Shown: piece by piece, positions 1 through 64,000 of the stretch
How positions within the stretch are numbered: the first letter of the stretch is position 1
Layout: each line of letters starts with the position of its first letter
Source of the DNA: Gilliamella sp. B3022
GTDB taxonomy: Bacteria > Pseudomonadota > Gammaproteobacteria > Enterobacterales > Orbaceae
Direction: 5' to 3'
Assembly (NCBI RefSeq): GCF_028751545.1
Contig: NZ_CP071867.1
Coordinates: forward strand, 903,306-967,305
Length of the DNA: 64,000 nucleotides
Made by a program: the position numbers and the translations under genes
Notes under the pieces: generated by a model
What the model was told of the DNA's origin: nothing
The model's database searches: none
Seen by the model: the letters and a program-made list of their open reading frames with translations, nothing else

Positions 1-251
1 TCAACACTAATCTCTGGTGTAGGGGTAACTATAAAAAAGTGATTACCCGGTTCAAAAAATTTACCATTATTGCTATCTTCAATTAATCTAACTAGTGCCC
101 CACTTTCAGAAGGATCGATAAAACTACCATTAATTTTATTGCGCCATTGACTATCTTTTCAATCTATTTTTAACTAAAAATCAATAAATTGAATTCCAAA
201 ATTCATTATAAGTGTAACTTCTTGACCATAGTTATGTGTTTCTGGAAGCAT
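1..251 (-). pseudogene. srfB: srfB N-terminal remnant, interrupted and cut by the window edge
   Basis: Reading the minus strand from the ATG at 251 gives a short peptide containing VTLIMNFGIQFIDF, which resembles the start of SrfB-family proteins as I remember them. The same frame then meets TAG at 174-176 and TGA at 159-161. Past these it continues open to the window edge with a protein-like sequence (SQWRNKINGSFIDPSESGAL). Two stops inside an otherwise protein-like frame point to a decayed gene. It lies 8 bases downstream of the srfA-like gene, as srfA and srfB do elsewhere. SrfB is a large protein of unclear, virulence-associated function. The family call rests on recall of its N-terminus and is moderate. 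The rest of the gene lies outside the window. Confidence 0.45.
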
Positions 252-259
252 ATACAACC

Positions 260-1069
260 TTATTGTTTTTTCATCGTAATGGGGAACAAAGCCCCGTTGT
301 CATAAATTCCCTGACAATCAGCTTGATTATTGTTGCCTAATTTACACTGAATCTTAGGTAATTGATATTTGGTATTATCACTACAAATAGCTTGGTTATT
401 ACCGACAATACTCAAGTTAGCATTTTGAATACCACTATCAACTTGACCTAGACATTTAACTCCATCGCTACGAGTAACAGTAACTTGACCATTCCTATTT
501 TTAAATTCATAGCTCAATTGTAATGGTTTACCTGTAGCCTTATCTTGAATACCTCCACTCACAGACCATTGTCCATTCAAAAAGTTAGTTGATCTTTGTG
601 TTACTTGAGCTGGAGATAAAGTTAAATTATCGACTTTTTTATCTGGCTTTGCTAAGTACAAGTTACCAACTTTGTCATTTTTATTACTTAAAGTGTTTGA
701 AACTTGATTAATACCACCATTATTTTCAATATTATTTGGTATTACATTTGAATCAACCGTATTAAGAGCATCTACTAAAACATCAGTACTAATAGGTACA
801 CCGTTGGTTTCAACTGTATACTTTGCATTATTTTTTGTGCCATTATTTACATCAATTTGCCTATCAATCACGGGATCTTTCGCCATCACCTCTTTTATAT
901 CTTGTTTTTTATCGGTTAACGAAAGTTGATTGATATTATTTTCTTTGCAATCTCCTGATGGACCGAAATATCCAATTTGCCAACATCCTCGTAACCTAAA
1001 TATTGCAAATACAAGCAATAATAAAGGCAACAAACCAAGCATCCATATCAGCCAACGTTTCCAATCTAT
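260..1069 (-). CDS. srfA: SrfA-like membrane-anchored protein, short form, possibly decayed
   Basis: The product has one N-terminal hydrophobic segment (WLIWMLGLLPLLLLVFAIF), a low-complexity Asn-rich linker, and a C-terminal Cys-containing domain starting near LNGQWSVSGGIQDKATGKPL. That domain resembles the C-terminus of SrfA-family proteins. Known SrfA proteins, as I recall, are much longer and carry a cytoplasmic domain before the membrane segment; here an in-frame TGA at 1082-1084 rules that out. A good Shine-Dalgarno (AGAGGA) sits seven bases before an ATA codon at 1069-1067 in the frame, while the first ATG is at 1042. The ATA may be a mutated ATG or a rare start, so I give the longer limit; from 1042 the product is 260 aa. 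It follows gss. The neighbouring broken srfB suggests the locus is decaying. Confidence 0.45.
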   Translation of the reverse strand: MDWKRWLIWMLGLLPLLLLVFAIFRLRGCWQIGYFGPSGDCKENNINQLSLTDKKQDIKEVMAKDPVIDRQIDVNNGTKNNAKYTVETNGVPISTDVLVDALNTVDSNVIPNNIENNGGINQVSNTLSNKNDKVGNLYLAKPDKKVDNLTLSPAQVTQRSTNFLNGQWSVSGGIQDKATGKPLQLSYEFKNRNGQVTVTRSDGVKCLGQVDSGIQNANLSIVGNNQAICSDNTKYQLPKIQCKLGNNNQADCQGIYDNGALFPITMKKQ

Positions 1070-1113
1070 TTTTTTATCCTCTCAATTTCGATTACTGTTG
1101 ATGATGAAGGGGA

Positions 1114-2997
1114 TTATTGTAATTGTTTTAAAAACTCTTCATCAGTTAAAACTCGTAATGGTTGCATATCACTTTCACCTCTTATAACTAAAGAGGGATC
1201 AGAACGTAAACATGCTCCTCCATAATGCCCGCCTACTGTAAAGGTACATAATTGTAGATAACGATCATCAACTTTCGGCAAACACCAAAGTTCTTGGTAA
1301 ATATTTTCTTGCTTAGCAAACTGCCCTACGGTTTTATCGAGAATTTGTTCTTGACTACTAACTAATTGAATATCACTTCCACGGCGCCCTGCTATTGGTT
1401 TGATGGCATAACCTTTTTTAATCAAGCTATCATTAAGTTTGAACGTTGATTCTAATAAATAACGGTGATTAGGAAATAAAGACCACAAAACAGGCAAAAT
1501 AGCTTTGTTACTCGGAATAACTGTCCACAGAGGCTCAAAGACTGACACTTCAGGTCGTAAAAGCACATCAATTAACCTTACAGCATTTTCAGGATGCCAA
1601 GTACGAATTGGTAAACCGGCAATTTGAGCTTCACTTTCTTCTCGTAGTTGCTCTAAAACGGTTTCCCATGCCCATGTTTTCCACACACATGTGACTTGCC
1701 GCTCTTCATCATCGACTAATCGACCTTGCTTATCCCATCTTAACCCATTAAGTCCACGTAGAATCTTGCTATTAAACCCTGCTTGAGTTAAGGCTGTTTG
1801 CATAAACAAGGCGTGATAATTTTCCTCACTATCATTATCTTGCATGATATGAACAAAAGCTTGTGCATCGCTATGTGTCCAACAGTTAGCCAAAGAATTG
1901 AGTAAACCACAACTTGGGTTCACACCAACATTTAATCCTGCTTGAATCGCCCACTTTTCTAATATATGTCCAGCTTCAGTATGACAAGAAGCGGAATCAG
2001 CGTTATACTCGTAAACTTTAAAACCTCGTTCATCCATACAAAAATCTAATCGTCCTGTGATCATTTGATAGCGACGTTGTTGCCATGACAGTCGGAGTCT
2101 GGGCCATAATATTTCAGGAATATTAAAATTAACTAATAAGCGATCATCTTTTAAGACTTTATCAGTAGCATGTAAATACATTAAATGTAATTCATTGGTT
2201 GCGCGAATTAATTCTTGTTCAGCACTTTCAGAAATACTGAAATAACGATAGTGATCGTCATGGCTGATTTCATGTCCTGTGGCTGATACATAGGCATTTT
2301 CAAGTGTATTTAATTCATCGAGCCACTTTTTATCAAATTGATTTTCATTTTCTATATGAGTACTGTGTATCTCCAGCAACAAATTAGATACATTGGGTTG
2401 TGGTAAACTATATTCGGTATTATCTGTTTGAATCATCCAACCAAGAATTGTTGTATCATCAAACGTATCATGCAATTGATAACCACTATCTATCCTTGTC
2501 ATGGCAAGCTCACGTGTCCATTGTTGACCGATTGGCAAACGTGTATGTATCACATTTTGTTCAGCAATCCGAATTTTATCTTCAAATACTTCAGTAATAA
2601 TAGCAACATGACCGGTACGATCAAAAAAGCCACCATCATCCCAAACCAATAATGCACCTGCTTCTGGGGCTCGTTTACTGCCATTGGCAAAGGCTTGTAA
2701 AGGTAAAATGGCTTCATTAATCACTTGTCTTAAAAATCGTAATGAAAATATCTCATGTGCCATGCCCACATCAGTAAATACAATACCGTGATTTAAAAAT
2801 AAAAATCGCCTTGCAAATTCAACACATTGCCATTTGTATCCCATATATTCATGTCCAGAATAACTGCGAAATGAAGCATCATTAGGGTAAAGATTGGAAT
2901 CTAATGTTTCATAATCAGATGAATAAATTGCAACACCGCCTGGCGCATAACCTAATAATGTTCCAAAAGATTCTTTGTTATTGGACAAAGATGACAT
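1114..2997 (-). CDS. gss: Bifunctional glutathionylspermidine synthetase/amidase
   Basis: A 627-aa cytoplasmic enzyme that joins glutathione to spermidine using ATP (C-terminal ATP-grasp synthetase) and hydrolyses the product (N-terminal CHAP amidase). The amidase catalytic residues are visible: Cys58 in GYKWQCVEFARRF, His130 in RTGHVAII and Glu146 in RIAEQNV, matching the known C59-H131-E147 triad of the E. coli enzyme. The synthetase part begins near residue 200 and contains KVYEYNADSAS, the metal/ATP-binding stretch of the family. Length equals that of the E. coli enzyme (619 aa). It is transcribed away from ybeD. The system stores spermidine and protects thiols, so it fits a polyamine/redox role. 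Confidence 0.95.
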   Translation of the reverse strand: MSSLSNNKESFGTLLGYAPGGVAIYSSDYETLDSNLYPNDASFRSYSGHEYMGYKWQCVEFARRFLFLNHGIVFTDVGMAHEIFSLRFLRQVINEAILPLQAFANGSKRAPEAGALLVWDDGGFFDRTGHVAIITEVFEDKIRIAEQNVIHTRLPIGQQWTRELAMTRIDSGYQLHDTFDDTTILGWMIQTDNTEYSLPQPNVSNLLLEIHSTHIENENQFDKKWLDELNTLENAYVSATGHEISHDDHYRYFSISESAEQELIRATNELHLMYLHATDKVLKDDRLLVNFNIPEILWPRLRLSWQQRRYQMITGRLDFCMDERGFKVYEYNADSASCHTEAGHILEKWAIQAGLNVGVNPSCGLLNSLANCWTHSDAQAFVHIMQDNDSEENYHALFMQTALTQAGFNSKILRGLNGLRWDKQGRLVDDEERQVTCVWKTWAWETVLEQLREESEAQIAGLPIRTWHPENAVRLIDVLLRPEVSVFEPLWTVIPSNKAILPVLWSLFPNHRYLLESTFKLNDSLIKKGYAIKPIAGRRGSDIQLVSSQEQILDKTVGQFAKQENIYQELWCLPKVDDRYLQLCTFTVGGHYGGACLRSDPSLVIRGESDMQPLRVLTDEEFLKQLQ

Positions 2998-3205
2998 GCT
3001 ATATTAACCTTATATTTATGAACAAAATGCAAGATAGATTTATCAAGCTATGTTAGAATTTTCTTATCATAGATCAAATTATAAGCTTTAAAAAGCGATG
3101 TTTATATTTCCTAATACTTGAAGAATTATAAACCGCCTATATATATTCGTAATTCCTGGTATTCATACCAATAAAATGAACTAATAAAATGAGACATATA
3201 AAATT
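2998..3205. promoter_or_regulatory. Divergent gss/ybeD intergenic region
   Basis: This AT-rich spacer holds the promoters of two divergent genes. It contains a small palindrome, TGGTATTCATACCA, near 3156-3169, and a tandem pair of AATAAAATGA words just upstream of ybeD. No regulator site that I recognise is present. The ybeD start has no clear Shine-Dalgarno. Confidence 0.3.
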
Positions 3206-3472
3206 ATGCAACAAACAAAATTAAATGAATTATTAGATTTCCCTTGTTCATTCACTTATAAGGTGATGGGAGAAGCAAAACCAGAGTTGGTTGACAAAGT
3301 CGTATCCGTGATTCAACGTCATGTACCTGGTGATTATACGCCGTCTGTCAAACCAAGTAGTAAAGGTAATTATCATTCTGTATCGATTACTATTAATGCA
3401 ACACATATTGACCAAATTGAGAATCTTTATAAAGAATTAGGCGAAATTGATATTGTGAGAATGGTTTTATAA
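3206..3472 (+). CDS. ybeD: YbeD/DUF493 family protein
   Basis: An 88-aa protein matching the small DUF493 (UPF0250) family in length and pattern: an N-terminal [14 protein letters not shown] strand and a conserved [15 protein letters not shown] core, as in E. coli YbeD (87 aa). The fold is ACT-like and the molecular function is not established. In enterobacteria ybeD lies between dacA and lipB; neither is adjacent here, because the next gene downstream is metY. The family call is firm from the motifs, but the function remains unknown. Confidence 0.9.
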
Positions 3473-3538
3473 TTCTTTGCTTTTTTTTAAAATTTTGTGC
3501 AAAATGTGAGCTTCATACTGCAATAATGAGGCTCTAAT

Positions 3539-4819
3539 ATGAAACCAGAAACCATTGCCATTCATACTGGCTATACACCCGAGTTAACAACCCACGCTGT
3601 TGCTGTACCTATTTATCAAACCACTTCTTATTCTTTTGACAGCACTCAACATGGCGCAGATCTTTTTGATTTGAAAGTACCTGGAAATATTTATACAAGA
3701 ATTACAAATCCCACTAATGCCGTACTTGAGGCAAGAGTCGCAGCGCTTGAAGGTGGAGTTGGTGCCTTAGCTGTAGCATCAGGTATGGCGGCTATTACTT
3801 ACGCAATTCAAGCAATCACTTTTTCAGGTGAAAATATCGTTTCAGTTTCTAAGCTTTATGGTGGAACGTATAATTTATTTGCTCATACATTACCTAACTT
3901 TGGTATTACAACTAAATTTGCTCCTCACGATGATCTCATCGCTATTGAAAAACAAATTGATAATAAAACTAAAGCCATCTATTGTGAAAGTATTGGTAAC
4001 CCTTCTGGCAATATTGTTGATCTTGAGGGGTTAGCAAATATTGCTCATCGTCATGGTATTGTTTTAATTGTTGATAATACTGTCGCTAGTCCTGCACTTT
4101 GCCGACCGTTTGAATTTGGAGCGGATATTGTCATTCATTCGCTCACTAAATATATTGGTGGACACGGCAATAGTTTAGGTGGAATGATTGTTGACTCAGG
4201 TAAATTTTCTTGGAAAGATCATGCTGATAAATATCCAATGTTGAATCAACCCGATCCATCTTATCATGGCGTTTCATATACTGAAACATTTGGTGCGGCT
4301 GCCTATATAGCTCGCTGTCGTGTTATCCCATTGCGTAATATGGGTGCTGCATTATCTCCATTTAACACTTTTCTAATATTACAAGGACTTGAAACATTAT
4401 CTTTAAGAGTTGAACGCCACTGTCATAATACTCTAAAAGTAGCTCAATATTTAGAAGCCCACCCTCAAATTAGCTGGGTAAATTATGCCGGTTTATCAAA
4501 TCATCCAGAACACCACTTAGCCGTAAAACAGATAAATAATAGTTTGCCAGCTGGTATTTTATCGTTTGGTATAAAAGGAGGTAAACAAGCAGGAGCTAAA
4601 TTTATTGACGCATTAAAATTAATAATCCGCTTAGTTAACATCGGCGATACTCGTTCATTAGCTTGTCATCCAGCTACCACAACACATAGACAACTTAATG
4701 ATGAGGAACTGCAAAAAGCTGGGGTCAGTCAAGAAATGATTCGCTTATCAATTGGTATCGAACATATTGACGATATTATTGCAGATCTAGAGCAAGCCCT
4801 TACAGCTGCTTCAAATTGA
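3539..4819 (+). CDS. metY: O-acetylhomoserine sulfhydrylase (PLP-dependent Cys/Met metabolism enzyme)
   Basis: A 426-aa PLP enzyme of the Cys/Met metabolism family. The PLP lysine is Lys204 in [12 protein letters not shown], and [22 protein letters not shown] near residue 55 is the typical N-terminal substrate/PLP region. The length, and the extended segment after the lysine ([20 protein letters not shown]), are typical of O-acetylhomoserine sulfhydrylases rather than the shorter (~390 aa) MetB/MetC enzymes. It would make homocysteine directly from O-acetylhomoserine and sulfide, or a related thiol. The ATG follows a GAGG Shine-Dalgarno. A strong hairpin at 4836-4871 ends transcription. Confidence 0.9.
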
Positions 4820-4835
4820 TCTTTTGTACAATATT

Positions 4836-4871
4836 AAAAGAGTCAGATACTAAAAACGATCTGACTCTTTT
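4836..4871. terminator. Bidirectional terminator between metY and adk
   Basis: A perfect 13-bp inverted repeat (AAAAGAGTCAGAT, 4836-4848, and its complement, 4859-4871) surrounds a 10-base loop. Terminal A and T runs on both sides let it serve metY on the plus strand and adk on the minus strand. Confidence 0.9.
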
Positions 4872-4882
4872 GATGAAATCAA

Positions 4883-5816
<934 letters not shown>

Positions 5817-5819
5817 AAT

Positions 5820-7286
5820 TTATTTTCGACCTCGAACATGTTTCATCAATCGGCGACGCTTACGTTGCTGTGATGCTGTTAGGCTATTTTTTCGACCTTC
5901 AAACGGGTTAGATCCCTCTTTAAATTGTATTCGAATTGGTGAACCCATAATTTTTAATGAACGTCTAAAATAGTTCATTAAATAACGCTTATAAGAGTCA
6001 GGTAAATCTTCAACTTGATTACCATGAATAACAACAATTGGTGGATTATAGCCACCAGCATGTGCATATTTTAGTTTTACTCTACGACCACACACCAAAG
6101 GAGGTTGGTGATCATCTTGTGCCATTTGCATGATTTTTGTTAATAGTGCAGTGTTCACACGACGCGTCGCACAATCATAAGCTTCTTGGATGGAATCAAA
6201 TAAATTACCAACGCCGCTACCATGTAATGCAGAGATAAAATGGACTCGAGCAAAATCAATAAAATCGAGTCGATCATCAAGAGTCGTTTTGACTTGTTCT
6301 TTAATATCTTGTGATAAACCATCCCATTTATTAACAGCTATTACAAGTGAACGACCACTATTTATAATAAAACCAAGTAAGGATAAGTCTTGATCCGATA
6401 TGCCTTCTCTAGCATCAATAACTAAAATCACCACATTTGCATCTTCAATTGCTTGTAACGTTTTAATAACAGAAAATTTTTCAATAGTTTCAGTTACTTT
6501 ACCACGTTTACGAACACCTGCTGTATCAATTAAGATATACTCACGCTCATCACGTGTCATTGGTATATAAATGCTATCTCGCGTTGTTCCTGGCATGTCA
6601 TATACAACAACGCGCTCTTCACCTAATATGCGATTTGTTAGTGTTGACTTACCAACATTTGGACGACCAACAATAGCAACCTTGATTGGTTGGTTTATCA
6701 ATGATTGAGTATCATCAAGGATATCATCATACGATTCAGGTAGATCGTTAGATAGTTCGTCGTTAACAAAATTATTTTGTTGTTCATTTTTGAATTGAAA
6801 AATGGGTTCTAAAACAGTCTCAATTAATGAACTTACTCCTCGACCATGACTAGCTGCGATTGAGTGAATTTTACCTAATCCTAACCCATAAAAGTCAGAA
6901 ATCGCAATGTCAGCATCAATACCATCAATCTTATTAGCGACTAAAAATGTGGCTTTCTGGCGCATACGCAAGTGTTTAGCGATAGCATGATCAGCAGGCA
7001 TAGCACCTGCTCTAGCATCTACTAAGAAAAGCACAATATCTGCTTCTTCAATCGCTTGTAGGGATTGCTCTGCCATAAAGCTCTCAACCCCATCTTCAGT
7101 TCCATCAATACCACCAGTATCAATGACGATATATTCGTGACCTTTAATTTCAGCTCGTCCATATTTTCGATCACGAGTTAATCCGGGAAAATCAGCAACT
7201 AATGCGTCCCTAGTTCGAGTTAACCGATTAAATAAAGTCGACTTTCCAACGTTCGGACGACCAACTAGTGCTATAACAGGTACCAT
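5820..7286 (-). CDS. der: Ribosome-assembly GTPase Der (EngA)
   Basis: A 488-aa tandem GTPase needed for maturation of the 50S subunit. Two G domains are visible: GRPNVGKS at about residue 9 with DTGG and NKID, and a second GRPNVGKS at about residue 209 with DTAG and NKWD. A basic C-terminal KH-like domain follows, ending in [16 protein letters not shown]. The length matches E. coli Der (490 aa). It is co-transcribed with bamB (18 bases upstream) and yfgJ. Confidence 0.97.
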
Positions 7287-7304
7287 GTATATTCTCTAAT
7301 TACC

Positions 7305-8477
7305 TTAATTTTTTGTAAACGCATAAATATCTCCATTTTTTGCTTGGACAATTATTTTATTGTCTACAACTAATGGTCGAGATATTAAACCACTACTACT
7401 TATTTCTGTTTTAGCAACGATTTCGCCGCTATCTTTATTTAGCAAATACAAATAACCTTCAAAGTCACCTACAATAATATAATTTTGGTAAATAACTGGA
7501 TCGGTCAATTGACGATGCAAAAGGCTAGATTGGGTCCAGTCCACTGCTCCACCTTTTTTAGTGATAGCTTGAACATTATCATCTTGATCAACAATGAATA
7601 TTTGTTGGGAGTCAACAGCAAAACTATGAGTTGATCCTAATTGCTTACGCCAAACAATTTGACCATTACTTAAATCTAATGCCACAACATTTCCATTATA
7701 ACCAACGGAATAAACCAAATTCCCTTCAACAACAGGTGTAGAATCAACATCGTTCAATTTTGCTATTTCTGTTGAACCTGTCGGTTGAGAAATACGTTGT
7801 TGCCAAATTAATTGTCCATCGTTGATATAGTAAGCATTAACTCTTCCACTATCATCACCCACAATGGCAGCACCATGAACGACAGTTGGTGTGGAATTGC
7901 CTCGTAACGATAAAGTAGGTGCATCAAGGGTTACATCCCATAGATCTTCACCTGTATTACTGTTTAGTCCTTGTAAAATGCCGTTAGCAGTATGAATAAT
8001 TAATTTATCCTGAAAAGAGACAGGTCGTGCAAGAACTTCGCCTTTTACATTTTTTTCCCAAATAACTTTACCATTATTGCGATCTAAAGCATAAACAACA
8101 GCTCGTTCACTTCCAATGTAAACGTACTTGTCATCAACACTTACTCCACCTGAAAACAAAGCTGTTTTGCTACTAAAAAAAGTACTTTGGGATAAATTTA
8201 CATCCCATATAGTATGACCATTTGATAAATCAATCGCTTTAACCTGTCCACTGCGACTAGCAACATAAATTATATTATCATAACTGGCAGGCCCTAATAA
8301 GGAGTATATTTGCGTATTACCGGCTGTATTATTTCGCCATATTTGCTGAATAGGAAATTGGCTTTTCACTTTCGGTGAAGGTGAAATCTGTACAATCTCT
8401 TCTTCACCACCAAATAAAGAACATCCCGCAAGTAAGCAAATTAAAACACTGGAAAAAAAACATTTTGTTAACTTCAT
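7305..8477 (-). CDS. bamB: Outer-membrane assembly lipoprotein BamB
   Basis: A 390-aa lipoprotein of the BAM complex, which inserts beta-barrel proteins into the outer membrane. It has a lipoprotein signal peptide ending in the lipobox LLAGC (Cys19). Repeated beta-propeller (PQQ-like) blades follow, with recurring motifs such as GHTIWDVN, GKVIWEKN, GQLIWQQR and GQIVWRKQ. The length equals that of E. coli BamB (392 aa). It lies between yfgM and der, as in enterobacteria. Confidence 0.95.
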   Translation of the reverse strand: MKLTKCFFSSVLICLLAGCSLFGGEEEIVQISPSPKVKSQFPIQQIWRNNTAGNTQIYSLLGPASYDNIIYVASRSGQVKAIDLSNGHTIWDVNLSQSTFFSSKTALFSGGVSVDDKYVYIGSERAVVYALDRNNGKVIWEKNVKGEVLARPVSFQDKLIIHTANGILQGLNSNTGEDLWDVTLDAPTLSLRGNSTPTVVHGAAIVGDDSGRVNAYYINDGQLIWQQRISQPTGSTEIAKLNDVDSTPVVEGNLVYSVGYNGNVVALDLSNGQIVWRKQLGSTHSFAVDSQQIFIVDQDDNVQAITKKGGAVDWTQSSLLHRQLTDPVIYQNYIIVGDFEGYLYLLNKDSGEIVAKTEISSSGLISRPLVVDNKIIVQAKNGDIYAFTKN

Positions 8478-8504
8478 ATTATATGACCCTTATAGCAGGA
8501 TAAA

Positions 8505-9218
8505 TTAATTTTTACTTTCTTCAGTTGCTGCTTTGTTCCCTTGTGACTCTTGTTTTTCCTTATCTTTTATTGCTTGTTCATCCTGTTTAGCTTTTAAATA
8601 TTCTGCTTCGTTTAATTTCATTTTTATATTTGTTTTTAACTCATTAGTTGTTGATGAGGTCAGTGCAAGGTTATATGCATCTACCGCATCACTATAACGG
8701 TCCATCTTCACGAAGTTATCGCCACGAATATCATTTACAATTGTCATCCAACTTTTTTCTGATATCTTACTTAATGAAGTTAAACTTTCTTGATATTGTT
8801 CTTGCTGATATTGTAAACGAGCTATTCGAATATATGCGATTGCTTTAACTGGTTCTGCATCAGTTTTCTTCAAAGAGTCAGTCAGTAAAACTTGAGCTCC
8901 TTTATAATCTTTTAATACTTCTACATAAAATTTCGCCGCATTAAAGCTAGCAAATACACTATAAATAGTATCATCGTTTTTAGCAAAAGCGACTAATTCA
9001 CCGACAGAATCGGGATTAGTATTATCTAATTTCGCTATTAATTGTTCATATCTTTCTGATGATTCAATTGATTTATCTACTTTATAAGATTGCCAATAAC
9101 GCCATCCATAAAAAGCTAATAAACCAATTACGATAACTGCAACAATAATTTTCCATGTTTTAGCAAGAAATTCTTTAATTTCTGAAAATTGTTCCTCAGG
9201 CGTTAATTGATGACTCAC
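8505..9218 (-). CDS. yfgM: YfgM, ancillary subunit of the SecYEG translocon
   Basis: A 237-aa inner-membrane protein with one transmembrane segment (IIVAVIVIGLLAFYGWRYW) near residues 23-42 and a periplasmic TPR-like helical domain. E. coli YfgM is 206 aa; the extra length here is a charged tail (KAKQDEQAIKDKEKQESQ). The family associates with PpiD at SecYEG and may pass substrates to periplasmic chaperones. It is placed between hisS and bamB, as expected. Confidence 0.9.
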   Translation of the reverse strand: MSHQLTPEEQFSEIKEFLAKTWKIIVAVIVIGLLAFYGWRYWQSYKVDKSIESSERYEQLIAKLDNTNPDSVGELVAFAKNDDTIYSVFASFNAAKFYVEVLKDYKGAQVLLTDSLKKTDAEPVKAIAYIRIARLQYQQEQYQESLTSLSKISEKSWMTIVNDIRGDNFVKMDRYSDAVDAYNLALTSSTTNELKTNIKMKLNEAEYLKAKQDEQAIKDKEKQESQGNKAATEESKN

Positions 9219-9241
9219 TTTTTTCTCCTATTATCCTTTAT

Positions 9242-10519
9242 TTATAGTATAGCCAAACAAGTTTGAACAATATCTGTATTCGCAACTTCAACTTGTTCAC
9301 CGCTTAGTAAATTTTTAATGGTTACTGTTTGGTTTTCTATCTCGTTTTCTCCAATAATAACCGCTATTTTAGCACCTAACTTATCTGCCTTGGCAAATTG
9401 TTTCTTAAAATTGCTGGAACCATAATTGGTGACAATGCGCTTTTCAGGTAATCCATCCCGTAATTGTTCGGCTATGCATTGTGCTGCAGAGATTGTCCTT
9501 TCATCACCTGACGAAATCATATAAATATCAATAGAATTATCAAAATTTAATGACGGATTGACCGCTTGAACTAATAAAACTAAACGCTCAACACCCATAG
9601 CAAAACCAACAGCAGGTGTAGATTGTCCTCCTAATTGGCTAACAAGACTATCATAACGACCACCTCCACAAACGGTACCTTGTGCTCCTAAACTACTTGT
9701 TACCCATTCAAAAACTGTGCGATTATAATAATCTAATCCACGGACTAATCGTTGATTAATATTGTATTTGATACCAGCATTATCCAATAAGCGACACAAA
9801 CCGTCAAAGTGCTGTTTAGATTCTTCATCTAAATAATCAAACAGTTTTGGAGCTTCATCTAGCAAATCTTGTACAACAGGATTCTTAGAATCAAGAACTC
9901 TTAATGGATTAGTATACATTCTACGTAAACAGTCTTCATCCAATTTATCTTTGTGTTGTTCAAGGAAGTTCACTAAAGCATTACGATAATTTGCTCGAGC
10001 GTCAAGAGAACCAATTGAATTAAGTTCAAGAGAAGTATGCTGTTCAATACCAAGCGCCTTCCAAAAACGCGCCGTTAATAAAATAAGTTCTGCATCAATA
10101 CTTGGCCCTTCAAGCCCAAAGACCTCAACACCAAATTGATGGAATTGGCGATAACGCCCCTTTTGAGGTTTTTCGTAACGAAAAGCAGGTCCTAAATACC
10201 AAAGTCGTTGTTCTTGGTTATAAAAAAGACCATGTTCAATGCCCGCACGAACACAACCTGCTGTAATTTCAGGACGCAGAGTAATGCTCTCATTATTACG
10301 ATCATTGAATGTGTACATTTCTTTTTCAACGATGTCTGTAACTTCACCTACCGCCCTTTTAAAAAGTGCAGTATCTTCAACAATAGGTGTTCTAATTTCG
10401 TTATAACCATAGCTATTTAATACACCTTTAACGACTTTTTCAATCTGCTGCCAACTTGCACTATCTGTTGGAAGTAAATCGTTCATTCCTCGTATTGATT
10501 GAATTTTTTTCTCTGTCAT
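9242..10519 (-). CDS. hisS: Histidyl-tRNA synthetase
   Basis: A 425-aa class II synthetase charging tRNA-His, the same length as E. coli HisS (424 aa). Visible signatures are motif 2 ([15 protein letters not shown] and [20 protein letters not shown]), the histidine-specific motifs [15 protein letters not shown] and [12 protein letters not shown], and motif 3 around GFAMGVERL. The C-terminal anticodon-binding domain follows. It is in the ispG-hisS-yfgM-bamB-der run. Confidence 0.97.
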
Positions 10520-10543
10520 TTGTTTATTCGCTTTCTTTTAAAA

Positions 10544-11653
10544 TTATAATTCAGTTGTTGAAATTTTATTTTTCAACAATAATGCTTTAGCTCGGATTTT
10601 AGCTTCTAATTCGTCGATCATTTGTTCATTATCAATACGGCCTATTCGAACACCATCTTCATAAAAACCACTTTTATTATGGCCTCCAGCAACCCCCATG
10701 GTTGAAGCTAATGCTTCTCCTGGACCATTAACCACACAACCAATAATTGAGACATCCATGGGTGTAATAATATCTTCTAATCTTTGTTCCAATATATTTA
10801 CCGTATTTATCACATCAAATTCCTGACGAGAACATGTAGGGCATGCAATAAAATTAATGCCTCGAGCCCGTATACGCAGTGATTTTAGAATATCAAATCC
10901 TACTTTCACTTCTTCTGTGGGGTCTGCAGCTAATGACACACGTAAGGTGTCACCAATGCCTTCTGATAATAATAATCCCAATCCTATAGCCGATTTAATA
11001 GCACCACTACGAACTCCACCGGCTTCAGTGATACCTAAATGTAGTGGCTGCTTAATTTGCTTAGCTAACAATCGATAAGCATCAACAGCCGTAAAAACAT
11101 CTGAGGCTTTTACACTGACTTTAAACTGTTCAAAGTCAAGTCTGTCAAGTATATCAACATGACGCATAGCTGACTCAACAATTGCTTGTGGAGTTGGTTC
11201 CCTATATTTTTCTTGAATATCTTTTTCTAATGAACCTGAATTAACCCCAATGCGAATTGGAATATTTTTATCTTTAGCGCAATCAACAACCGCACGTATT
11301 CTTGATTCGTTGCCTATATTACCAGGATTTATCCTTAAACAATCCACACCATACTCAGCAACTTTCAAAGCTATACGATAATCAAAATGAATATCAGCAA
11401 TAAGTGGAACTTTTGCTTGCTGTTTAATAAATTTAAACGCTTCAGCCGCATCCATTGTGGGAATAGAGACACGAACAATATCGACTCCAACACGTTCAAG
11501 AGCTTGAATTTGAGCTACAGTTTTTTCTACATCTGTTGTACGAGTATTTGTCATCGATTGAACAGCAATTGGTGCCCCTCCACCAATAGGAACATTGCCG
11601 ACATAAATTTGGGTAGATTCTCGTCTAATAATAGGTGAATCTTGATGACTCAT
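10544..11653 (-). CDS. ispG: 4-hydroxy-3-methylbut-2-enyl diphosphate synthase
   Basis: A 369-aa iron-sulfur enzyme of the MEP isoprenoid pathway. An N-terminal TIM-barrel ([23 protein letters not shown]) is followed by a C-terminal 4Fe-4S domain whose cysteines lie in ACPTCSR and [10 protein letters not shown]. The length matches E. coli IspG (372 aa). It lies 24 bases upstream of hisS, the conserved order. Confidence 0.97.
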
Positions 11654-11739
11654 AACATGCCTAATTATATTACAAAATAACTAGCCAGCAATCTTAACAA
11701 GATTTAAAGCAAAAGTCTGTATAAGAATAAGAAAATTTG

Positions 11740-12174
11740 CTAACTATTAACATGTTTAGATAGTGATGGTGAAATATAATGACTAACTTCCACAAGATTG
11801 CTTTTATTTTCTTTATTAACATAATATAGGGTAATACCAAATGCACACAAAAAAACTAAAACAATCATAAAAAATATTTTTTTTCCATATCTTTTTTTAT
11901 ATTTTTGTGAATAACTTTTCATTTCATAGGATTGGTAATGGTGGGATAATTCATTAAGATAAGGTTGATATTCATCAGCAGATAATCCCACAAGTTCAGA
12001 ATAAGAACGGATATATCCTCTAACAAAAACGAAAGAAGTGCGAATCAATTGTTCTTTTTCAATATCATCAATTATCGCTTTACGGACATGAATCTTATTG
12101 GCAATATCATCTTGAGTAAATCCCATTTGCTCTCTTAAATAGGCTAGCTTTCCTCCCAATGAAACGTTATCCAT
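11740..12174 (-). CDS. rodZ: RodZ-like cell-shape protein lacking the periplasmic domain
   Basis: A 144-aa protein at the exact rodZ position before ispG. It has the RodZ cytoplasmic helix-turn-helix domain (residues 5-75: LGGKLAYLREQMGFTQDDIA, then VRGYIRSYSELVGL), a basic juxtamembrane stretch (KYKKRYGKK) and one transmembrane segment at about 100-119. Only about 24 residues follow. E. coli RodZ has 337 aa with a long periplasmic linker and a C-terminal beta domain (DUF4115); here a TAG at 11740-11742 ends the gene and no remnant of that domain is seen before ispG. The parts that bind MreB and the membrane are retained, so it may still work in cell elongation. The pilF and rlmN genes usually found upstream are absent. 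Confidence 0.85.
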   Translation of the reverse strand: MDNVSLGGKLAYLREQMGFTQDDIANKIHVRKAIIDDIEKEQLIRTSFVFVRGYIRSYSELVGLSADEYQPYLNELSHHYQSYEMKSYSQKYKKRYGKKIFFMIVLVFLCAFGITLYYVNKENKSNLVEVSHYISPSLSKHVNS

Positions 12175-12232
12175 TATCCCCTCATGTCTATAATAATCCC
12201 GAAAGATGTCTCATTTTTACATATTTTGATAA

Positions 12233-13099
12233 TTAATCAATTTTTTTCGCACTAAACCACTGAGTTGGCTTTGCTATTTCATCTTGTGCAGCCACCAATT
12301 GTAGTTCATATTCTTTTTGTTTTAAAGTTTCAAGCATAACAGCATACACCGCAGCAGTAGTATGTTCTAAAGCTTCTATCAATGATTTCCCAAGTAAAAT
12401 ATTAGCTAAAAATAATCCACTGGTCATGTCACCAACACCAACCGGTTGTCTTATACCAAAATCAACTAACGGTCTACTTATATGCCATGCTTCATTTTGA
12501 GTCACGAGTAATATTTCAAAACGATCATTATGATATCCTGCTCGGCTTAGATGCTTAACCAAAATAGCTTTTGGTCCTTTTTTACATATGGTTCGGCAAG
12601 CTAATACGGCCTCATCAACATTATTGATAGGCTGTTTTCCGTTGAGCTCTTCGAGCTCAAGTATATTTGGTGCCATAATATCTGCCATAGATAAAGCAGT
12701 ATTACATAAAAATGCAGATACTCCTGGAGCAACAAAGCAACCTTTTTCAGGATGCCCCATTACTGGATCACAAAAATAAATAGCATTTGGATTAACGGCT
12801 TTTGCTTTTTTAACAATCTGAATAATGGCATCACCTTGTTCTGGTGATCCCATATAGCCACTTAGTACTGCATCGCAATGCTTTAATTCATTAATAGCAT
12901 TAATTCCATCAACAATCTCAATCAAATGAGATGCAGGCATTACCGTTCCAGTCCACTTATGATATTGAGTATGATTAGAAAATTGAACTGTATTTAGAGG
13001 CCAAACATTTACACCTATTCGACGCATAGGAAACACTGCCGCACTATTTCCCGCATGACCAAAAACCACATGTGACTGAATCGATAAAATACTTTTCAT
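12233..13099 (-). CDS. pdxY: Pyridoxal kinase PdxY
   Basis: A 288-aa ribokinase-fold enzyme that phosphorylates pyridoxal for the vitamin B6 salvage pathway. It starts [20 protein letters not shown], the family substrate-binding region, and has [14 protein letters not shown] and the C-terminal anion-hole motif [14 protein letters not shown] with its catalytic Asp. The length matches E. coli PdxY (287 aa). Four bases separate it from the tyrS stop, and tyrS-pdxY is a conserved pair. Confidence 0.95.
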
Positions 13100-13103
13100 G
13101 GAA

Positions 13104-14375
13104 TTAGCTCCAAATTAATAAGCAATAATATTTTTTACCGCGGCGAAGTAAAGTATAGCGATTAAAAAGTTTATCGCTCTCTGAAAAACGATAATCAGTT
13201 GTTGTATTACGTTCACCATTAATTGAAATAGCATTCGATTCAATCATGGTTCTAGCTTGTCCTCGTGATGGTGCAAATTGGGTATTGACAATTGCTTGTT
13301 GTAAATCAACGTCACTTTCAACAACAAGGGTTGGCATACCATCTTGGGCAAGTTGTTCTAAATCTGCTTCAGATAGGTCACTTAATCGTCCAGAAAATAA
13401 GCTTTCAGTAATTCGTTTAGCTGCATTTAGTCCTTCTTCACCATGTACGAGACGAGTAACCTCCTCGGCAAGAACATATTGAGCACGAGGTGCAACACCA
13501 CTATTTTTATCTTCTTCCTCTAATGCATCAATTTCATTTAATGGCATAAATGTAAAGAATTTTAAAAATCGATAAACATCAGCATCAGCAGTATTAATCC
13601 AGAATTGATAAAATTTATATGGACTGGTCTTTTTAGGGTCAAGCCATACTGCACCACTTTCCGTTTTACCAAATTTAGTACCATCTGATTTTGTGATCAA
13701 CGGTACAGTCAAACCATAAACTTGTTTTTGATGTAAACGACGTGTTAAATCTATACCACCGGTAATATTACCCCACTGATCAGATCCTCCAATTTGTAAA
13801 ACAACATTATGAGATTTATTTAAACATGCAAAATCATACGACTGTAATAAACTATAAGAAAATTCTGTAAACGAGATCCCAACTTCATCGCGGTCAATAC
13901 GTTGTTTTACAGATTCTTTATTAATCATAGCATTAACCGAGAAGTATTTACCAATATCACGTAAAAATGTCAGCACATTCATGCAACCAAACCAATCGTA
14001 ATTATTGGCAACAATAGCCGATTTTTCACCACAATCAAAATCTAAAAATGGTGAAACTTGTTGTTTTATTTTTTCACTCCATTCAACAACTGTTTCTTGA
14101 GTATTAAGTTTACGCTCAACAGCTTTAAAACTAGGATCACCAATTAATCCTGTTGCACCACCAACTAAAGCAACAGGTTTATGACCTGCTAACTGAAAGC
14201 GCTTTAAACAAAGTAACGGCACTAAATGCCCTAAATGTAGGCTATCGGCGGTTGGATCAAAACCACAATAAAGCGCAATAGAATTGTGTTCAATGAGTTC
14301 TATCAGTGCTTTTTCGTCAGTAAGCTGAGCAATAAGTCCTCGCTCTTGTAGTTGTTTGATCACATTTTTTGTCAT
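13104..14375 (-). CDS. tyrS: Tyrosyl-tRNA synthetase
   Basis: A 423-aa class I synthetase. The HIGH-like motif is HLGHLVPLL near residue 48, the tyrosine-binding region includes [11 protein letters not shown] and [11 protein letters not shown], and the KMSKS-like motif is [12 protein letters not shown]-terminal S4 RNA-binding domain ends in [14 protein letters not shown]. The length matches E. coli TyrS (424 aa). It is co-transcribed with pdxY. Confidence 0.97.
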
Positions 14376-14430
14376 AATATTCTACCTATTAATTTTTTTA
14401 CGATTTATATTTTATTATTTAAATAATAAT

Positions 14431-15918
14431 CTATTGTGTCTTGTTATGATAACGTTTATACGCTTGTTTAAAATGATCTTCCACTATTTCATTAGGTTTT
14501 TTATCAAAAAGACTAAAAATCATAATACCAATAGAGGCAAATAAAAATCCAGGAATAAGCGAATAAAGATTAAACCAATTAAAATTAATCCAAAGCAATA
14601 CAGTTACTGCACCAATTATCATACCAGCTAATGCACCATTACGTGTCATACGTGACCAAAAAACAGAAAATACAATAATAGGTCCAAATGCTGCACCAAA
14701 ACCAGCCCATGCGTGACTGACCAAATCAAGTACACTGTTATTTGGATTAATTGCTAATAATATTGCGATAATTGATACAATTAGTACCATTATACGCCCT
14801 ACCCAAACAAGCTCTTTTTGTTTTGCTTTCGGTCTAAAAAATGCACGATAAAAATCTTCTGTTAATGCACTTGAACAAACTAATAACTGGCAACTTAGAG
14901 TACTCATAACCGCAGCTAAAATAGCTGCCAGCAAAACACCTGCAATCCAAGGATTGAAGAGTAATTTTGACAATTCAATAAAAATACGCTCATGTTTACC
15001 ATTATTGATCAGATAAGATAAATCAGGATGATGGGCAAAAAACGCAATACCAAAAAAACCAACAGTAATTGCGCCTCCTAAGCATAAAAGCATCCATGTC
15101 ATACTAATTCTACGAGCATTTTTCATCACATCATGGGAGTCTGCAGCCATAAATCTAGCTAAAATATGAGGTTGCCCAAAATATCCAAGCCCCCATCCCA
15201 ATAGTGAAATAATAGCGACAAAATCCATATGAGCAAATAAATTAATGTAATTAGGATTAAGCGACTCAATATAATTCATTGCATCAGTAAATCCACCTGA
15301 GTTTATCATAACCATGATTGGCGTTAAAATAAGTGCAAACATCATTAAACTAGCTTGAATCGTGTCAGTCCAACTTACTGCTAAAAATCCACCAATAAAT
15401 GTGTAAGCTATCGTTGCTCCAGCACCGGCTAACATAGCCCACCCATAACTCATACCAAATGTACTTTCAAACAATTTCGCTCCCGCAACAACACCGGAAG
15501 CGCAATAAATAGTAAAGAAAATAAGAATAATGATAGCTGAAATAATACGAAGTAATGAGCTTTTATCATCAAATCGACGAGCAAAGTAATCGGGTAAAGT
15601 TAAAGAGTTATGGTTAATTTCGGTAAAAACACGCAGTCTCCCAGCAATCAGTAACCAATTAAGATATGCACCAATTATTAAACCAATTGCAATCCAGCTT
15701 TGTGAAATACCAAATAAAAAAACAGCACCAGGAAGTCCCATCAACAACCAACCACTCATGTCAGAAGCTCCAGCAGAAAGTGCTGTCACCACGCTACCGA
15801 TACGACGTCCACCTAATATATAATCACCAAAGTTTTGTGTTGCGCAAAACGCAAAAAAACCAATTGCAATCATTCCTAAAATGTACACAGCAAAGGTGAC
15901 AATCATTGGTAACGACAT
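14431..15918 (-). CDS. putP: Sodium/proline symporter
   Basis: A 495-aa integral membrane protein of the sodium:solute symporter family with about 13 hydrophobic helices. Family signatures include GGRRIGSVVTALSAGASDMS in the second helix region and GYFGQPHILARFMA in the middle, as in E. coli PutP (502 aa). It imports proline with sodium. No putA lies next to it. It is divergent from nth across a spacer of about 270 bases. Confidence 0.93.
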   Translation of the reverse strand: MSLPMIVTFAVYILGMIAIGFFAFCATQNFGDYILGGRRIGSVVTALSAGASDMSGWLLMGLPGAVFLFGISQSWIAIGLIIGAYLNWLLIAGRLRVFTEINHNSLTLPDYFARRFDDKSSLLRIISAIIILIFFTIYCASGVVAGAKLFESTFGMSYGWAMLAGAGATIAYTFIGGFLAVSWTDTIQASLMMFALILTPIMVMINSGGFTDAMNYIESLNPNYINLFAHMDFVAIISLLGWGLGYFGQPHILARFMAADSHDVMKNARRISMTWMLLCLGGAITVGFFGIAFFAHHPDLSYLINNGKHERIFIELSKLLFNPWIAGVLLAAILAAVMSTLSCQLLVCSSALTEDFYRAFFRPKAKQKELVWVGRIMVLIVSIIAILLAINPNNSVLDLVSHAWAGFGAAFGPIIVFSVFWSRMTRNGALAGMIIGAVTVLLWINFNWFNLYSLIPGFLFASIGIMIFSLFDKKPNEIVEDHFKQAYKRYHNKTQ

Positions 15919-16186
15919 TTTTATAATATACCCTGTAAAATGAAATTAAAAATAGTTGGCTAGCTTATCATAAAAAGCTTATGCTAAAAAGCAGGCTATT
16001 TATGGATATCTGTAAGCAAGAAATAAAAGATAACTTAATGCTAACATTAAGAATATTCAACTTATATAATAATAGCTATGTTTCTTTCATAGGTATGGGC
16101 TATTTAAAAACTCAATTTAACTTACAGATAAACCCTAAATTAAAGTATATAATAAACGGTAAATTACTTTTAGATATAACTATTTT
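15919..16186. promoter_or_regulatory. putP/nth divergent spacer
   Basis: An AT-rich spacer with the promoters of putP (minus) and nth (plus). A 69-codon frame at 15981-16190 runs into the nth start codon, but it has no recognisable motif and no good ribosome-binding site, so I do not call it. No regulator site is recognised. Confidence 0.3.
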
Positions 16187-16825
16187 GTGAAACAATTAAC
16201 TCGAATTCAAATTTTAGAAAGACTGAAAGAACACATTAAAGATCCAACAACGGAGCTTGTATACAAGACTCCTTTTGAATTACTTATTGCGGTTGTACTT
16301 TCAGCTCAAGCTACTGATATTAGTGTCAATAAAGCAACAAAACCATTGTTTTCTGTTGCCAATACTGCTGAACAAATTTTAGCGCTTGGCGTTGATAAAT
16401 TAAAAGACTTTATTCGCACAATTGGTCTTTATAATAGCAAAGCGGAAAACATCATAAAAACATGTAAAATATTAGTGGATAAATATCAAGGTCAAGTACC
16501 AGAAAACTTTGATTCACTTATTGCATTGCCTGGTGTTGGCCGAAAAACTGCAAATGTAGTATTAAATACTGCTTTTGGTTGGCCAACAATTGCGGTTGAT
16601 ACCCATATCTTTCGTGTCAGTAATAGAACAGGTTTCGCACCAGGTAAAACAGTAGAAGCTGTTGAAGAAAAATTATTAAAAGTTGTACCGGAAAAATATA
16701 AAATTAATTGCCACCACTGGTTAATTCTACACGGTCGTTATACTTGTATTGCCAGAAAACCTAGATGTGGTGCATGTGTAATTGAAGATCTGTGTGAATT
16801 TAAAGAAAAAATTTACCCTGAGTAA
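16187..16825 (+). CDS. nth: Endonuclease III
   Basis: A 212-aa base-excision-repair glycosylase/AP lyase that removes oxidised pyrimidines. The helix-hairpin-helix motif LPGVGRKTANVVLNTAFGW carries the catalytic Lys, and the catalytic Asp is in AVDTHIFRV. The 4Fe-4S cysteines follow the C-X6-C-X2-C-X5-C pattern in the C-terminal CIARKPRCGACVIEDLC. Translation starts at a GTG, which gives MKQLTRIQILERL and aligns with the E. coli start. smrB follows after six bases. Confidence 0.96.
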   Translation: MKQLTRIQILERLKEHIKDPTTELVYKTPFELLIAVVLSAQATDISVNKATKPLFSVANTAEQILALGVDKLKDFIRTIGLYNSKAENIIKTCKILVDKYQGQVPENFDSLIALPGVGRKTANVVLNTAFGWPTIAVDTHIFRVSNRTGFAPGKTVEAVEEKLLKVVPEKYKINCHHWLILHGRYTCIARKPRCGACVIEDLCEFKEKIYPE

Positions 16826-16831
16826 AAAATA

Positions 16832-17374
16832 ATGCTAGATAAATATAAATTAACCCAAGATGATATCAACTTATTTAAAAATAGCTTTGGAGATGCCAAA
16901 AAGTTAAAACAAGATACTGTGCTACACAAACCACAAAAGCGTTCACAAAAAGTAATAGAAATCCAAAAACAGCAATATGAAAAAATTAATGCTGAATTTT
17001 ATTTTTCTGACGATTATCAACCACTATTACAAGAAGATCCCATTCGATATAGTAGAAAAAATGCTGATCCTAACGAAGTTAAAAAATTACGACGCGGTTT
17101 TTATGAGCCTGAATTTTTTTTAGATTTACATGGCTTAACACAACAAGAAGCCAAAAAAGAGATAGCCGCGCTTATTGCAGCTTGTTTGCGAGAAAAAAAT
17201 CCTTGTGCATGTATTATGTATGGACATGGAAAAAACATATTAAAAAAACAAACACCAATGTGGCTTGCACAGCACCCAAAAATTCTTTGCTTTCATCAAG
17301 CACCAAAAGAATTTGGGGGCAATGCTGCGTTACTTATTTTATTAGATATCAATGATGAATTAGCAAATAATTAA
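16832..17374 (+). CDS. smrB: Ribosome-rescue endonuclease SmrB
   Basis: A 180-aa protein with an N-terminal charged helical region (FKNSFGDAKKLKQDTVLHKP) and a C-terminal Smr domain with LDLHGLTQQEAK, the MYGHGKNILK motif and LAQHPKILCFHQAPKEFGG. This matches E. coli SmrB (183 aa) along its full length. SmrB cleaves mRNA between collided ribosomes. It is probably co-transcribed with nth. Confidence 0.94.
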   Translation: MLDKYKLTQDDINLFKNSFGDAKKLKQDTVLHKPQKRSQKVIEIQKQQYEKINAEFYFSDDYQPLLQEDPIRYSRKNADPNEVKKLRRGFYEPEFFLDLHGLTQQEAKKEIAALIAACLREKNPCACIMYGHGKNILKKQTPMWLAQHPKILCFHQAPKEFGGNAALLILLDINDELANN

Positions 17375-17686
17375 TCATTGCCAATTAAAACATTTGAATA
17401 TATATCAAAATCTCGCCAAATTTTTATCACTAATGCTCTACTTGCAATATTTACAGTTGTATAAGTATATTACTAATGAGTAACAATAAATTATGTAGAG
17501 ATTCATCATATATTATTCACAAGAATTATAACGATGATTAATTACTGTCATATAACGTATATGAATATTTTAAAAATAATTAAAATTGAATAATAAGGTA
17601 TGAATACTTTATATTGAAAATGTGTCTTAGAAATAGAAATTCAATATCAATATACGATAACAAATATAATTTAATATTATGAAAGC
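17375..17686. other. AT-rich gap after smrB
   Basis: About 310 bases between the smrB stop and the 3' end of ryhB. No open frame, repeat or recognisable site is seen. No clear hairpin terminator for smrB is visible. Confidence 0.3.
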
Positions 17687-17784
17687 AAAAAAGCCAGCCT
17701 AGATAAGCCAAGCTGGCAAACATTGGAAGCAATGTGAGCAATGTCATACTTTATTAGAAATCTTTCAGAGTTCTAATAAAGCAC
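17687..17784 (-). ncRNA. ryhB: RyhB iron-starvation small RNA
   Basis: The minus strand contains GACATTGCTCACATTGCTTC (within 17724-17745), which agrees with the conserved seed core of E. coli RyhB as I recall it. The architecture also matches. A 5' hairpin has 11-bp arms at 17749-17759 and 17771-17781. The unpaired core follows, then a rho-independent terminator (GCCAGC at 17712-17717 pairing with 17693-17698) and a T6 run at 17687-17692. A Fur box overlaps the promoter immediately upstream. The predicted length is about 95-98 nt, against 90 nt in E. coli. RyhB base-pairs with Hfq to repress mRNAs of iron-using proteins when iron is low. The exact 5' end is inferred from the -10 element. Confidence 0.93.
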
Positions 17785-17790
17785 AAATTA

Positions 17791-17821
17791 ATGATAATGA
17801 TTCTCATTATTAAAAGCAAGC
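17791..17821 (-). promoter_or_regulatory. ryhB promoter with Fur box
   Basis: The 19-base stretch 17793-17811 matches the Fur consensus GATAATGATAATCATTATC at 16 of 19 positions. On the minus strand a -35-like TTGCTT (17816-17821) lies 17 bases before a -10-like TATCAT (17791-17796), so Fur would cover the -10 region. The site lies between two convergent genes and can only serve the small RNA. Confidence 0.88.
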
Positions 17822-17910
17822 GTTTTTTTGGACTTTTTTAAAAATAAATTTTCCATACATTATTTTAAAAAAAGATTAATATCCAACCAAATAAAAAAGA
17901 AACGAAATGA

Positions 17911-17930
17911 GTAGAGGCGGTTGCCTCTAC
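17911..17930 (-). terminator. Terminator of obgE
   Basis: A hairpin with 8-bp arms (GTAGAGGC, 17911-17918; GCCTCTAC, 17923-17930) and a 4-base loop lies 65 bases after the obgE stop. On the minus strand it is followed by a T-rich stretch. It isolates obgE from ryhB. Confidence 0.75.
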
Positions 17931-17994
17931 TTGTAATAGATAATTTTATAAAGTAGCTAAATTTGATAGAATGTAGAATAGAGTACAAACTTTC

Positions 17995-20119
<2,125 letters not shown>

Positions 20120-20151
20120 ATTGCAACTAATTTATAAGAATTTCAAGAAAT

Positions 20152-20177
20152 GAAAAAAGCCCCACAATAACTGTGAG
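20152..20177 (-). terminator. Terminator after rpmA
   Basis: On the minus strand AGCCTCACAG pairs with TTGTGGGGCT around a short loop and is followed by a T6 run. It lies about 30 bases after the rpmA stop and ends or attenuates the rplU-rpmA transcript before yhbE. Confidence 0.85.
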
Positions 20178-20205
20178 GCTTCTATAACTTCCAAACCGTT
20201 TTTAA

Positions 20206-20466
20206 TTAACTGTTAGCAATTACACTAACATAACGACGGTTTTTAGGCCCTTTAACTTCAAATTTTACTTGTCCATCAATCAAGGCAAATAGAGTATGAT
20301 CACGACCACAACCTACGTTAGTGCCTGGGTGGAATTGAGTTCCACGTTGACGAACTAGAATATTACCAGCAAGAACTTCTTGAGAACCATAACGTTTAAC
20401 ACCTAAACGTTTACTCTGGGAATCACGACCATTACGTGATGAACCACCTGCCTTCTTATGTGCCAT
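20206..20466 (-). CDS. rpmA: 50S ribosomal protein L27
   Basis: An 86-aa ribosomal protein with the typical start [20 protein letters not shown] and the motif [15 protein letters not shown]. Its N-terminus reaches the peptidyl-transferase centre. The length matches E. coli L27 (85 aa). It follows rplU after 15 bases in a two-gene operon. Confidence 0.98.
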
Positions 20467-20481
20467 TGTTCGATACTCCTA

Positions 20482-20790
20482 TTAAGCGATTGCAGTGATC
20501 TTCACATCAGTAAACCACTGACGGTGACCTTGTTGTTTACGATAATGTTTACGACGACGGAATTTAACAATCTTCACTTTATCGCCGCGACCATGTTCAA
20601 CAATCTCTGCTTTAATTGTTGCACCTTCAACAAACGGAGCACCAACTTTGATGTCTTCACCATTTGCTACCATTAAAACTTTATCGAAAACAACTTCCGC
20701 ACCTGTTTCGACTTCAATTTTTTCCAAGCGAACGACTTGTCCTTCGCTAACTCGGTGTTGCTTACCACCACTTTGGAAAACTGCGTACAT
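20482..20790 (-). CDS. rplU: 50S ribosomal protein L21
   Basis: A 102-aa protein starting [20 protein letters not shown], with the C-terminal [19 protein letters not shown] signature. It binds 23S rRNA. The length is one residue short of E. coli L21 (103 aa). It is the first gene of the rplU-rpmA operon, with a near-consensus promoter at 20868-20896. Confidence 0.98.
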
Positions 20791-20867
20791 ACTTAACTCC
20801 GCAATAAAAAACAGACGATTATTTGATTGAACATAGATGTCTGTATGATTAATCTTATAGGGCGTGA

Positions 20868-20896
20868 ATTTTACGCAAAATTTATTCTTGTTGCAA
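20868..20896 (-). promoter_or_regulatory. rplU promoter
   Basis: On the minus strand TTGCAA (20891-20896) lies exactly 17 bases before TAAAAT (20868-20873), a near-consensus sigma-70 promoter. Transcription would begin near 20861, giving a leader of about 70 bases before rplU. Confidence 0.75.
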
Positions 20897-21017
20897 GCGC
20901 TGTTTAGTAAAAGATCGCAAAAAGTTACAAAAAAGATCTGAGGTATACTGTTTTCACGTTACAATAATTATAAATTATTATTTATTTGAAATATTTGCAA
21001 TCCTATAGAGTTTCAAT

Positions 21018-22826
21018 ATGTCAGGAAGAAAAGTTGGCTACAATGCCTCTATTACTAGTCGCTTAACACTACTTATGTTCATTTTAGGCAGTATTGCATT
21101 AGTAGCACTATCACTATCAATTAGAATCGCCAATGATACTAAAGGTAGTGCTTATATGATTAATCAATTAGGGCTACTTAGAATGAAGAGTTATCAACTT
21201 TTGACAATTATTCCAGTGCACCAAAATGATCATAATCGTCTTAATATTTTTGTAGATTTATCTTCCTCAAAACAATGTTTACAACTATTTGAGCATTATG
21301 GCTTAACCAATGAATTCAACCAATTAAAATATGAGTGGATGAGGAATATAGTACCAAAAATACAACAAGCCCAAAAAAGTGATGAAGTAAAAAATGATAT
21401 AGATAACTATGTTGATCTCACTAATAACTTGGTACACAAAATTGATCTAAAAACGGAAAAGCAAATCCATTATATTTTTCAGTTACAATTAGTATTTATT
21501 GTCATCATTATAATTTCCTTAATTATCCAAATTTACTATTTACGCCGCTACATTTTAGTTCCATGGCAAAAACTCATTGATATGGCAGAAGCCATTTCAA
21601 AGCATAACTTCAGCGAACGTTTTAATATTCAGAAAAAAAAGAATGAATTTGATTTACTTGGGTTAGCTTTTAATAAAATGTCAGAACAAATTGAATCACA
21701 ATATTTATTACTTGAACAGCGCGTTACCGAAAAAACTTCTGAATTACAGAAGACCAATCAAATTATTTTATTTCAATATTATGCAACCAAGCAACTGCAT
21801 ACTTCAGAACCACTATGTGAGCGTTTTCTTAAAATACTACGAGAATTAGAAGAATTGGTCCCCCTAACTCAATTTCAAATTCGTTTTTATGAATCTAATA
21901 ATCCAGAACATTATCAACAAATCAGTTATGATAACCAACAAAAATTACCCTATTGTCTTAATCCCAAATGTAATGCTTGTTTAACTCCCTCAAAAATCTA
22001 TCAAAAAAATGGGATTCAACGCCTTTGGTATCTTCAAGAAAATGGTGAAAAATATGGCGTTTTATTTGCTATTCAACCATCTAACATCACATTAAGCATT
22101 GAGCAAGAAAATCTAATTACTGGATTAATTGAACAAATGACCACAGCAATTATGCTTGATAGACAAATTGAAAAGCAAAAACAATATTTGTTAATGAAAG
22201 AGCGTTCGGCAATGGCGCGCGAACTTCATGATTCGATAGCCCAATCGCTATCTTGTTTAAAAATTTATCTCAGTTGCTTACAGATGCAATCTGACTTGAA
22301 TTCACCAACCAGCGCTGATCTACTCACGACTATGCGCAAAGAAGTGAATGTTACTTACTCTCAACTAAGAGAGTTAATTACCTCTTTTCGTTTACGTCTA
22401 AATCAAACAGGATTTTATGCAAGCTTAATCGAGTTAGTAGAAGAGTTTAATGACAAATTAAAATTCAATATTCAACTTGAATATCAATTGCCTTTAAATA
22501 TCATTAATAGCAAATATGCTTTTCATTTATTACAGTTTATTCGTGAAGCACTGAATAACGTATATAAACATGCAAAAGCTTCCTGTGTAATAATAAAATT
22601 AGAAATGGATAATAATCAAATTATTACACTAAATATAAAAGACAATGGGATAGGCTTTCAAAATCAAATTAAACAAGATCACCATTATGGTCTTATTATT
22701 ATGCGAGATAGAATTGAGATATTAAATGGTAATCTAATTATTGATAGTAAACCCAATAAAGGAACACAAATTGTGGTAACATTTAAAGCTATGAAAGCCA
22801 TTCCATTAAAAATAGTAGAAGATTAA
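21018..22826 (+). CDS. narX: Nitrate/nitrite sensor histidine kinase NarX
   Basis: A 602-aa membrane kinase. An N-terminal transmembrane helix (residues 15-35) is followed by a periplasmic sensor with a P-box-like DTKGSAYMINQLGLLRMKSY, a second helix near 150-172 and a HAMP region. A central cysteine cluster (YCLNPKCNACLTP) is typical of NarX. The HisKA_3 phosphoacceptor is His404 in MARELHDSIAQS, followed by an ATPase domain with REALNNVYKHAKA and DNGIGF. Length and central Cys module favour NarX (598 aa in E. coli) over NarQ (566 aa). narL follows after three bases. The pair should activate anaerobic nitrate/nitrite genes, including the nir operon a few kilobases away. Confidence 0.92.
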   Translation: MSGRKVGYNASITSRLTLLMFILGSIALVALSLSIRIANDTKGSAYMINQLGLLRMKSYQLLTIIPVHQNDHNRLNIFVDLSSSKQCLQLFEHYGLTNEFNQLKYEWMRNIVPKIQQAQKSDEVKNDIDNYVDLTNNLVHKIDLKTEKQIHYIFQLQLVFIVIIIISLIIQIYYLRRYILVPWQKLIDMAEAISKHNFSERFNIQKKKNEFDLLGLAFNKMSEQIESQYLLLEQRVTEKTSELQKTNQIILFQYYATKQLHTSEPLCERFLKILRELEELVPLTQFQIRFYESNNPEHYQQISYDNQQKLPYCLNPKCNACLTPSKIYQKNGIQRLWYLQENGEKYGVLFAIQPSNITLSIEQENLITGLIEQMTTAIMLDRQIEKQKQYLLMKERSAMARELHDSIAQSLSCLKIYLSCLQMQSDLNSPTSADLLTTMRKEVNVTYSQLRELITSFRLRLNQTGFYASLIELVEEFNDKLKFNIQLEYQLPLNIINSKYAFHLLQFIREALNNVYKHAKASCVIIKLEMDNNQIITLNIKDNGIGFQNQIKQDHHYGLIIMRDRIEILNGNLIIDSKPNKGTQIVVTFKAMKAIPLKIVED

Positions 22827-22829
22827 CCA

Positions 22830-23483
22830 ATGGAACAAATTAAAAGTTCAATATTACTTATTGACGATCACCCTATGTTACGAAATGGTGTAAAGCAATT
22901 AATCCACACCGTCAATCATTTTGAAATAGTTGATGAAACAGGGTCAGGAATAGAAGGAATAAAACTGGCTGAAGAGCTTGATCCAGATATTATATTACTT
23001 GATATTAATATACACGATGTTAATGGTTTAGATATTCTTCGAAATTTACGTGAAAAAAATATCTCAAGTCGTATCATTATTTTTACCGTATCAAATGCAA
23101 AAGAAGATATTATTACGGCTCTTAAAATAGGTGCTGATGGTTACCTATTAAAAGATATGGAACCAGAAGATTTTCTCAAAGCGTTACAAGATATTTCAAT
23201 TGGAAAAGTAATAATGGATGATACAATTTCGCATATTATTCTTAATTATATGCGTCATGGCGAAGAACCGACAACCAAACCGATCCATGATGTCAGCCTT
23301 CTCACCCCTAGGGAGCATGAAATATTTCATCTATTAGTGCAAGGACTATCCAATAAACTAATAGCCAAAGATTTAGATATTGTCGAAAGTACAGTAAAAG
23401 TTCATATCAAAAGCATATTCAAAAAACTTAACTTCAAATCTCGCATGGAAATGACAGTATGGTATTTACAAAGTAAGGAATAA
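22830..23483 (+). CDS. narL: Nitrate/nitrite response regulator NarL
   Basis: A 217-aa response regulator. The receiver domain has IDDHPMLRNGVKQLI and the phosphorylatable Asp58 in DIILLDIN. The C-terminal LuxR-type helix-turn-helix spans LTPREHEIFHLLVQGLSNKL and ESTVKVHIKSIFKKL. Sequence features such as the shared GADGYLLKDMEPED match E. coli NarL (216 aa); NarP is the close alternative, but adjacency to narX favours NarL. A 7-2-7 NarL-type site lies upstream of nirB at 28787-28802. Confidence 0.93.
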   Translation: MEQIKSSILLIDDHPMLRNGVKQLIHTVNHFEIVDETGSGIEGIKLAEELDPDIILLDINIHDVNGLDILRNLREKNISSRIIIFTVSNAKEDIITALKIGADGYLLKDMEPEDFLKALQDISIGKVIMDDTISHIILNYMRHGEEPTTKPIHDVSLLTPREHEIFHLLVQGLSNKLIAKDLDIVESTVKVHIKSIFKKLNFKSRMEMTVWYLQSKE

Positions 23484-23627
23484 CTCAAGTAATGAAAACA
23501 AATAGATTTAATTTATATAGAACAACAATTATTGAAAATCAATTCGTTACAGTTTTTAAAAATAAAATAATCTATAAATAACAGACAAGTATATGACTAA
23601 CAGGTAACATTTACTTGCCTATTAAAG

Positions 23628-25001
23628 TTAATGATTAGAAAACCAATTTAATTTTTCACGCAGTGCAACCACTGACCCAATAAAAACTAGACTCGGACTT
23701 CGTGCTTGCAAAGCCAGATTCGCTAAATCGTTCAATAAACCAGTAATGACTCTTTGCTTAGTACTTGTTCCCTCCTCGACAATTGCAATAGGTGTTTGAG
23801 CATTCATACCATGTTTAATCAATTGATTCCGGATGTTTTCCGCTTGAGAAAGCCCCATATAAAAAACTAAAGTTTGTTTTTCCGCCGCTAAGCTCTGCCA
23901 ATCCAAATGATCTCCATTTTTTAAATGCCCTGTAACCAAACGTACGCTATGTGCATAATCACGATGTGTTAATGGTATACCACTATATGCAGAACAACCA
24001 GAAGCAGCAGTTATACCGGGCACTACTGAGAAAGGGATATTAGCATTAAATAATGTTTCAAGTTCCTCTCCACCACGACCAAAAATAAAAGGATCTCCCC
24101 CTTTTAAGCGTACTACACGTAATCCTTTTTGAGCTTGTTCTAACAAGATTTGGTTAATTTGTTCTTGTGAAACACAATGATATCCCACCCGTTTACCAAC
24201 AAAAATACGCTGAGCATCGCGACGAACAAGATTCATAATTTCATCTGATACTAATCGATCATAAACTATGATATCAGCTTGTTGAATTTGCTGTAGTCCT
24301 TTTAATGTTAATAAGCCAGCATCACCTGGCCCTGCGCCAACTAAAACAACTTCTCCGCGATCATCAAGTGACATATTAAATAATTCACTAGTTAATAATT
24401 CAATACGTTCTGAATCATTATTTGCAATAGCTTGTGCTAACCTATCATGGGTAAATAACTTTTCCCAAAATCGGCGACGTTCTGTTAATGTTTTATAACT
24501 TAATTTGACTTTATTACGTAAATAACCAGCATATTTGGCTAATTTACCTAAATGTTGTGGTAAAATAGCCTCTAATTTTTCACGTAATAATCGTGCTAAA
24601 ACGGGAGCATGACCCGCAGATGAAACCGCTACCATAATTGGTGAACGGTCGATAATTGAAGGCATAATGAAGCTAGCATTTTTAGGAGAATCAACCACAT
24701 TACAAAAAATACGTCGATTTTCGGCTTCAATACTTACTTGTTGGTTAGTTTTGTCATTGTCAGTAGCAGCAATAACCAACCATTTATCATCAAGTAATTG
24801 AGCTCTAAATTCATCTTGAACTAAAATTAATTGCTTTTGATCTTGCCAACACAAAAATTGTTGGCTAAAAGTGACCGCATTAACAGTAAGATTAGCCCCA
24901 GCCTCAAGCAACAAACGAGCCTTTCGTTCAGCAATTTCACCCCCCCCAACCAACAAACAATTACGATTTTGTAATTTACAAAATAAAGGAAAATAATCCA
25001 T
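23628..25001 (-). CDS. cysG: Siroheme synthase CysG (methyltransferase/dehydrogenase/ferrochelatase)
   Basis: A 457-aa trifunctional enzyme, exactly the length of E. coli CysG. The N-terminal NAD-dependent dehydrogenase/ferrochelatase half has [20 protein letters not shown] and the conserved [18 protein letters not shown] region. The C-terminal uroporphyrinogen-III methyltransferase half has [17 protein letters not shown] and [17 protein letters not shown]. It makes siroheme, the cofactor of NirB. Its position after nirC matches the nirBDC-cysG operon of enterobacteria. Confidence 0.97.
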
Positions 25002-25039
25002 AACTCTGTCATTCCTGTACTTTAACTATGTAATTGGTA

Positions 25040-25807
25040 CTAAGGACGTTCTGATTTAGGTGTTGCATACCAATATCCTAACCCCATAAAAATAGCACCA
25101 GAAACAATATTACCCAATGAAACCCATAATAAATTATGACCTATATCAGCTAATGTGTAATTATCACCATGGTTACCAAACCAAGATAAAGAAAAAAGTG
25201 TCATATTGGCAACAGAATGTTCATAACCACAAGCAATAAAAGCCAGTAAACACCACCAAATAGCAATAAATTTTGCAGATCCTTCAACGCGATTTGCCAT
25301 CCAAATAGCTAAACATACTAACCAGTTACATAAAATACCACGAAAAAATAAAGCACTAGCTGGCGCTGATGTTTTAGCTAACGCTGCACCATGTACTAAA
25401 CTGGTATCAGTTGATAATAAAGGAGTTGCAGCATAGAAGTAAATTAATGAAACAAAAATTGAACCTAGCAAATTGCCTAACCAAGTTTGCGGTAATACAA
25501 ACCACATCTGTTTATGAGTAATGCTTTTACATTTCACACCAAAGGTTAAAAACATGGTATGACCCGTAAATAATTCAGAACCAGCAATTATGACTAACGT
25601 TAAAGCAATCCCAAATGTTGCCCCCATTAATAATGGTCTTAAGGCAGGATCAATTAAATTACCAAGCGTAAAAATAAGAATAATACCAAGCCCAACATAT
25701 GCGCCAGCCATAGCTGAACTTAACCAAAATCCGAATGGATTAAATTTTGCAAATTGAACAATGCGTGCCGCATTAGCGGCACATTTATTGATAGTATCGC
25801 TATACAT
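25040..25807 (-). CDS. nirC: Nitrite transporter NirC
   Basis: A 255-aa formate/nitrite transporter family protein with six hydrophobic segments. Family motifs include GAYVGLGIILIF near the N-terminus, GSELFTGHTMFL and WLGNLLGSIFVS, and late in the protein YEHSVANMTLF. It exchanges nitrite, nitrate or related anions across the inner membrane. It lies between nirD (25 bases) and cysG (38 bases). Confidence 0.95.
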   Translation of the reverse strand: MYSDTINKCAANAARIVQFAKFNPFGFWLSSAMAGAYVGLGIILIFTLGNLIDPALRPLLMGATFGIALTLVIIAGSELFTGHTMFLTFGVKCKSITHKQMWFVLPQTWLGNLLGSIFVSLIYFYAATPLLSTDTSLVHGAALAKTSAPASALFFRGILCNWLVCLAIWMANRVEGSAKFIAIWWCLLAFIACGYEHSVANMTLFSLSWFGNHGDNYTLADIGHNLLWVSLGNIVSGAIFMGLGYWYATPKSERP

Positions 25808-25832
25808 AACAAAGTTTTCCCTTTAAATAAAT

Positions 25833-26165
25833 TTAATCCGCTTTTACTTGTACAAAGCCATCATCATTCACTTTCACTTCATAGTGAGGGATACAATTAT
25901 TTTCATCATCATAACAATAGCCATCTTTTAATCGAAAACGTTGTTTTTTTAGTGGACTAGCAACCCATAAATCATCATCATGCTGACCAATAATGCCACG
26001 TGACAACACACTAGCATGAGCAAAAGGGTCAATGTTACTTATCGCATAAAGTTTGTTGGAATGGTAAGGTCGAAAGATCGCTACATGTGTTCTTCCAACT
26101 AACGCACAAACACCTGCTCCAGGCAGTATATTATCTATTTTACAAACAGTTACCCAATCCGTCAT
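25833..26165 (-). CDS. nirD: Nitrite reductase small subunit NirD
   Basis: A 110-aa Rieske-like subunit of the NADH-dependent nitrite reductase, similar in length to E. coli NirD (108 aa). I start at the ATG at 26165, which gives MTDWVTVCKID and lies one base after the nirB stop. A longer frame from 26333 would overlap nirB by 160 bases and has no family support. The Rieske cysteines and histidines are not conserved here, as is usual for NirD. Confidence 0.95.
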   Translation of the reverse strand: MTDWVTVCKIDNILPGAGVCALVGRTHVAIFRPYHSNKLYAISNIDPFAHASVLSRGIIGQHDDDLWVASPLKKQRFRLKDGYCYDDENNCIPHYEVKVNDDGFVQVKAD

Positions 26166-26166
26166 A

Positions 26167-28692
26167 TTATTGCTCCTCAAATATTGCATAGCGTTCTTGT
26201 AAACTTGCTGGGCGATGTTGATTTCGCTCAGGAATAAACTGAACATTTTCATCTCGTTTGTTGCTATTGATAAAGTGAGCAAATCGATATTGATTTTCCG
26301 GATGTTCAATTGTCTGCTTCCATTCACATACAAATAAACTGCGTAAACGAGTCATTTCTGTTTCTAGGTCATCATTAATACCAAGTTTGTTATCAATAAT
26401 CACACTACGTAAATAGTCAACACCTCCTTCCATATTTTCAAGCCAAACAGACGTACGTTGTAATTTATCTGCGGTACGAATATAGAACATAATAAAACGA
26501 TCGAGATACTGAATTAATGTAGCTTTATCTAAATCGGCCGCCAGTAAATCAGCATGACGAGGCTTCATTCCTCCATTACCACAGACATATAGATTCCACC
26601 CATTTTCAGTAGCAATCACACCAATGTCTTTACTCTGTGCCTCTGCACATTCACGAGTACAACCTGATACTCCTAATTTAAATTTATGGGGAGCACGAAT
26701 GCCTTTATAACGATTTTCCAACTCCACGCCAAAACTAACGCTATCTCCTACACCAAAACGACACCATGTGCTACCGACACAGGTTTTTGCCATCCGTAAG
26801 GCTTTAGCATAAGCATGACCACTTTCAAATCCAGCATCAATTAGCTCTTTCCAAATAGCCGGCAAATCATCTTTTTGCGCACCAAAAAGACCAATACGTT
26901 GTGAACCAGTAATTTTAGAGTAGAGATGATATTTTTTAGCTATCTTTCCGACGGCGATCAGTCCTTCAGGCGTAATTTCTCCACCTGCACTACGAGGTAT
27001 AACTGAATAAGTACCATTTTTTTGAATATTACCGAGAAAGATATCATTACTATCTTGCAGAGGGATCAAATCTTGACGCAAAATATAATCATTCCAACAT
27101 GAGGCTAATAACGAAGCTATCGTTGGTTTGCAAATTTCACAACCATAACCAATACCATATTTTTTTATCACCTGCTCAAATGTTGTCAGCCCTTCAACTC
27201 TAATCAGATGATATAGTTCTTGGCGAGAATATTTAAAATGTTCACAAAGTGCATGACTGACTTCTATACCTTGTTTTGCTAATTCCGTATTGAGAATTTG
27301 TGTAACCAAAGGTATACACCCTCCACAACCTGTACCAGCTTTAGTTTGAGCTTTAATCGCAGCTACAGTATGGCAGCCTGCATTAATGGCATTAATGATT
27401 TTTTCTTTAGTAACATCAAAGCAAGAGCAGATTTGAGCTGAATTTGGCAACGCATCGACACCCATTGTTGGTTTAGAACCAGTATATTCTGGCAAAATCA
27501 AAGTATCAGGGTGTTCAGGTAGATCCATGTTATTGAGCATCAATTGTAATAAATTACTGTAATCTGCCGTATCTCCCACTAAAACAGCACCCAATAATTT
27601 TTTATTATCATTAGATACAACTAATTTTTTGTAAACAGGGATAGTTTCATCTAAATATACATAACTACGGTTACCCACAGCTTTAGCTTTGGCATCGCCA
27701 ATACTTCCAACATCAACGCCCATCAATTTTAGCTTAGCACTCATATCAGCACCCTCAAATGAGGCACTGCCACCAAGCAAATGTGCAACAGCAATTTGAG
27801 CCATTTTATAACCAGGAGCCACTAAACCAAAAATTTTGCCTTGCCAACATGCACATTCGCCAATAGCATATATATCAGGATCGGACGTTTGACAATAATC
27901 ATTGATTACAATGCCTCCACGGTCACCAATGTCTAACTGACAATCGCGCGCTAACTGATCATTTGCACGAATGCCAGTAGAAAAAATGATAAAGTCGATT
28001 TCTAGCGATGAACCATCAACAAATTTCATTACTTTACCTTTTGGTGTATGCAAAATTTCTTGGGTGTTTTTGCTGGTATGTACACTAACCCCCATTTCTT
28101 CAATTTTATGGCGCAATTGTTCACCACCCATCACATCAAGCTGTTCAGCCATTAAAACGTTGGCGAACTCAACTACATGGGTTTTTATACCTAAATTTTT
28201 AAGCGCTCCGGCTGCTTCAAGTCCAAGCAAACCACCTCCAACTACGGCCCCAGTTTTGCAATGACGAGCACATTGTGCAATAGCGTCTAAATCTTCAATA
28301 GTACGATAAACAAAACAATCAGATCCATCAGCACCTTTAATTGGTGGAATCCAAGCATATGAACCTGTCGCTATCACTAACTTGTCGTACTCAACAATTC
28401 GCCCAGTTTGTGAATACACTTGTTTAAGCTGACGATTGATTAAAATCACACTTTCATTTAATAAAACATTGATGTGATTTTCTTCATAAAATCCATCACG
28501 AACAAGCGATAATTCTTCGGCAGTAAAGCCAGAGAAGTAAGAAGAAAGGTGTACCCTATCATAAGCGACTCTAGGTTCTTGACAAAAAATTGTAATATTG
28601 AATTGATCAGACTGTATTTTGTCGATAATTTCTTCGACAAAATGATGTCCAACCATCCCATTACCAATGATAACGAGATTGGTTTTACTCAT
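26167..28692 (-). CDS. nirB: NADH-dependent nitrite reductase large subunit NirB
   Basis: An 841-aa cytoplasmic enzyme reducing nitrite to ammonia with NADH. It has an N-terminal FAD/NAD module (VIIGNGMVGHHFVEEI, VVGGGLLGLEAAGAL), a BFD-like 2Fe-2S domain (CSCFDVTKEKI, GTGCGGC), and a siroheme/4Fe-4S half whose ligands follow C-X5-C (CVGSTWC) and C-X3-C (CTREC). The length matches E. coli NirB (847 aa). It leads the nirBDC-cysG operon. A NarL-type site about 100 bases upstream suggests anaerobic nitrite control. Confidence 0.97.
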   Translation of the reverse strand: MSKTNLVIIGNGMVGHHFVEEIIDKIQSDQFNITIFCQEPRVAYDRVHLSSYFSGFTAEELSLVRDGFYEENHINVLLNESVILINRQLKQVYSQTGRIVEYDKLVIATGSYAWIPPIKGADGSDCFVYRTIEDLDAIAQCARHCKTGAVVGGGLLGLEAAGALKNLGIKTHVVEFANVLMAEQLDVMGGEQLRHKIEEMGVSVHTSKNTQEILHTPKGKVMKFVDGSSLEIDFIIFSTGIRANDQLARDCQLDIGDRGGIVINDYCQTSDPDIYAIGECACWQGKIFGLVAPGYKMAQIAVAHLLGGSASFEGADMSAKLKLMGVDVGSIGDAKAKAVGNRSYVYLDETIPVYKKLVVSNDNKKLLGAVLVGDTADYSNLLQLMLNNMDLPEHPDTLILPEYTGSKPTMGVDALPNSAQICSCFDVTKEKIINAINAGCHTVAAIKAQTKAGTGCGGCIPLVTQILNTELAKQGIEVSHALCEHFKYSRQELYHLIRVEGLTTFEQVIKKYGIGYGCEICKPTIASLLASCWNDYILRQDLIPLQDSNDIFLGNIQKNGTYSVIPRSAGGEITPEGLIAVGKIAKKYHLYSKITGSQRIGLFGAQKDDLPAIWKELIDAGFESGHAYAKALRMAKTCVGSTWCRFGVGDSVSFGVELENRYKGIRAPHKFKLGVSGCTRECAEAQSKDIGVIATENGWNLYVCGNGGMKPRHADLLAADLDKATLIQYLDRFIMFYIRTADKLQRTSVWLENMEGGVDYLRSVIIDNKLGINDDLETEMTRLRSLFVCEWKQTIEHPENQYRFAHFINSNKRDENVQFIPERNQHRPASLQERYAIFEEQ

Positions 28693-28786
28693 ACTAAAGC
28701 TCCAATTTATTCTAATTTAAATAATCAATTTTGATACTATCCACATTGTATGAAACTTTATACGGAATATAATTACTCTCAAGGGT

Positions 28787-28802
28787 TACTACTTTAGTAG
28801 TA
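28787..28802. promoter_or_regulatory. NarL/NarP 7-2-7 binding site upstream of nirB
   Basis: TACTACT and AGTAGTA form a perfect inverted repeat of heptamers separated by two bases. Each heptamer fits the NarL/NarP consensus TACYNMT in the 7-2-7 arrangement used at the E. coli nirB promoter. It lies 95-110 bases before nirB. A clear FNR site (TTGAT-N4-ATCAA) at the expected spacing was not found; TTGAG-AGTA-ATTAT at 28769-28782 is only a weak match. Confidence 0.6.
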
Positions 28803-28966
28803 ATCTCAAATAATATTATTTAAATACATTATGTTATTTATATTTTATATTTAAGTAAAATTAAAAATGTTACAGCCCCTTTGAAAACAGGCTTGTTAAT
28901 TAGTCATTAACAGATATAAAAAAATCAAATAAAAAATGATTGCCAATTAAGATTAAACCAGTATAA

Positions 28967-28978
28967 TTAGCCGACTAA
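28967..28978. promoter_or_regulatory. SlyA-like operator upstream of the marR gene
   Basis: TTAGCCGACTAA resembles the SlyA/RovA operator TTAGCAAGCTAA, with TTAG and CTAA ends 12 bases apart. It lies 20 bases before the marR-family start. The same element with one change recurs before hlyD at 29538-29549, and both are followed by ATAAAT. Autoregulation is inferred. Confidence 0.5.
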
Positions 28979-28997
28979 ATAAATTGAGTAATGATAA

Positions 28998-29498
28998 TTG
29001 AATTACAAGTTAAGAAAGCTTCCATCTCGTGAGACATTAGCACGAGCACAAAGATTTAATGATGATATTATCGACGTATCGGGTATTGACCTAGTTTTAA
29101 GTTTGATAACAACAGCTGATTTGATTCGTTCAAATATTTATGCACAACTTACTAAAGATTATGACGTTTCTGAAGGTAAGTTTGCTTTGTTAATGTCATT
29201 ATATTCTGAAGGTGAAACCAGTGCTGGCGAACTTGCACTACGTATAGGAGTAACTCCAGCAACCGTATCAGTTATGGTCAAGCGAATGTTGACCACATCC
29301 AATCCATTAATATCCATGACAAAAAACGAGGAAGATGGTCGTTCACGTTTGATAACTTTGACAGAAGCTGGAATAACACTTATTCAAAATGCATTACCCG
29401 ATCACCTTAAATCGATTCGTACTTTTGCACAGGTACTAAACTCGCAAGAACAAGAATCTTTAATACTTATGTTACGTAAATTATTACGAAATAACTGA
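28998..29498 (+). CDS. MarR-family transcriptional regulator
   Basis: A 166-aa winged-helix regulator. The recognition region is visible in TSAGELALRIGVTPATVSVM, and the wing contains EEDGRSRLITLTEAG, the DxRxxxxxLT signature of MarR proteins. The N-terminal dimerisation helix begins near residue 25. Translation must start at TTG 28998, because the nearby ATG at 28991 is out of frame. It sits directly upstream of an hlyD/permease pair, and matching SlyA-like boxes precede both. It probably represses the exporter until a ligand binds; the ligand is unknown. Confidence 0.85.
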   Translation: MNYKLRKLPSRETLARAQRFNDDIIDVSGIDLVLSLITTADLIRSNIYAQLTKDYDVSEGKFALLMSLYSEGETSAGELALRIGVTPATVSVMVKRMLTTSNPLISMTKNEEDGRSRLITLTEAGITLIQNALPDHLKSIRTFAQVLNSQEQESLILMLRKLLRNN

Positions 29499-29537
29499 CT
29501 TCAATGAAAATTGAAGTCGTTCTTTTTAATTAAATAC

Positions 29538-29549
29538 TTAGCTGACTAA
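29538..29549. promoter_or_regulatory. SlyA-like operator upstream of hlyD-type gene
   Basis: TTAGCTGACTAA differs by one base from the element at 28967-28978 and is followed by the same ATAAAT. It lies five bases before the first possible hlyD start codon, so a bound MarR-type protein would block transcription or its start. Confidence 0.5.
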
Positions 29550-29553
29550 ATAA

Positions 29554-30684
29554 ATGGAAAATAAGCTATATATGAAAAAAAATGTCAAAATTCCGGTTAT
29601 CTTTTTACTTCTCCTATTTGTTGGATCGTTTTTAATCTTTTTGGGCTCTCGAAATGATGCGGTAACGGTTGCTAAAAGCATTAAATCAGGCGTGTTAACG
29701 GCTGATGAAATTAATGTGGCTTTTCAGAATGTAGGAGGTAAAGTCATTAAGCGATTTGTAGAAGAATCACAAATGGTTAAAAAAGGGGATCCTTTAATGC
29801 AATTAGAGGACGTCGATACAAAATTAGCAATTGATCGATTACAAGCATTGGTTGATAGTCAAAGAGCTGCGGTCAATCAAGAACAAGCTGCAATTGAAAT
29901 CACAGAAAATGAAACCAATCTTTCTGAACTATCTACTTGGCGAAAAATAGAAGAAGTAAAAGCAAGCTTAGAATCGGCAAAATCTGCTAGAAATTTAGCT
30001 AGCACTGAGTTTGATCGGCAAACACAATTACGTAAAACAGGTGGAAATTCACAATCTCAACTTGATAATGCTCGTAATACTTTTATTGGAGCAAAAATGC
30101 AAGTTGTCCAAATTGAAAGCCAGCTATCGACATTAATGATTGGTGCTACATCAGAACAAGTCAGCCAATTTGAGAAAACGCAAAATGCCACTGGCATGTC
30201 ACTACAATCAATTACAATTGCCAGACAAAAGCTTAAAAATCGCCAAAATCAATTAGCACAACTTAAAGCACAGTTAGCTCAAGGCGAAGCTGATTTAAAA
30301 CAGTTGCAAATTAATTATCAACGACTGACGTTAAAAGCACCTGAAGATGGTAAAGTCTTAAAACTGATGTTTGAAGATGGTGAATTGGCACCAACAGGCG
30401 CACCCGCTGTATTATTAGAAACTGATCGTAAATATATCGATATTTACGTGAATGAAAAAATGGTTAATAACTACCAACCAGGTACAACTGTTAAAGCAAA
30501 TGTGATTGCTTTGGATAAAAAAGTAAAAGGTAAGGTTCGTTTTGCTACAGCAGCACCATCTTTTGCTGATTTACGCATGACTCGAGAACGAGGTCAAGCC
30601 GATTTAACGTCTTATCAGGTCAGAATATATATGGAATCCATTCCAAAACTATTAACCGGAATGACACTTGAGGTTGAACAATGA
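29554..30684 (+). CDS. HlyD-family membrane fusion protein
   Basis: A 376-aa periplasmic adaptor anchored by an N-terminal transmembrane helix (VIFLLLLFVGSFLIFL). A lipoyl/barrel-sandwich half follows (GGKVIKRFVEESQMVKKGDPL), then a long coiled-coil hairpin from about 85 to 250, and the second lipoyl half (LKAPEDGKVLKLMFEDGELA). It resembles the YhiI/EmrA-type adaptors of efflux systems. Its stop overlaps the start of the next gene by four bases. Two starts are possible (29554 and 29572, MKKNVKIP); neither has a strong Shine-Dalgarno. Confidence 0.88.
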   Translation: MENKLYMKKNVKIPVIFLLLLFVGSFLIFLGSRNDAVTVAKSIKSGVLTADEINVAFQNVGGKVIKRFVEESQMVKKGDPLMQLEDVDTKLAIDRLQALVDSQRAAVNQEQAAIEITENETNLSELSTWRKIEEVKASLESAKSARNLASTEFDRQTQLRKTGGNSQSQLDNARNTFIGAKMQVVQIESQLSTLMIGATSEQVSQFEKTQNATGMSLQSITIARQKLKNRQNQLAQLKAQLAQGEADLKQLQINYQRLTLKAPEDGKVLKLMFEDGELAPTGAPAVLLETDRKYIDIYVNEKMVNNYQPGTTVKANVIALDKKVKGKVRFATAAPSFADLRMTRERGQADLTSYQVRIYMESIPKLLTGMTLEVEQ

Positions 30685-31850
30685 TGCAAAACATCATTAA
30701 ATCTATTCAAGAAGAGCTTGATGCAATGTTATCAGGCTACTTTATCCCGTATTACAAGGTTGCTATAGGGTTAGCCGCTATTGTTGCGCTTATTTTTTCT
30801 ATAGTACTAAGCCATAGTTCGGTATTTGAAGGAAAAATTGCAGTTATTGACCTTGATGGTTCTAATTATTCGACTGAATTAATTAGTAAAATAAATACGT
30901 CTTCTTACATTGAAGTTTCGGAAGTAATCAGATCGCCGGTTAACCCTATAACTTTAGTTTCTCATGACCGTAATTTAGGAGTGTTATATATTCCTAAAGG
31001 GTTAGAAAAGAGTTTAAAAAAAGGGGATCAAACTGTTCGTTTAGGTTACTTTGCTGATGATACGAATGAAGCCCAAAATGCTAAAGTACTTCAAAATCTC
31101 AACGAATATATACCTGAATTAGGTGCAGAACTAAGTGTGGGTAAAGTTTCTTCATTAGGGTTTGGTCGAGAAGGTACCGAAGCAACCTTATCACCTATGC
31201 AGCTAAAATCTCGTAATCTATTTAACCCAGCAAGTTCATCAACGATTTCTACCATCATCTATTTTGTTTACTTTTTCTCATCTTTAACATATGGATTAAC
31301 ATCATTGATGATTATAGGTCGTTTAAAAGTTACTGGCATGTGGAATACCGTTTTAGAAAGAGGATTTGTCGCTTTATTGGCAAGAACAATACCTTATGCA
31401 TTGTTTTATACCACCGGATTAACATTGATTACCGCAGTACTAGTTTTATTTGGACAACTGCGTTTTGATGGTAATTATTTCGTATTTGTACCTAGTATAT
31501 TTATGACAGGGCTAGCATTTGGTTGGTTAGGTTTTTTACTCTCCTGGAAAACAAATAATCCAGGTGAAGGTGCAAGTAAAATGGTATTTTTAGTACCTCC
31601 AGGTTTTATTATGGGGGGATCAACAATGGCTGTTGGTATTATGCCAATATGGGCTTATTATGTTAGCCACGCCTTTCCTTTAGTTTGGTTATTCCGTTTT
31701 TTCCGAGATATCGCTATGCGTGGGCGTTCACTCATTGATATGCTGTCCACTTATGGAATGTTTATTATTTATTTAACTGTTATTGCATTTGTGGTAATGA
31801 TAGTTTTTAACCAAGTTAAAAAATCTACTTCTCAGCCGGAATTGAATTAA
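30681..31850 (+). CDS. ABC-2 type permease
   Basis: A 389-aa inner-membrane protein with the ABC-2 permease layout: one transmembrane helix at about residues 27-46, a large external domain (to about 190) and five or six further helices. The external part contains KIAVIDLDGSNYSTELI and VLYIPKGLEKSLKKGD, typical of YhhJ/YbhR-like permeases. No ATPase gene lies next to it, so it either borrows one or works without it. It is translationally coupled to the hlyD-type gene. The exported substrate is unknown. Confidence 0.85.
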   Translation: MMQNIIKSIQEELDAMLSGYFIPYYKVAIGLAAIVALIFSIVLSHSSVFEGKIAVIDLDGSNYSTELISKINTSSYIEVSEVIRSPVNPITLVSHDRNLGVLYIPKGLEKSLKKGDQTVRLGYFADDTNEAQNAKVLQNLNEYIPELGAELSVGKVSSLGFGREGTEATLSPMQLKSRNLFNPASSSTISTIIYFVYFFSSLTYGLTSLMIIGRLKVTGMWNTVLERGFVALLARTIPYALFYTTGLTLITAVLVLFGQLRFDGNYFVFVPSIFMTGLAFGWLGFLLSWKTNNPGEGASKMVFLVPPGFIMGGSTMAVGIMPIWAYYVSHAFPLVWLFRFFRDIAMRGRSLIDMLSTYGMFIIYLTVIAFVVMIVFNQVKKSTSQPELN

Positions 31851-31857
31851 AAAATCC

Positions 31858-31890
31858 AGTTATTGAAACTATAAAATGGTTTCAATAACT
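31858..31890 (+). terminator. Hairpin after the permease gene
   Basis: A perfect 12-bp stem (AGTTATTGAAAC at 31858-31869 and its complement at 31879-31890) with a 9-base loop lies a few bases after the permease stop. The T tract behind it is weak, so termination is likely but may be partial. Confidence 0.7.
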
Positions 31891-31973
31891 TTCTCACACT
31901 AATTTTTTCCTCTAATCATTTTTACATTAAATCTGCCCAAAATGAGTATTATTTTAAATCAAATTACCAAATT

Positions 31974-31989
31974 TGTGATAAACATCACT
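31974..31989. promoter_or_regulatory. CRP site upstream of the aga-type PTS locus
   Basis: TGTGA-TAAACA-TCACT matches the CRP consensus TGTGA-N6-TCACA at nine of ten defined bases. It lies about 265 bases before the deoR-type gene. The same spacer (31891-32253) also holds repeated TTTCAT/ATGAAA words, for example AAATGAAA and TTTCATTT around 31996-32020 and TTTCATTCTTTCA near 32110. These are reminiscent of AgaR-type operators. An AT-only palindrome lies at 32074-32089. The CRP call is fairly good; the others are weak. Confidence 0.6.
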
Positions 31990-32253
31990 TTATAAAATGA
32001 AATTACGTACTTTCATTTCTGATTCAAAAAATTTTTAATCATTATTTATTTTTTTGTTAACTATTTGAATAAGAATAATAATTATTATTTATCTGAAATA
32101 TAATTTTATTTTCATTCTTTCACTTATTTTCAAATGAAATGATTTTTTGTTTTTTTTAAGCAAAATCCATTTTGTGACTTATTTATCATTTTTCAGTCCC
32201 TTACATATGTTCAAATCTAATAACAAAATGAAAGGTTAACAAGTTACAACTTT

Positions 32254-33036
32254 ATGACTAATGAAATCATGAACACTTTACAGCGTCGAGAAAAAATTAT
32301 TCATGTACTCGGTAAAGAAAATACCGTATCAGTAAATAAGTTAAGTAAACTTTTTAATGTTTCTACCGTCACAATCCGTAATGATCTTCGCCACTTAGAG
32401 CAAAAAGGCTGCGTATTACGTTCTTATGGGGGAGCAATGATAAATAAAACTTTCGCTTTTGATAGACCTTTATTTGATAAAAGTCGCATAAATTCAATAA
32501 TAAAAAATAAGATTGCTAAAAAAGCTGCCAATATGGTAAATGATGGCGATAGAATTATTCTCGATTCAGGCTCAACAACCTCTGCAATGGTGCCATATTT
32601 AGGTAAAAAACAGAATTTAATCGTTTTTACAAATGCGATTAACATTGCTTACGAATTAACCATCAATACAAATATAGAAGTGATCATAGCTGGCGGTAAT
32701 ATTAGAAACAAGGCTTACTCTATTTCAGGTCCAACCGTTGAGCAACAATTAAAGATGTACCACTTTAATAAATTATTTTTAGGTGTTGACGGATTTGATC
32801 TCAATGCAGGTATTACAACTCCCAATTTTGGTGAAGCTTCGGTTAATAGAGCAATGTGCCAAGTTTCTGAACACATTATTGCAGTAACAGATTCAACAAA
32901 GTTTGGTCGGAAAAGTTTCTGCACGATAGAAAAAATTCATCTTATTCACACAATAGTGACTGATTCAAAAATTTCCAAAGATCATTTAATGCAATTCCAT
33001 TCATTAGGTATTAACGTGGAAATTGCAGATATATAG
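32254..33036 (+). CDS. agaR: DeoR-family repressor, AgaR-like
   Basis: A 260-aa regulator with an N-terminal DeoR helix-turn-helix (VSVNKLSKLFNVSTVTIRND and DLRHLEQKGCVLRSYGGA) and the C-terminal sugar-phosphate-sensing domain (ILDSGSTTSAMVPYL, FLGVDGFDLNAGIT). It heads the PTS locus and most resembles AgaR-type regulators by context. It probably represses the operon until an amino-sugar phosphate binds. Confidence 0.8.
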   Translation: MTNEIMNTLQRREKIIHVLGKENTVSVNKLSKLFNVSTVTIRNDLRHLEQKGCVLRSYGGAMINKTFAFDRPLFDKSRINSIIKNKIAKKAANMVNDGDRIILDSGSTTSAMVPYLGKKQNLIVFTNAINIAYELTINTNIEVIIAGGNIRNKAYSISGPTVEQQLKMYHFNKLFLGVDGFDLNAGITTPNFGEASVNRAMCQVSEHIIAVTDSTKFGRKSFCTIEKIHLIHTIVTDSKISKDHLMQFHSLGINVEIADI

Positions 33037-33084
33037 ATGATCTTATTTTTAACCAAATGATCACTCAAAGGTAGGATCTAAATT

Positions 33085-34254
33085 ATGCAAAAGTACTTAA
33101 ATTATTCACTAGATTGGCTTAAAAAGCACGGTGCAGAACATACTGCTAAAGAAATCTGTCAACAACCTAAAATTTGGCGTGATTTACTACAGTTAATTGA
33201 TCGAAACAGAACCCAACTACAAACATTTTTAAAACCTTTGCTGTCTGATCCGAGTTTAGAAATTATTTTGACTGGAGCTGGATCATCGGCTTTTGGTGGT
33301 GTTGCTCTTGCTCCGTGGTTAAGGGAGCATACTCATCGAAACGTGCATGCCTATGGCACAACGGAAATTGTTGCTGACCCACTACAATATTTTTCACCAA
33401 ATAAAAAAACGTTAATGGTGTCATTTGCTCGTTCGGGAAATAGTCCTGAAAGTGTGGCAACGGTTAAATTAGCCGATCAATTAATTTCTGATTGTTATCA
33501 CTTATTTTTAATATGTAACCCAAACTGTGCTTTAATCGATTATGCAACATCTAACAATTCATCAAATCGTATTCTTCAACTAGTCATGCCAGAAGGAGCT
33601 CATGATTTAGGTTTTGCTATGACCTCAAGTATTAGTAGTATGATGCTTGCAGCATTACTCCTTTTAGGAAATATTGATCATGTGATGGCACATAAGGCTG
33701 TAATGGAAATTGCTCGTGTCTGTGAACAAAAAATAGAAAGTTGGCAGCAAATAACTAAACAATTAGCACATAAAAACCATGAAAGAGTTATTTATATCGG
33801 TAGTAGCTGTTTTATTGGTGTCGCTCAAGAGTCTGCATTAAAAATTCTTGAACTAACAGCGGGTAAAATAGTTTCTCGATTTGATTCAATTTTAGGTTTA
33901 CGTCATGGTCCTAAATTTATGATTAATTCACAAAGTTTAGTTGTTTGCTTCTTCACTAATGAACATTATACACATCAATATGATACTGATTTATTTAATG
34001 AATTAATTAATGACCATATCGCAACCGATGTGTTTGTATTATGCGGAAAAAGTAGCAGTAATAAACAAAATATACTTACAGTAAATGGAGATTATTCAGA
34101 TTGCTGGCTCATCTTCCCATACCTTATTTTTTCCCAAATGCTTGCATTTGAAAAATCATTAAATAATGGTTTAACACCTGATAATCCTTGTCCAACAGGT
34201 GAAGTTAATCGAGTAGTAAAAGGCGTTACTATTTACCCATTTAATCAAATTTAG
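33085..34254 (+). CDS. agaS: AgaS-family SIS-domain sugar-phosphate deaminase/isomerase
   Basis: A 389-aa protein with two SIS domains. The N-terminal one has LTGAGSSAFGG and VSFARSGNSPESVATV; the second has IYIGSSCFIGVAQESALKIL and the EGAHDLGFAMTSS region. This pattern and length match AgaS, which deaminates galactosamine-6-phosphate to tagatose-6-phosphate. It is the first enzyme after the regulator and is followed by the four PTS genes. The tagatose-6-phosphate it would make has no intact downstream enzyme in this window. Confidence 0.85.
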   Translation: MQKYLNYSLDWLKKHGAEHTAKEICQQPKIWRDLLQLIDRNRTQLQTFLKPLLSDPSLEIILTGAGSSAFGGVALAPWLREHTHRNVHAYGTTEIVADPLQYFSPNKKTLMVSFARSGNSPESVATVKLADQLISDCYHLFLICNPNCALIDYATSNNSSNRILQLVMPEGAHDLGFAMTSSISSMMLAALLLLGNIDHVMAHKAVMEIARVCEQKIESWQQITKQLAHKNHERVIYIGSSCFIGVAQESALKILELTAGKIVSRFDSILGLRHGPKFMINSQSLVVCFFTNEHYTHQYDTDLFNELINDHIATDVFVLCGKSSSNKQNILTVNGDYSDCWLIFPYLIFSQMLAFEKSLNNGLTPDNPCPTGEVNRVVKGVTIYPFNQI

Positions 34255-34291
34255 GGTATCCAATTATCACAAAACAAAGGATGTAAAACGT

Positions 34292-34774
34292 ATGAACATT
34301 CCGAATATTCTTATGACGCGCATTGATAATCGCTTAGTTCATGGTCAAGTTGGGGTGACTTGGGTCAATGCACTTGGAGCTAATTTATTATTAGTTGCTA
34401 ATGATAATGCAGCACAAGATCCTGTACAACAAAATCTTATGGATATGGTTATTGCAGAGAGAATACAAACCCGTTACTTCACTTTACAAAAAACCATCGA
34501 CATTATTGGGAAAGCAGCCGAACGACAAAAAATATTTATTGTTTGTAAAACACCACATGATGTTTTAACTCTCGTTAAAGGAGGCGTACCAATCAAATTT
34601 GTTAATGTAGGTAATATGCATTTTTCAGAAGGAAAAAAACAAATTCATAAAACAGTATCTATTGATGAAGAAGATATAGCTGCTTTTAAAGAACTTGAAA
34701 AATTAGGTGTAAAATGTGAGATTCGCCGTGTGCCAGATGAAGCTGGTCAAAAAATAATAGATCTACTTGATTAA
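34292..34774 (+). CDS. Mannose/aga-family PTS enzyme IIB
   Basis: A 160-aa cytoplasmic IIB domain. The phosphoacceptor is His17 in MTRIDNRLVHGQVGVTW, the hallmark of mannose-family IIB proteins. It passes phosphate from IIA to the incoming sugar. The order IIB-IIC-IID-IIA behind agaS resembles agaVWEF or agaBCD operons, so the sugar is likely GalNAc or galactosamine. The B versus V assignment cannot be made from sequence alone. Confidence 0.88.
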   Translation: MNIPNILMTRIDNRLVHGQVGVTWVNALGANLLLVANDNAAQDPVQQNLMDMVIAERIQTRYFTLQKTIDIIGKAAERQKIFIVCKTPHDVLTLVKGGVPIKFVNVGNMHFSEGKKQIHKTVSIDEEDIAAFKELEKLGVKCEIRRVPDEAGQKIIDLLD

Positions 34775-34794
34775 TCCTAATACGGGAGCAAACT

Positions 34795-35577
34795 ATGGTA
34801 ATCGATGCAATATTAATTGGACTACTAGCAGGTATTGCTGGTGTAGATTTATTTGATGGGCTAACTCATTTACATAGACCTATTGTAATTGGTCCTTTAG
34901 TTGGATTGATCTTAGGTGATATAAAAACAGGGTTATATGTTGGAGGTTCATTAGAGCTAGTTTGGATGGGAATGGTACCATTAGCAGGAGCGCAACCACC
35001 TAATGTTGTCATTGGCGGAGTAATTGGTACAAGTTTTGCAATTTTAACTCATGCCGATCCTAAAGTTGCCATTGGTATTGCCGTACCATTTGCTATAACG
35101 GTACAAGGTTGCATTACTATCTTATTTACCATCTATTCACCAATGATGCACAAATGTGATCGCTATGTTGATCAACTTAATTTTAAAGGTATTGAATGTG
35201 TCAATTATCTTGGCATGATTATCCTGTTTTGCTTTTATTTTATTGTCGCATTTTTACCAATTTACTTTGGCGCTGATATGGCAACAGATTTAGTAAAAAA
35301 ATCACCACAATGGTTACTTGATGGATTGAGCATTGCTGGTGGGATGATGCCCGCAATCGGTTTTGCTATGTTAATGAAAATTATGATGAAAAAAACATAT
35401 ATTGCTTATTTCATTCTAGGTTTTCTTAGTGTGACATACCTTAACTTACCAATTTTAGCAATTGCATTAGGTGCTTTAGCAATAGCGATGATTGATTTCT
35501 TTAATGATAGCCAAGTCAATAACGATAATAACAAATCAGTACAGGCAAGTTCTGTAGAGGTGGAAAATGGTATTTAA
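34795..35577 (+). CDS. Mannose/aga-family PTS enzyme IIC
   Basis: A 260-aa integral membrane IIC subunit, with hydrophobic helices and the family motifs GIAGVDLFDGLTHLHRPIVI and PLVGLILGDIKTGLYVGGSLEL. It forms the sugar channel with IID. Its end overlaps the IID start by 11 bases. Confidence 0.88.
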   Translation: MVIDAILIGLLAGIAGVDLFDGLTHLHRPIVIGPLVGLILGDIKTGLYVGGSLELVWMGMVPLAGAQPPNVVIGGVIGTSFAILTHADPKVAIGIAVPFAITVQGCITILFTIYSPMMHKCDRYVDQLNFKGIECVNYLGMIILFCFYFIVAFLPIYFGADMATDLVKKSPQWLLDGLSIAGGMMPAIGFAMLMKIMMKKTYIAYFILGFLSVTYLNLPILAIALGALAIAMIDFFNDSQVNNDNNKSVQASSVEVENGI

Positions 35578-36463
35578 TGACGAAAATGACAGCAAAATGG
35601 CAGCAAAAGCAGAAAAACGTATGGAACAATCATTGTCAACAAGCAAAGTATCAACTGATACTTATATTGATCAAAGTCAAAATGTAACATTAACTAAAGT
35701 TGACATTAATCGAATGGCATTTCGTTCCTTAGCTTTACAAGCCTCATTTAATTATGAACGTATGCAGGCTGGAGGTTGGCTTTATACTATTTTGCCTGCA
35801 CTACGTAAAATTCATAAAAACTCAGATGACTTAAAAAACTCAATGCATATGCACATGGAGTTTATAAATGTCCATCCGTTTGATGTTACCTTTTTATCTG
35901 GTTTAGTTTTAGCAATGGAAAAAGGTAAAGAAAATATTTCAACAATACGTTCAATTAAAGTTGCTTTAATGGGACCTTTAGGTGGTATTGGAGATGCACT
36001 ATTTTGGTTAACATTGTTACCTATTTGTGCTGGAATTGGTGCTTCATTAGCACTAGAAGGTAGTTTTTTGGGACCAATAATATTTTTATTAATATTTAAT
36101 TTAGTCCATTTCGGATTACGTTTTGGTCTTGCTCATTATGGTTATCATGCTGGTACTAGCGCATTACCTTTATTAAAAATTCATACAAAACGCATTTCAC
36201 ATGCAGCATCAATCATCGGTATGACAGTTATTGGTGCATTAGTGGCTTCTTATGTACATCTATCCACACCATTAGAGATCAATGCTGGTAAAGCACATAT
36301 TGCTCTACAAGCCGACGTATTAGATAAACTCATGCCAAATTTATTACCGTTAGGATTTACATTATTTGTCTATTATTTAATGAAACGTAATTTCTCGCCT
36401 GTAAAATTAATCGGTTTAACAGTGGTAATTGGCATATTTGGTAAATTAGTTGGTTACTTATAG
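35567..36463 (+). CDS. Mannose/aga-family PTS enzyme IID
   Basis: A 298-aa membrane IID subunit. The typical AFRSLALQASFNYERMQAGG region near residue 55 and the GPLGGIGDALFWLTLLPI segment are clear. The first 45 residues are polar, longer than the shortest family members, and the reading frame overlaps IIC by 11 bases. It completes the IIC-IID permease. Confidence 0.88.
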   Translation: MVFNDENDSKMAAKAEKRMEQSLSTSKVSTDTYIDQSQNVTLTKVDINRMAFRSLALQASFNYERMQAGGWLYTILPALRKIHKNSDDLKNSMHMHMEFINVHPFDVTFLSGLVLAMEKGKENISTIRSIKVALMGPLGGIGDALFWLTLLPICAGIGASLALEGSFLGPIIFLLIFNLVHFGLRFGLAHYGYHAGTSALPLLKIHTKRISHAASIIGMTVIGALVASYVHLSTPLEINAGKAHIALQADVLDKLMPNLLPLGFTLFVYYLMKRNFSPVKLIGLTVVIGIFGKLVGYL

Positions 36464-36472
36464 AGGTTGATT

Positions 36473-36910
36473 ATGTTAGGTGTTATTTTAACAGGTCATG
36501 GTGGCTTTGCCACTGGTCTTTATGAAGCTGTAGTACAAATCATTGGAAAACAAGCACAGTTTACTGCGATTAACTTCCCAGATGGGATGAGTACTAAGAT
36601 ACTAGAACAACAACTCACTGATGCCTTAAAAAAGTGTGATAAAGGTGATGGTGTAATATTTTTTACTGATATCTTAGGAGGCACTCCATTTCAATTAGCC
36701 GCACGGTTAAACTATCAATTTAATCATGTTGAGATAATTAGTGGTACAAATTTACCAATTTTATTAGAAATGTTATTACAACGTGATGAATTAGATGCTG
36801 AAAATTTTCGTCTGAGAGCATTAGATATTGGTAAATCTAGCATAACCAGCTTATGGAGTGAAAACCACAGAAAATCAATTGATAAAAAGGAATATTCAGA
36901 TGGAATTTGA
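36473..36910 (+). CDS. agaF: Mannose/aga-family PTS enzyme IIA
   Basis: A 145-aa IIA protein with the phosphoacceptor His9 in GVILTGHGGFATGL and the FFTDILGGTPFQLAA motif. I choose the ATG at 36473 because AGAGG lies six bases upstream; a TTG at 36467 would add two residues. It receives phosphate from HPr. It is the last intact gene of the operon; an agaA remnant follows directly. Confidence 0.88.
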   Translation: MLGVILTGHGGFATGLYEAVVQIIGKQAQFTAINFPDGMSTKILEQQLTDALKKCDKGDGVIFFTDILGGTPFQLAARLNYQFNHVEIISGTNLPILLEMLLQRDELDAENFRLRALDIGKSSITSLWSENHRKSIDKKEYSDGI

Positions 36911-37717
36911 AAAAATATAGGCAAGCAAATAAAGTCTGTTCATACAATATCAAAATTTTACCTGCATTAATAGATACCCACATTTTCATGGAGTAATGAA
37001 CGCAGATATAATGGATGCAATACATGAAGCACTTAATACAATGAGCCATTTCTTAGTACAACATGGTATTGGTGCGTTTTTAGCTACGACTGTTACAGAA
37101 AGTCAATCAGAGTCATGATTGGGCATACTAATGCAGACTATCAAACAACAAAAGCGGAACTACTTGCTGGTGCCAGTGGGGTTGTGCACTGTTATAACGG
37201 CATGTCAGGATTGCATCATCGTAATCCAGTTGTAGTTGGTGTAGCACTAACAATTGATAATTGCCAAACTCAAATTATCATAGATGGTCATCATGTACAT
37301 CCTGCCGCAGTTAATATCTCTTATAAATGTTGTGGCAAAAACTTACTATTAATTAGCAATGCAATGAGAGCAACAGGGATGTCTGATGGTAATTATTAAT
37401 TAGGCAAATTAAAAGTACATCTCCAAAATGATGTTGTACGTACAAAAGATGGAGGGCTAGCGGGAAGTACTTTAACAATAAATTGTGGAGTTAATAATCT
37501 TGCTAATTATGCGAAGATTTCATTTGAACAAGCATGGTAACATGGTAGTTCTTATCCAGCAAAAGCATTAGGCATAGATCATTACTTGGGTGATATTGCC
37601 ATAGGAAAACAAGCTAATCTAGTACTTTTAAATGCGAATAATCAACTATTGGCAACTATAGTAAATGGCAAGATTGTTTATCGAACATCAGTAGATGTTA
37701 ACGATATTTTGATTTAA
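36911..37717 (+). pseudogene. agaA: Broken N-acetylgalactosamine/glucosamine-6-phosphate deacetylase
   Basis: Fragments of a NagA/AgaA-type deacetylase lie in different frames. LPALIDTH comes first, then, after a frameshift, MDAIHEALNTMSHFLVQHGI and AFLATTVTES up to a stop. A large internal deletion follows, then IGHTNADYQTTKAELLAGAS and GVVHCYNGMSGLHHRNPVVV, a TAA near 37397, and in the same frame GGLAGSTLTINCGVNNL with a further TAG and the tail NANNQLLATIVNGKIVY. At least one frameshift, two stops and a deletion make it non-functional. Without it this locus could not deacetylate imported N-acetyl sugars. Confidence 0.85.
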
Positions 37718-37779
37718 AAATCCATAAAAATTTTTTCATCAAAGTAAGAATCAACGATGTTCTTTTCTTAGGAATAAAA

Positions 37780-38610
37780 ATGTTTATCAAATCAATTTTC
37801 ATCACTTTTATAGTATTATTAGAATGTATAAGTACTATTACTGATGCTGACTTAATCAAAATTATGTCATTTGATACTCATCATAGTGAAAAGCATGATG
37901 GAAGGATTAGCACGGCAAGCATTGCCAATATAATCATCACAGAAAGAGCTGATATTATTGTATTGTAAGAAGTTGATGATAAAACCAACGAACCAACAAT
38001 GTTGATCAATTGGCTCAAATAGTAAAACTAGTTCACTTAAAGTATTATAAATTTAATGCATTTTTCGATTATGATGGTGGACAATATGGCATAGGAATTA
38101 TGAGTCGTTACCCTATCATTGATTCATATAATATCTCTTTACCAAAAGGTTCAGAACCAAAGACTGCTTTGATGACAACAGTAAATATTAATGGAAAAAA
38201 TCTCAATGTTATAGGAGTACATCTCTATCGCTCATTTGAAGAAAGGACATTACAACCCAAAGCCATTATTGACTATGTTCAGTCATCAACATTACCACTA
38301 ATAGTGGCGGGCGATTTTAATACCACTCCAACCAACAGTTCACCGACTAAATACATGAATTCAAACATTGATCATAGTAAAGATAACACACTCATTCAAT
38401 ATTTGACTTCACATTGGAACCAATTAGAAAAAATGATAAATAAAATCTTATTTCCATCAAGAACTTTGTGGGATAAAGATGGAGAAAGACAAGTAGAAAT
38501 CGATCATACCTTTATCAAAAATTTGGATATTAACAATGTAAAAGCACACTACCTAATTGAAAAAAATTGTAAGTGATCACCGACCACTTATAACAGAAAT
38601 ATTATGGTGA
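37780..38610 (+). pseudogene. Broken exported endonuclease/exonuclease/phosphatase-family protein
   Basis: An N-terminal signal-like segment (MFIKSIFITFIVLLECISTI) leads into LIKIMSFDTHHSEKHDGRIS and ADIIVL, the first EEP-family motif. A TAA then replaces the Gln expected before EVD. After a frameshift near 38000 the frame continues with GIGIMSRYPIID, GVHLYRSFEERT and AGDFNTTPTN, catalytic EEP motifs. The last motif SDHRPLITEI is reached only by shifting frame at an A7 run (38560-38566), ending at 38610. Three lesions make it a pseudogene. The substrate is unknown; a phosphodiesterase is likely. Confidence 0.85.
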
Positions 38611-38645
38611 TATTATCTCTTTAAAAGTGAATTAAGAGGTTTTTT

Positions 38646-39893
38646 ATGAGGAAATTAAAAATAATATTAGCTTTGTCTTTTGTTTTATCTTTCTCTGTAC
38701 AAGCAATAGAAACATTAGATAAGTATACCTTAGAACAAGTAATCGTATTTAGCCGACATGGTTTAAGAGCGCCACTTTCCAGTCCAACAAGTACACTTGG
38801 TAAAATTACACCAAATCAATGGCCACAATGGGATACACCTGCAAGTTATTTAACTGCTCGAGGAGGGGTACTAGAAAGTTATTTTGGTCATTACTTTAGT
38901 GAATGGTTTATTGATAATAAACTTTTAACTGGAAATACCTGCCCAAGTGAACATGAAGTGTATATTTACACCAACAGTTTACAACGTACTATCGCTACCG
39001 GTCAGTACTTTACGGTTGGAGCTTTTCCAGGTTGTATTATCCCAATTATGCATAAGGAAAAATTAGGTACCATGGATCCCGTATTTTTTCCTGTAATTCG
39101 TGATGATAACCCTAAGTTTAAAAAAATGGCAATCATTTCAATCAACCAAACAGCTAATGAAAAAGGTATTGAAGGGTTAAATCAAAAACTGAATCAAACT
39201 TATCAAGATCTGTCTAACATCCTAAATTATACTCAATCAACTAATTGTTTGACCGATAAACAGTGTGATTTTACCAATTTACCAACTCAATTTATTATTG
39301 AAAAAGGTAAGGAGCCCGGCATAACTGGTCCACTTCGAATTGGGACATCAATCGCAGATGCCTTTATTTTACAGTACTATGAAGGCGCACCATTGCAAGA
39401 TATTGCTTGGGGAAAGATCAAAAGCAATCAAAAATTTGAACAATTAGTTTCTATAAAAGAATATTACAATTCAGTTTTATTTGGCGCACCTATTATTGCT
39501 AAACAGGTTGCCGCAAATTTAATTAACTATATTAATCAAGCTTTCTCTGAAAATAATCATACTAAATTTACTCTTTTAGTCGGCCATGATTCTAATGTAG
39601 CATCATTATTATCAGCATTAAAAATTAAATCTTATAAACTGCCGGATCAATTTGAAAAAACGCCAATTGGTGGCAAAATAGTGTTCCAAAAATGGCGAGA
39701 TAATTATAGTGGTAAAACATTGATGAAAATTGAATATTTTTATCAATCAACCGATCAAATCCGAAATCTAACTCAATTAAATCGTAATAATCCACCCCAT
39801 AAAGTAACATTAGCAATGGAAAATTGTCCAATTGACACAATGGGTTTTTGTTCGTTTTCAATCTTTAAAAAATTCATAAGCAATATAAATTAA
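38646..39893 (+). CDS. agp: Periplasmic glucose-1-phosphatase (histidine acid phosphatase)
   Basis: A 415-aa exported phosphatase. The signal peptide (MRKLKIILALSFVLSFSVQA) is followed by the catalytic RHG motif (Arg37-His38 in FSRHGLRAPL), NSLQRTIATGQYF and the distal HD motif in LVGHDSNVASLL. Its length and full-length pattern (PNQWPQWDTPASYLTARGGV, TPIGGKIVFQKW) match E. coli Agp (413 aa), which hydrolyses glucose-1-phosphate and has some phytase activity. It is intact while both its flanks are pseudogenes. A long inverted repeat at 39908-39952 follows it. Confidence 0.92.
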   Translation: MRKLKIILALSFVLSFSVQAIETLDKYTLEQVIVFSRHGLRAPLSSPTSTLGKITPNQWPQWDTPASYLTARGGVLESYFGHYFSEWFIDNKLLTGNTCPSEHEVYIYTNSLQRTIATGQYFTVGAFPGCIIPIMHKEKLGTMDPVFFPVIRDDNPKFKKMAIISINQTANEKGIEGLNQKLNQTYQDLSNILNYTQSTNCLTDKQCDFTNLPTQFIIEKGKEPGITGPLRIGTSIADAFILQYYEGAPLQDIAWGKIKSNQKFEQLVSIKEYYNSVLFGAPIIAKQVAANLINYINQAFSENNHTKFTLLVGHDSNVASLLSALKIKSYKLPDQFEKTPIGGKIVFQKWRDNYSGKTLMKIEYFYQSTDQIRNLTQLNRNNPPHKVTLAMENCPIDTMGFCSFSIFKKFISNIN

Positions 39894-39907
39894 TAATGTC
39901 TAAATCC

Positions 39908-39952
39908 GTTGATAATATATTCAAATTAAGTAAAATTGAATGTATTATCAAC
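39908..39952 (+). terminator. Inverted repeat after agp
   Basis: GTTGATAATA (39908-39917) pairs with TATTATCAAC (39943-39952), and inner bases extend the stem. There is no T run, so it is a weak terminator or an RNA-stabilising hairpin. Confidence 0.45.
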
Positions 39953-40026
39953 AATTATGTGACAACAATATTTTCGGATACAAAGGTTACTCACATAAAG
40001 CAATAGATAACTTTATCAATTATATT

Positions 40027-40678
40027 TTATAAATTACTTTTCAATATTACAAAATCATTCATGTTTAATTTTTTAATTAAACGCTCGCCAAAAGAATAAA
40101 TATCTACCATACAATTATCACCAAGTGAATTAGTAGAGTTTACACTAATAATTTGACAATGCCATTAAATGCAGATTCAATCCCCACTTTAGAATCTTCA
40201 AAAACAATACACTTATCAGAAGGTAATCCGAGTAAATTTGCTTCTTGTAAATAACCATCAGGATCTGGCTTAGTATTAATCACCATTTCACAGGTAATAA
40301 AAACTTTTGGTTTAGCTACATTAAGAAAGCCAAAACGAGGATCAGCAACTTTTTTGAACCTGAGGTTACAATTCCCAAGGAATATTAAGTGAAAATAATT
40401 GGCGTAAGAAATAACTAGCGCCAGATATTTGTGGTTAATATCTTTCACATCTTGAGCCTCTAATTGTTCCATCCAACGATACTCTTACTTGATAAAACTT
40501 TCTTATTTATTAGGCAAGAATAATTTTATGTTATCGATAGCTTTACGACCATGAATAGTTTCTAATACATATGAATGATTAAATTTATGACGATAAGCTA
40601 ATACTAACCAGCAACGCTCAACTGCTGGTAATGAATTGACTAATATCCCATCTAAAACAAATACCCTTTGTTTGCGTA
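40027..40678 (-). pseudogene. Broken HAD-family sugar phosphatase
   Basis: Read on the minus strand, the N-terminal piece RVFVLDGILVNSLPAVERCW is the HAD motif-I region (DGTLVDS in intact members). HGRKAIDNIKLFLP then runs into a stop. A second piece (40140-40472) holds NTKPDPDGYLQEANLLGLPS and CIVFEDSKVGIESAFNG, the HAD motifs III and IV. A third frame continues with NSTNSLGDNCMVDIYSFGER to a TAA at 40027-40029. The total length matches an intact protein of about 215 aa, so several small lesions and no large deletion are present. It ends the decayed downstream part of the galactitol operon. Confidence 0.8.
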
Positions 40679-41039
40679 CTACAATTTCCCAGCACTACCA
40701 CAAATACGAATCTTATCTTTTACAATTTTTTCATAGCTGATTTAGCCGATTGCATATAATGCCTTAGATCATTAGTATCGGGATAAATTTTAAATTCTTG
40801 TTTTAAAATGTCAGAATATGATGATCTAAATGTAACACAAATGGAAAATGATGAATTTACGCTGCATTTTTACAAATATTGATTAAATACTGCGTACCAG
40901 CATAGTGATAAGTGGCGGGTGTTGCTGCATCAATTACAACTTGAATCGTCTCAAGGTAGGTTGTGTATATTAAAAGCGGGCACAGCATATTGTTCTCGCT
41001 GAGCTTTTTAACTTCTCTTGATGTGGAAATAAGATACAT
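40679..41039 (-). pseudogene. gatY: Broken tagatose-bisphosphate aldolase (KbaY/GatY type), internally deleted
   Basis: The minus strand starts MYLISTSREVKKLSENNM and TYLETIQVVIDAATPATYHY, matching the class II aldolase N-terminus (ETIQVVVDAA) with a stretch missing. After a TAA in the middle, FPFVLHLDHHIL keeps the metal-binding HLDHH motif. The sequence then jumps to the far C-terminus, DTNDLRHYMQSAKSAMKK, and after a frameshift IVKDKIRICGSAGKL with a TAG at 40679-40681. Most of the catalytic barrel (about 180 residues) is gone, so the gene is dead. KbaY and GatY cleave tagatose-1,6-bisphosphate. Confidence 0.88.
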
Positions 41040-41104
41040 AATTTATTCCTAATTAACCTTATGATTTATATATTTTTTAAATTTAACTTATTGAACATAA
41101 TTAC

Positions 41105-41947
41105 TCATGTTGAAAACCCTTTCTGTGATTCCATTGTATTTAACATATCCATCGTTATAGCACGTTTCAACATATCATCTATTGATTCATTTTAATGTAA
41201 ACTTACTGCAAAACCAGATAATATGACATCATCACCTGAACCAACGGTATTAACTACGTTAATTCTAAGAATTGTGACTTGATAAAATTGGTTATAACAA
41301 CAAGCAAACGCCTCTTTTTTACCTATCAAAATAATCATGAAAGGAATACCCTCTAACAAAGAATGACTAAGTGCTTTTGTTAATGTATTATTATTACTAT
41401 CATCAATATCCATTTGAATAATTTGTTTTTATTCTTCTTTATTGAGTTTTATTCAATAGGGTTTATGTTTTGAAATGAGCGATGCATGAAACATTTTTTT
41501 AGAAAAACAAGCAAAACAAGAATCTGATATTTAGCAGCTTATTCAATTAAACTTACATAAAAATCGATGGAAAAATCCTGAAATAATGAACCTGAAATGG
41601 TCACAAGGTCTGATTTTTCAAGCAACGTTTGATAGTGTTTTAAAAAAGATTAGCTTCCTGTATATCGAATTCTGGACCCGATTCTAAAATTTCGTTTTGG
41701 TTTCCTACATATAAGATTGCAATACAGTTTCTTGATTTCTGCTTTGTAATATAACAATCATAATCAATGTTATCTTTACCTAATTATATTTGGATATATT
41801 TGAAAATTTAATTTCTCTGGTAACATTAAGTCCTTTACCGCTAGCCGTCTTTTTTACATTAGATACCCGATTAATATCATTAATGATAAATTTATTTAAT
41901 GGGTATGATAAGTTCACCGATGGATTCATCGTAATTGTTAATATCAT
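41105..41947 (-). pseudogene. Broken PfkB-family tagatose-6-phosphate kinase
   Basis: On the minus strand the start [20 protein letters not shown] and [12 protein letters not shown] match LacC-type kinases. [17 protein letters not shown] and SDLVTISGSLFQDFSIDFYV follow, broken by stops, then NVVNTVGSGDDVILSGFAVS. The PfkB motif normally reads GSGDAxxAGF; here the Ala after the catalytic Asp is replaced by Asp. A TAA near 41192 and further frame breaks follow before the natural end MLNTMESQKGFST. The length, about 280 codons, is close to intact members (about 310). It would have phosphorylated tagatose-6-phosphate. Confidence 0.87.
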
Positions 41948-42133
41948 ATTCTCACCTACAAATTAATATTGTTGGGAGGAACAACCATTTTAAATGATCA
42001 ACTTTTTAGATAAGATTCATTTTAAGTAAGTATGCAAACAATACTTAAATAAATAAACTGAAATTCGTTATCTTTAAAAAATTTAGATCCATTAAGTCTA
42101 CTTTAATCTGGTTTCCAATTATCAACAAAAATA

Positions 42134-42907
42134 TTAAACAGCGATTAAGCTAACACCTTGTTTTCTAAATTCTTGCTTATATTTACTATCAACATTGATA
42201 TCTGTAATAATAGTATTAAGCTTATTCAGTGGTAAAACTACATTGATGCCATTTCTTCCAAACTTAGATGAATCTAGTACTGCAATCACCTTTTTTGCGG
42301 TATTAGCCATCACACTGCTGGTTGTGTACCCTTCATTAAAAGTTGTTATTCCTCTTTTTGCATCTATACCATCTGCACCAACAAATAAAATATCAGCAGA
42401 AATGCCCTCTAACGATTGCTCAGCAATTTTTCCATGAAAAGATCGGGTTTTATGCCTAAGTGTCCCACCACACATAAATATCATTATGTCGCTATTATCA
42501 GAGAGTATAAAAGCTGAGGTAAGACTATTTGTTATAACAGTAATATTTTTTAATTTAACCAGCTCTTCGGCTATCAACATGGTGGTACTACCACTATCTA
42601 AAATAATAGTATCGCCTTGTTTAACATGTTTGACTGCTTCAATTGCAATTCGTTTTTTATCTTCAATAAATCGTTGATACCGTTCTTCTAACTGCAACTC
42701 TTTAAAAGACTTTATATCGCTATGATTGATGATTTTTGTTGCGCCACCATGAAATCGTGTTAGCTCACCTTGTTTTTCTAATAATCGAAGATCTGTTCTA
42801 ATTGTGACTTCTGAAACCTCATATTGTTCCGATAAGTCGCTTACTAATACCGTTGCTTGCATATTGAGAAGTTCAATTATCTGTTGACGTCTTTCACTTG
42901 CATTCAT
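42134..42907 (-). CDS. gatR: DeoR-family repressor of the galactitol operon
   Basis: A 257-aa regulator with the DeoR helix-turn-helix (VLVSDLSEQYEVSEVTIRTD, RLLEKQGELTRFHGGA) and sensor domain (ILDSGSTTMLIAEEL, FVGADGIDAKRGITT). I start at the ATG at 42907, preceded by AAAGGAAAT; an upstream ATG at 42973 would add a 22-residue hydrophobic tail with no family support. It lies between gatD and the kinase remnant, and intact GatR is expected to repress the operon. Confidence 0.8.
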   Translation of the reverse strand: MNASERRQQIIELLNMQATVLVSDLSEQYEVSEVTIRTDLRLLEKQGELTRFHGGATKIINHSDIKSFKELQLEERYQRFIEDKKRIAIEAVKHVKQGDTIILDSGSTTMLIAEELVKLKNITVITNSLTSAFILSDNSDIMIFMCGGTLRHKTRSFHGKIAEQSLEGISADILFVGADGIDAKRGITTFNEGYTTSSVMANTAKKVIAVLDSSKFGRNGINVVLPLNKLNTIITDINVDSKYKQEFRKQGVSLIAV

Positions 42908-43000
42908 AATATTTCCTTTTTCGAAAATTATTAAGCAGTGTATAACAAACAAAATCAAAAGATAAGCTTTCATTTTTCATAGCTAATTTGAAACAAACTT

Positions 43001-44044
43001 TTAGCTGCAATTTAATAAAATTTTACCCTTCATTGGTTGCCCATTTAAATTTATCACTTCCTGAATAAATGTATTAAAATCAGCAATCACCGCTATCAAT
43101 TCATTAAGATTTATCTTACCTTCTACAAAAAACTGACTTACCAATAGCCACTCTTTACCAGGCCATGGTGCAGAATAATTCATCCAACTTCCTAAAATTT
43201 GTAACTCTTTTCGTAAAATAAGCCCGAATGTTTTTTCTGGTAAGGTAAAATCATCATGAACAGTACCAACTAAAACCACTTTAGATCTAGGACCTGCAAT
43301 GTCAATGGCTAATCTAACCGTAATTGATGAACCAGCTGTTTCTAATACGATTTGCTCAAAACGTTGAGGAGATAAGGCTTGATAAATCTCATCAACACTA
43401 ACATTTTTAGAGTTATAAATAGCATCAGCACCTAGTCGTTTTGCCAGATTCAGCCGTTCATCATTAATATCTAAAACAGCAATAAAGCTCGCCCCCATTG
43501 CCTTAGCACAAAGCATAGCAAGCAGTCCGATTGTTCCACCACCGACAATTACGACATGTTTATTTTGGCAGCCATCAGCTAATAGTAGAGCATGCATTCC
43601 TACAGTCATTGGTTCAAAAAAGGCGCCGTCAAGAAGATTTACTCCTTTGGGTAATTTAAATGCATTTTTTTTATTTAATACAATATATTCAGCAAAACCG
43701 CCTGTTATTCTTGATCCCACAAAGGTATAATTTTTACAAAGTGAATAATAATGCTTTTGACACTCATCACATTTAAAACATGGTAATAATGGTACACAAG
43801 AAATTAAATCCCCAACGTCAAATTCAGTTACACCATCGCCTATTTCAATAACCGTACCACTAAACTCATGTCCCAGCGTGATAGGATAAAAATGCGAACC
43901 ATGATGGAATATTCTAGGAATATCTGATCCACATAATCCACTATAAGCAACTTTTACTAAAATTTGATCTGGATATGTAATTTTGGGCATGTCAATATCT
44001 TGTACAGATAGAGATCCCCCTTCATTGACAACAACCGCTTTCAT
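43001..44044 (-). CDS. gatD: Galactitol-1-phosphate 5-dehydrogenase
   Basis: A 347-aa zinc-dependent medium-chain dehydrogenase. Catalytic-zinc ligands appear in GLCGSDIPRI and LGHEFSGTV, and structural-zinc cysteines in CFKCDECQKHYYSLC. The NAD-binding motif is VIVGGGTIGLLAMLCAKAMG. Length and position match E. coli GatD (346 aa), which oxidises galactitol-1-phosphate to tagatose-6-phosphate. It is separated from gatC by a 99-base gap holding a small hairpin. Confidence 0.9.
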   Translation of the reverse strand: MKAVVVNEGGSLSVQDIDMPKITYPDQILVKVAYSGLCGSDIPRIFHHGSHFYPITLGHEFSGTVIEIGDGVTEFDVGDLISCVPLLPCFKCDECQKHYYSLCKNYTFVGSRITGGFAEYIVLNKKNAFKLPKGVNLLDGAFFEPMTVGMHALLLADGCQNKHVVIVGGGTIGLLAMLCAKAMGASFIAVLDINDERLNLAKRLGADAIYNSKNVSVDEIYQALSPQRFEQIVLETAGSSITVRLAIDIAGPRSKVVLVGTVHDDFTLPEKTFGLILRKELQILGSWMNYSAPWPGKEWLLVSQFFVEGKINLNELIAVIADFNTFIQEVINLNGQPMKGKILLNCS

Positions 44045-44087
44045 TTTATTTTCCTTAATTAGTCATCACATTATTTTGAAATATGAT

Positions 44088-44108
44088 TTTCACGGATACT
44101 TCGTGAAA
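44088..44108 (-). repeat. Hairpin between gatC and gatD
   Basis: TTTCACG (44088-44094) pairs with CGTGAAA (44102-44108) around a 7-base loop. There is no T run, so it may adjust mRNA stability or the ratio of gatC to gatD rather than end transcription. Confidence 0.4.
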
Positions 44109-44143
44109 GTCACAAAATTACAGATATTTATAGGGCTTATAGA

Positions 44144-45526
44144 CTAATTTTTTATTTTATCTGTCTGCACTATTTGCTGTTCTTTTAAAAAGAATTCGTA
44201 TTTTTTCGCTCGCTTCCAAGTTAAAAATAGACAAAAAAGGTAAAATAATCCAATAAAAGAAAAGCCAATAGGTTGTGTTAAGTTCACTAACTGAACCATC
44301 ATATAAGTAATTGGAGAACCACCTTGATCCATTGCCCCAACACTAATACTATTATCATCAGTAATAATATCAGCATTGATTGCAAGTTGAGTTGTTAATG
44401 GGACCATTTGTGTGGCGATCCAAAGCGTGATAGCAATAATAATTGAACCTGAAATAATGATTCTAAACAAATTACCCTGATGAATTGCCACACCCATTGC
44501 AATAAAAAAGCCAATAGTGGCTAAATCACCAAATGGTAAAATTTCATTTCCTGGTAAAATAATGGCAATGAAAATACTTAGAGGAATAAAAATTAAGCTA
44601 GCAGAGACAACTGTTGAATGTCCTAACAGTAAGGCAGGATCTAAACCGATAAGAAATTCTTGTCCACCAAATTTTGATTGTAGGTGTTTGCGAGCTTGTT
44701 TGGATATTGGTGTTAAACCATCCATAATTGGCTTAATTACACGTGGCATTAATAACATTACTGCAGCAGTTTGAATAGCAAGTTGTAATGTTTCTTTCAC
44801 GCCATATCCAGCTAAAAATCCTAATATAATGCCCATAAATAAGCCAACGGTTACGGGTTCACCAAACGCACCAAACCGTTTTTGCATATCAACAGCATTA
44901 AAATTAATCTTATTAATGCCCGGTATTTTTTCAATCGCAGCATCAATAAACACAGCAATTGGACCACAATAAGCTGATGTACCATGAGGAACAGCAATCC
45001 CTTCAAGTTCAAAAAACTCTTTAGTATCTTTAGAAAACCAATCACCCAATTTAAAGGCAATAATAGCATGAATAATAACACCTGTAATACCTAACCAATA
45101 AGAACTCGTTACGATATAAACTAATGCCCCAGAAAATGTCATATGCCATATATTCCAAATATCGACATTGACTACTCGTGTTAACTTTGCCAATAACATG
45201 ACAATATTTACTGCGATAGCAATAGGTATCGCAACCAAGGCTATCTGTGAAGCCCAAGTCATCGGCGCAGTTCCTGGCCACCCCACATCAACAATATTCA
45301 AACTAATATCAAATTTTTCGGCCATTGCTTGAGCTGCAGGACCAACAGAACTTGTTAGTAAACTGACAACTAAACCAATACCAACAAATCCAATACCAAT
45401 ATGTATACCTGCTTTTAAGGCATCTCCCATTTTCATTCTTAACGCTAATGAAAATAGAATAATGACAATGGGTAACATCACTGACGGACCAAGATCCAAA
45501 ATGTACTGCATAATTTCACTAAACAT
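44144..45526 (-). CDS. gatC: Galactitol PTS enzyme IIC
   Basis: A 460-aa membrane transporter with about ten hydrophobic segments, the length of E. coli GatC (451 aa). It opens with MFSEIMQYILDLGPSVMLPI, and the mid-protein NIVDVGWPGTAPMTWASQIA and FLIGLDPALLLGHSTVVSAS are typical. It imports galactitol while the IIB subunit phosphorylates it. gatB ends four bases upstream. Confidence 0.92.
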   Translation of the reverse strand: MFSEIMQYILDLGPSVMLPIVIILFSLALRMKMGDALKAGIHIGIGFVGIGLVVSLLTSSVGPAAQAMAEKFDISLNIVDVGWPGTAPMTWASQIALVAIPIAIAVNIVMLLAKLTRVVNVDIWNIWHMTFSGALVYIVTSSYWLGITGVIIHAIIAFKLGDWFSKDTKEFFELEGIAVPHGTSAYCGPIAVFIDAAIEKIPGINKINFNAVDMQKRFGAFGEPVTVGLFMGIILGFLAGYGVKETLQLAIQTAAVMLLMPRVIKPIMDGLTPISKQARKHLQSKFGGQEFLIGLDPALLLGHSTVVSASLIFIPLSIFIAIILPGNEILPFGDLATIGFFIAMGVAIHQGNLFRIIISGSIIIAITLWIATQMVPLTTQLAINADIITDDNSISVGAMDQGGSPITYMMVQLVNLTQPIGFSFIGLFYLFCLFLTWKRAKKYEFFLKEQQIVQTDKIKN

Positions 45527-45530
45527 AGAT

Positions 45531-45815
45531 TTATCCCTTTAATATCGCTAGTATTTTATCTTTTAGCTGATCTATTCCAATACCTGAAACAAAAGGCATG
45601 CCATGTATAATAGGAATGTTACCAAAAGTTTGATCCATTCTTGCTGTGGTACAAATTAAATCGACATCATCAATAAAAGTGTTAATTTCATTAATCCGAC
45701 ATTGAATAAGATCCAACTCAATATTATTTTCTTTACATAAATCTTTAATCTCTTCAGCAGCTAAAGTTGATGTTGCAACCGCACCACCACATGCAACAAT
45801 AATCTTCTTTTTCAT
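45531..45815 (-). CDS. gatB: Galactitol PTS enzyme IIB
   Basis: A 94-aa IIB protein starting [20 protein letters not shown], where Cys9 is the phosphoacceptor, as in E. coli GatB (94 aa). It passes phosphate from IIA to galactitol in the IIC channel. It lies between gatA and gatC, all co-oriented. Confidence 0.93.
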
Positions 45816-45835
45816 AATGCCTCCTAACTCACTTT

Positions 45836-46285
45836 TTAATTAAATATCACTTTACTAAAATGCTCTATAATTTCATTTTGTGGCGCTTTTAATAAGAAGT
45901 GATAGAATTCTTTATTCTGTAAATGTGAAAAAAGCGCTTTCAACAAATCAAGTTGAGCTTCGGGGGAAGTTACAACTAATGAAATAATAAGGGAAACATC
46001 AACTGTACCGTCATCATCAGCTCGATTGAAAGCTACTGGGCATTGTGTGCGAATAATAAAAATCGCAGGTGTATTAGCGTGTTGAGCCTCACAATGTGGA
46101 ATAGCTACAGCATAACCATCAAGTGCAATACCTGTGGGAAATAAGGCTTCTCTTTCAATTAATGCTTTTAAATGGCTTTTTTTTACAATATTTTTCTGCT
46201 GTAAATGCTCGCTAATATACGTTAATGCTTCTCGCTCATTGTTAAATTTGAGCTTGTCTTCGAAAATAAGCTGACACTTGTTCAT
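45836..46285 (-). CDS. gatA: Galactitol PTS enzyme IIA
   Basis: A 149-aa fructose-type IIA domain. The phosphoacceptor His is in [14 protein letters not shown]. The length matches E. coli GatA (150 aa). It leads the gatABCD-gatR operon. The divergent spacer before it contains CRP sites shared with gntK. Confidence 0.9.
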
Positions 46286-46396
46286 ATTAAATCTCCATTG
46301 TTGTACTTCTATTAACTTTTTTAACTTTCGAAAACAAAATATTTAACGAAAGATTATTTTCTTTCGATTTAAAAAGCAAATAGACTTTTATATTTT

Positions 46397-46484
46397 TGTG
46401 ATCGAAATCTATTTTTTAAATAAAGATCAAAACGCAAACTTGTAATTATTTTTGTTTATGAAGAAAAGTATGATCACGATCACA
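46397..46484. promoter_or_regulatory. CRP sites in the gatA/gntK divergent region
   Basis: TATGA-TCACGA-TCACA at 46469-46484 matches the CRP consensus at nine of ten defined bases. TGTGA-TCGAAA-TCTAT at 46397-46412 is a weaker match. Both lie between gatA (minus) and gntK (plus), so either or both operons may be activated by cAMP-CRP. Confidence 0.55.
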
Positions 46485-46527
46485 AAAAGAAGGTTTTTAA
46501 ATTGAAAAAAATACTTAATATGCAAAA

Positions 46528-46543
46528 ATGTTACCCGTAACAA
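46528..46543. promoter_or_regulatory. GntR operator upstream of gntK
   Basis: ATGTTACCCGTAACAA is near-identical to the GntR operator ATGTTACCNGTAACAT; the inner 14 bases TGTTACCCGTAACA are a perfect match. The flanks ATGCAAA and TTTGCAT extend the symmetry. It lies 22 bases before the gntK start, suited to repression. No gntR gene lies in the window. Confidence 0.85.
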
Positions 46544-46564
46544 TTTGCATATTAAGGAGCCACT

Positions 46565-47098
46565 GTGACGAAAAATAACAAACAAGTTTTTATATTAATG
46601 GGTGTTTCTGGTAGTGGTAAATCCGCAGTTGCCAAGCAAGTTTCATATAATCTTGATGCAGCATTTCTTGATGGTGATTTTTTGCATCCTAAAGCAAATA
46701 TTTTAAAAATGCGTAGTGGAACACCATTAAATGATGAAGATCGTTTTCCTTGGCTTGATTTGATTAGTAATGCGGCATTCGCTATGAGCAACATTAATAA
46801 TATTTCAATTATCATCTGCTCAGCTTTGAAACGGAAATATAGGGACATTATCCGTGGTAAAAACGAAAATGTACACTTTATCTATTTAAAAGGTAGTTAT
46901 GATGTAATTGCTGATCGTTTAGCAAAACGAAAGGACCATTATCAAAAAACAGGGATGTTACAATCGCAATTTGATACTCTTGAAGAACCCACTGTTGATG
47001 AAAAAGATGTGTATACCGTCAATATAGAACAATCTTTAGAAGGGGTTGTGCATGATACCCAACAGTTAATAAGCACAACATGCCAGCGCAAAAAATAG
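46565..47098 (+). CDS. gntK: Gluconokinase
   Basis: A 177-aa kinase making 6-phosphogluconate. It has the Walker A motif GVSGSGKSAV at residues 13-22, AAFLDGDFLHPKANILKMRS, ICSALKRKYRDIIR and LIDs typical of GntK (175 aa in E. coli). Translation starts at GTG 46565 after AAGGAG. It sits behind a GntR operator. The edd gene that would follow it in a gluconate pathway is a pseudogene. Confidence 0.94.
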   Translation: MTKNNKQVFILMGVSGSGKSAVAKQVSYNLDAAFLDGDFLHPKANILKMRSGTPLNDEDRFPWLDLISNAAFAMSNINNISIIICSALKRKYRDIIRGKNENVHFIYLKGSYDVIADRLAKRKDHYQKTGMLQSQFDTLEEPTVDEKDVYTVNIEQSLEGVVHDTQQLISTTCQRKK

Positions 47099-47129
47099 AA
47101 TATAAAATAATAAATTATACAATAGGTTA

Positions 47130-48936
47130 ATGTTAATCCAACTGTCAACAATGTAACACAGCGAATTATTGAACGCTCTAAAGCTTCTCGCACAGCCTAT
47201 CTGCAAAAAATTGAAGATGCGATGATTAACAAAGTTACCCGCTCTAAATTGCCATGTAGTAATTTAGCACATGCTTTTGCAGCCTGCTATCTTGATGATA
47301 AGAATGATCTAAAAAATATTTTAAAAAGTAATATTGCTATTATTAGTTCTTCCAACGATATGCTTTTAGCCCATAAACCTTATGAGTTCTATCCAGAACA
47401 AATTCGCAAAGTCTTACATGAAGTTGGAGCAGTTGGCCAAATCGCAGGAGGGATACCAGCAATGTGCGATGGAGTAACTCAAGGTGAACCAGGAATGGAG
47501 CTATCATTAATAAGTTGAGATATCATTGCGATGTCGGTTGCTGTTAGTCTTGCACATAACATGTTTGACGGTGCGTTATACCTTGGCATATGCGATAAAA
47601 TTGTACCGGGTTTATTAGTTGGGGCTCTAACCTATGGTCATCTACCCACAATTTTTGTACCAGCTGGACCTATGCCCTCTGGACTATCAAATAAAGAGAA
47701 AGTTCGTATACGTCAACTCTATTCTGAAGGAAAAGCCTCGCGTGAAGATTTATTAGAATCAGAAGCTGCATCTTATCATTCTAGTGGTACTTGTACTTTT
47801 TATGGAACGGCAAACAGTAACCAAATGGTGATAGAATTAATGGGATTACCCTTGCCGGGAGCTGCATTGGTCAACCCAGAAACGGCTTTACGTTTCGAGT
47901 TAACCAATGCAGCAGCGAGACAGATTACTCGGTTAACTTAACAATCAGCTTATTATAAGCCTATTGGAAAAATGGTTGATGAAAAAGTCATTGTCAATGG
48001 CTTAATTGCCTTACTTGCTACAGGCGGTTCAACTAACTTAACAATGCATATCGTCGCAATAGCTAAAGCTGCAGGCATAATTGTTAATTGGGACGATATT
48101 TCAGATCTTTCAACAGTAGTACCACTTTTATGTCGAATTTATCCAAATGGAGTGGCTGATATTAACTATTTTCAAGCTGCAGGTGGAACTTCAGTGTTAA
48201 TTAGAGAATTACTTAAAGGTGGCTTATTACATGAAGATGTAGAAACGGTTATGGGTCGAGGATTGAGTCATTATATCAAAGAGCCAATATTAAAAAATGG
48301 AAAACTCATTTTCTGAGAAAGTCCAAATCAATCATTAGATGAAAATGTAATTGCATCAATAAAAAAACCTTTTAACTCACATGGTGGATTAAAAGTGATG
48401 TCAGGCAATATTGGTAGAGCAGTAATGAAAACTTCTGCTATTGCTTCTGAACATCAGGTCATTGAAGCTCCAGCCGTTGTTTTTAATAGTCAATATGAAT
48501 TAGATGATGACTATAAAGCAGGCAACTTAGATAAAAGTTGTGTTGTAGTGGTTCGTTTTCAAGGCCCTAAAGCAATCGGTATGCCTGAACTGCATAAATT
48601 AATAACACCTTTGGGAGTTTTACAAGATCGAAGGTATAAAATTGCCTTATTAACCGATGATAGATTATCAGGAGCATCAGGTAAAGTGCCAGCAGCAATA
48701 CATGTAACACCAGAAGCCTATGATGGCGGTTTACTAAGTAAAATAAAAAATGGAGATATGATTAGAGTTAATGGACTAACTGGAGAAATAACATTATTAG
48801 TAGACGCAACAATCTAGCTAAACGTCAGCCTTATCGCTTTGACTTATCTAATTCACATCTCGGTTATGGGCGAGAACTATTTTCTATCATTCGTGAAAAT
48901 TTAACTTCTGCTGAAGAAGGTGCAGTAAGTTTCTAA
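47130..48936 (+). pseudogene. edd: Broken 6-phosphogluconate dehydratase
   Basis: The whole 602-codon length of Edd is present in one main frame, but with lesions. The start ATG at 47130 is out of frame by one base. In-frame stops are TGA at 47516 (after MELSLIS), TAA at 47939 and TGA at 48314. A TAG at 48815 and a frameshift separate TLLVDAT from the tail LAKRQPY and GRELFSIIREN. Conserved parts such as MCDGVTQGEPGMEL, LVTDGRLSG-like LLTDDRLSGASGKV and [16 protein letters not shown] remain. Edd makes KDPG in the Entner-Doudoroff pathway, and this copy cannot. Confidence 0.93.
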
Positions 48937-48945
48937 ATGAGTTCT

Positions 48946-48966
48946 TCTGCCGCAAAATGCGGCAGA
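48946..48966. terminator. Hairpin between edd remnant and poxB
   Basis: TCTGCCGC (48946-48953) pairs with GCGGCAGA (48959-48966) with a 5-base loop, just after the edd remnant. It probably served edd. The T run is weak. Confidence 0.55.
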
Positions 48967-49043
48967 GATCAGTAAAAAATATACTGAAATGTATTCTTAA
49001 CCTGAAACTTTTTGACAAAGATTATTAATAATAACGTTATAAA

Positions 49044-50765
49044 TTATTTTTTGATAAAGTTATCAACCAATAAATTCATTACGTCGCCAATTTTTCCACT
49101 CAAAGAAGCTTTCATACTGTAAAGTGCCATCCCCATGACTTGCGAAGCATGAATTTCAGGGGGCATAACAAGTTCATCAGCACTCGTTTTAACGTCCAAA
49201 AGCGCTGGTCCATCATGAGTTAAAAATGATTGCATTGCTGCTTCAAGTAGATCTGAATCATCAACCCTTATTGAAAATAACCCCATCGATTCAGCTACTT
49301 TAGCAAAATCAGGATTCTGTAAATCAGTATAGTGATTAATTAATCCCTCTACTTTTTGTTCTAATTCTACAAAATTAAGTGAACTATTATTAAGTACGAT
49401 AATTTTTATTGGTAATTTTTCTTGGATTGTCGTTAATAGATCGCCCAATAACATACTAATGCCACCGTCTCCGGATAAGGTGATCACTTGACGATTAGGA
49501 AACGCTTTTTGAACACCTAAAGCTTGCGGCATGGCATTTGCCATAGTACCATGTTTTAAACTAATGACGGTTCGTCTTTTACCATTAGTATTAAAGTGCC
49601 GACAAGCCCATACCATAGCCGAACCAACATCAGCGCAGAGCACGGCATCATCTGTTGCATATTTATCAATTAGTTCAGTTAAATATTGAGGATGGATAGT
49701 TGATTTGGAAGCCAATGCTTTCTTATTCAATTTACTCATGGCACTACTATATAATGCCTGGCATGTTTCTAAAAATTTAGTATCTTTTTTTTCGTTAACT
49801 AAAGGTAACAAAGCAGTTAAAGTTGGTTTACTACTACCAACAACACCAATACTTACTGGGTGACGTCGTCCTAAGTGAGTTGCATCAATATCGATTTGAA
49901 TAATTTTGGCATGATTTGGATAAAATTGTGACCAAGCAAAATCAGTACCTAACATAATAAGAACATCACACTCTTTAATTGCCATAGTTCCTGATTTAAC
50001 ACCAAACATTCCTGTCATACCAACATTGTATGGGTTATCATATTCAACAAAATCTTTACCTCTAGAGGTATGTACAATAGGCGATTTTATTTTTTCGGCA
50101 AATGCAATAAGCTCATTATGAGCATCATAGACACCTTGACCAGCAAAGATGGTCACTTTTTGATTTTTATTTATAATATCTGCGATTTCAGCTAATTCCT
50201 TATCTGATGGGCGTATTATTGGTTTAGGATGATAAATCTTATGACCACTTTTATCTTCTACTTTCTCTAAACTAATATTATAAGGAATTACCAATACAGC
50301 AACACCGCGTCGATTAATAGCAGCTTGAATAGCAGCAGTAGTAATTTCTCTGACTTGAGTTGCATCACTAATTTCCCGACAAAATACGGAACAATTTTTA
50401 TAAACCGATTCAAAATCTACTTCTTGTGGAAAGTCGTTTCCTTGTTGTGAAGTAATTAATTGACTAGCTAATAAAATGACTGGAACTCTATTTCTTTGTG
50501 CTTCATAAATACCATTAATGAAATGTAAACTACCGGGTCCACAAGAACCAGCACAAGCCGTAATTTGATCAGTGAGATAAGCTTCTGCTCCGGCTGCAAA
50601 AGCTCCAACCTCTTCATGTCGAACGTGAACCCACTCAATATCACTTTTTTCAATAGCAGAAGTAATTTGATTTAATGTATCACCTACAATACCATAACAA
50701 TGTTTAACACCAGCTTCACCCAAAATATCAACTATAATTTGCGCAACTGTTTTCTTTGATGTCAT
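49044..50765 (-). CDS. poxB: Pyruvate dehydrogenase (quinone), pyruvate oxidase
   Basis: A 573-aa thiamine-diphosphate flavoenzyme that converts pyruvate to acetate and CO2 and reduces quinone at the membrane. Visible are the N-terminal GIVGDTLNQIT and VRHEEVGAFAAGAEA, the FAD-region FAGQGVYDA and TDFAWSQFYP, and the C-terminal ThDP motif SGDGGISMLLGDL ending in LNNSSLNFV. The length equals E. coli PoxB (572 aa). I start at the ATG at 50765, preceded by AGGAGA; an upstream ATG at 50861 has no such site. Confidence 0.94.
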   Translation of the reverse strand: MTSKKTVAQIIVDILGEAGVKHCYGIVGDTLNQITSAIEKSDIEWVHVRHEEVGAFAAGAEAYLTDQITACAGSCGPGSLHFINGIYEAQRNRVPVILLASQLITSQQGNDFPQEVDFESVYKNCSVFCREISDATQVREITTAAIQAAINRRGVAVLVIPYNISLEKVEDKSGHKIYHPKPIIRPSDKELAEIADIINKNQKVTIFAGQGVYDAHNELIAFAEKIKSPIVHTSRGKDFVEYDNPYNVGMTGMFGVKSGTMAIKECDVLIMLGTDFAWSQFYPNHAKIIQIDIDATHLGRRHPVSIGVVGSSKPTLTALLPLVNEKKDTKFLETCQALYSSAMSKLNKKALASKSTIHPQYLTELIDKYATDDAVLCADVGSAMVWACRHFNTNGKRRTVISLKHGTMANAMPQALGVQKAFPNRQVITLSGDGGISMLLGDLLTTIQEKLPIKIIVLNNSSLNFVELEQKVEGLINHYTDLQNPDFAKVAESMGLFSIRVDDSDLLEAAMQSFLTHDGPALLDVKTSADELVMPPEIHASQVMGMALYSMKASLSGKIGDVMNLLVDNFIKK

Positions 50766-50984
50766 ATTTTCTCCTAAAAAAGGGTTATTAGTTGAATAAG
50801 TTAACTTCGGTAAATTACACCAAAGTTTGGTTAATACGAATAGGTTATAAAAAATTAGCAAGAAATGTTAAAAATGTAATAAATGATCAATTATTGTTGA
50901 ATAAATAGCAATAGAAAATATTCCCTATTACAATAAATCAAGGTATTATGTATAAAATAAAATCTACCTCATTGAGTTATTTTT

Positions 50985-52892
50985 GTGAAAAATTTGTCAT
51001 CTGAGCATGGCTTAATGTCATTTATTACTGCTTTTTTGCCTGATTATTTAACCCAACATTACCCTCTAATTATTGTTTGTATATTGCTATGTATTGCCAT
51101 TATCTTATTTTCAATTAGTAAGTTAAGAATGGATATAATTGCATTACTTACAATTACAGCAATCACCATGACGGGGGTGTTAACGCCTACTGAAGCACTC
51201 TCTGGATTTAGTGATCCCAATATTATCTTAATCGCACTACTTTTTGTTATTGGTGAAAGCTTGGTAAGAACGGGTATTTCATACAAGATGAGCGAATATA
51301 TTCTTAAAATAGCCGGTCAAAATGATATTCGAATTATCACTTGCATCATGTTAGGCATCGCTTTACTTGGCTCAGTAATGAGCTCAACAGGGGTTGTCGC
51401 TATATTTATTCCTGTAGCTATTAGTATTGCTAATCATACTGGTATTCATATTAAAAAATTAATGATGCCTCTTTGTATTGCAGCATTAATTAGTGGCATG
51501 ATGACATTAGTCGCTACCGCGCCTAATCTGGTAGTAAACAGTGAGCTAAGTCGTGCCACACTAGAAGAGTTCGGATTTTTCTCAATTACGCCAATTGGTA
51601 TTGGTGTTTTAATTGTTGGCGTTATTTATTGTATATTAACACGCAATTGGTTGCTTACCGCAGAACAAGTTACACCAACAAATATTCAACCACAAAGAAG
51701 AAAAATAACTGATCTAATTCGAGACTATAAATTGATTGGTCGTGCTCACCGCGCACAGATATTAGCTGGTTCGCCTTTTGTAGGAAGAACTATTGATGGT
51801 TTACATTTACGCACTGAACATGGTGTAAATGTTATTGGTATTGAACGTTGGCGAAAATTTCATAAAGTATTAATACCAGTAAATGGTTCGACCGAATTTC
51901 GTGAAAATGATATTTTATTATTGGATATGTCGCATTCAGAAGCCGATTACCGAACATTTCTAACAACAAACAATCTTGAACCTAAAATTTTACGAGGTGA
52001 ATATTTTTCTGAACAAGTTAAAGAAGTAGGTATGGCCGAAGTCGCACTACTACCGGAATCAACACTGTGTGGTAAAACACTCAATGAAATAGATTTCAGA
52101 GGAAAATATTTTCTAACAGTAATTGGTATTTGGCGAAATCATGCTCCAGTTGAAACTAATAACTTATTCCAAGAACGTTTAGAAATGAGTGATACATTAT
52201 TGGTATGTGGAGATTGGGGATCAATTCAGAAACTGCAAACACGCACTAATGATTTTGTGGTCTTGGATTACCCTGCTGATATTGATGATATCGCACCTGC
52301 AAGTTCACAAGCTCCCGCAGCTTTAATAAATTTAACAATCATGATTCTATTAATGGTTACAGGTATTGTACCGAATGTAGTTGCTGCGCTCATTGCCTGT
52401 CTATTAATGGGAGCCACTCGTTGCATTGACATGTCTAATGCTTATAAATCCATTCATTGGCCAACATTAATTTTAATTATTGGGATGATGCCTTTCGCTG
52501 TAGCTTTAAATAAAACGGGAGGAATTTCGCTAATATCTGAATGGTTAGAAATTCACCTAAGATCTTTTGGTCCATATATGATATTAACTTTTATCTTTTT
52601 ATTGTGCTCAACGGTAGGGTTATTTATTTCTAATACTGCAACTGCGATTTTAATTGCTCCAATTGCGATTGATTTAGCAATTAAATTTAACTACTCACCT
52701 TATCCTTTTGCTATGACAGTCGCCATTGCAACATCAGCGTCGTTTATTACACCTGTTTCTTCACCAGTTAAAACCATGGTAGTTGCACCAGGAGGATACA
52801 GTTTTAGTGATTTTGTTAAAGTTGGCATTCCTTTAACCTTTTTGGTAATGATTGTAGATATTGCTTTAGTACCTATATTTTTCCCTTTTTAA
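50985..52892 (+). CDS. SLC13-type permease with TrkA-C domains
   Basis: A 635-aa inner-membrane protein. The membrane halves lie at about residues 20-220 and 440-635, with a cytoplasmic insert between them carrying two TrkA-C-like domains (RAQILAGSPFVGRTIDGLHL and EVALLPESTLCGKTLNEIDF). Family traits are STGVVAIFIPVAISIA and FISNTATAILIAPIAIDLAI, the two SLC13/DASS-like signature regions. It probably transports an anion, dicarboxylate or sulfate with sodium. The start is a GTG at 50985 with a weak ribosome site. A hairpin at 52994-53020 follows it. Confidence 0.82.
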   Translation: MKNLSSEHGLMSFITAFLPDYLTQHYPLIIVCILLCIAIILFSISKLRMDIIALLTITAITMTGVLTPTEALSGFSDPNIILIALLFVIGESLVRTGISYKMSEYILKIAGQNDIRIITCIMLGIALLGSVMSSTGVVAIFIPVAISIANHTGIHIKKLMMPLCIAALISGMMTLVATAPNLVVNSELSRATLEEFGFFSITPIGIGVLIVGVIYCILTRNWLLTAEQVTPTNIQPQRRKITDLIRDYKLIGRAHRAQILAGSPFVGRTIDGLHLRTEHGVNVIGIERWRKFHKVLIPVNGSTEFRENDILLLDMSHSEADYRTFLTTNNLEPKILRGEYFSEQVKEVGMAEVALLPESTLCGKTLNEIDFRGKYFLTVIGIWRNHAPVETNNLFQERLEMSDTLLVCGDWGSIQKLQTRTNDFVVLDYPADIDDIAPASSQAPAALINLTIMILLMVTGIVPNVVAALIACLLMGATRCIDMSNAYKSIHWPTLILIIGMMPFAVALNKTGGISLISEWLEIHLRSFGPYMILTFIFLLCSTVGLFISNTATAILIAPIAIDLAIKFNYSPYPFAMTVAIATSASFITPVSSPVKTMVVAPGGYSFSDFVKVGIPLTFLVMIVDIALVPIFFPF

Positions 52893-52993
52893 AAATGAAT
52901 GGTATTTTGATCGCTTAAAACGAATGTTTTGATTTGGGATCTTGTATCAAGATGCAATGAAATTAACACAGAAAGTATTAGATTGCTAAAAAG

Positions 52994-53020
52994 AAGGTAT
53001 GATCAATCGTAACATACCTT
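52994..53020 (+). terminator. Hairpin terminator of the permease gene
   Basis: AAGGTATG (52994-53001) pairs with CATACCTT (53013-53020) around an 11-base loop, followed by TTATCATTTT. It separates the permease gene from fmt. Confidence 0.6.
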
Positions 53021-53165
53021 TATCATTTTACTCGTAATTTAATTCAACATAATGCTATACGAAAATAAGGTTTTTCTGTAACAAATAATAGCCCCTTTTT
53101 TTGTTTAAAGATTCTCAATGAAATTTCGATTATAATCATTATTTTTTATTATGGATATAAAACTT

Positions 53166-54128
53166 ATGCAACAGACAATTAAACCGTTAAATATCATTTT
53201 TGCTGGTACGCCTGACTTTGCAGCCACTCATTTAAAAGCATTAATTGATTCTAATCATAATGTAGTTGCAGTTTTAACACAGCCTGATCGTCCTGCAGGT
53301 CGAGGCAACAAAGTAACAGCTAGTCCAGTTAAACAATTGGCATTAGAAAATGATCTTCCGATTTATCAACCTTCAACACTTAAAACACTAGAAAATCAAA
53401 AAATCATTACTGATCTAAATGCTGATATTATGGTTGTTGTAGCTTATGGATTGATTTTACCACAATTAGTATTAGATGCCCCAAAACTTGGGTGTTTAAA
53501 TGTGCATGGTTCGTTATTACCAAGGTGGCGTGGAGCCGCTCCTATTCAACGCGCTTGTTGGGCCGGTGATACTTTAACAGGTATTACGATTATGCAAATG
53601 GATGCTGGGCTTGATACGGGTGATATGTTATATAAACTCACCTGTCCAATTGAACCTTATGATACCAGTGCAACGTTATATAACAAACTGGCGAAATTAG
53701 GTCCACAAGGACTACTTGATACATTAACACTGATTACCGATGGGAAAATTCAACCCAAAAAACAAAATCCATCAGAAGTTACTTACGCTGAAAAATTATC
53801 TAAACAAGAAGCTAAACTTGATTGGAATTTATCGGCACAGCAACTTGAACGATGCGTTCGTGCCTTTAATCCTTGGCCTGTTAGTTATTTTGAAATAAAT
53901 GGCGAACCAGTAAAAGTATGGCAATCAGAAGTGATAACAATATCCCACAATCAACCAGTCGGTACTATTTTACAAGCAGACAAACAAGGGATATGCATTG
54001 CAACAAGCGACGGTGCATTGAATATGACACTTTTACAACCCGCAGGCAAAAAACCGATGTCAGCTCAAGATTTATTAAACTCTCGTAAAGCTTGGTTTGT
54101 TGTTGGTGAAAAACTAAATAACGATTAA
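53166..54128 (+). CDS. fmt: Methionyl-tRNA formyltransferase
   Basis: A 320-aa enzyme that formylates initiator Met-tRNA. It has the formyl-binding and catalytic motifs [27 protein letters not shown] and [13 protein letters not shown], then the C-terminal OB-fold domain. An ATG at 53151 would add five residues, but I prefer 53166 because GGA lies upstream at a usable distance and the length before IIFAGT fits the family better. def, its usual operon partner, is not adjacent. Confidence 0.94.
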
Positions 54129-54143
54129 TTGATCAATGTAAAA

Positions 54144-54170
54144 AATTACAGGATGATCCATCCTGTAATT
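54144..54170. terminator. Bidirectional terminator between fmt and tehB
   Basis: AATTACAGGAT (54144-54154) pairs with ATCCTGTAATT (54160-54170) around a 5-base loop. It lies between the two convergent stops. Confidence 0.8.
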
Positions 54171-54171
54171 A

Positions 54172-55113
54172 TTACCGTTTTTTAGCTAGCAAAGTCGCAA
54201 ACCTCAATTTAATTCGATTACCATGTCTATCTGTTTTATGTAACTCCCCAACATTTTCGTTATATTTCAGTATTTTCCAATCCTGATAATAATCTCGCAA
54301 TTCATTTTCTTTAAACGTAAATGAAAAACCAACAGAACAAGGATAATCAGAAGTCGACATGGCACTGACAATAAGATTATACCCTCCCGATTTAGTCAAT
54401 TTTTGCATATTATCAATAATGTTAGGGATTTTTTCAGGTTGCAAAAACATCATGACAACAGTTGAAAGAATAAAATCATATTCGCCTTCTAAATTTGCTT
54501 GATTGATATCATATACCTTTGTACTAAGGCGCTTTAAATTTCCATCATTGATGATTTGGTGTAAATTACTAATACTCAATTCGGATTTATCAACGGCAGT
54601 CACATCAAATCCAATTAGCTGTAAATAGAGCGAATTACGTCCTGAACCACAACCTAAATCCAATACTTTTCCTAACGGAATAATTTTGCTTGCCGCTAGT
54701 ACTTCAGAATGTGTTTTAGTCATTTGATACTTTTTAAAAGTATAGTCTTCTGGTAAACAATAAAATGATAGTTGGCATTGCAAATCTTCAGATACCTGAG
54801 CGATGCGATACCATTGTTGAGGCAAAATAAAAGCAGGCTGATGGAAAACATCATAATGATGTTTCGATTGTATTTTTCCTTTTTCTGTTAATATTTCTAA
54901 ATCTATACTGCCTACCAGGATATGAAGCTTAGCCCAAGTACCAACTTGCATATTATGTTTTTCATGAAATGATTGCGGTAATGATTTAGCATACCAAACA
55001 GATGATATTTTATAACAAATTAGGTTTTTCAAAATTTCATCGCGAGTTAAATAAACCAATAGTTGACTATTATAATCAACTATTGATGATATAAACAACA
55101 TTTTGCTGGTCAC
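54172..55113 (-). CDS. tehB: Tellurite-resistance methyltransferase TehB
   Basis: A SAM-dependent methyltransferase of the long TehB type. An N-terminal cupin-like domain ([27 protein letters not shown]) is followed by the methyltransferase with [33 protein letters not shown] and [13 protein letters not shown]. The C-terminus [20 protein letters not shown] matches Haemophilus TehB (286 aa). The frame opens at 55113, but the homologous start corresponds to a TTG at 55032 giving [13 protein letters not shown], so the first 27 residues may not be translated. The family detoxifies tellurite; other thio substrates are possible. Confidence 0.9.
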
Positions 55114-55227
55114 TCAGTCACCAAAACAAAATCATTAAAACTAAATTTATTGTGGCGAAGTTTACTTTATCAACATATAATCATCACCATCCTAAACTAT
55201 ATAGCTAAAATATTAGAGGAAAAATTT

Positions 55228-56016
55228 ATGGGATTTTTAGTAGGTAAGCGCATACTTGTTACCGGTGTTGCTAGTAATCGTTCTATTGCTTATGGTATTG
55301 CAAAAGCTATGCATCGTGAAGGTGCTGAATTAGCTTTCACTTATCAAAATGATAAATTGAAAACTCGTGTTGAAGAGTTTGCTGCGGATTTTGCTTCTAA
55401 CATCGTGTTACCATGTGATGTAGCACATGATGAAAGCATTACTGAGCTTTTTACTGAACTAGAAAAAACATGGGACAAATTTGATGGATTTGTACATGCA
55501 ATCGCTTTTGCTCCAGGTGACCAATTAGATGGTGATTATGTTAATGCGGTTACACGCCAAGGCTTTACTATCGCTCATGATATTAGTTCATACAGCTTTG
55601 TGGCTATGGCTAAAGCATGTCGTCCAATGTTAAATCCAAATTCAGCATTAGTGACACTTTCGTACCTAGGGGCTGAACGTGCAATTCCTAACTACAACGT
55701 AATGGGATTAGCTAAAGCATCGCTTGAAGCAAATGTTCGTTATATGGCAAACGCCATGGGACCAGAAGGAGTACGTGTTAACGCAATTTCAGCTGGTCCA
55801 ATTCGTACACTTGCCGCATCAGGCATTAAAGACTTCAAAAAAATGTTATCGCACTGCGAATCTGTTACTCCTATCCGCCGTACGGTTACAATAGAAGATG
55901 TTGGTAATTCAGCAGCCTTTTTATGTTCAGACCTTGCATCAGGTATTACTGGCGAAGTTGTACACGTCGATGGTGGATTTAGTATCGCTGCAATGAATGA
56001 GTTAGAACTCAAATAA
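55228..56016 (+). CDS. fabI: Enoyl-ACP reductase (NADH) FabI
   Basis: A 262-aa reductase of fatty acid elongation, the same length as E. coli FabI. The ATG at 55228 is preceded by AGAGGA; an upstream frame from 55150 has no support. Visible are the NAD-binding start [18 protein letters not shown] and the active-site stretch [20 protein letters not shown] with the Tyr-X6-Lys pair. It is followed by a strong hairpin. Confidence 0.97.
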
Positions 56017-56030
56017 TTCCCAATATCATT

Positions 56031-56056
56031 ATTCTCCCGTAAAGTTACGGGAGAAT
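56031..56056 (+). terminator. Hairpin after fabI
   Basis: ATTCTCCCGTAA (56031-56042) pairs with TTACGGGAGAAT (56045-56056) to give a long stem with few unpaired bases. It lies 14 bases after the fabI stop. Confidence 0.75.
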
Positions 56057-56173
56057 GGTTCATAGTAAAGTTAAAATCTGCTAAAAAACGAATGAACAGT
56101 GATATTTATTCCTATCAATCAGTAAAGCTACTGAATTGAATATTGCAAGAACATGAAAAGTATTAAGGATGAT

Positions 56174-56470
56174 TTAATATTTTGCTAAATAGCGGCACAA
56201 ATAAGCTGTAGGTTCTACAACAACATCAAATTGACTTTCTCCTGCAATATGAAAAATTTGCCCCATTTCAAAAATCTGCCAATCTTTTGCTGTAGGTAAT
56301 AATACTTTCAATGAGCCTGTAATCACAGTCATTTCTTCAGGATTATCGGTGCTAAAAATATACTCACCTGGTAGCATTACTCCAATAGATGCTTGACCAA
56401 CAGACGCATTTTGAAAGCCAATGGACTGAACTTTACCATTAAAATATTGTTTTATATTTAACACAATCAC
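56174..56470 (-). CDS. ppnP: Pyrimidine/purine nucleoside phosphorylase PpnP
   Basis: A 98-aa cupin-fold enzyme (DUF1255). Conserved parts are [43 protein letters not shown] and the C-terminal [10 protein letters not shown], as in E. coli PpnP (94 aa). It phosphorolyses a wide range of nucleosides. It is monocistronic, with AGGAG before its start. Confidence 0.92.
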
Positions 56471-56800
56471 TCCTTATAATTTTTAGTTAGTTTCGAATTT
56501 TGATTGAATTGAGTAATTTATTGATAAATGATTCATCTCCAAACATGTATTATTAAAAAATGAAACAGAACAACCTTAATTCAGCAATGATAGATTTATA
56601 CAAAACAATATAAAATAGAGCTAAGTATATTACAGATGTTAACAGATTTAAGCATCTTTTATCGAAAAAATTTTATAGAAGATTAAAAAAATTTCCTTAA
56701 TTTCATCCCAAATTTTTTTAAAAAGAAAATAGCATACAGATTAGATTTTTTCCGTTAAAATCTAACTTAATTTGCTCAATAAAAGTTTATTGGAGAAAAA
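56471..56800. promoter_or_regulatory. ppnP/slyD divergent region
   Basis: About 330 bases of AT-rich sequence between divergent genes. TTGGAG precedes slyD as its ribosome site. I see no recognisable operator, repeat or small RNA. Confidence 0.3.
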
Positions 56801-57370
56801 ATGAAAATAGCAAAAAATAAAGTTGTCAGTTTAACTTTTCAAGTTCGAACTAAAGATGGTGTACTAGTTGATGAAGCAACTAAAGCCGCACCTTGTGAAT
56901 ATTTGCATGGAGCAGAAAACTTATTACCGGATTTAGAAAAAGCATTGGAAGGTCATCAAATCGGTGATAAATTTGATATTGAGCTAATTAATGCTTATGG
57001 TGATTTTAACGATGCACTTGTACAAAATGTTCCGCGAGATGTTTTTGTTGGTGTAGATGAATTAGAAGTTGGCATGCGTTTTTTTGCTGATACACAGCAT
57101 GGACCGCTGCCGGTGGAAATAACAGCTATTGATGGAGATAGTATCACTATCGATGGTAATCACATGTTAGCCGGACAAGATTTACAGTTTGTAGGTGAAG
57201 TATTAGCTATACGTGAAGCAACAGAAGAAGAAATTGCTCATGGACATATTCATGGTGAACATGGTCACGATCATGGGCATGGCGGTTGTGGCTGTGGTGA
57301 ACATGATCATGAAGAAGACGATAACCATGCTTGTTGTGGTGGTAGTCACGGTGGTTGTGGTTGTCATTAA
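56801..57370 (+). CDS. slyD: FKBP-type peptidyl-prolyl isomerase SlyD
   Basis: A 189-aa cytoplasmic chaperone/isomerase. The FKBP domain (FQVRTKDGVLVDEATKAAPC, EYLHGAENLLPDLEKALEGH) holds an IF insert. The tail is rich in His, Cys and Gly (HGEHGHDHGHGGCGCGEHDH and CCGGSHGGCGCH), the metal-binding region that delivers nickel to hydrogenase in E. coli. The length is close to E. coli SlyD (196 aa). A typical terminator follows at 57398. Confidence 0.96.
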   Translation: MKIAKNKVVSLTFQVRTKDGVLVDEATKAAPCEYLHGAENLLPDLEKALEGHQIGDKFDIELINAYGDFNDALVQNVPRDVFVGVDELEVGMRFFADTQHGPLPVEITAIDGDSITIDGNHMLAGQDLQFVGEVLAIREATEEEIAHGHIHGEHGHDHGHGGCGCGEHDHEEDDNHACCGGSHGGCGCH

Positions 57371-57397
57371 TTATTTCGACAATGATTACAATATTTC

Positions 57398-57423
57398 AAA
57401 AGCGCTGTTAGGCGCTTTTTTTC
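57398..57423 (+). terminator. Terminator of slyD
   Basis: AAAAGCGC (57398-57405) pairs with GCGCTTTT (57412-57419) around TGTTAG, followed by a T run. It is a standard rho-independent terminator. Confidence 0.9.
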
Positions 57424-57537
57424 TATTGTGCAAAATTTCTCTTTTTTTTGTGAAGTAGTTCATAATACTTTTATTGATTATTTTATCTAATTTATTATTT
57501 CACCAATAATTCAGTTTTGAATAATAGGAATTGTATT

Positions 57538-58209
57538 ATGCCTGCACTACATCCAACATTAATGCCCCGCGAAAAGCTTTTGAAATTTGGAGTAGAAACC
57601 TTAAGTGATACTGAATTATTAGCAATATTTTTACGTACTGGTACGCGTAATTTACCTGTTTTACAGTTATCTCAACAATTATTAAGTGAATTTGGTTCCT
57701 TATATAACTTAATTAATGCAAGTCATAGTGAATTTTGTAATAAACATGGATTAGGAACAGTTAAATACACACAATTAAAAGCAGTCATTGAACTTTCACA
57801 TCGATATCTTAGAGTTAAAATGGCAAATGAAAACTTTCTTTCCTCACCATCCTTAACACATCATTATTTGGCCAGCCGATTAGCGAATAAAGATCGTGAG
57901 ATTTTTATGGTGATTTTTTTAAATAATCAACATCAAGTAATTACATCTGAAGAAATGTTTGTAGGTACCTACAATTGTGTCGAAGTGCATCCGAGGGAAG
58001 TCGCTAGGCGAGCATTACAACATAATGCAGCAGGTTTGATTTTAGCGCATAATCATCCATCAGGAATGGCTGAACCAAGTCAGGCTGATCGTATATTAAC
58101 TAAAAAAATAGAGCAAGTTTGTGAGTTGATTGATATCCGAGTTATTGATCATCTTGTAATAGGTAAAGGAGAATATGTCTCTTTTGCCGAACGTGGATGG
58201 ATTTCATAA
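57538..58209 (+). CDS. radC: RadC/YicR family JAB-domain protein
   Basis: A 223-aa protein with an N-terminal helix-hairpin-helix-like region (MPREKLLKFGVETLSDTELL) and a C-terminal MPN/JAB metal domain with the HNHPSG motif (LAHNHPSGMAEPSQADR). I start at the ATG at 57538 after AGGA; a TTG at 57517 is less likely. The family was named for DNA repair, but its biochemical role is not established. Confidence 0.92.
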   Translation: MPALHPTLMPREKLLKFGVETLSDTELLAIFLRTGTRNLPVLQLSQQLLSEFGSLYNLINASHSEFCNKHGLGTVKYTQLKAVIELSHRYLRVKMANENFLSSPSLTHHYLASRLANKDREIFMVIFLNNQHQVITSEEMFVGTYNCVEVHPREVARRALQHNAAGLILAHNHPSGMAEPSQADRILTKKIEQVCELIDIRVIDHLVIGKGEYVSFAERGWIS

Positions 58210-58259
58210 GCTTTTTTGCTTACAATATAAAAAAATGAATCGAATCAAAAAAACGCTTT

Positions 58260-58463
58260 ATGAAACATCAATTAGAATTACTAGAAACAAAAGTTGCATT
58301 TCAAGAAATGACCATTGAAGAATTGAATCAGATGGTGGTTAACCTACAATCGGATATCAGCAAACTTAAAGAACAATTAACGTTGTTATCACAAAAACTT
58401 CAAGCTACACAAGTGTCAAATATTGCTAACTTATCTGAAGAGACTCCACCGCCACATTATTAA
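58260..58463 (+). CDS. slyX: SlyX protein
   Basis: A 67-aa coiled-coil protein ([20 protein letters not shown]) with the conserved C-terminal ETPPPHY, as in E. coli SlyX (72 aa). Its function is unknown. It lies about 1 kb from slyD with radC between; in E. coli slyX and slyD are neighbours. Confidence 0.92.
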
Positions 58464-58586
58464 TATGTATTGTACATTTTATAGTGACTACATTGAATTT
58501 TTAACTGAAAACACAATAATAAAGTTAATTATTTGTTATTTAAATATACCATCTCCTACAAATGAATAACCTATATTTGATTAATA

Positions 58587-58611
58587 AAAAACCGGCTTAT
58601 AGCCGGTTTTT
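58587..58611. terminator. Bidirectional terminator between slyX and rplQ
   Basis: AAAAACCGGCT (58587-58597) pairs with AGCCGGTTTTT (58601-58611) around a 3-base loop, with A and T runs on both sides. It ends the alpha operon on the minus strand. Confidence 0.9.
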
Positions 58612-58630
58612 GTACACAATGATTTTATAA

Positions 58631-59020
58631 TTACTCAGTTGCTGCTTCTGCTGCTTCTACTGCAGGGCGATCAACTAATTCAATATAAGCCATTGGGGCA
58701 TTATCTCCATCACGGAAACCACATTTTAAAATGCGTACATAACCACCAGGACGGGTAGCAAAACGTGGACCTAAATCTGAAAATAATTTTTTCACTGTAT
58801 CTTTATCACGGATACGAGCAAATGCCAGACGGCGATTAGCTACGCTATCGCTTTTGGCTAGCGTAATTAACGGTTCAACAACACGACGCAACTCTTTTGC
58901 TTTAGGCAATGTAGTTTTGATGATTTCATGTTCAACAAGTGAACTAGTCATGTTACGAAACATTGCTTGACGATGGCTGCTATTTCGGTTCAGTTGACGA
59001 CCACTTTTACGATGGCGCAT
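58631..59020 (-). CDS. rplQ: 50S ribosomal protein L17
   Basis: A 129-aa protein starting [20 protein letters not shown], with [20 protein letters not shown] near its end, as in E. coli L17 (127 aa). It is the last gene of the alpha operon, 27 bases after rpoA. Confidence 0.98.
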
Positions 59021-59047
59021 AACTTTATCCTTCTTATAAATTTTATC

Positions 59048-60037
59048 TTAGTCTTCAACAATACTTGCTGGTGGCCAGTTCTCAAGACGCATGCCTAAAG
59101 ATAAACCACGAGATGCGAGCACATCCTTAATTTCAGTAAGCGATTTCTTACCAAGATTAGGAGTTTTCAGTAACTCAACTTCAGTACGTTGCACTAAATC
59201 ACCAATATAATGAACTGCTTCTGCTTTTAAGCAATTAGCAGACCGAACGGTTAATTCCAAATCATCTACTGGACGTAAAAGAATTGGATCGAACTCCGGT
59301 TTATCTTCTTTAACTTCAGGTTGACGTACATCACGTAAATCAACGAAAGCTTCAAGTTGTTCAGCCAAAATTGTTGATGCACGACGAATAGATTCTTCAG
59401 GATCGATTGTACCATTTGTTTCCATATCGATAACCAGTTTATCTAAATCTGTACGCTGTTCCACACGAGCAGCATCGACAGAATAAGCGATACGCTCAAC
59501 AGGACTATAACATGCGTCAACTAACAAACGACCAATTGGTCGATCTTCATCTTCTGACTTGACACGAGCAGAAGCAGGGACATAACCACGTCCTCGTTGT
59601 ACACGAATACGCATACTAATTGAAGCATTGGCATCAGTAAGATGACAAATTACTAAATCAGGATTAACAATTTCAACATCACCATCATGAGTGATATCCG
59701 ATGCAGTTACCGCACCAATACCTGATTTATTTAAAGTCAGCATAACATCATCTTTATTATGTACTCGAACTGCCAATTTTTTCAAATTAAGCAGAATATC
59801 AAGCACATCTTCTTGAACGCCTTCTTTAGTACTGTACTCATGCAGAACACCGTCAATTTCAACTTCGGTTACTGCATGTCCCGGCATAGATGATAATAAA
59901 ATGCGGCGTAGTGCATTACCTAAAGTATGACCAAAACCACGCTCAAGTGGCTCTAAAGTCACTTTAGCATGAGTTTGACTGTATTGAACAACATCAACTA
60001 GGTGAGGTTTTAAAAACTCTGTTACAGAACCCTGCAT
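59048..60037 (-). CDS. rpoA: RNA polymerase alpha subunit
   Basis: A 329-aa protein, the same length as E. coli RpoA. The N-terminal dimerisation domain ([20 protein letters not shown]) and the C-terminal DNA- and activator-binding domain ([38 protein letters not shown]) are intact. It lies between rpsD and rplQ. Confidence 0.98.
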
Positions 60038-60062
60038 TATGTCCTCTCTTAAGTGCTAAACT

Positions 60063-60701
<639 letters not shown>

Positions 60702-60725
60702 CTAAACATTCAATGTTTAATAAAA

Positions 60726-61115
<390 letters not shown>

Positions 61116-61130
61116 TTAATTATACCTCAA

Positions 61131-61487
61131 TTATTTCTTGATTGGCTTACGCGGTCCCTTACGGGTACGAGCGTTAGTCTTAGTGCGTTGACCACGAACC
61201 GGAAGTCCACGACGGTGACGCATGCCACGATAACAACCAAGGTCTAATAAACGCTTGATACTCATAGTTACTTCACGACGCAAATCACCTTCAACTGTGA
61301 ATTTAGCGACTTGTTCACGTAACGTTTCAATCTGATCTTCAGATAGTTCTCTGATCTTAACATGTTCTGGAATACCAGCTTCAGCACAAATTGTCTTAGC
61401 GCGGGTACTTCCGATACCATAAATTGCTTGTAAAGCAATTACAGCATGTTGTTGATCAGGAATGTTAATGCCTGCTATACGGGCCAC
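61131..61487 (-). CDS. rpsM: 30S ribosomal protein S13
   Basis: A 118-aa protein with [20 protein letters not shown] and the basic tail [20 protein letters not shown]. The length equals E. coli S13. It is the first gene of the alpha operon, 169 bases after rpmJ, with a hairpin (61582-61600) between. Confidence 0.98.
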
Positions 61488-61581
61488 TATGCACTCCTTT
61501 ATTGTTAATGTTTAGTAAAATCACTATACTGAAAAGCCCGTTTTCAGGATACTCAAACAGCGATTTTACAAATAAATTTAG

Positions 61582-61600
61582 GCTGGCTATTCTAGCCAGC
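61582..61600 (-). terminator. Hairpin between rpmJ and rpsM
   Basis: GCTGGCTA (61582-61589) pairs with TAGCCAGC (61593-61600) with a 3-base loop. The T run is weak, so it may attenuate transcription between the spc and alpha operons. Confidence 0.5.
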
Positions 61601-61656
61601 TTTACTATACTTTGGCAAGTAAAATATGCAAAAGTTACAACTTCGCAACTAAATAA

Positions 61657-61770
61657 TTAGCCTTGACGTTGTTTATGTTTACCTTCAACGCAAATGACAC
61701 GAACAATGCCATTACGTTTAATGATTTTACAATTTCTGCATAATTTCTTGACTGAAGCACGAACTTTCAT
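61657..61770 (-). CDS. rpmJ: 50S ribosomal protein L36
   Basis: A 37-aa ribosomal protein beginning [20 protein letters not shown]. The zinc-type Cys/His set is visible (CRNC, a later Cys in RVICVEG and the His in GKHKQ). The usual L36 length is 38 aa. It follows secY, the standard end of the spc operon. Confidence 0.97.
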
Positions 61771-61796
61771 GTTTTTCTCCGTAACTTCTGGCTAAC

Positions 61797-63137
61797 TTAT
61801 CGGCCGTAGCCTTTAAGGTTCGCTTTCTTTAACACTGACTCATAACGATTTGGCATCATTAAAGTCTGTACTTGTGCCATAAAATCCATGATTACAACAA
61901 CCACAATTAATAATGAAGTTCCACCGAATTGAACCGGAACTTTCATTGCACTTGTCATAAACATTGGTACCAAACATACAAAAGTAATGTAGATTGCGCC
62001 AACCAGCGTTAAACGAGTCATTACTTTGTCGATATATTTAGATGTTTGTTCACCTGGACGGATACCTGGAATAAATGCACCAGATTTTTTTAGCTGATCT
62101 GCCGTCTCTCTTGGGTTGAAAACCAACGCCGTATAAAAGAAACAAAAGAAGATAATCGCTGCTGCAAAAAAGATTATATATAATGGTTGATCATGAGAAA
62201 AATATTGACCTATAAGAACAATAATATATCTCCATCCTTCGCCATCTCCTTGAAACCAAGAAGCCATCATTGATGGTAACATAACAATTGTTGAAGCAAA
62301 TATTGCAGGAATAACGCCTGCCATATTTATTTTTAATGGTAAATGTGTACTTTGTGCTGCATAAACTCTACGACCTTGTTGACGCTGTGCATAGTTGACA
62401 ACTATACGACGTTGACCACGTTCAACAAATACAACAAAATAAGTCACTCCAACCACTAATGCTGCGACGACTAATAATAAAATCGGATGCAATGAACCAG
62501 AACGAGCTTGTTCAATTGTTTCATATATTGCATGAGGAAGACCTGCAACGATACCAGCAAAGATAATGATTGAGATACCATTACCTACACCGCGTTCCGT
62601 GATCTGTTCACCCAACCACATAAGAAACATAGTGCCAGTAACTAAGCTAACCGATGCAATAAAATAGAAAGAAAATCCTGGATCAATCACAACTTGACCA
62701 TAACCAGGAATATTTGGTAAACCAGTCGCAATACCAACTGCTTGTACCATCGCTAAAGCCAATGTGCCGTAACGGGTGTACTGACTGATTTTCTTACGTC
62801 CTGATTCACCTTCTTTCTTCAATTCTGCGAGTTTAGGGCTAATGGCCGTTAATAATTGCACAATAATGGATGCAGAAATATAAGGCATTATCCCTAAAGC
62901 AAAAATTGAAGCACGGCTTAAAGCACCACCAGAGAACATATTGAACATACCAACAATACCATTAGATGATGCTTGTTCTAGTAAGTCCGATAACGCTTTA
63001 GTATCAATACCAGGAACCGGAACGTAAGAACCAAGACGGAAAACAATAAGCGCTAAAAACACAAATAATAAACGTCTTTTAAGCTCACCGCTACCGCCTC
63101 GTGTACTTTGAAAATCTAATCCTGGTTGCTTTGCCAT
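61797..63137 (-). CDS. secY: Protein translocase subunit SecY
   Basis: A 446-aa ten-helix membrane protein that forms the Sec channel. Typical motifs include [20 protein letters not shown] and [20 protein letters not shown]. It matches E. coli SecY (443 aa). It lies between rplO and rpmJ in the spc operon. Confidence 0.98.
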
Positions 63138-63145
63138 CTTTCTAA

Positions 63146-63580
63146 TTATTCCTCAATTTTTCCGCCAGCAGCTTCAATTGCAGCTTTAGCACCCTTAGTC
63201 ACTCGAATACCGCGAACAGTTACAGGTTTAGTTACTTCACCAGATAACATAATTTTCGCATACTCGATTTGTGAATTAATCACATTAGCAACTTTTAAGC
63301 TATTTAGGTCAACAATATCACCTTCAACTTTCATTAAATCTGAAAGACGAACTTGAGCTGTAACTTGAGCTTTACGTGAGGTAAAACCAAATTTTGGTAA
63401 ACGACGATATAAAGGCATTTGACCACCTTCGAAGCCGCGACGTACGCCACCACCTGAACGAGATTTTTGACCTTTAACACCACGAGTACCAGTTTTACCT
63501 AATCCAGAACCAATGCCTCGACCTACACGTTTAGGTGCATGCTTTGAACCTTCAGCAGGAGATAAAGTATTTAAACGCAT
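63146..63580 (-). CDS. rplO: 50S ribosomal protein L15
   Basis: A 144-aa protein with [20 protein letters not shown] and the glycine/arginine-rich [20 protein letters not shown] region. The length equals E. coli L15. It lies between rpmD and secY. Confidence 0.98.
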
Positions 63581-63585
63581 TACTA

Positions 63586-63765
63586 TTACTCCTCAACTTT
63601 AACCATGTAATAAACTTGGTTTACCATACCGCGAATCGCAGGAGTATCCTCGCGTTCAACAGTATGACCAATACGACGTAATCCTAGACCAACTAACGTT
63701 GCTTTATGCTTCGGTAGACGACCAATAGAACTACGAGTTTGTGTAATTTTAATTGTTTTTGCCAT
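63586..63765 (-). CDS. rpmD: 50S ribosomal protein L30
   Basis: A 59-aa protein, [20 protein letters not shown] and so on to [13 protein letters not shown], the same length as E. coli L30. It lies between rpsE and rplO. Confidence 0.97.
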
Positions 63766-63771
63766 GGCTAA

Positions 63772-64000
<229 letters not shown>

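Follow-up and report, generated by a model that had tools for sequence, protein, structure and literature searches.

The window (the whole 64,000-nucleotide stretch of Gilliamella sp. B3022 DNA that was analysed) contains, between the convergent genes smrB and obgE, a predicted small RNA on the minus strand together with its putative promoter and a Fur-type box, arranged as follows:

16832–17374, plus strand: smrB, convergent neighbour (NCBIfam SmrB; synteny)
17687–17784, minus strand: RyhB small RNA, predicted transcript of ~98 nt (Rfam RF00057 and fold; start inferred from the position of the −10 hexamer)
17687–17717, minus strand: intrinsic terminator, GC stem and T6 (fold of the window sequence and consensus fold)
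17720–17735, minus strand: second hairpin, ACATTG-CTTC-CAATGT, containing the 3′ half of the core (consensus fold)
17725–17745, minus strand: base-pairing core, GACATTGCTCACATTGCTTCC (free of substitutions in an alignment of 31 distinct sequences, of which two have an insertion)
17749–17781, minus strand: 5′ hairpin with perfect 11-bp arms, 17749–17759 and 17771–17781 (fold of the window sequence)
17791–17796, minus strand: −10 hexamer TATCAT, overlapped by the Fur box (read from the sequence)
17793–17811, minus strand: Fur box AATAATGAGAATCATTATC, over the promoter (17 of 19 positions against the consensus)
17814–17819, minus strand: −35 hexamer TTGCTT, with a 17-bp spacer to the −10 hexamer (read from the sequence)
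17995–19155, minus strand: obgE, upstream neighbour kept in Orbaceae (NCBIfam Obg_CgtA; synteny)

The gap holds no open reading frame of at least 60 amino acids, in agreement with a preliminary description that had read it as otherwise gene-free; the core, the 5′ hairpin arms and the T6 terminator that it had assigned to the minus strand were all found where it had placed them. A scan of the 64-kb window with the Rfam covariance model for RyhB, a check that the same description had proposed, gave a match to RF00057 at 17685–17753 on the minus strand (55.8 bits, E = 1.2 × 10−7), which exceeds the gathering score of 55 by just 0.8 bits. Both the conserved core and the Rho-independent terminator expected of a RyhB family member are present. 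Together with genus-wide conservation (below), the match supports the earlier assignment to a true RyhB ortholog: judged by its sequence, the window RNA is an orthologous RyhB, a predicted Fur-repressed, Hfq-type base-pairing small RNA that would be made at iron shortage. Elsewhere, the window contains an Alpha operon ribosome binding site (RF00140, 100.3 bits, 61455–61571, minus strand).

The window RNA is predicted to fold into the 5′ hairpin, a 6-bp hairpin that includes the core's 3′ half and the terminator. In the consensus fold, five of the six pairs of the second hairpin are kept in all 31 sequences and the other in 30 of the 31, so these pairs hardly vary and provide no test of the structure. 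The 5′ hairpin is absent from the 31-sequence consensus fold, and its support is thus that of the window's own fold. Covariation in the RyhB alignment is slight: one terminator stem pair is altered on both sides, from GC to AU, in 5 of the 31 sequences.

Over the promoter, where a Fur box with 16 of 19 consensus bases had been described, we counted 16 matches out of 19 on the plus strand and 17 on the transcribed one, and this was the sole site with at least 16 of 19 matches in a plus-strand scan of the window. Fur boxes matching the consensus at 14 to 18 of 19 positions were found at all 36 Orbaceae loci examined. The genome itself has genes for a Fur equivalog (269 bits against a cut-off of 146), a second Fur-family protein and Hfq (PF17209, E = 3.2 × 10−28). 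The conserved box and the presence of fur and hfq genes support the earlier proposal of Fur control, and iron control in vivo and Hfq binding are what these features predict.

Across 60 genomes, including the window's own, 42 matched RF00057 at E 0.001 or better and 31 reached the Rfam cut-off. Matches were present in 33 of the 35 Gilliamella-group genomes, a group that takes in two more distant 'Orbaceae bacterium' strains (ESL0721 (G004) and ESL0727 (G010)); the two misses (G005 and G024) are assemblies that are 81% and 67% complete. RyhB also occurred outside Gilliamella in Zophobihabitans entericus, Frischella japonica and Orbus hercynius; ryhB lies next to obgE at all 33 loci of the Gilliamella group as well as in these three species. 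The smrB gene adjoined ryhB in 33 of 33 Gilliamella-group loci and was not found in the stretches read from Zophobihabitans, Frischella and Orbus. Of the smrB–obgE gap, for which the preliminary description had proposed a comparison among Orbaceae, the obgE side is conserved in four genera and the smrB side was found in the Gilliamella group only. The position of ryhB after obgE in four Orbaceae genera marks RyhB as an old family trait and, given that two E. coli genomes have ryhB between yhhY and yhhX (in line with the location named in the preliminary description), the obgE position is probably ancestral to these Orbaceae. A second, lower-scoring Zophobihabitans match (31.4 bits) was taken as chance, as no RyhB core was present at that locus (L039).

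The core is free of substitutions across the 31 distinct aligned sequences, while the 5′ part and the terminator loop drift. Its two insertions are a 9-nt tandem duplication in one Gilliamella-group genome (G033) and a single A in Zophobihabitans. The duplication consists of three ACATTGCT units (L038:3024–3052), and one of the same type is present in E. coli strain 23AR0151 (L383:3008–3037); the two seem to have arisen independently, with slippage at the core's own repeat the likely cause. The extra A of the Zophobihabitans core lies mid-core (CTCAACATT; L037, G035). Two loci from order-level relatives (L003 and L043) each carry two RyhB-like cores on one strand, 179 and 366 bases apart.

One further reading of this conserved RNA, that it also encodes a peptide comparable to RyhP, is hardly credible. 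It draws on an AUG at the core start (window 17745–17747, minus strand) in 36 of 36 Orbaceae loci, and on the claim, in sections of a report on E. coli O157, of a RyhP peptide, MAHIASSIT, with an ATT start (PMC5331693). The Orbaceae frame runs into the terminator T-run without a stop in 30 of the 36 loci, no ribosome-binding site was seen before the AUG and, according to the same sections, the O157 RyhP uses another frame (PMC5331693). A RyhP-like peptide was rejected on these grounds. In place of the AUG at the Orbaceae core start, ACG stands in the two E. coli sequences that were read.

RyhB is the model iron-sparing RNA, and the usual explanation of its effect runs through succinate dehydrogenase (SDH) and SodB. 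The preliminary description had listed both sdh and sodB among the targets to be predicted, a list that proved only partly tenable. For sdh, the sdhC/D family (PF01127) gave no match over the cut-off in the 35 genus genomes (G032 had a weak one), and exceeded it in 18 of the 25 other genomes searched. This fits a survey of 95 Gilliamella genomes, sections of which report several TCA-cycle genes missing from all genomes and a conserved capacity for formate and lactate fermentation (PMC11325843). For sodB, the superoxide dismutase (SOD) family had one match each in 30 of 34 genomes (29 of the 29 good ones), and the N-terminus was of the MAYTLP kind in all 30. The SOD of the window's own genome, the sole copy scored, reached 344.5 bits against the Mn model (below its cut-off of 363) and 172.1 against the Fe model, and the best relatives with solved structures are Mn SODs. 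On these comparisons, the SOD found in Gilliamella is Mn-type, not sodB. That the classical targets sdhC/D and sodB were not found is a property of the host genome and was not used to exclude the RNA from the RyhB family.

These same absences, of sdhC/D over the cut-off in the genus and of a SOD other than the Mn-type, would fit RyhB being a relic with little function since the loss of its main targets. The pattern of conservation makes this very unlikely: the core is free of substitutions against a drifting 5′ part, the Fur box is kept at every one of the 36 loci and the gene itself was found in 33 of the 35 genus genomes.

Candidate targets were sought in the window's own genome by complementarity to the core. 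The motif RAGCAATGT, which is complementary to part of the core, occurred at 71 sites and its reversed control at 22, and AGCAATGTGAGYAA with at most two mismatches had 85 against 32; either excess could stem from composition or coding bias, and neither is used in support of a claim. A wobble-tolerant scan with the 21-mer was discarded, with 12 matches (13 for its reversed control) and no signal beyond RyhB itself. In 70 loci covering all but one of the RAGCAATGT sites, a plausible start was close to the site in three cases (L118, L176 and pflA); the remaining site was added later and entered only a ranking of 312 leaders. The pflA gene (NCBIfam PFLA, 425 bits, cut-off 375) carries AAGCAAUGUGAGUAAU at −31 to −16 of its leader, offering 16 uninterrupted pairs with the RyhB core, one of them G–U, and a duplex of net −14.1 kcal/mol after opening costs. 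In the 312-leader ranking, pflA was third (−23.1), after L118 (−24.2) and L176 (−23.5), and five shuffled cores reached −20.8 to −23.6 in the same set, so a single-genome ranking by energy fails to separate targets from chance and the case for pflA, which was picked after viewing the 71 seed sites and 312 leaders of one genome, rests on conservation. The gene starts at L118 (minus strand, near 1501; a gene resembling tmcA) and L176 (near 731) match or surpass pflA in their pairing with RyhB.

Orthologues of pflA were found in 33 of the 35 genus genomes, the exceptions (G014 and G031) being 74% and 59% complete; six loci from viral contigs were left out of the pflA comparison. Pairing at −15 kcal/mol or better was predicted for 27 of the 33 leaders (26 of the 31 distinct ones), and 19 of the 31 distinct leaders reached −19 kcal/mol. 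Over the 31 distinct leaders the mean was −19.25 kcal/mol, compared with −8.37 (s.d. 1.43) for 1,000 shuffled cores, none of which was as low (best shuffle −13.67), in a test that ignores shared ancestry among the leaders. Excluding the four genomes closest to the window's own left 27 leaders with a mean of −18.7, and a set of 29 (without L200 and L334) gave −19.4, again with 0 of 1,000 shuffles as low in either case.

Conservation of the site has exceptions and bounds. Six of the 33 loci pair worse than −15 (L206, L211, L212, L214, L330 and L332), including the leader of G004 (L214, −8.9), where the site is weak or absent; in G010 (L215) the best duplex is off-place, at −43 to −20, and these two genomes are the most distant members of the group. 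One duplex is stretched (L203, −56 to −14), and a G-to-A change at the centre of the duplex, seen in a large clade, breaks it into 9 + 7 pairs. Beyond the genus, pflA leaders paired at −9.2 to −12.2 (five of nine order-level relatives being readable) and that of Zophobihabitans at −13.9, and because of this weaker pairing the pflA site looks like a Gilliamella feature. A terminator-like hairpin lies between pflA and the upstream frame, presumably the end of PflB, and a conserved promoter-like block lies directly upstream of the pairing site; together, these suggest that pflA may have a short leader of its own.

Seven other leader sets were compared with pflA, which was the strongest of the eight (0 of 1,000 shuffles as low). 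The corresponding counts were 2 for erpA, 21 for cysE, 77 for smrB, 101 for sodA (not significant), 382 for rpmA, 561 for eamA and 814 for obgE, the rpmA and eamA sets being small (2 and 7 distinct leaders). The obgE, smrB, rpmA, eamA and sodA sets all fell within 1.5 s.d. of their shuffles. All 18 distinct erpA leaders pair with RyhB in the start region (−12.4 to −18.0; L346–L362 and L369), and cysE, with 19 distinct leaders, pairs more weakly. In E. coli, erpA is a proven target that RyhB represses via pairing near its start, as described in sections of PMC5040110.

These comparisons bear on a different account, in which RyhB is genuine and the complementarity in pflA is fortuitous or has been preserved for something else (a protein site or a structure of the leader), with RyhB acting instead on erpA, cysE or other iron genes. 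We consider this account unlikely, if the most substantial of the alternatives weighed here. It gains from the erpA and cysE results, from the E. coli precedent and from the promoter-like block immediately upstream of the pflA site. The strength of the pflA signal among the eight sets argues against incidental pairing, and erpA as the main target is disfavoured in that its match extends over the start codon and the first codons, where coding constraint accounts for part of it. From the pairing in its leaders, erpA has probably been kept as a second target in Gilliamella, and may be an old one.

Taking these lines of evidence together, we think it likely that the window encodes an orthologous RyhB whose best-supported target is the pflA mRNA, in a genus in which SDH and Fe-SOD were not found. 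The preliminary description had not listed pflA among the targets. With iron present, Fur would hold ryhB off; when iron is short, RyhB would be made, bind Hfq and open its 6-bp hairpin, and could then base-pair with positions −31 to −16 of the pflA leader, beside an AGAGA-type ribosome-binding site. Such pairing would block pflA translation and/or trigger decay of the mRNA. Pyruvate formate-lyase (PFL), lacking the PflA activase, would form no glycyl radical and stay inactive, the 4Fe–4S cluster of the activase would be spared and pyruvate would go to lactate or through other routes to acetyl-CoA. A requirement of the PFL activase for a 4Fe–4S cluster is stated for C. difficile in sections of PMC6311696. 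Everything that follows pairing in this scheme, pflA repression and the metabolic outcome alike, is what we infer from it.

As a RyhB, the Gilliamella RNA is unremarkable, a well-supported representative of a known family; its interest lies in the retention of RyhB where two textbook targets were not found, together with a conserved new candidate target in pflA. We lean, with some reserve, towards a regulon re-centred on pflA, in which the retained RyhB of a fermentative bee symbiont would act as an iron-responsive switch between formate and lactate fermentation, with products reaching the bee host. A lineage that keeps RyhB with an unchanged core, and in which SDH and SodB were not found, offers a direct test of small-RNA regulon rewiring upon the loss of main targets. 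Should pflA be the target, iron in the gut of the bee would determine which fermentation products this core symbiont makes.

Compared with RyhB of E. coli, the Gilliamella RNA shares an identical 21-nt core (strain MB20), the order of 5′ part, core and terminator, and an upstream Fur-type box. It differs in its 5′ part, bearing out a difference that the preliminary description had noted, in lying after obgE instead of between yhhY and yhhX, in the perfect 6-bp hairpin that holds the 3′ half of its core and in belonging to a genus where sdhC/D and Fe-SOD were not found. The E. coli RyhB–erpA pair resembles the proposed interaction in that pairing occurs near the start of a gene of Fe–S metabolism, as it does for Gilliamella erpA, and differs in that pflA is not named as a target in the available sections of that report (PMC5040110). 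Our literature search found nothing on RyhB in Gilliamella or Orbaceae and, in the accessible parts of publications mentioning both RyhB and pflA, no direct link between the two. Sections of two expression studies report pfl genes decreasing at low iron, in Salmonella in egg white (PMC5428311) and in Clostridioides difficile (PMC6311696); direct RyhB–pflA pairing is not stated in those sections, and the Salmonella table marks pflA as an iron protein, with no Fur or RyhB reference in its row (PMC5428311). In both organisms, as far as these sections describe it, the decrease in pfl expression runs in the same direction as the response proposed here for Gilliamella (PMC5428311, PMC6311696).
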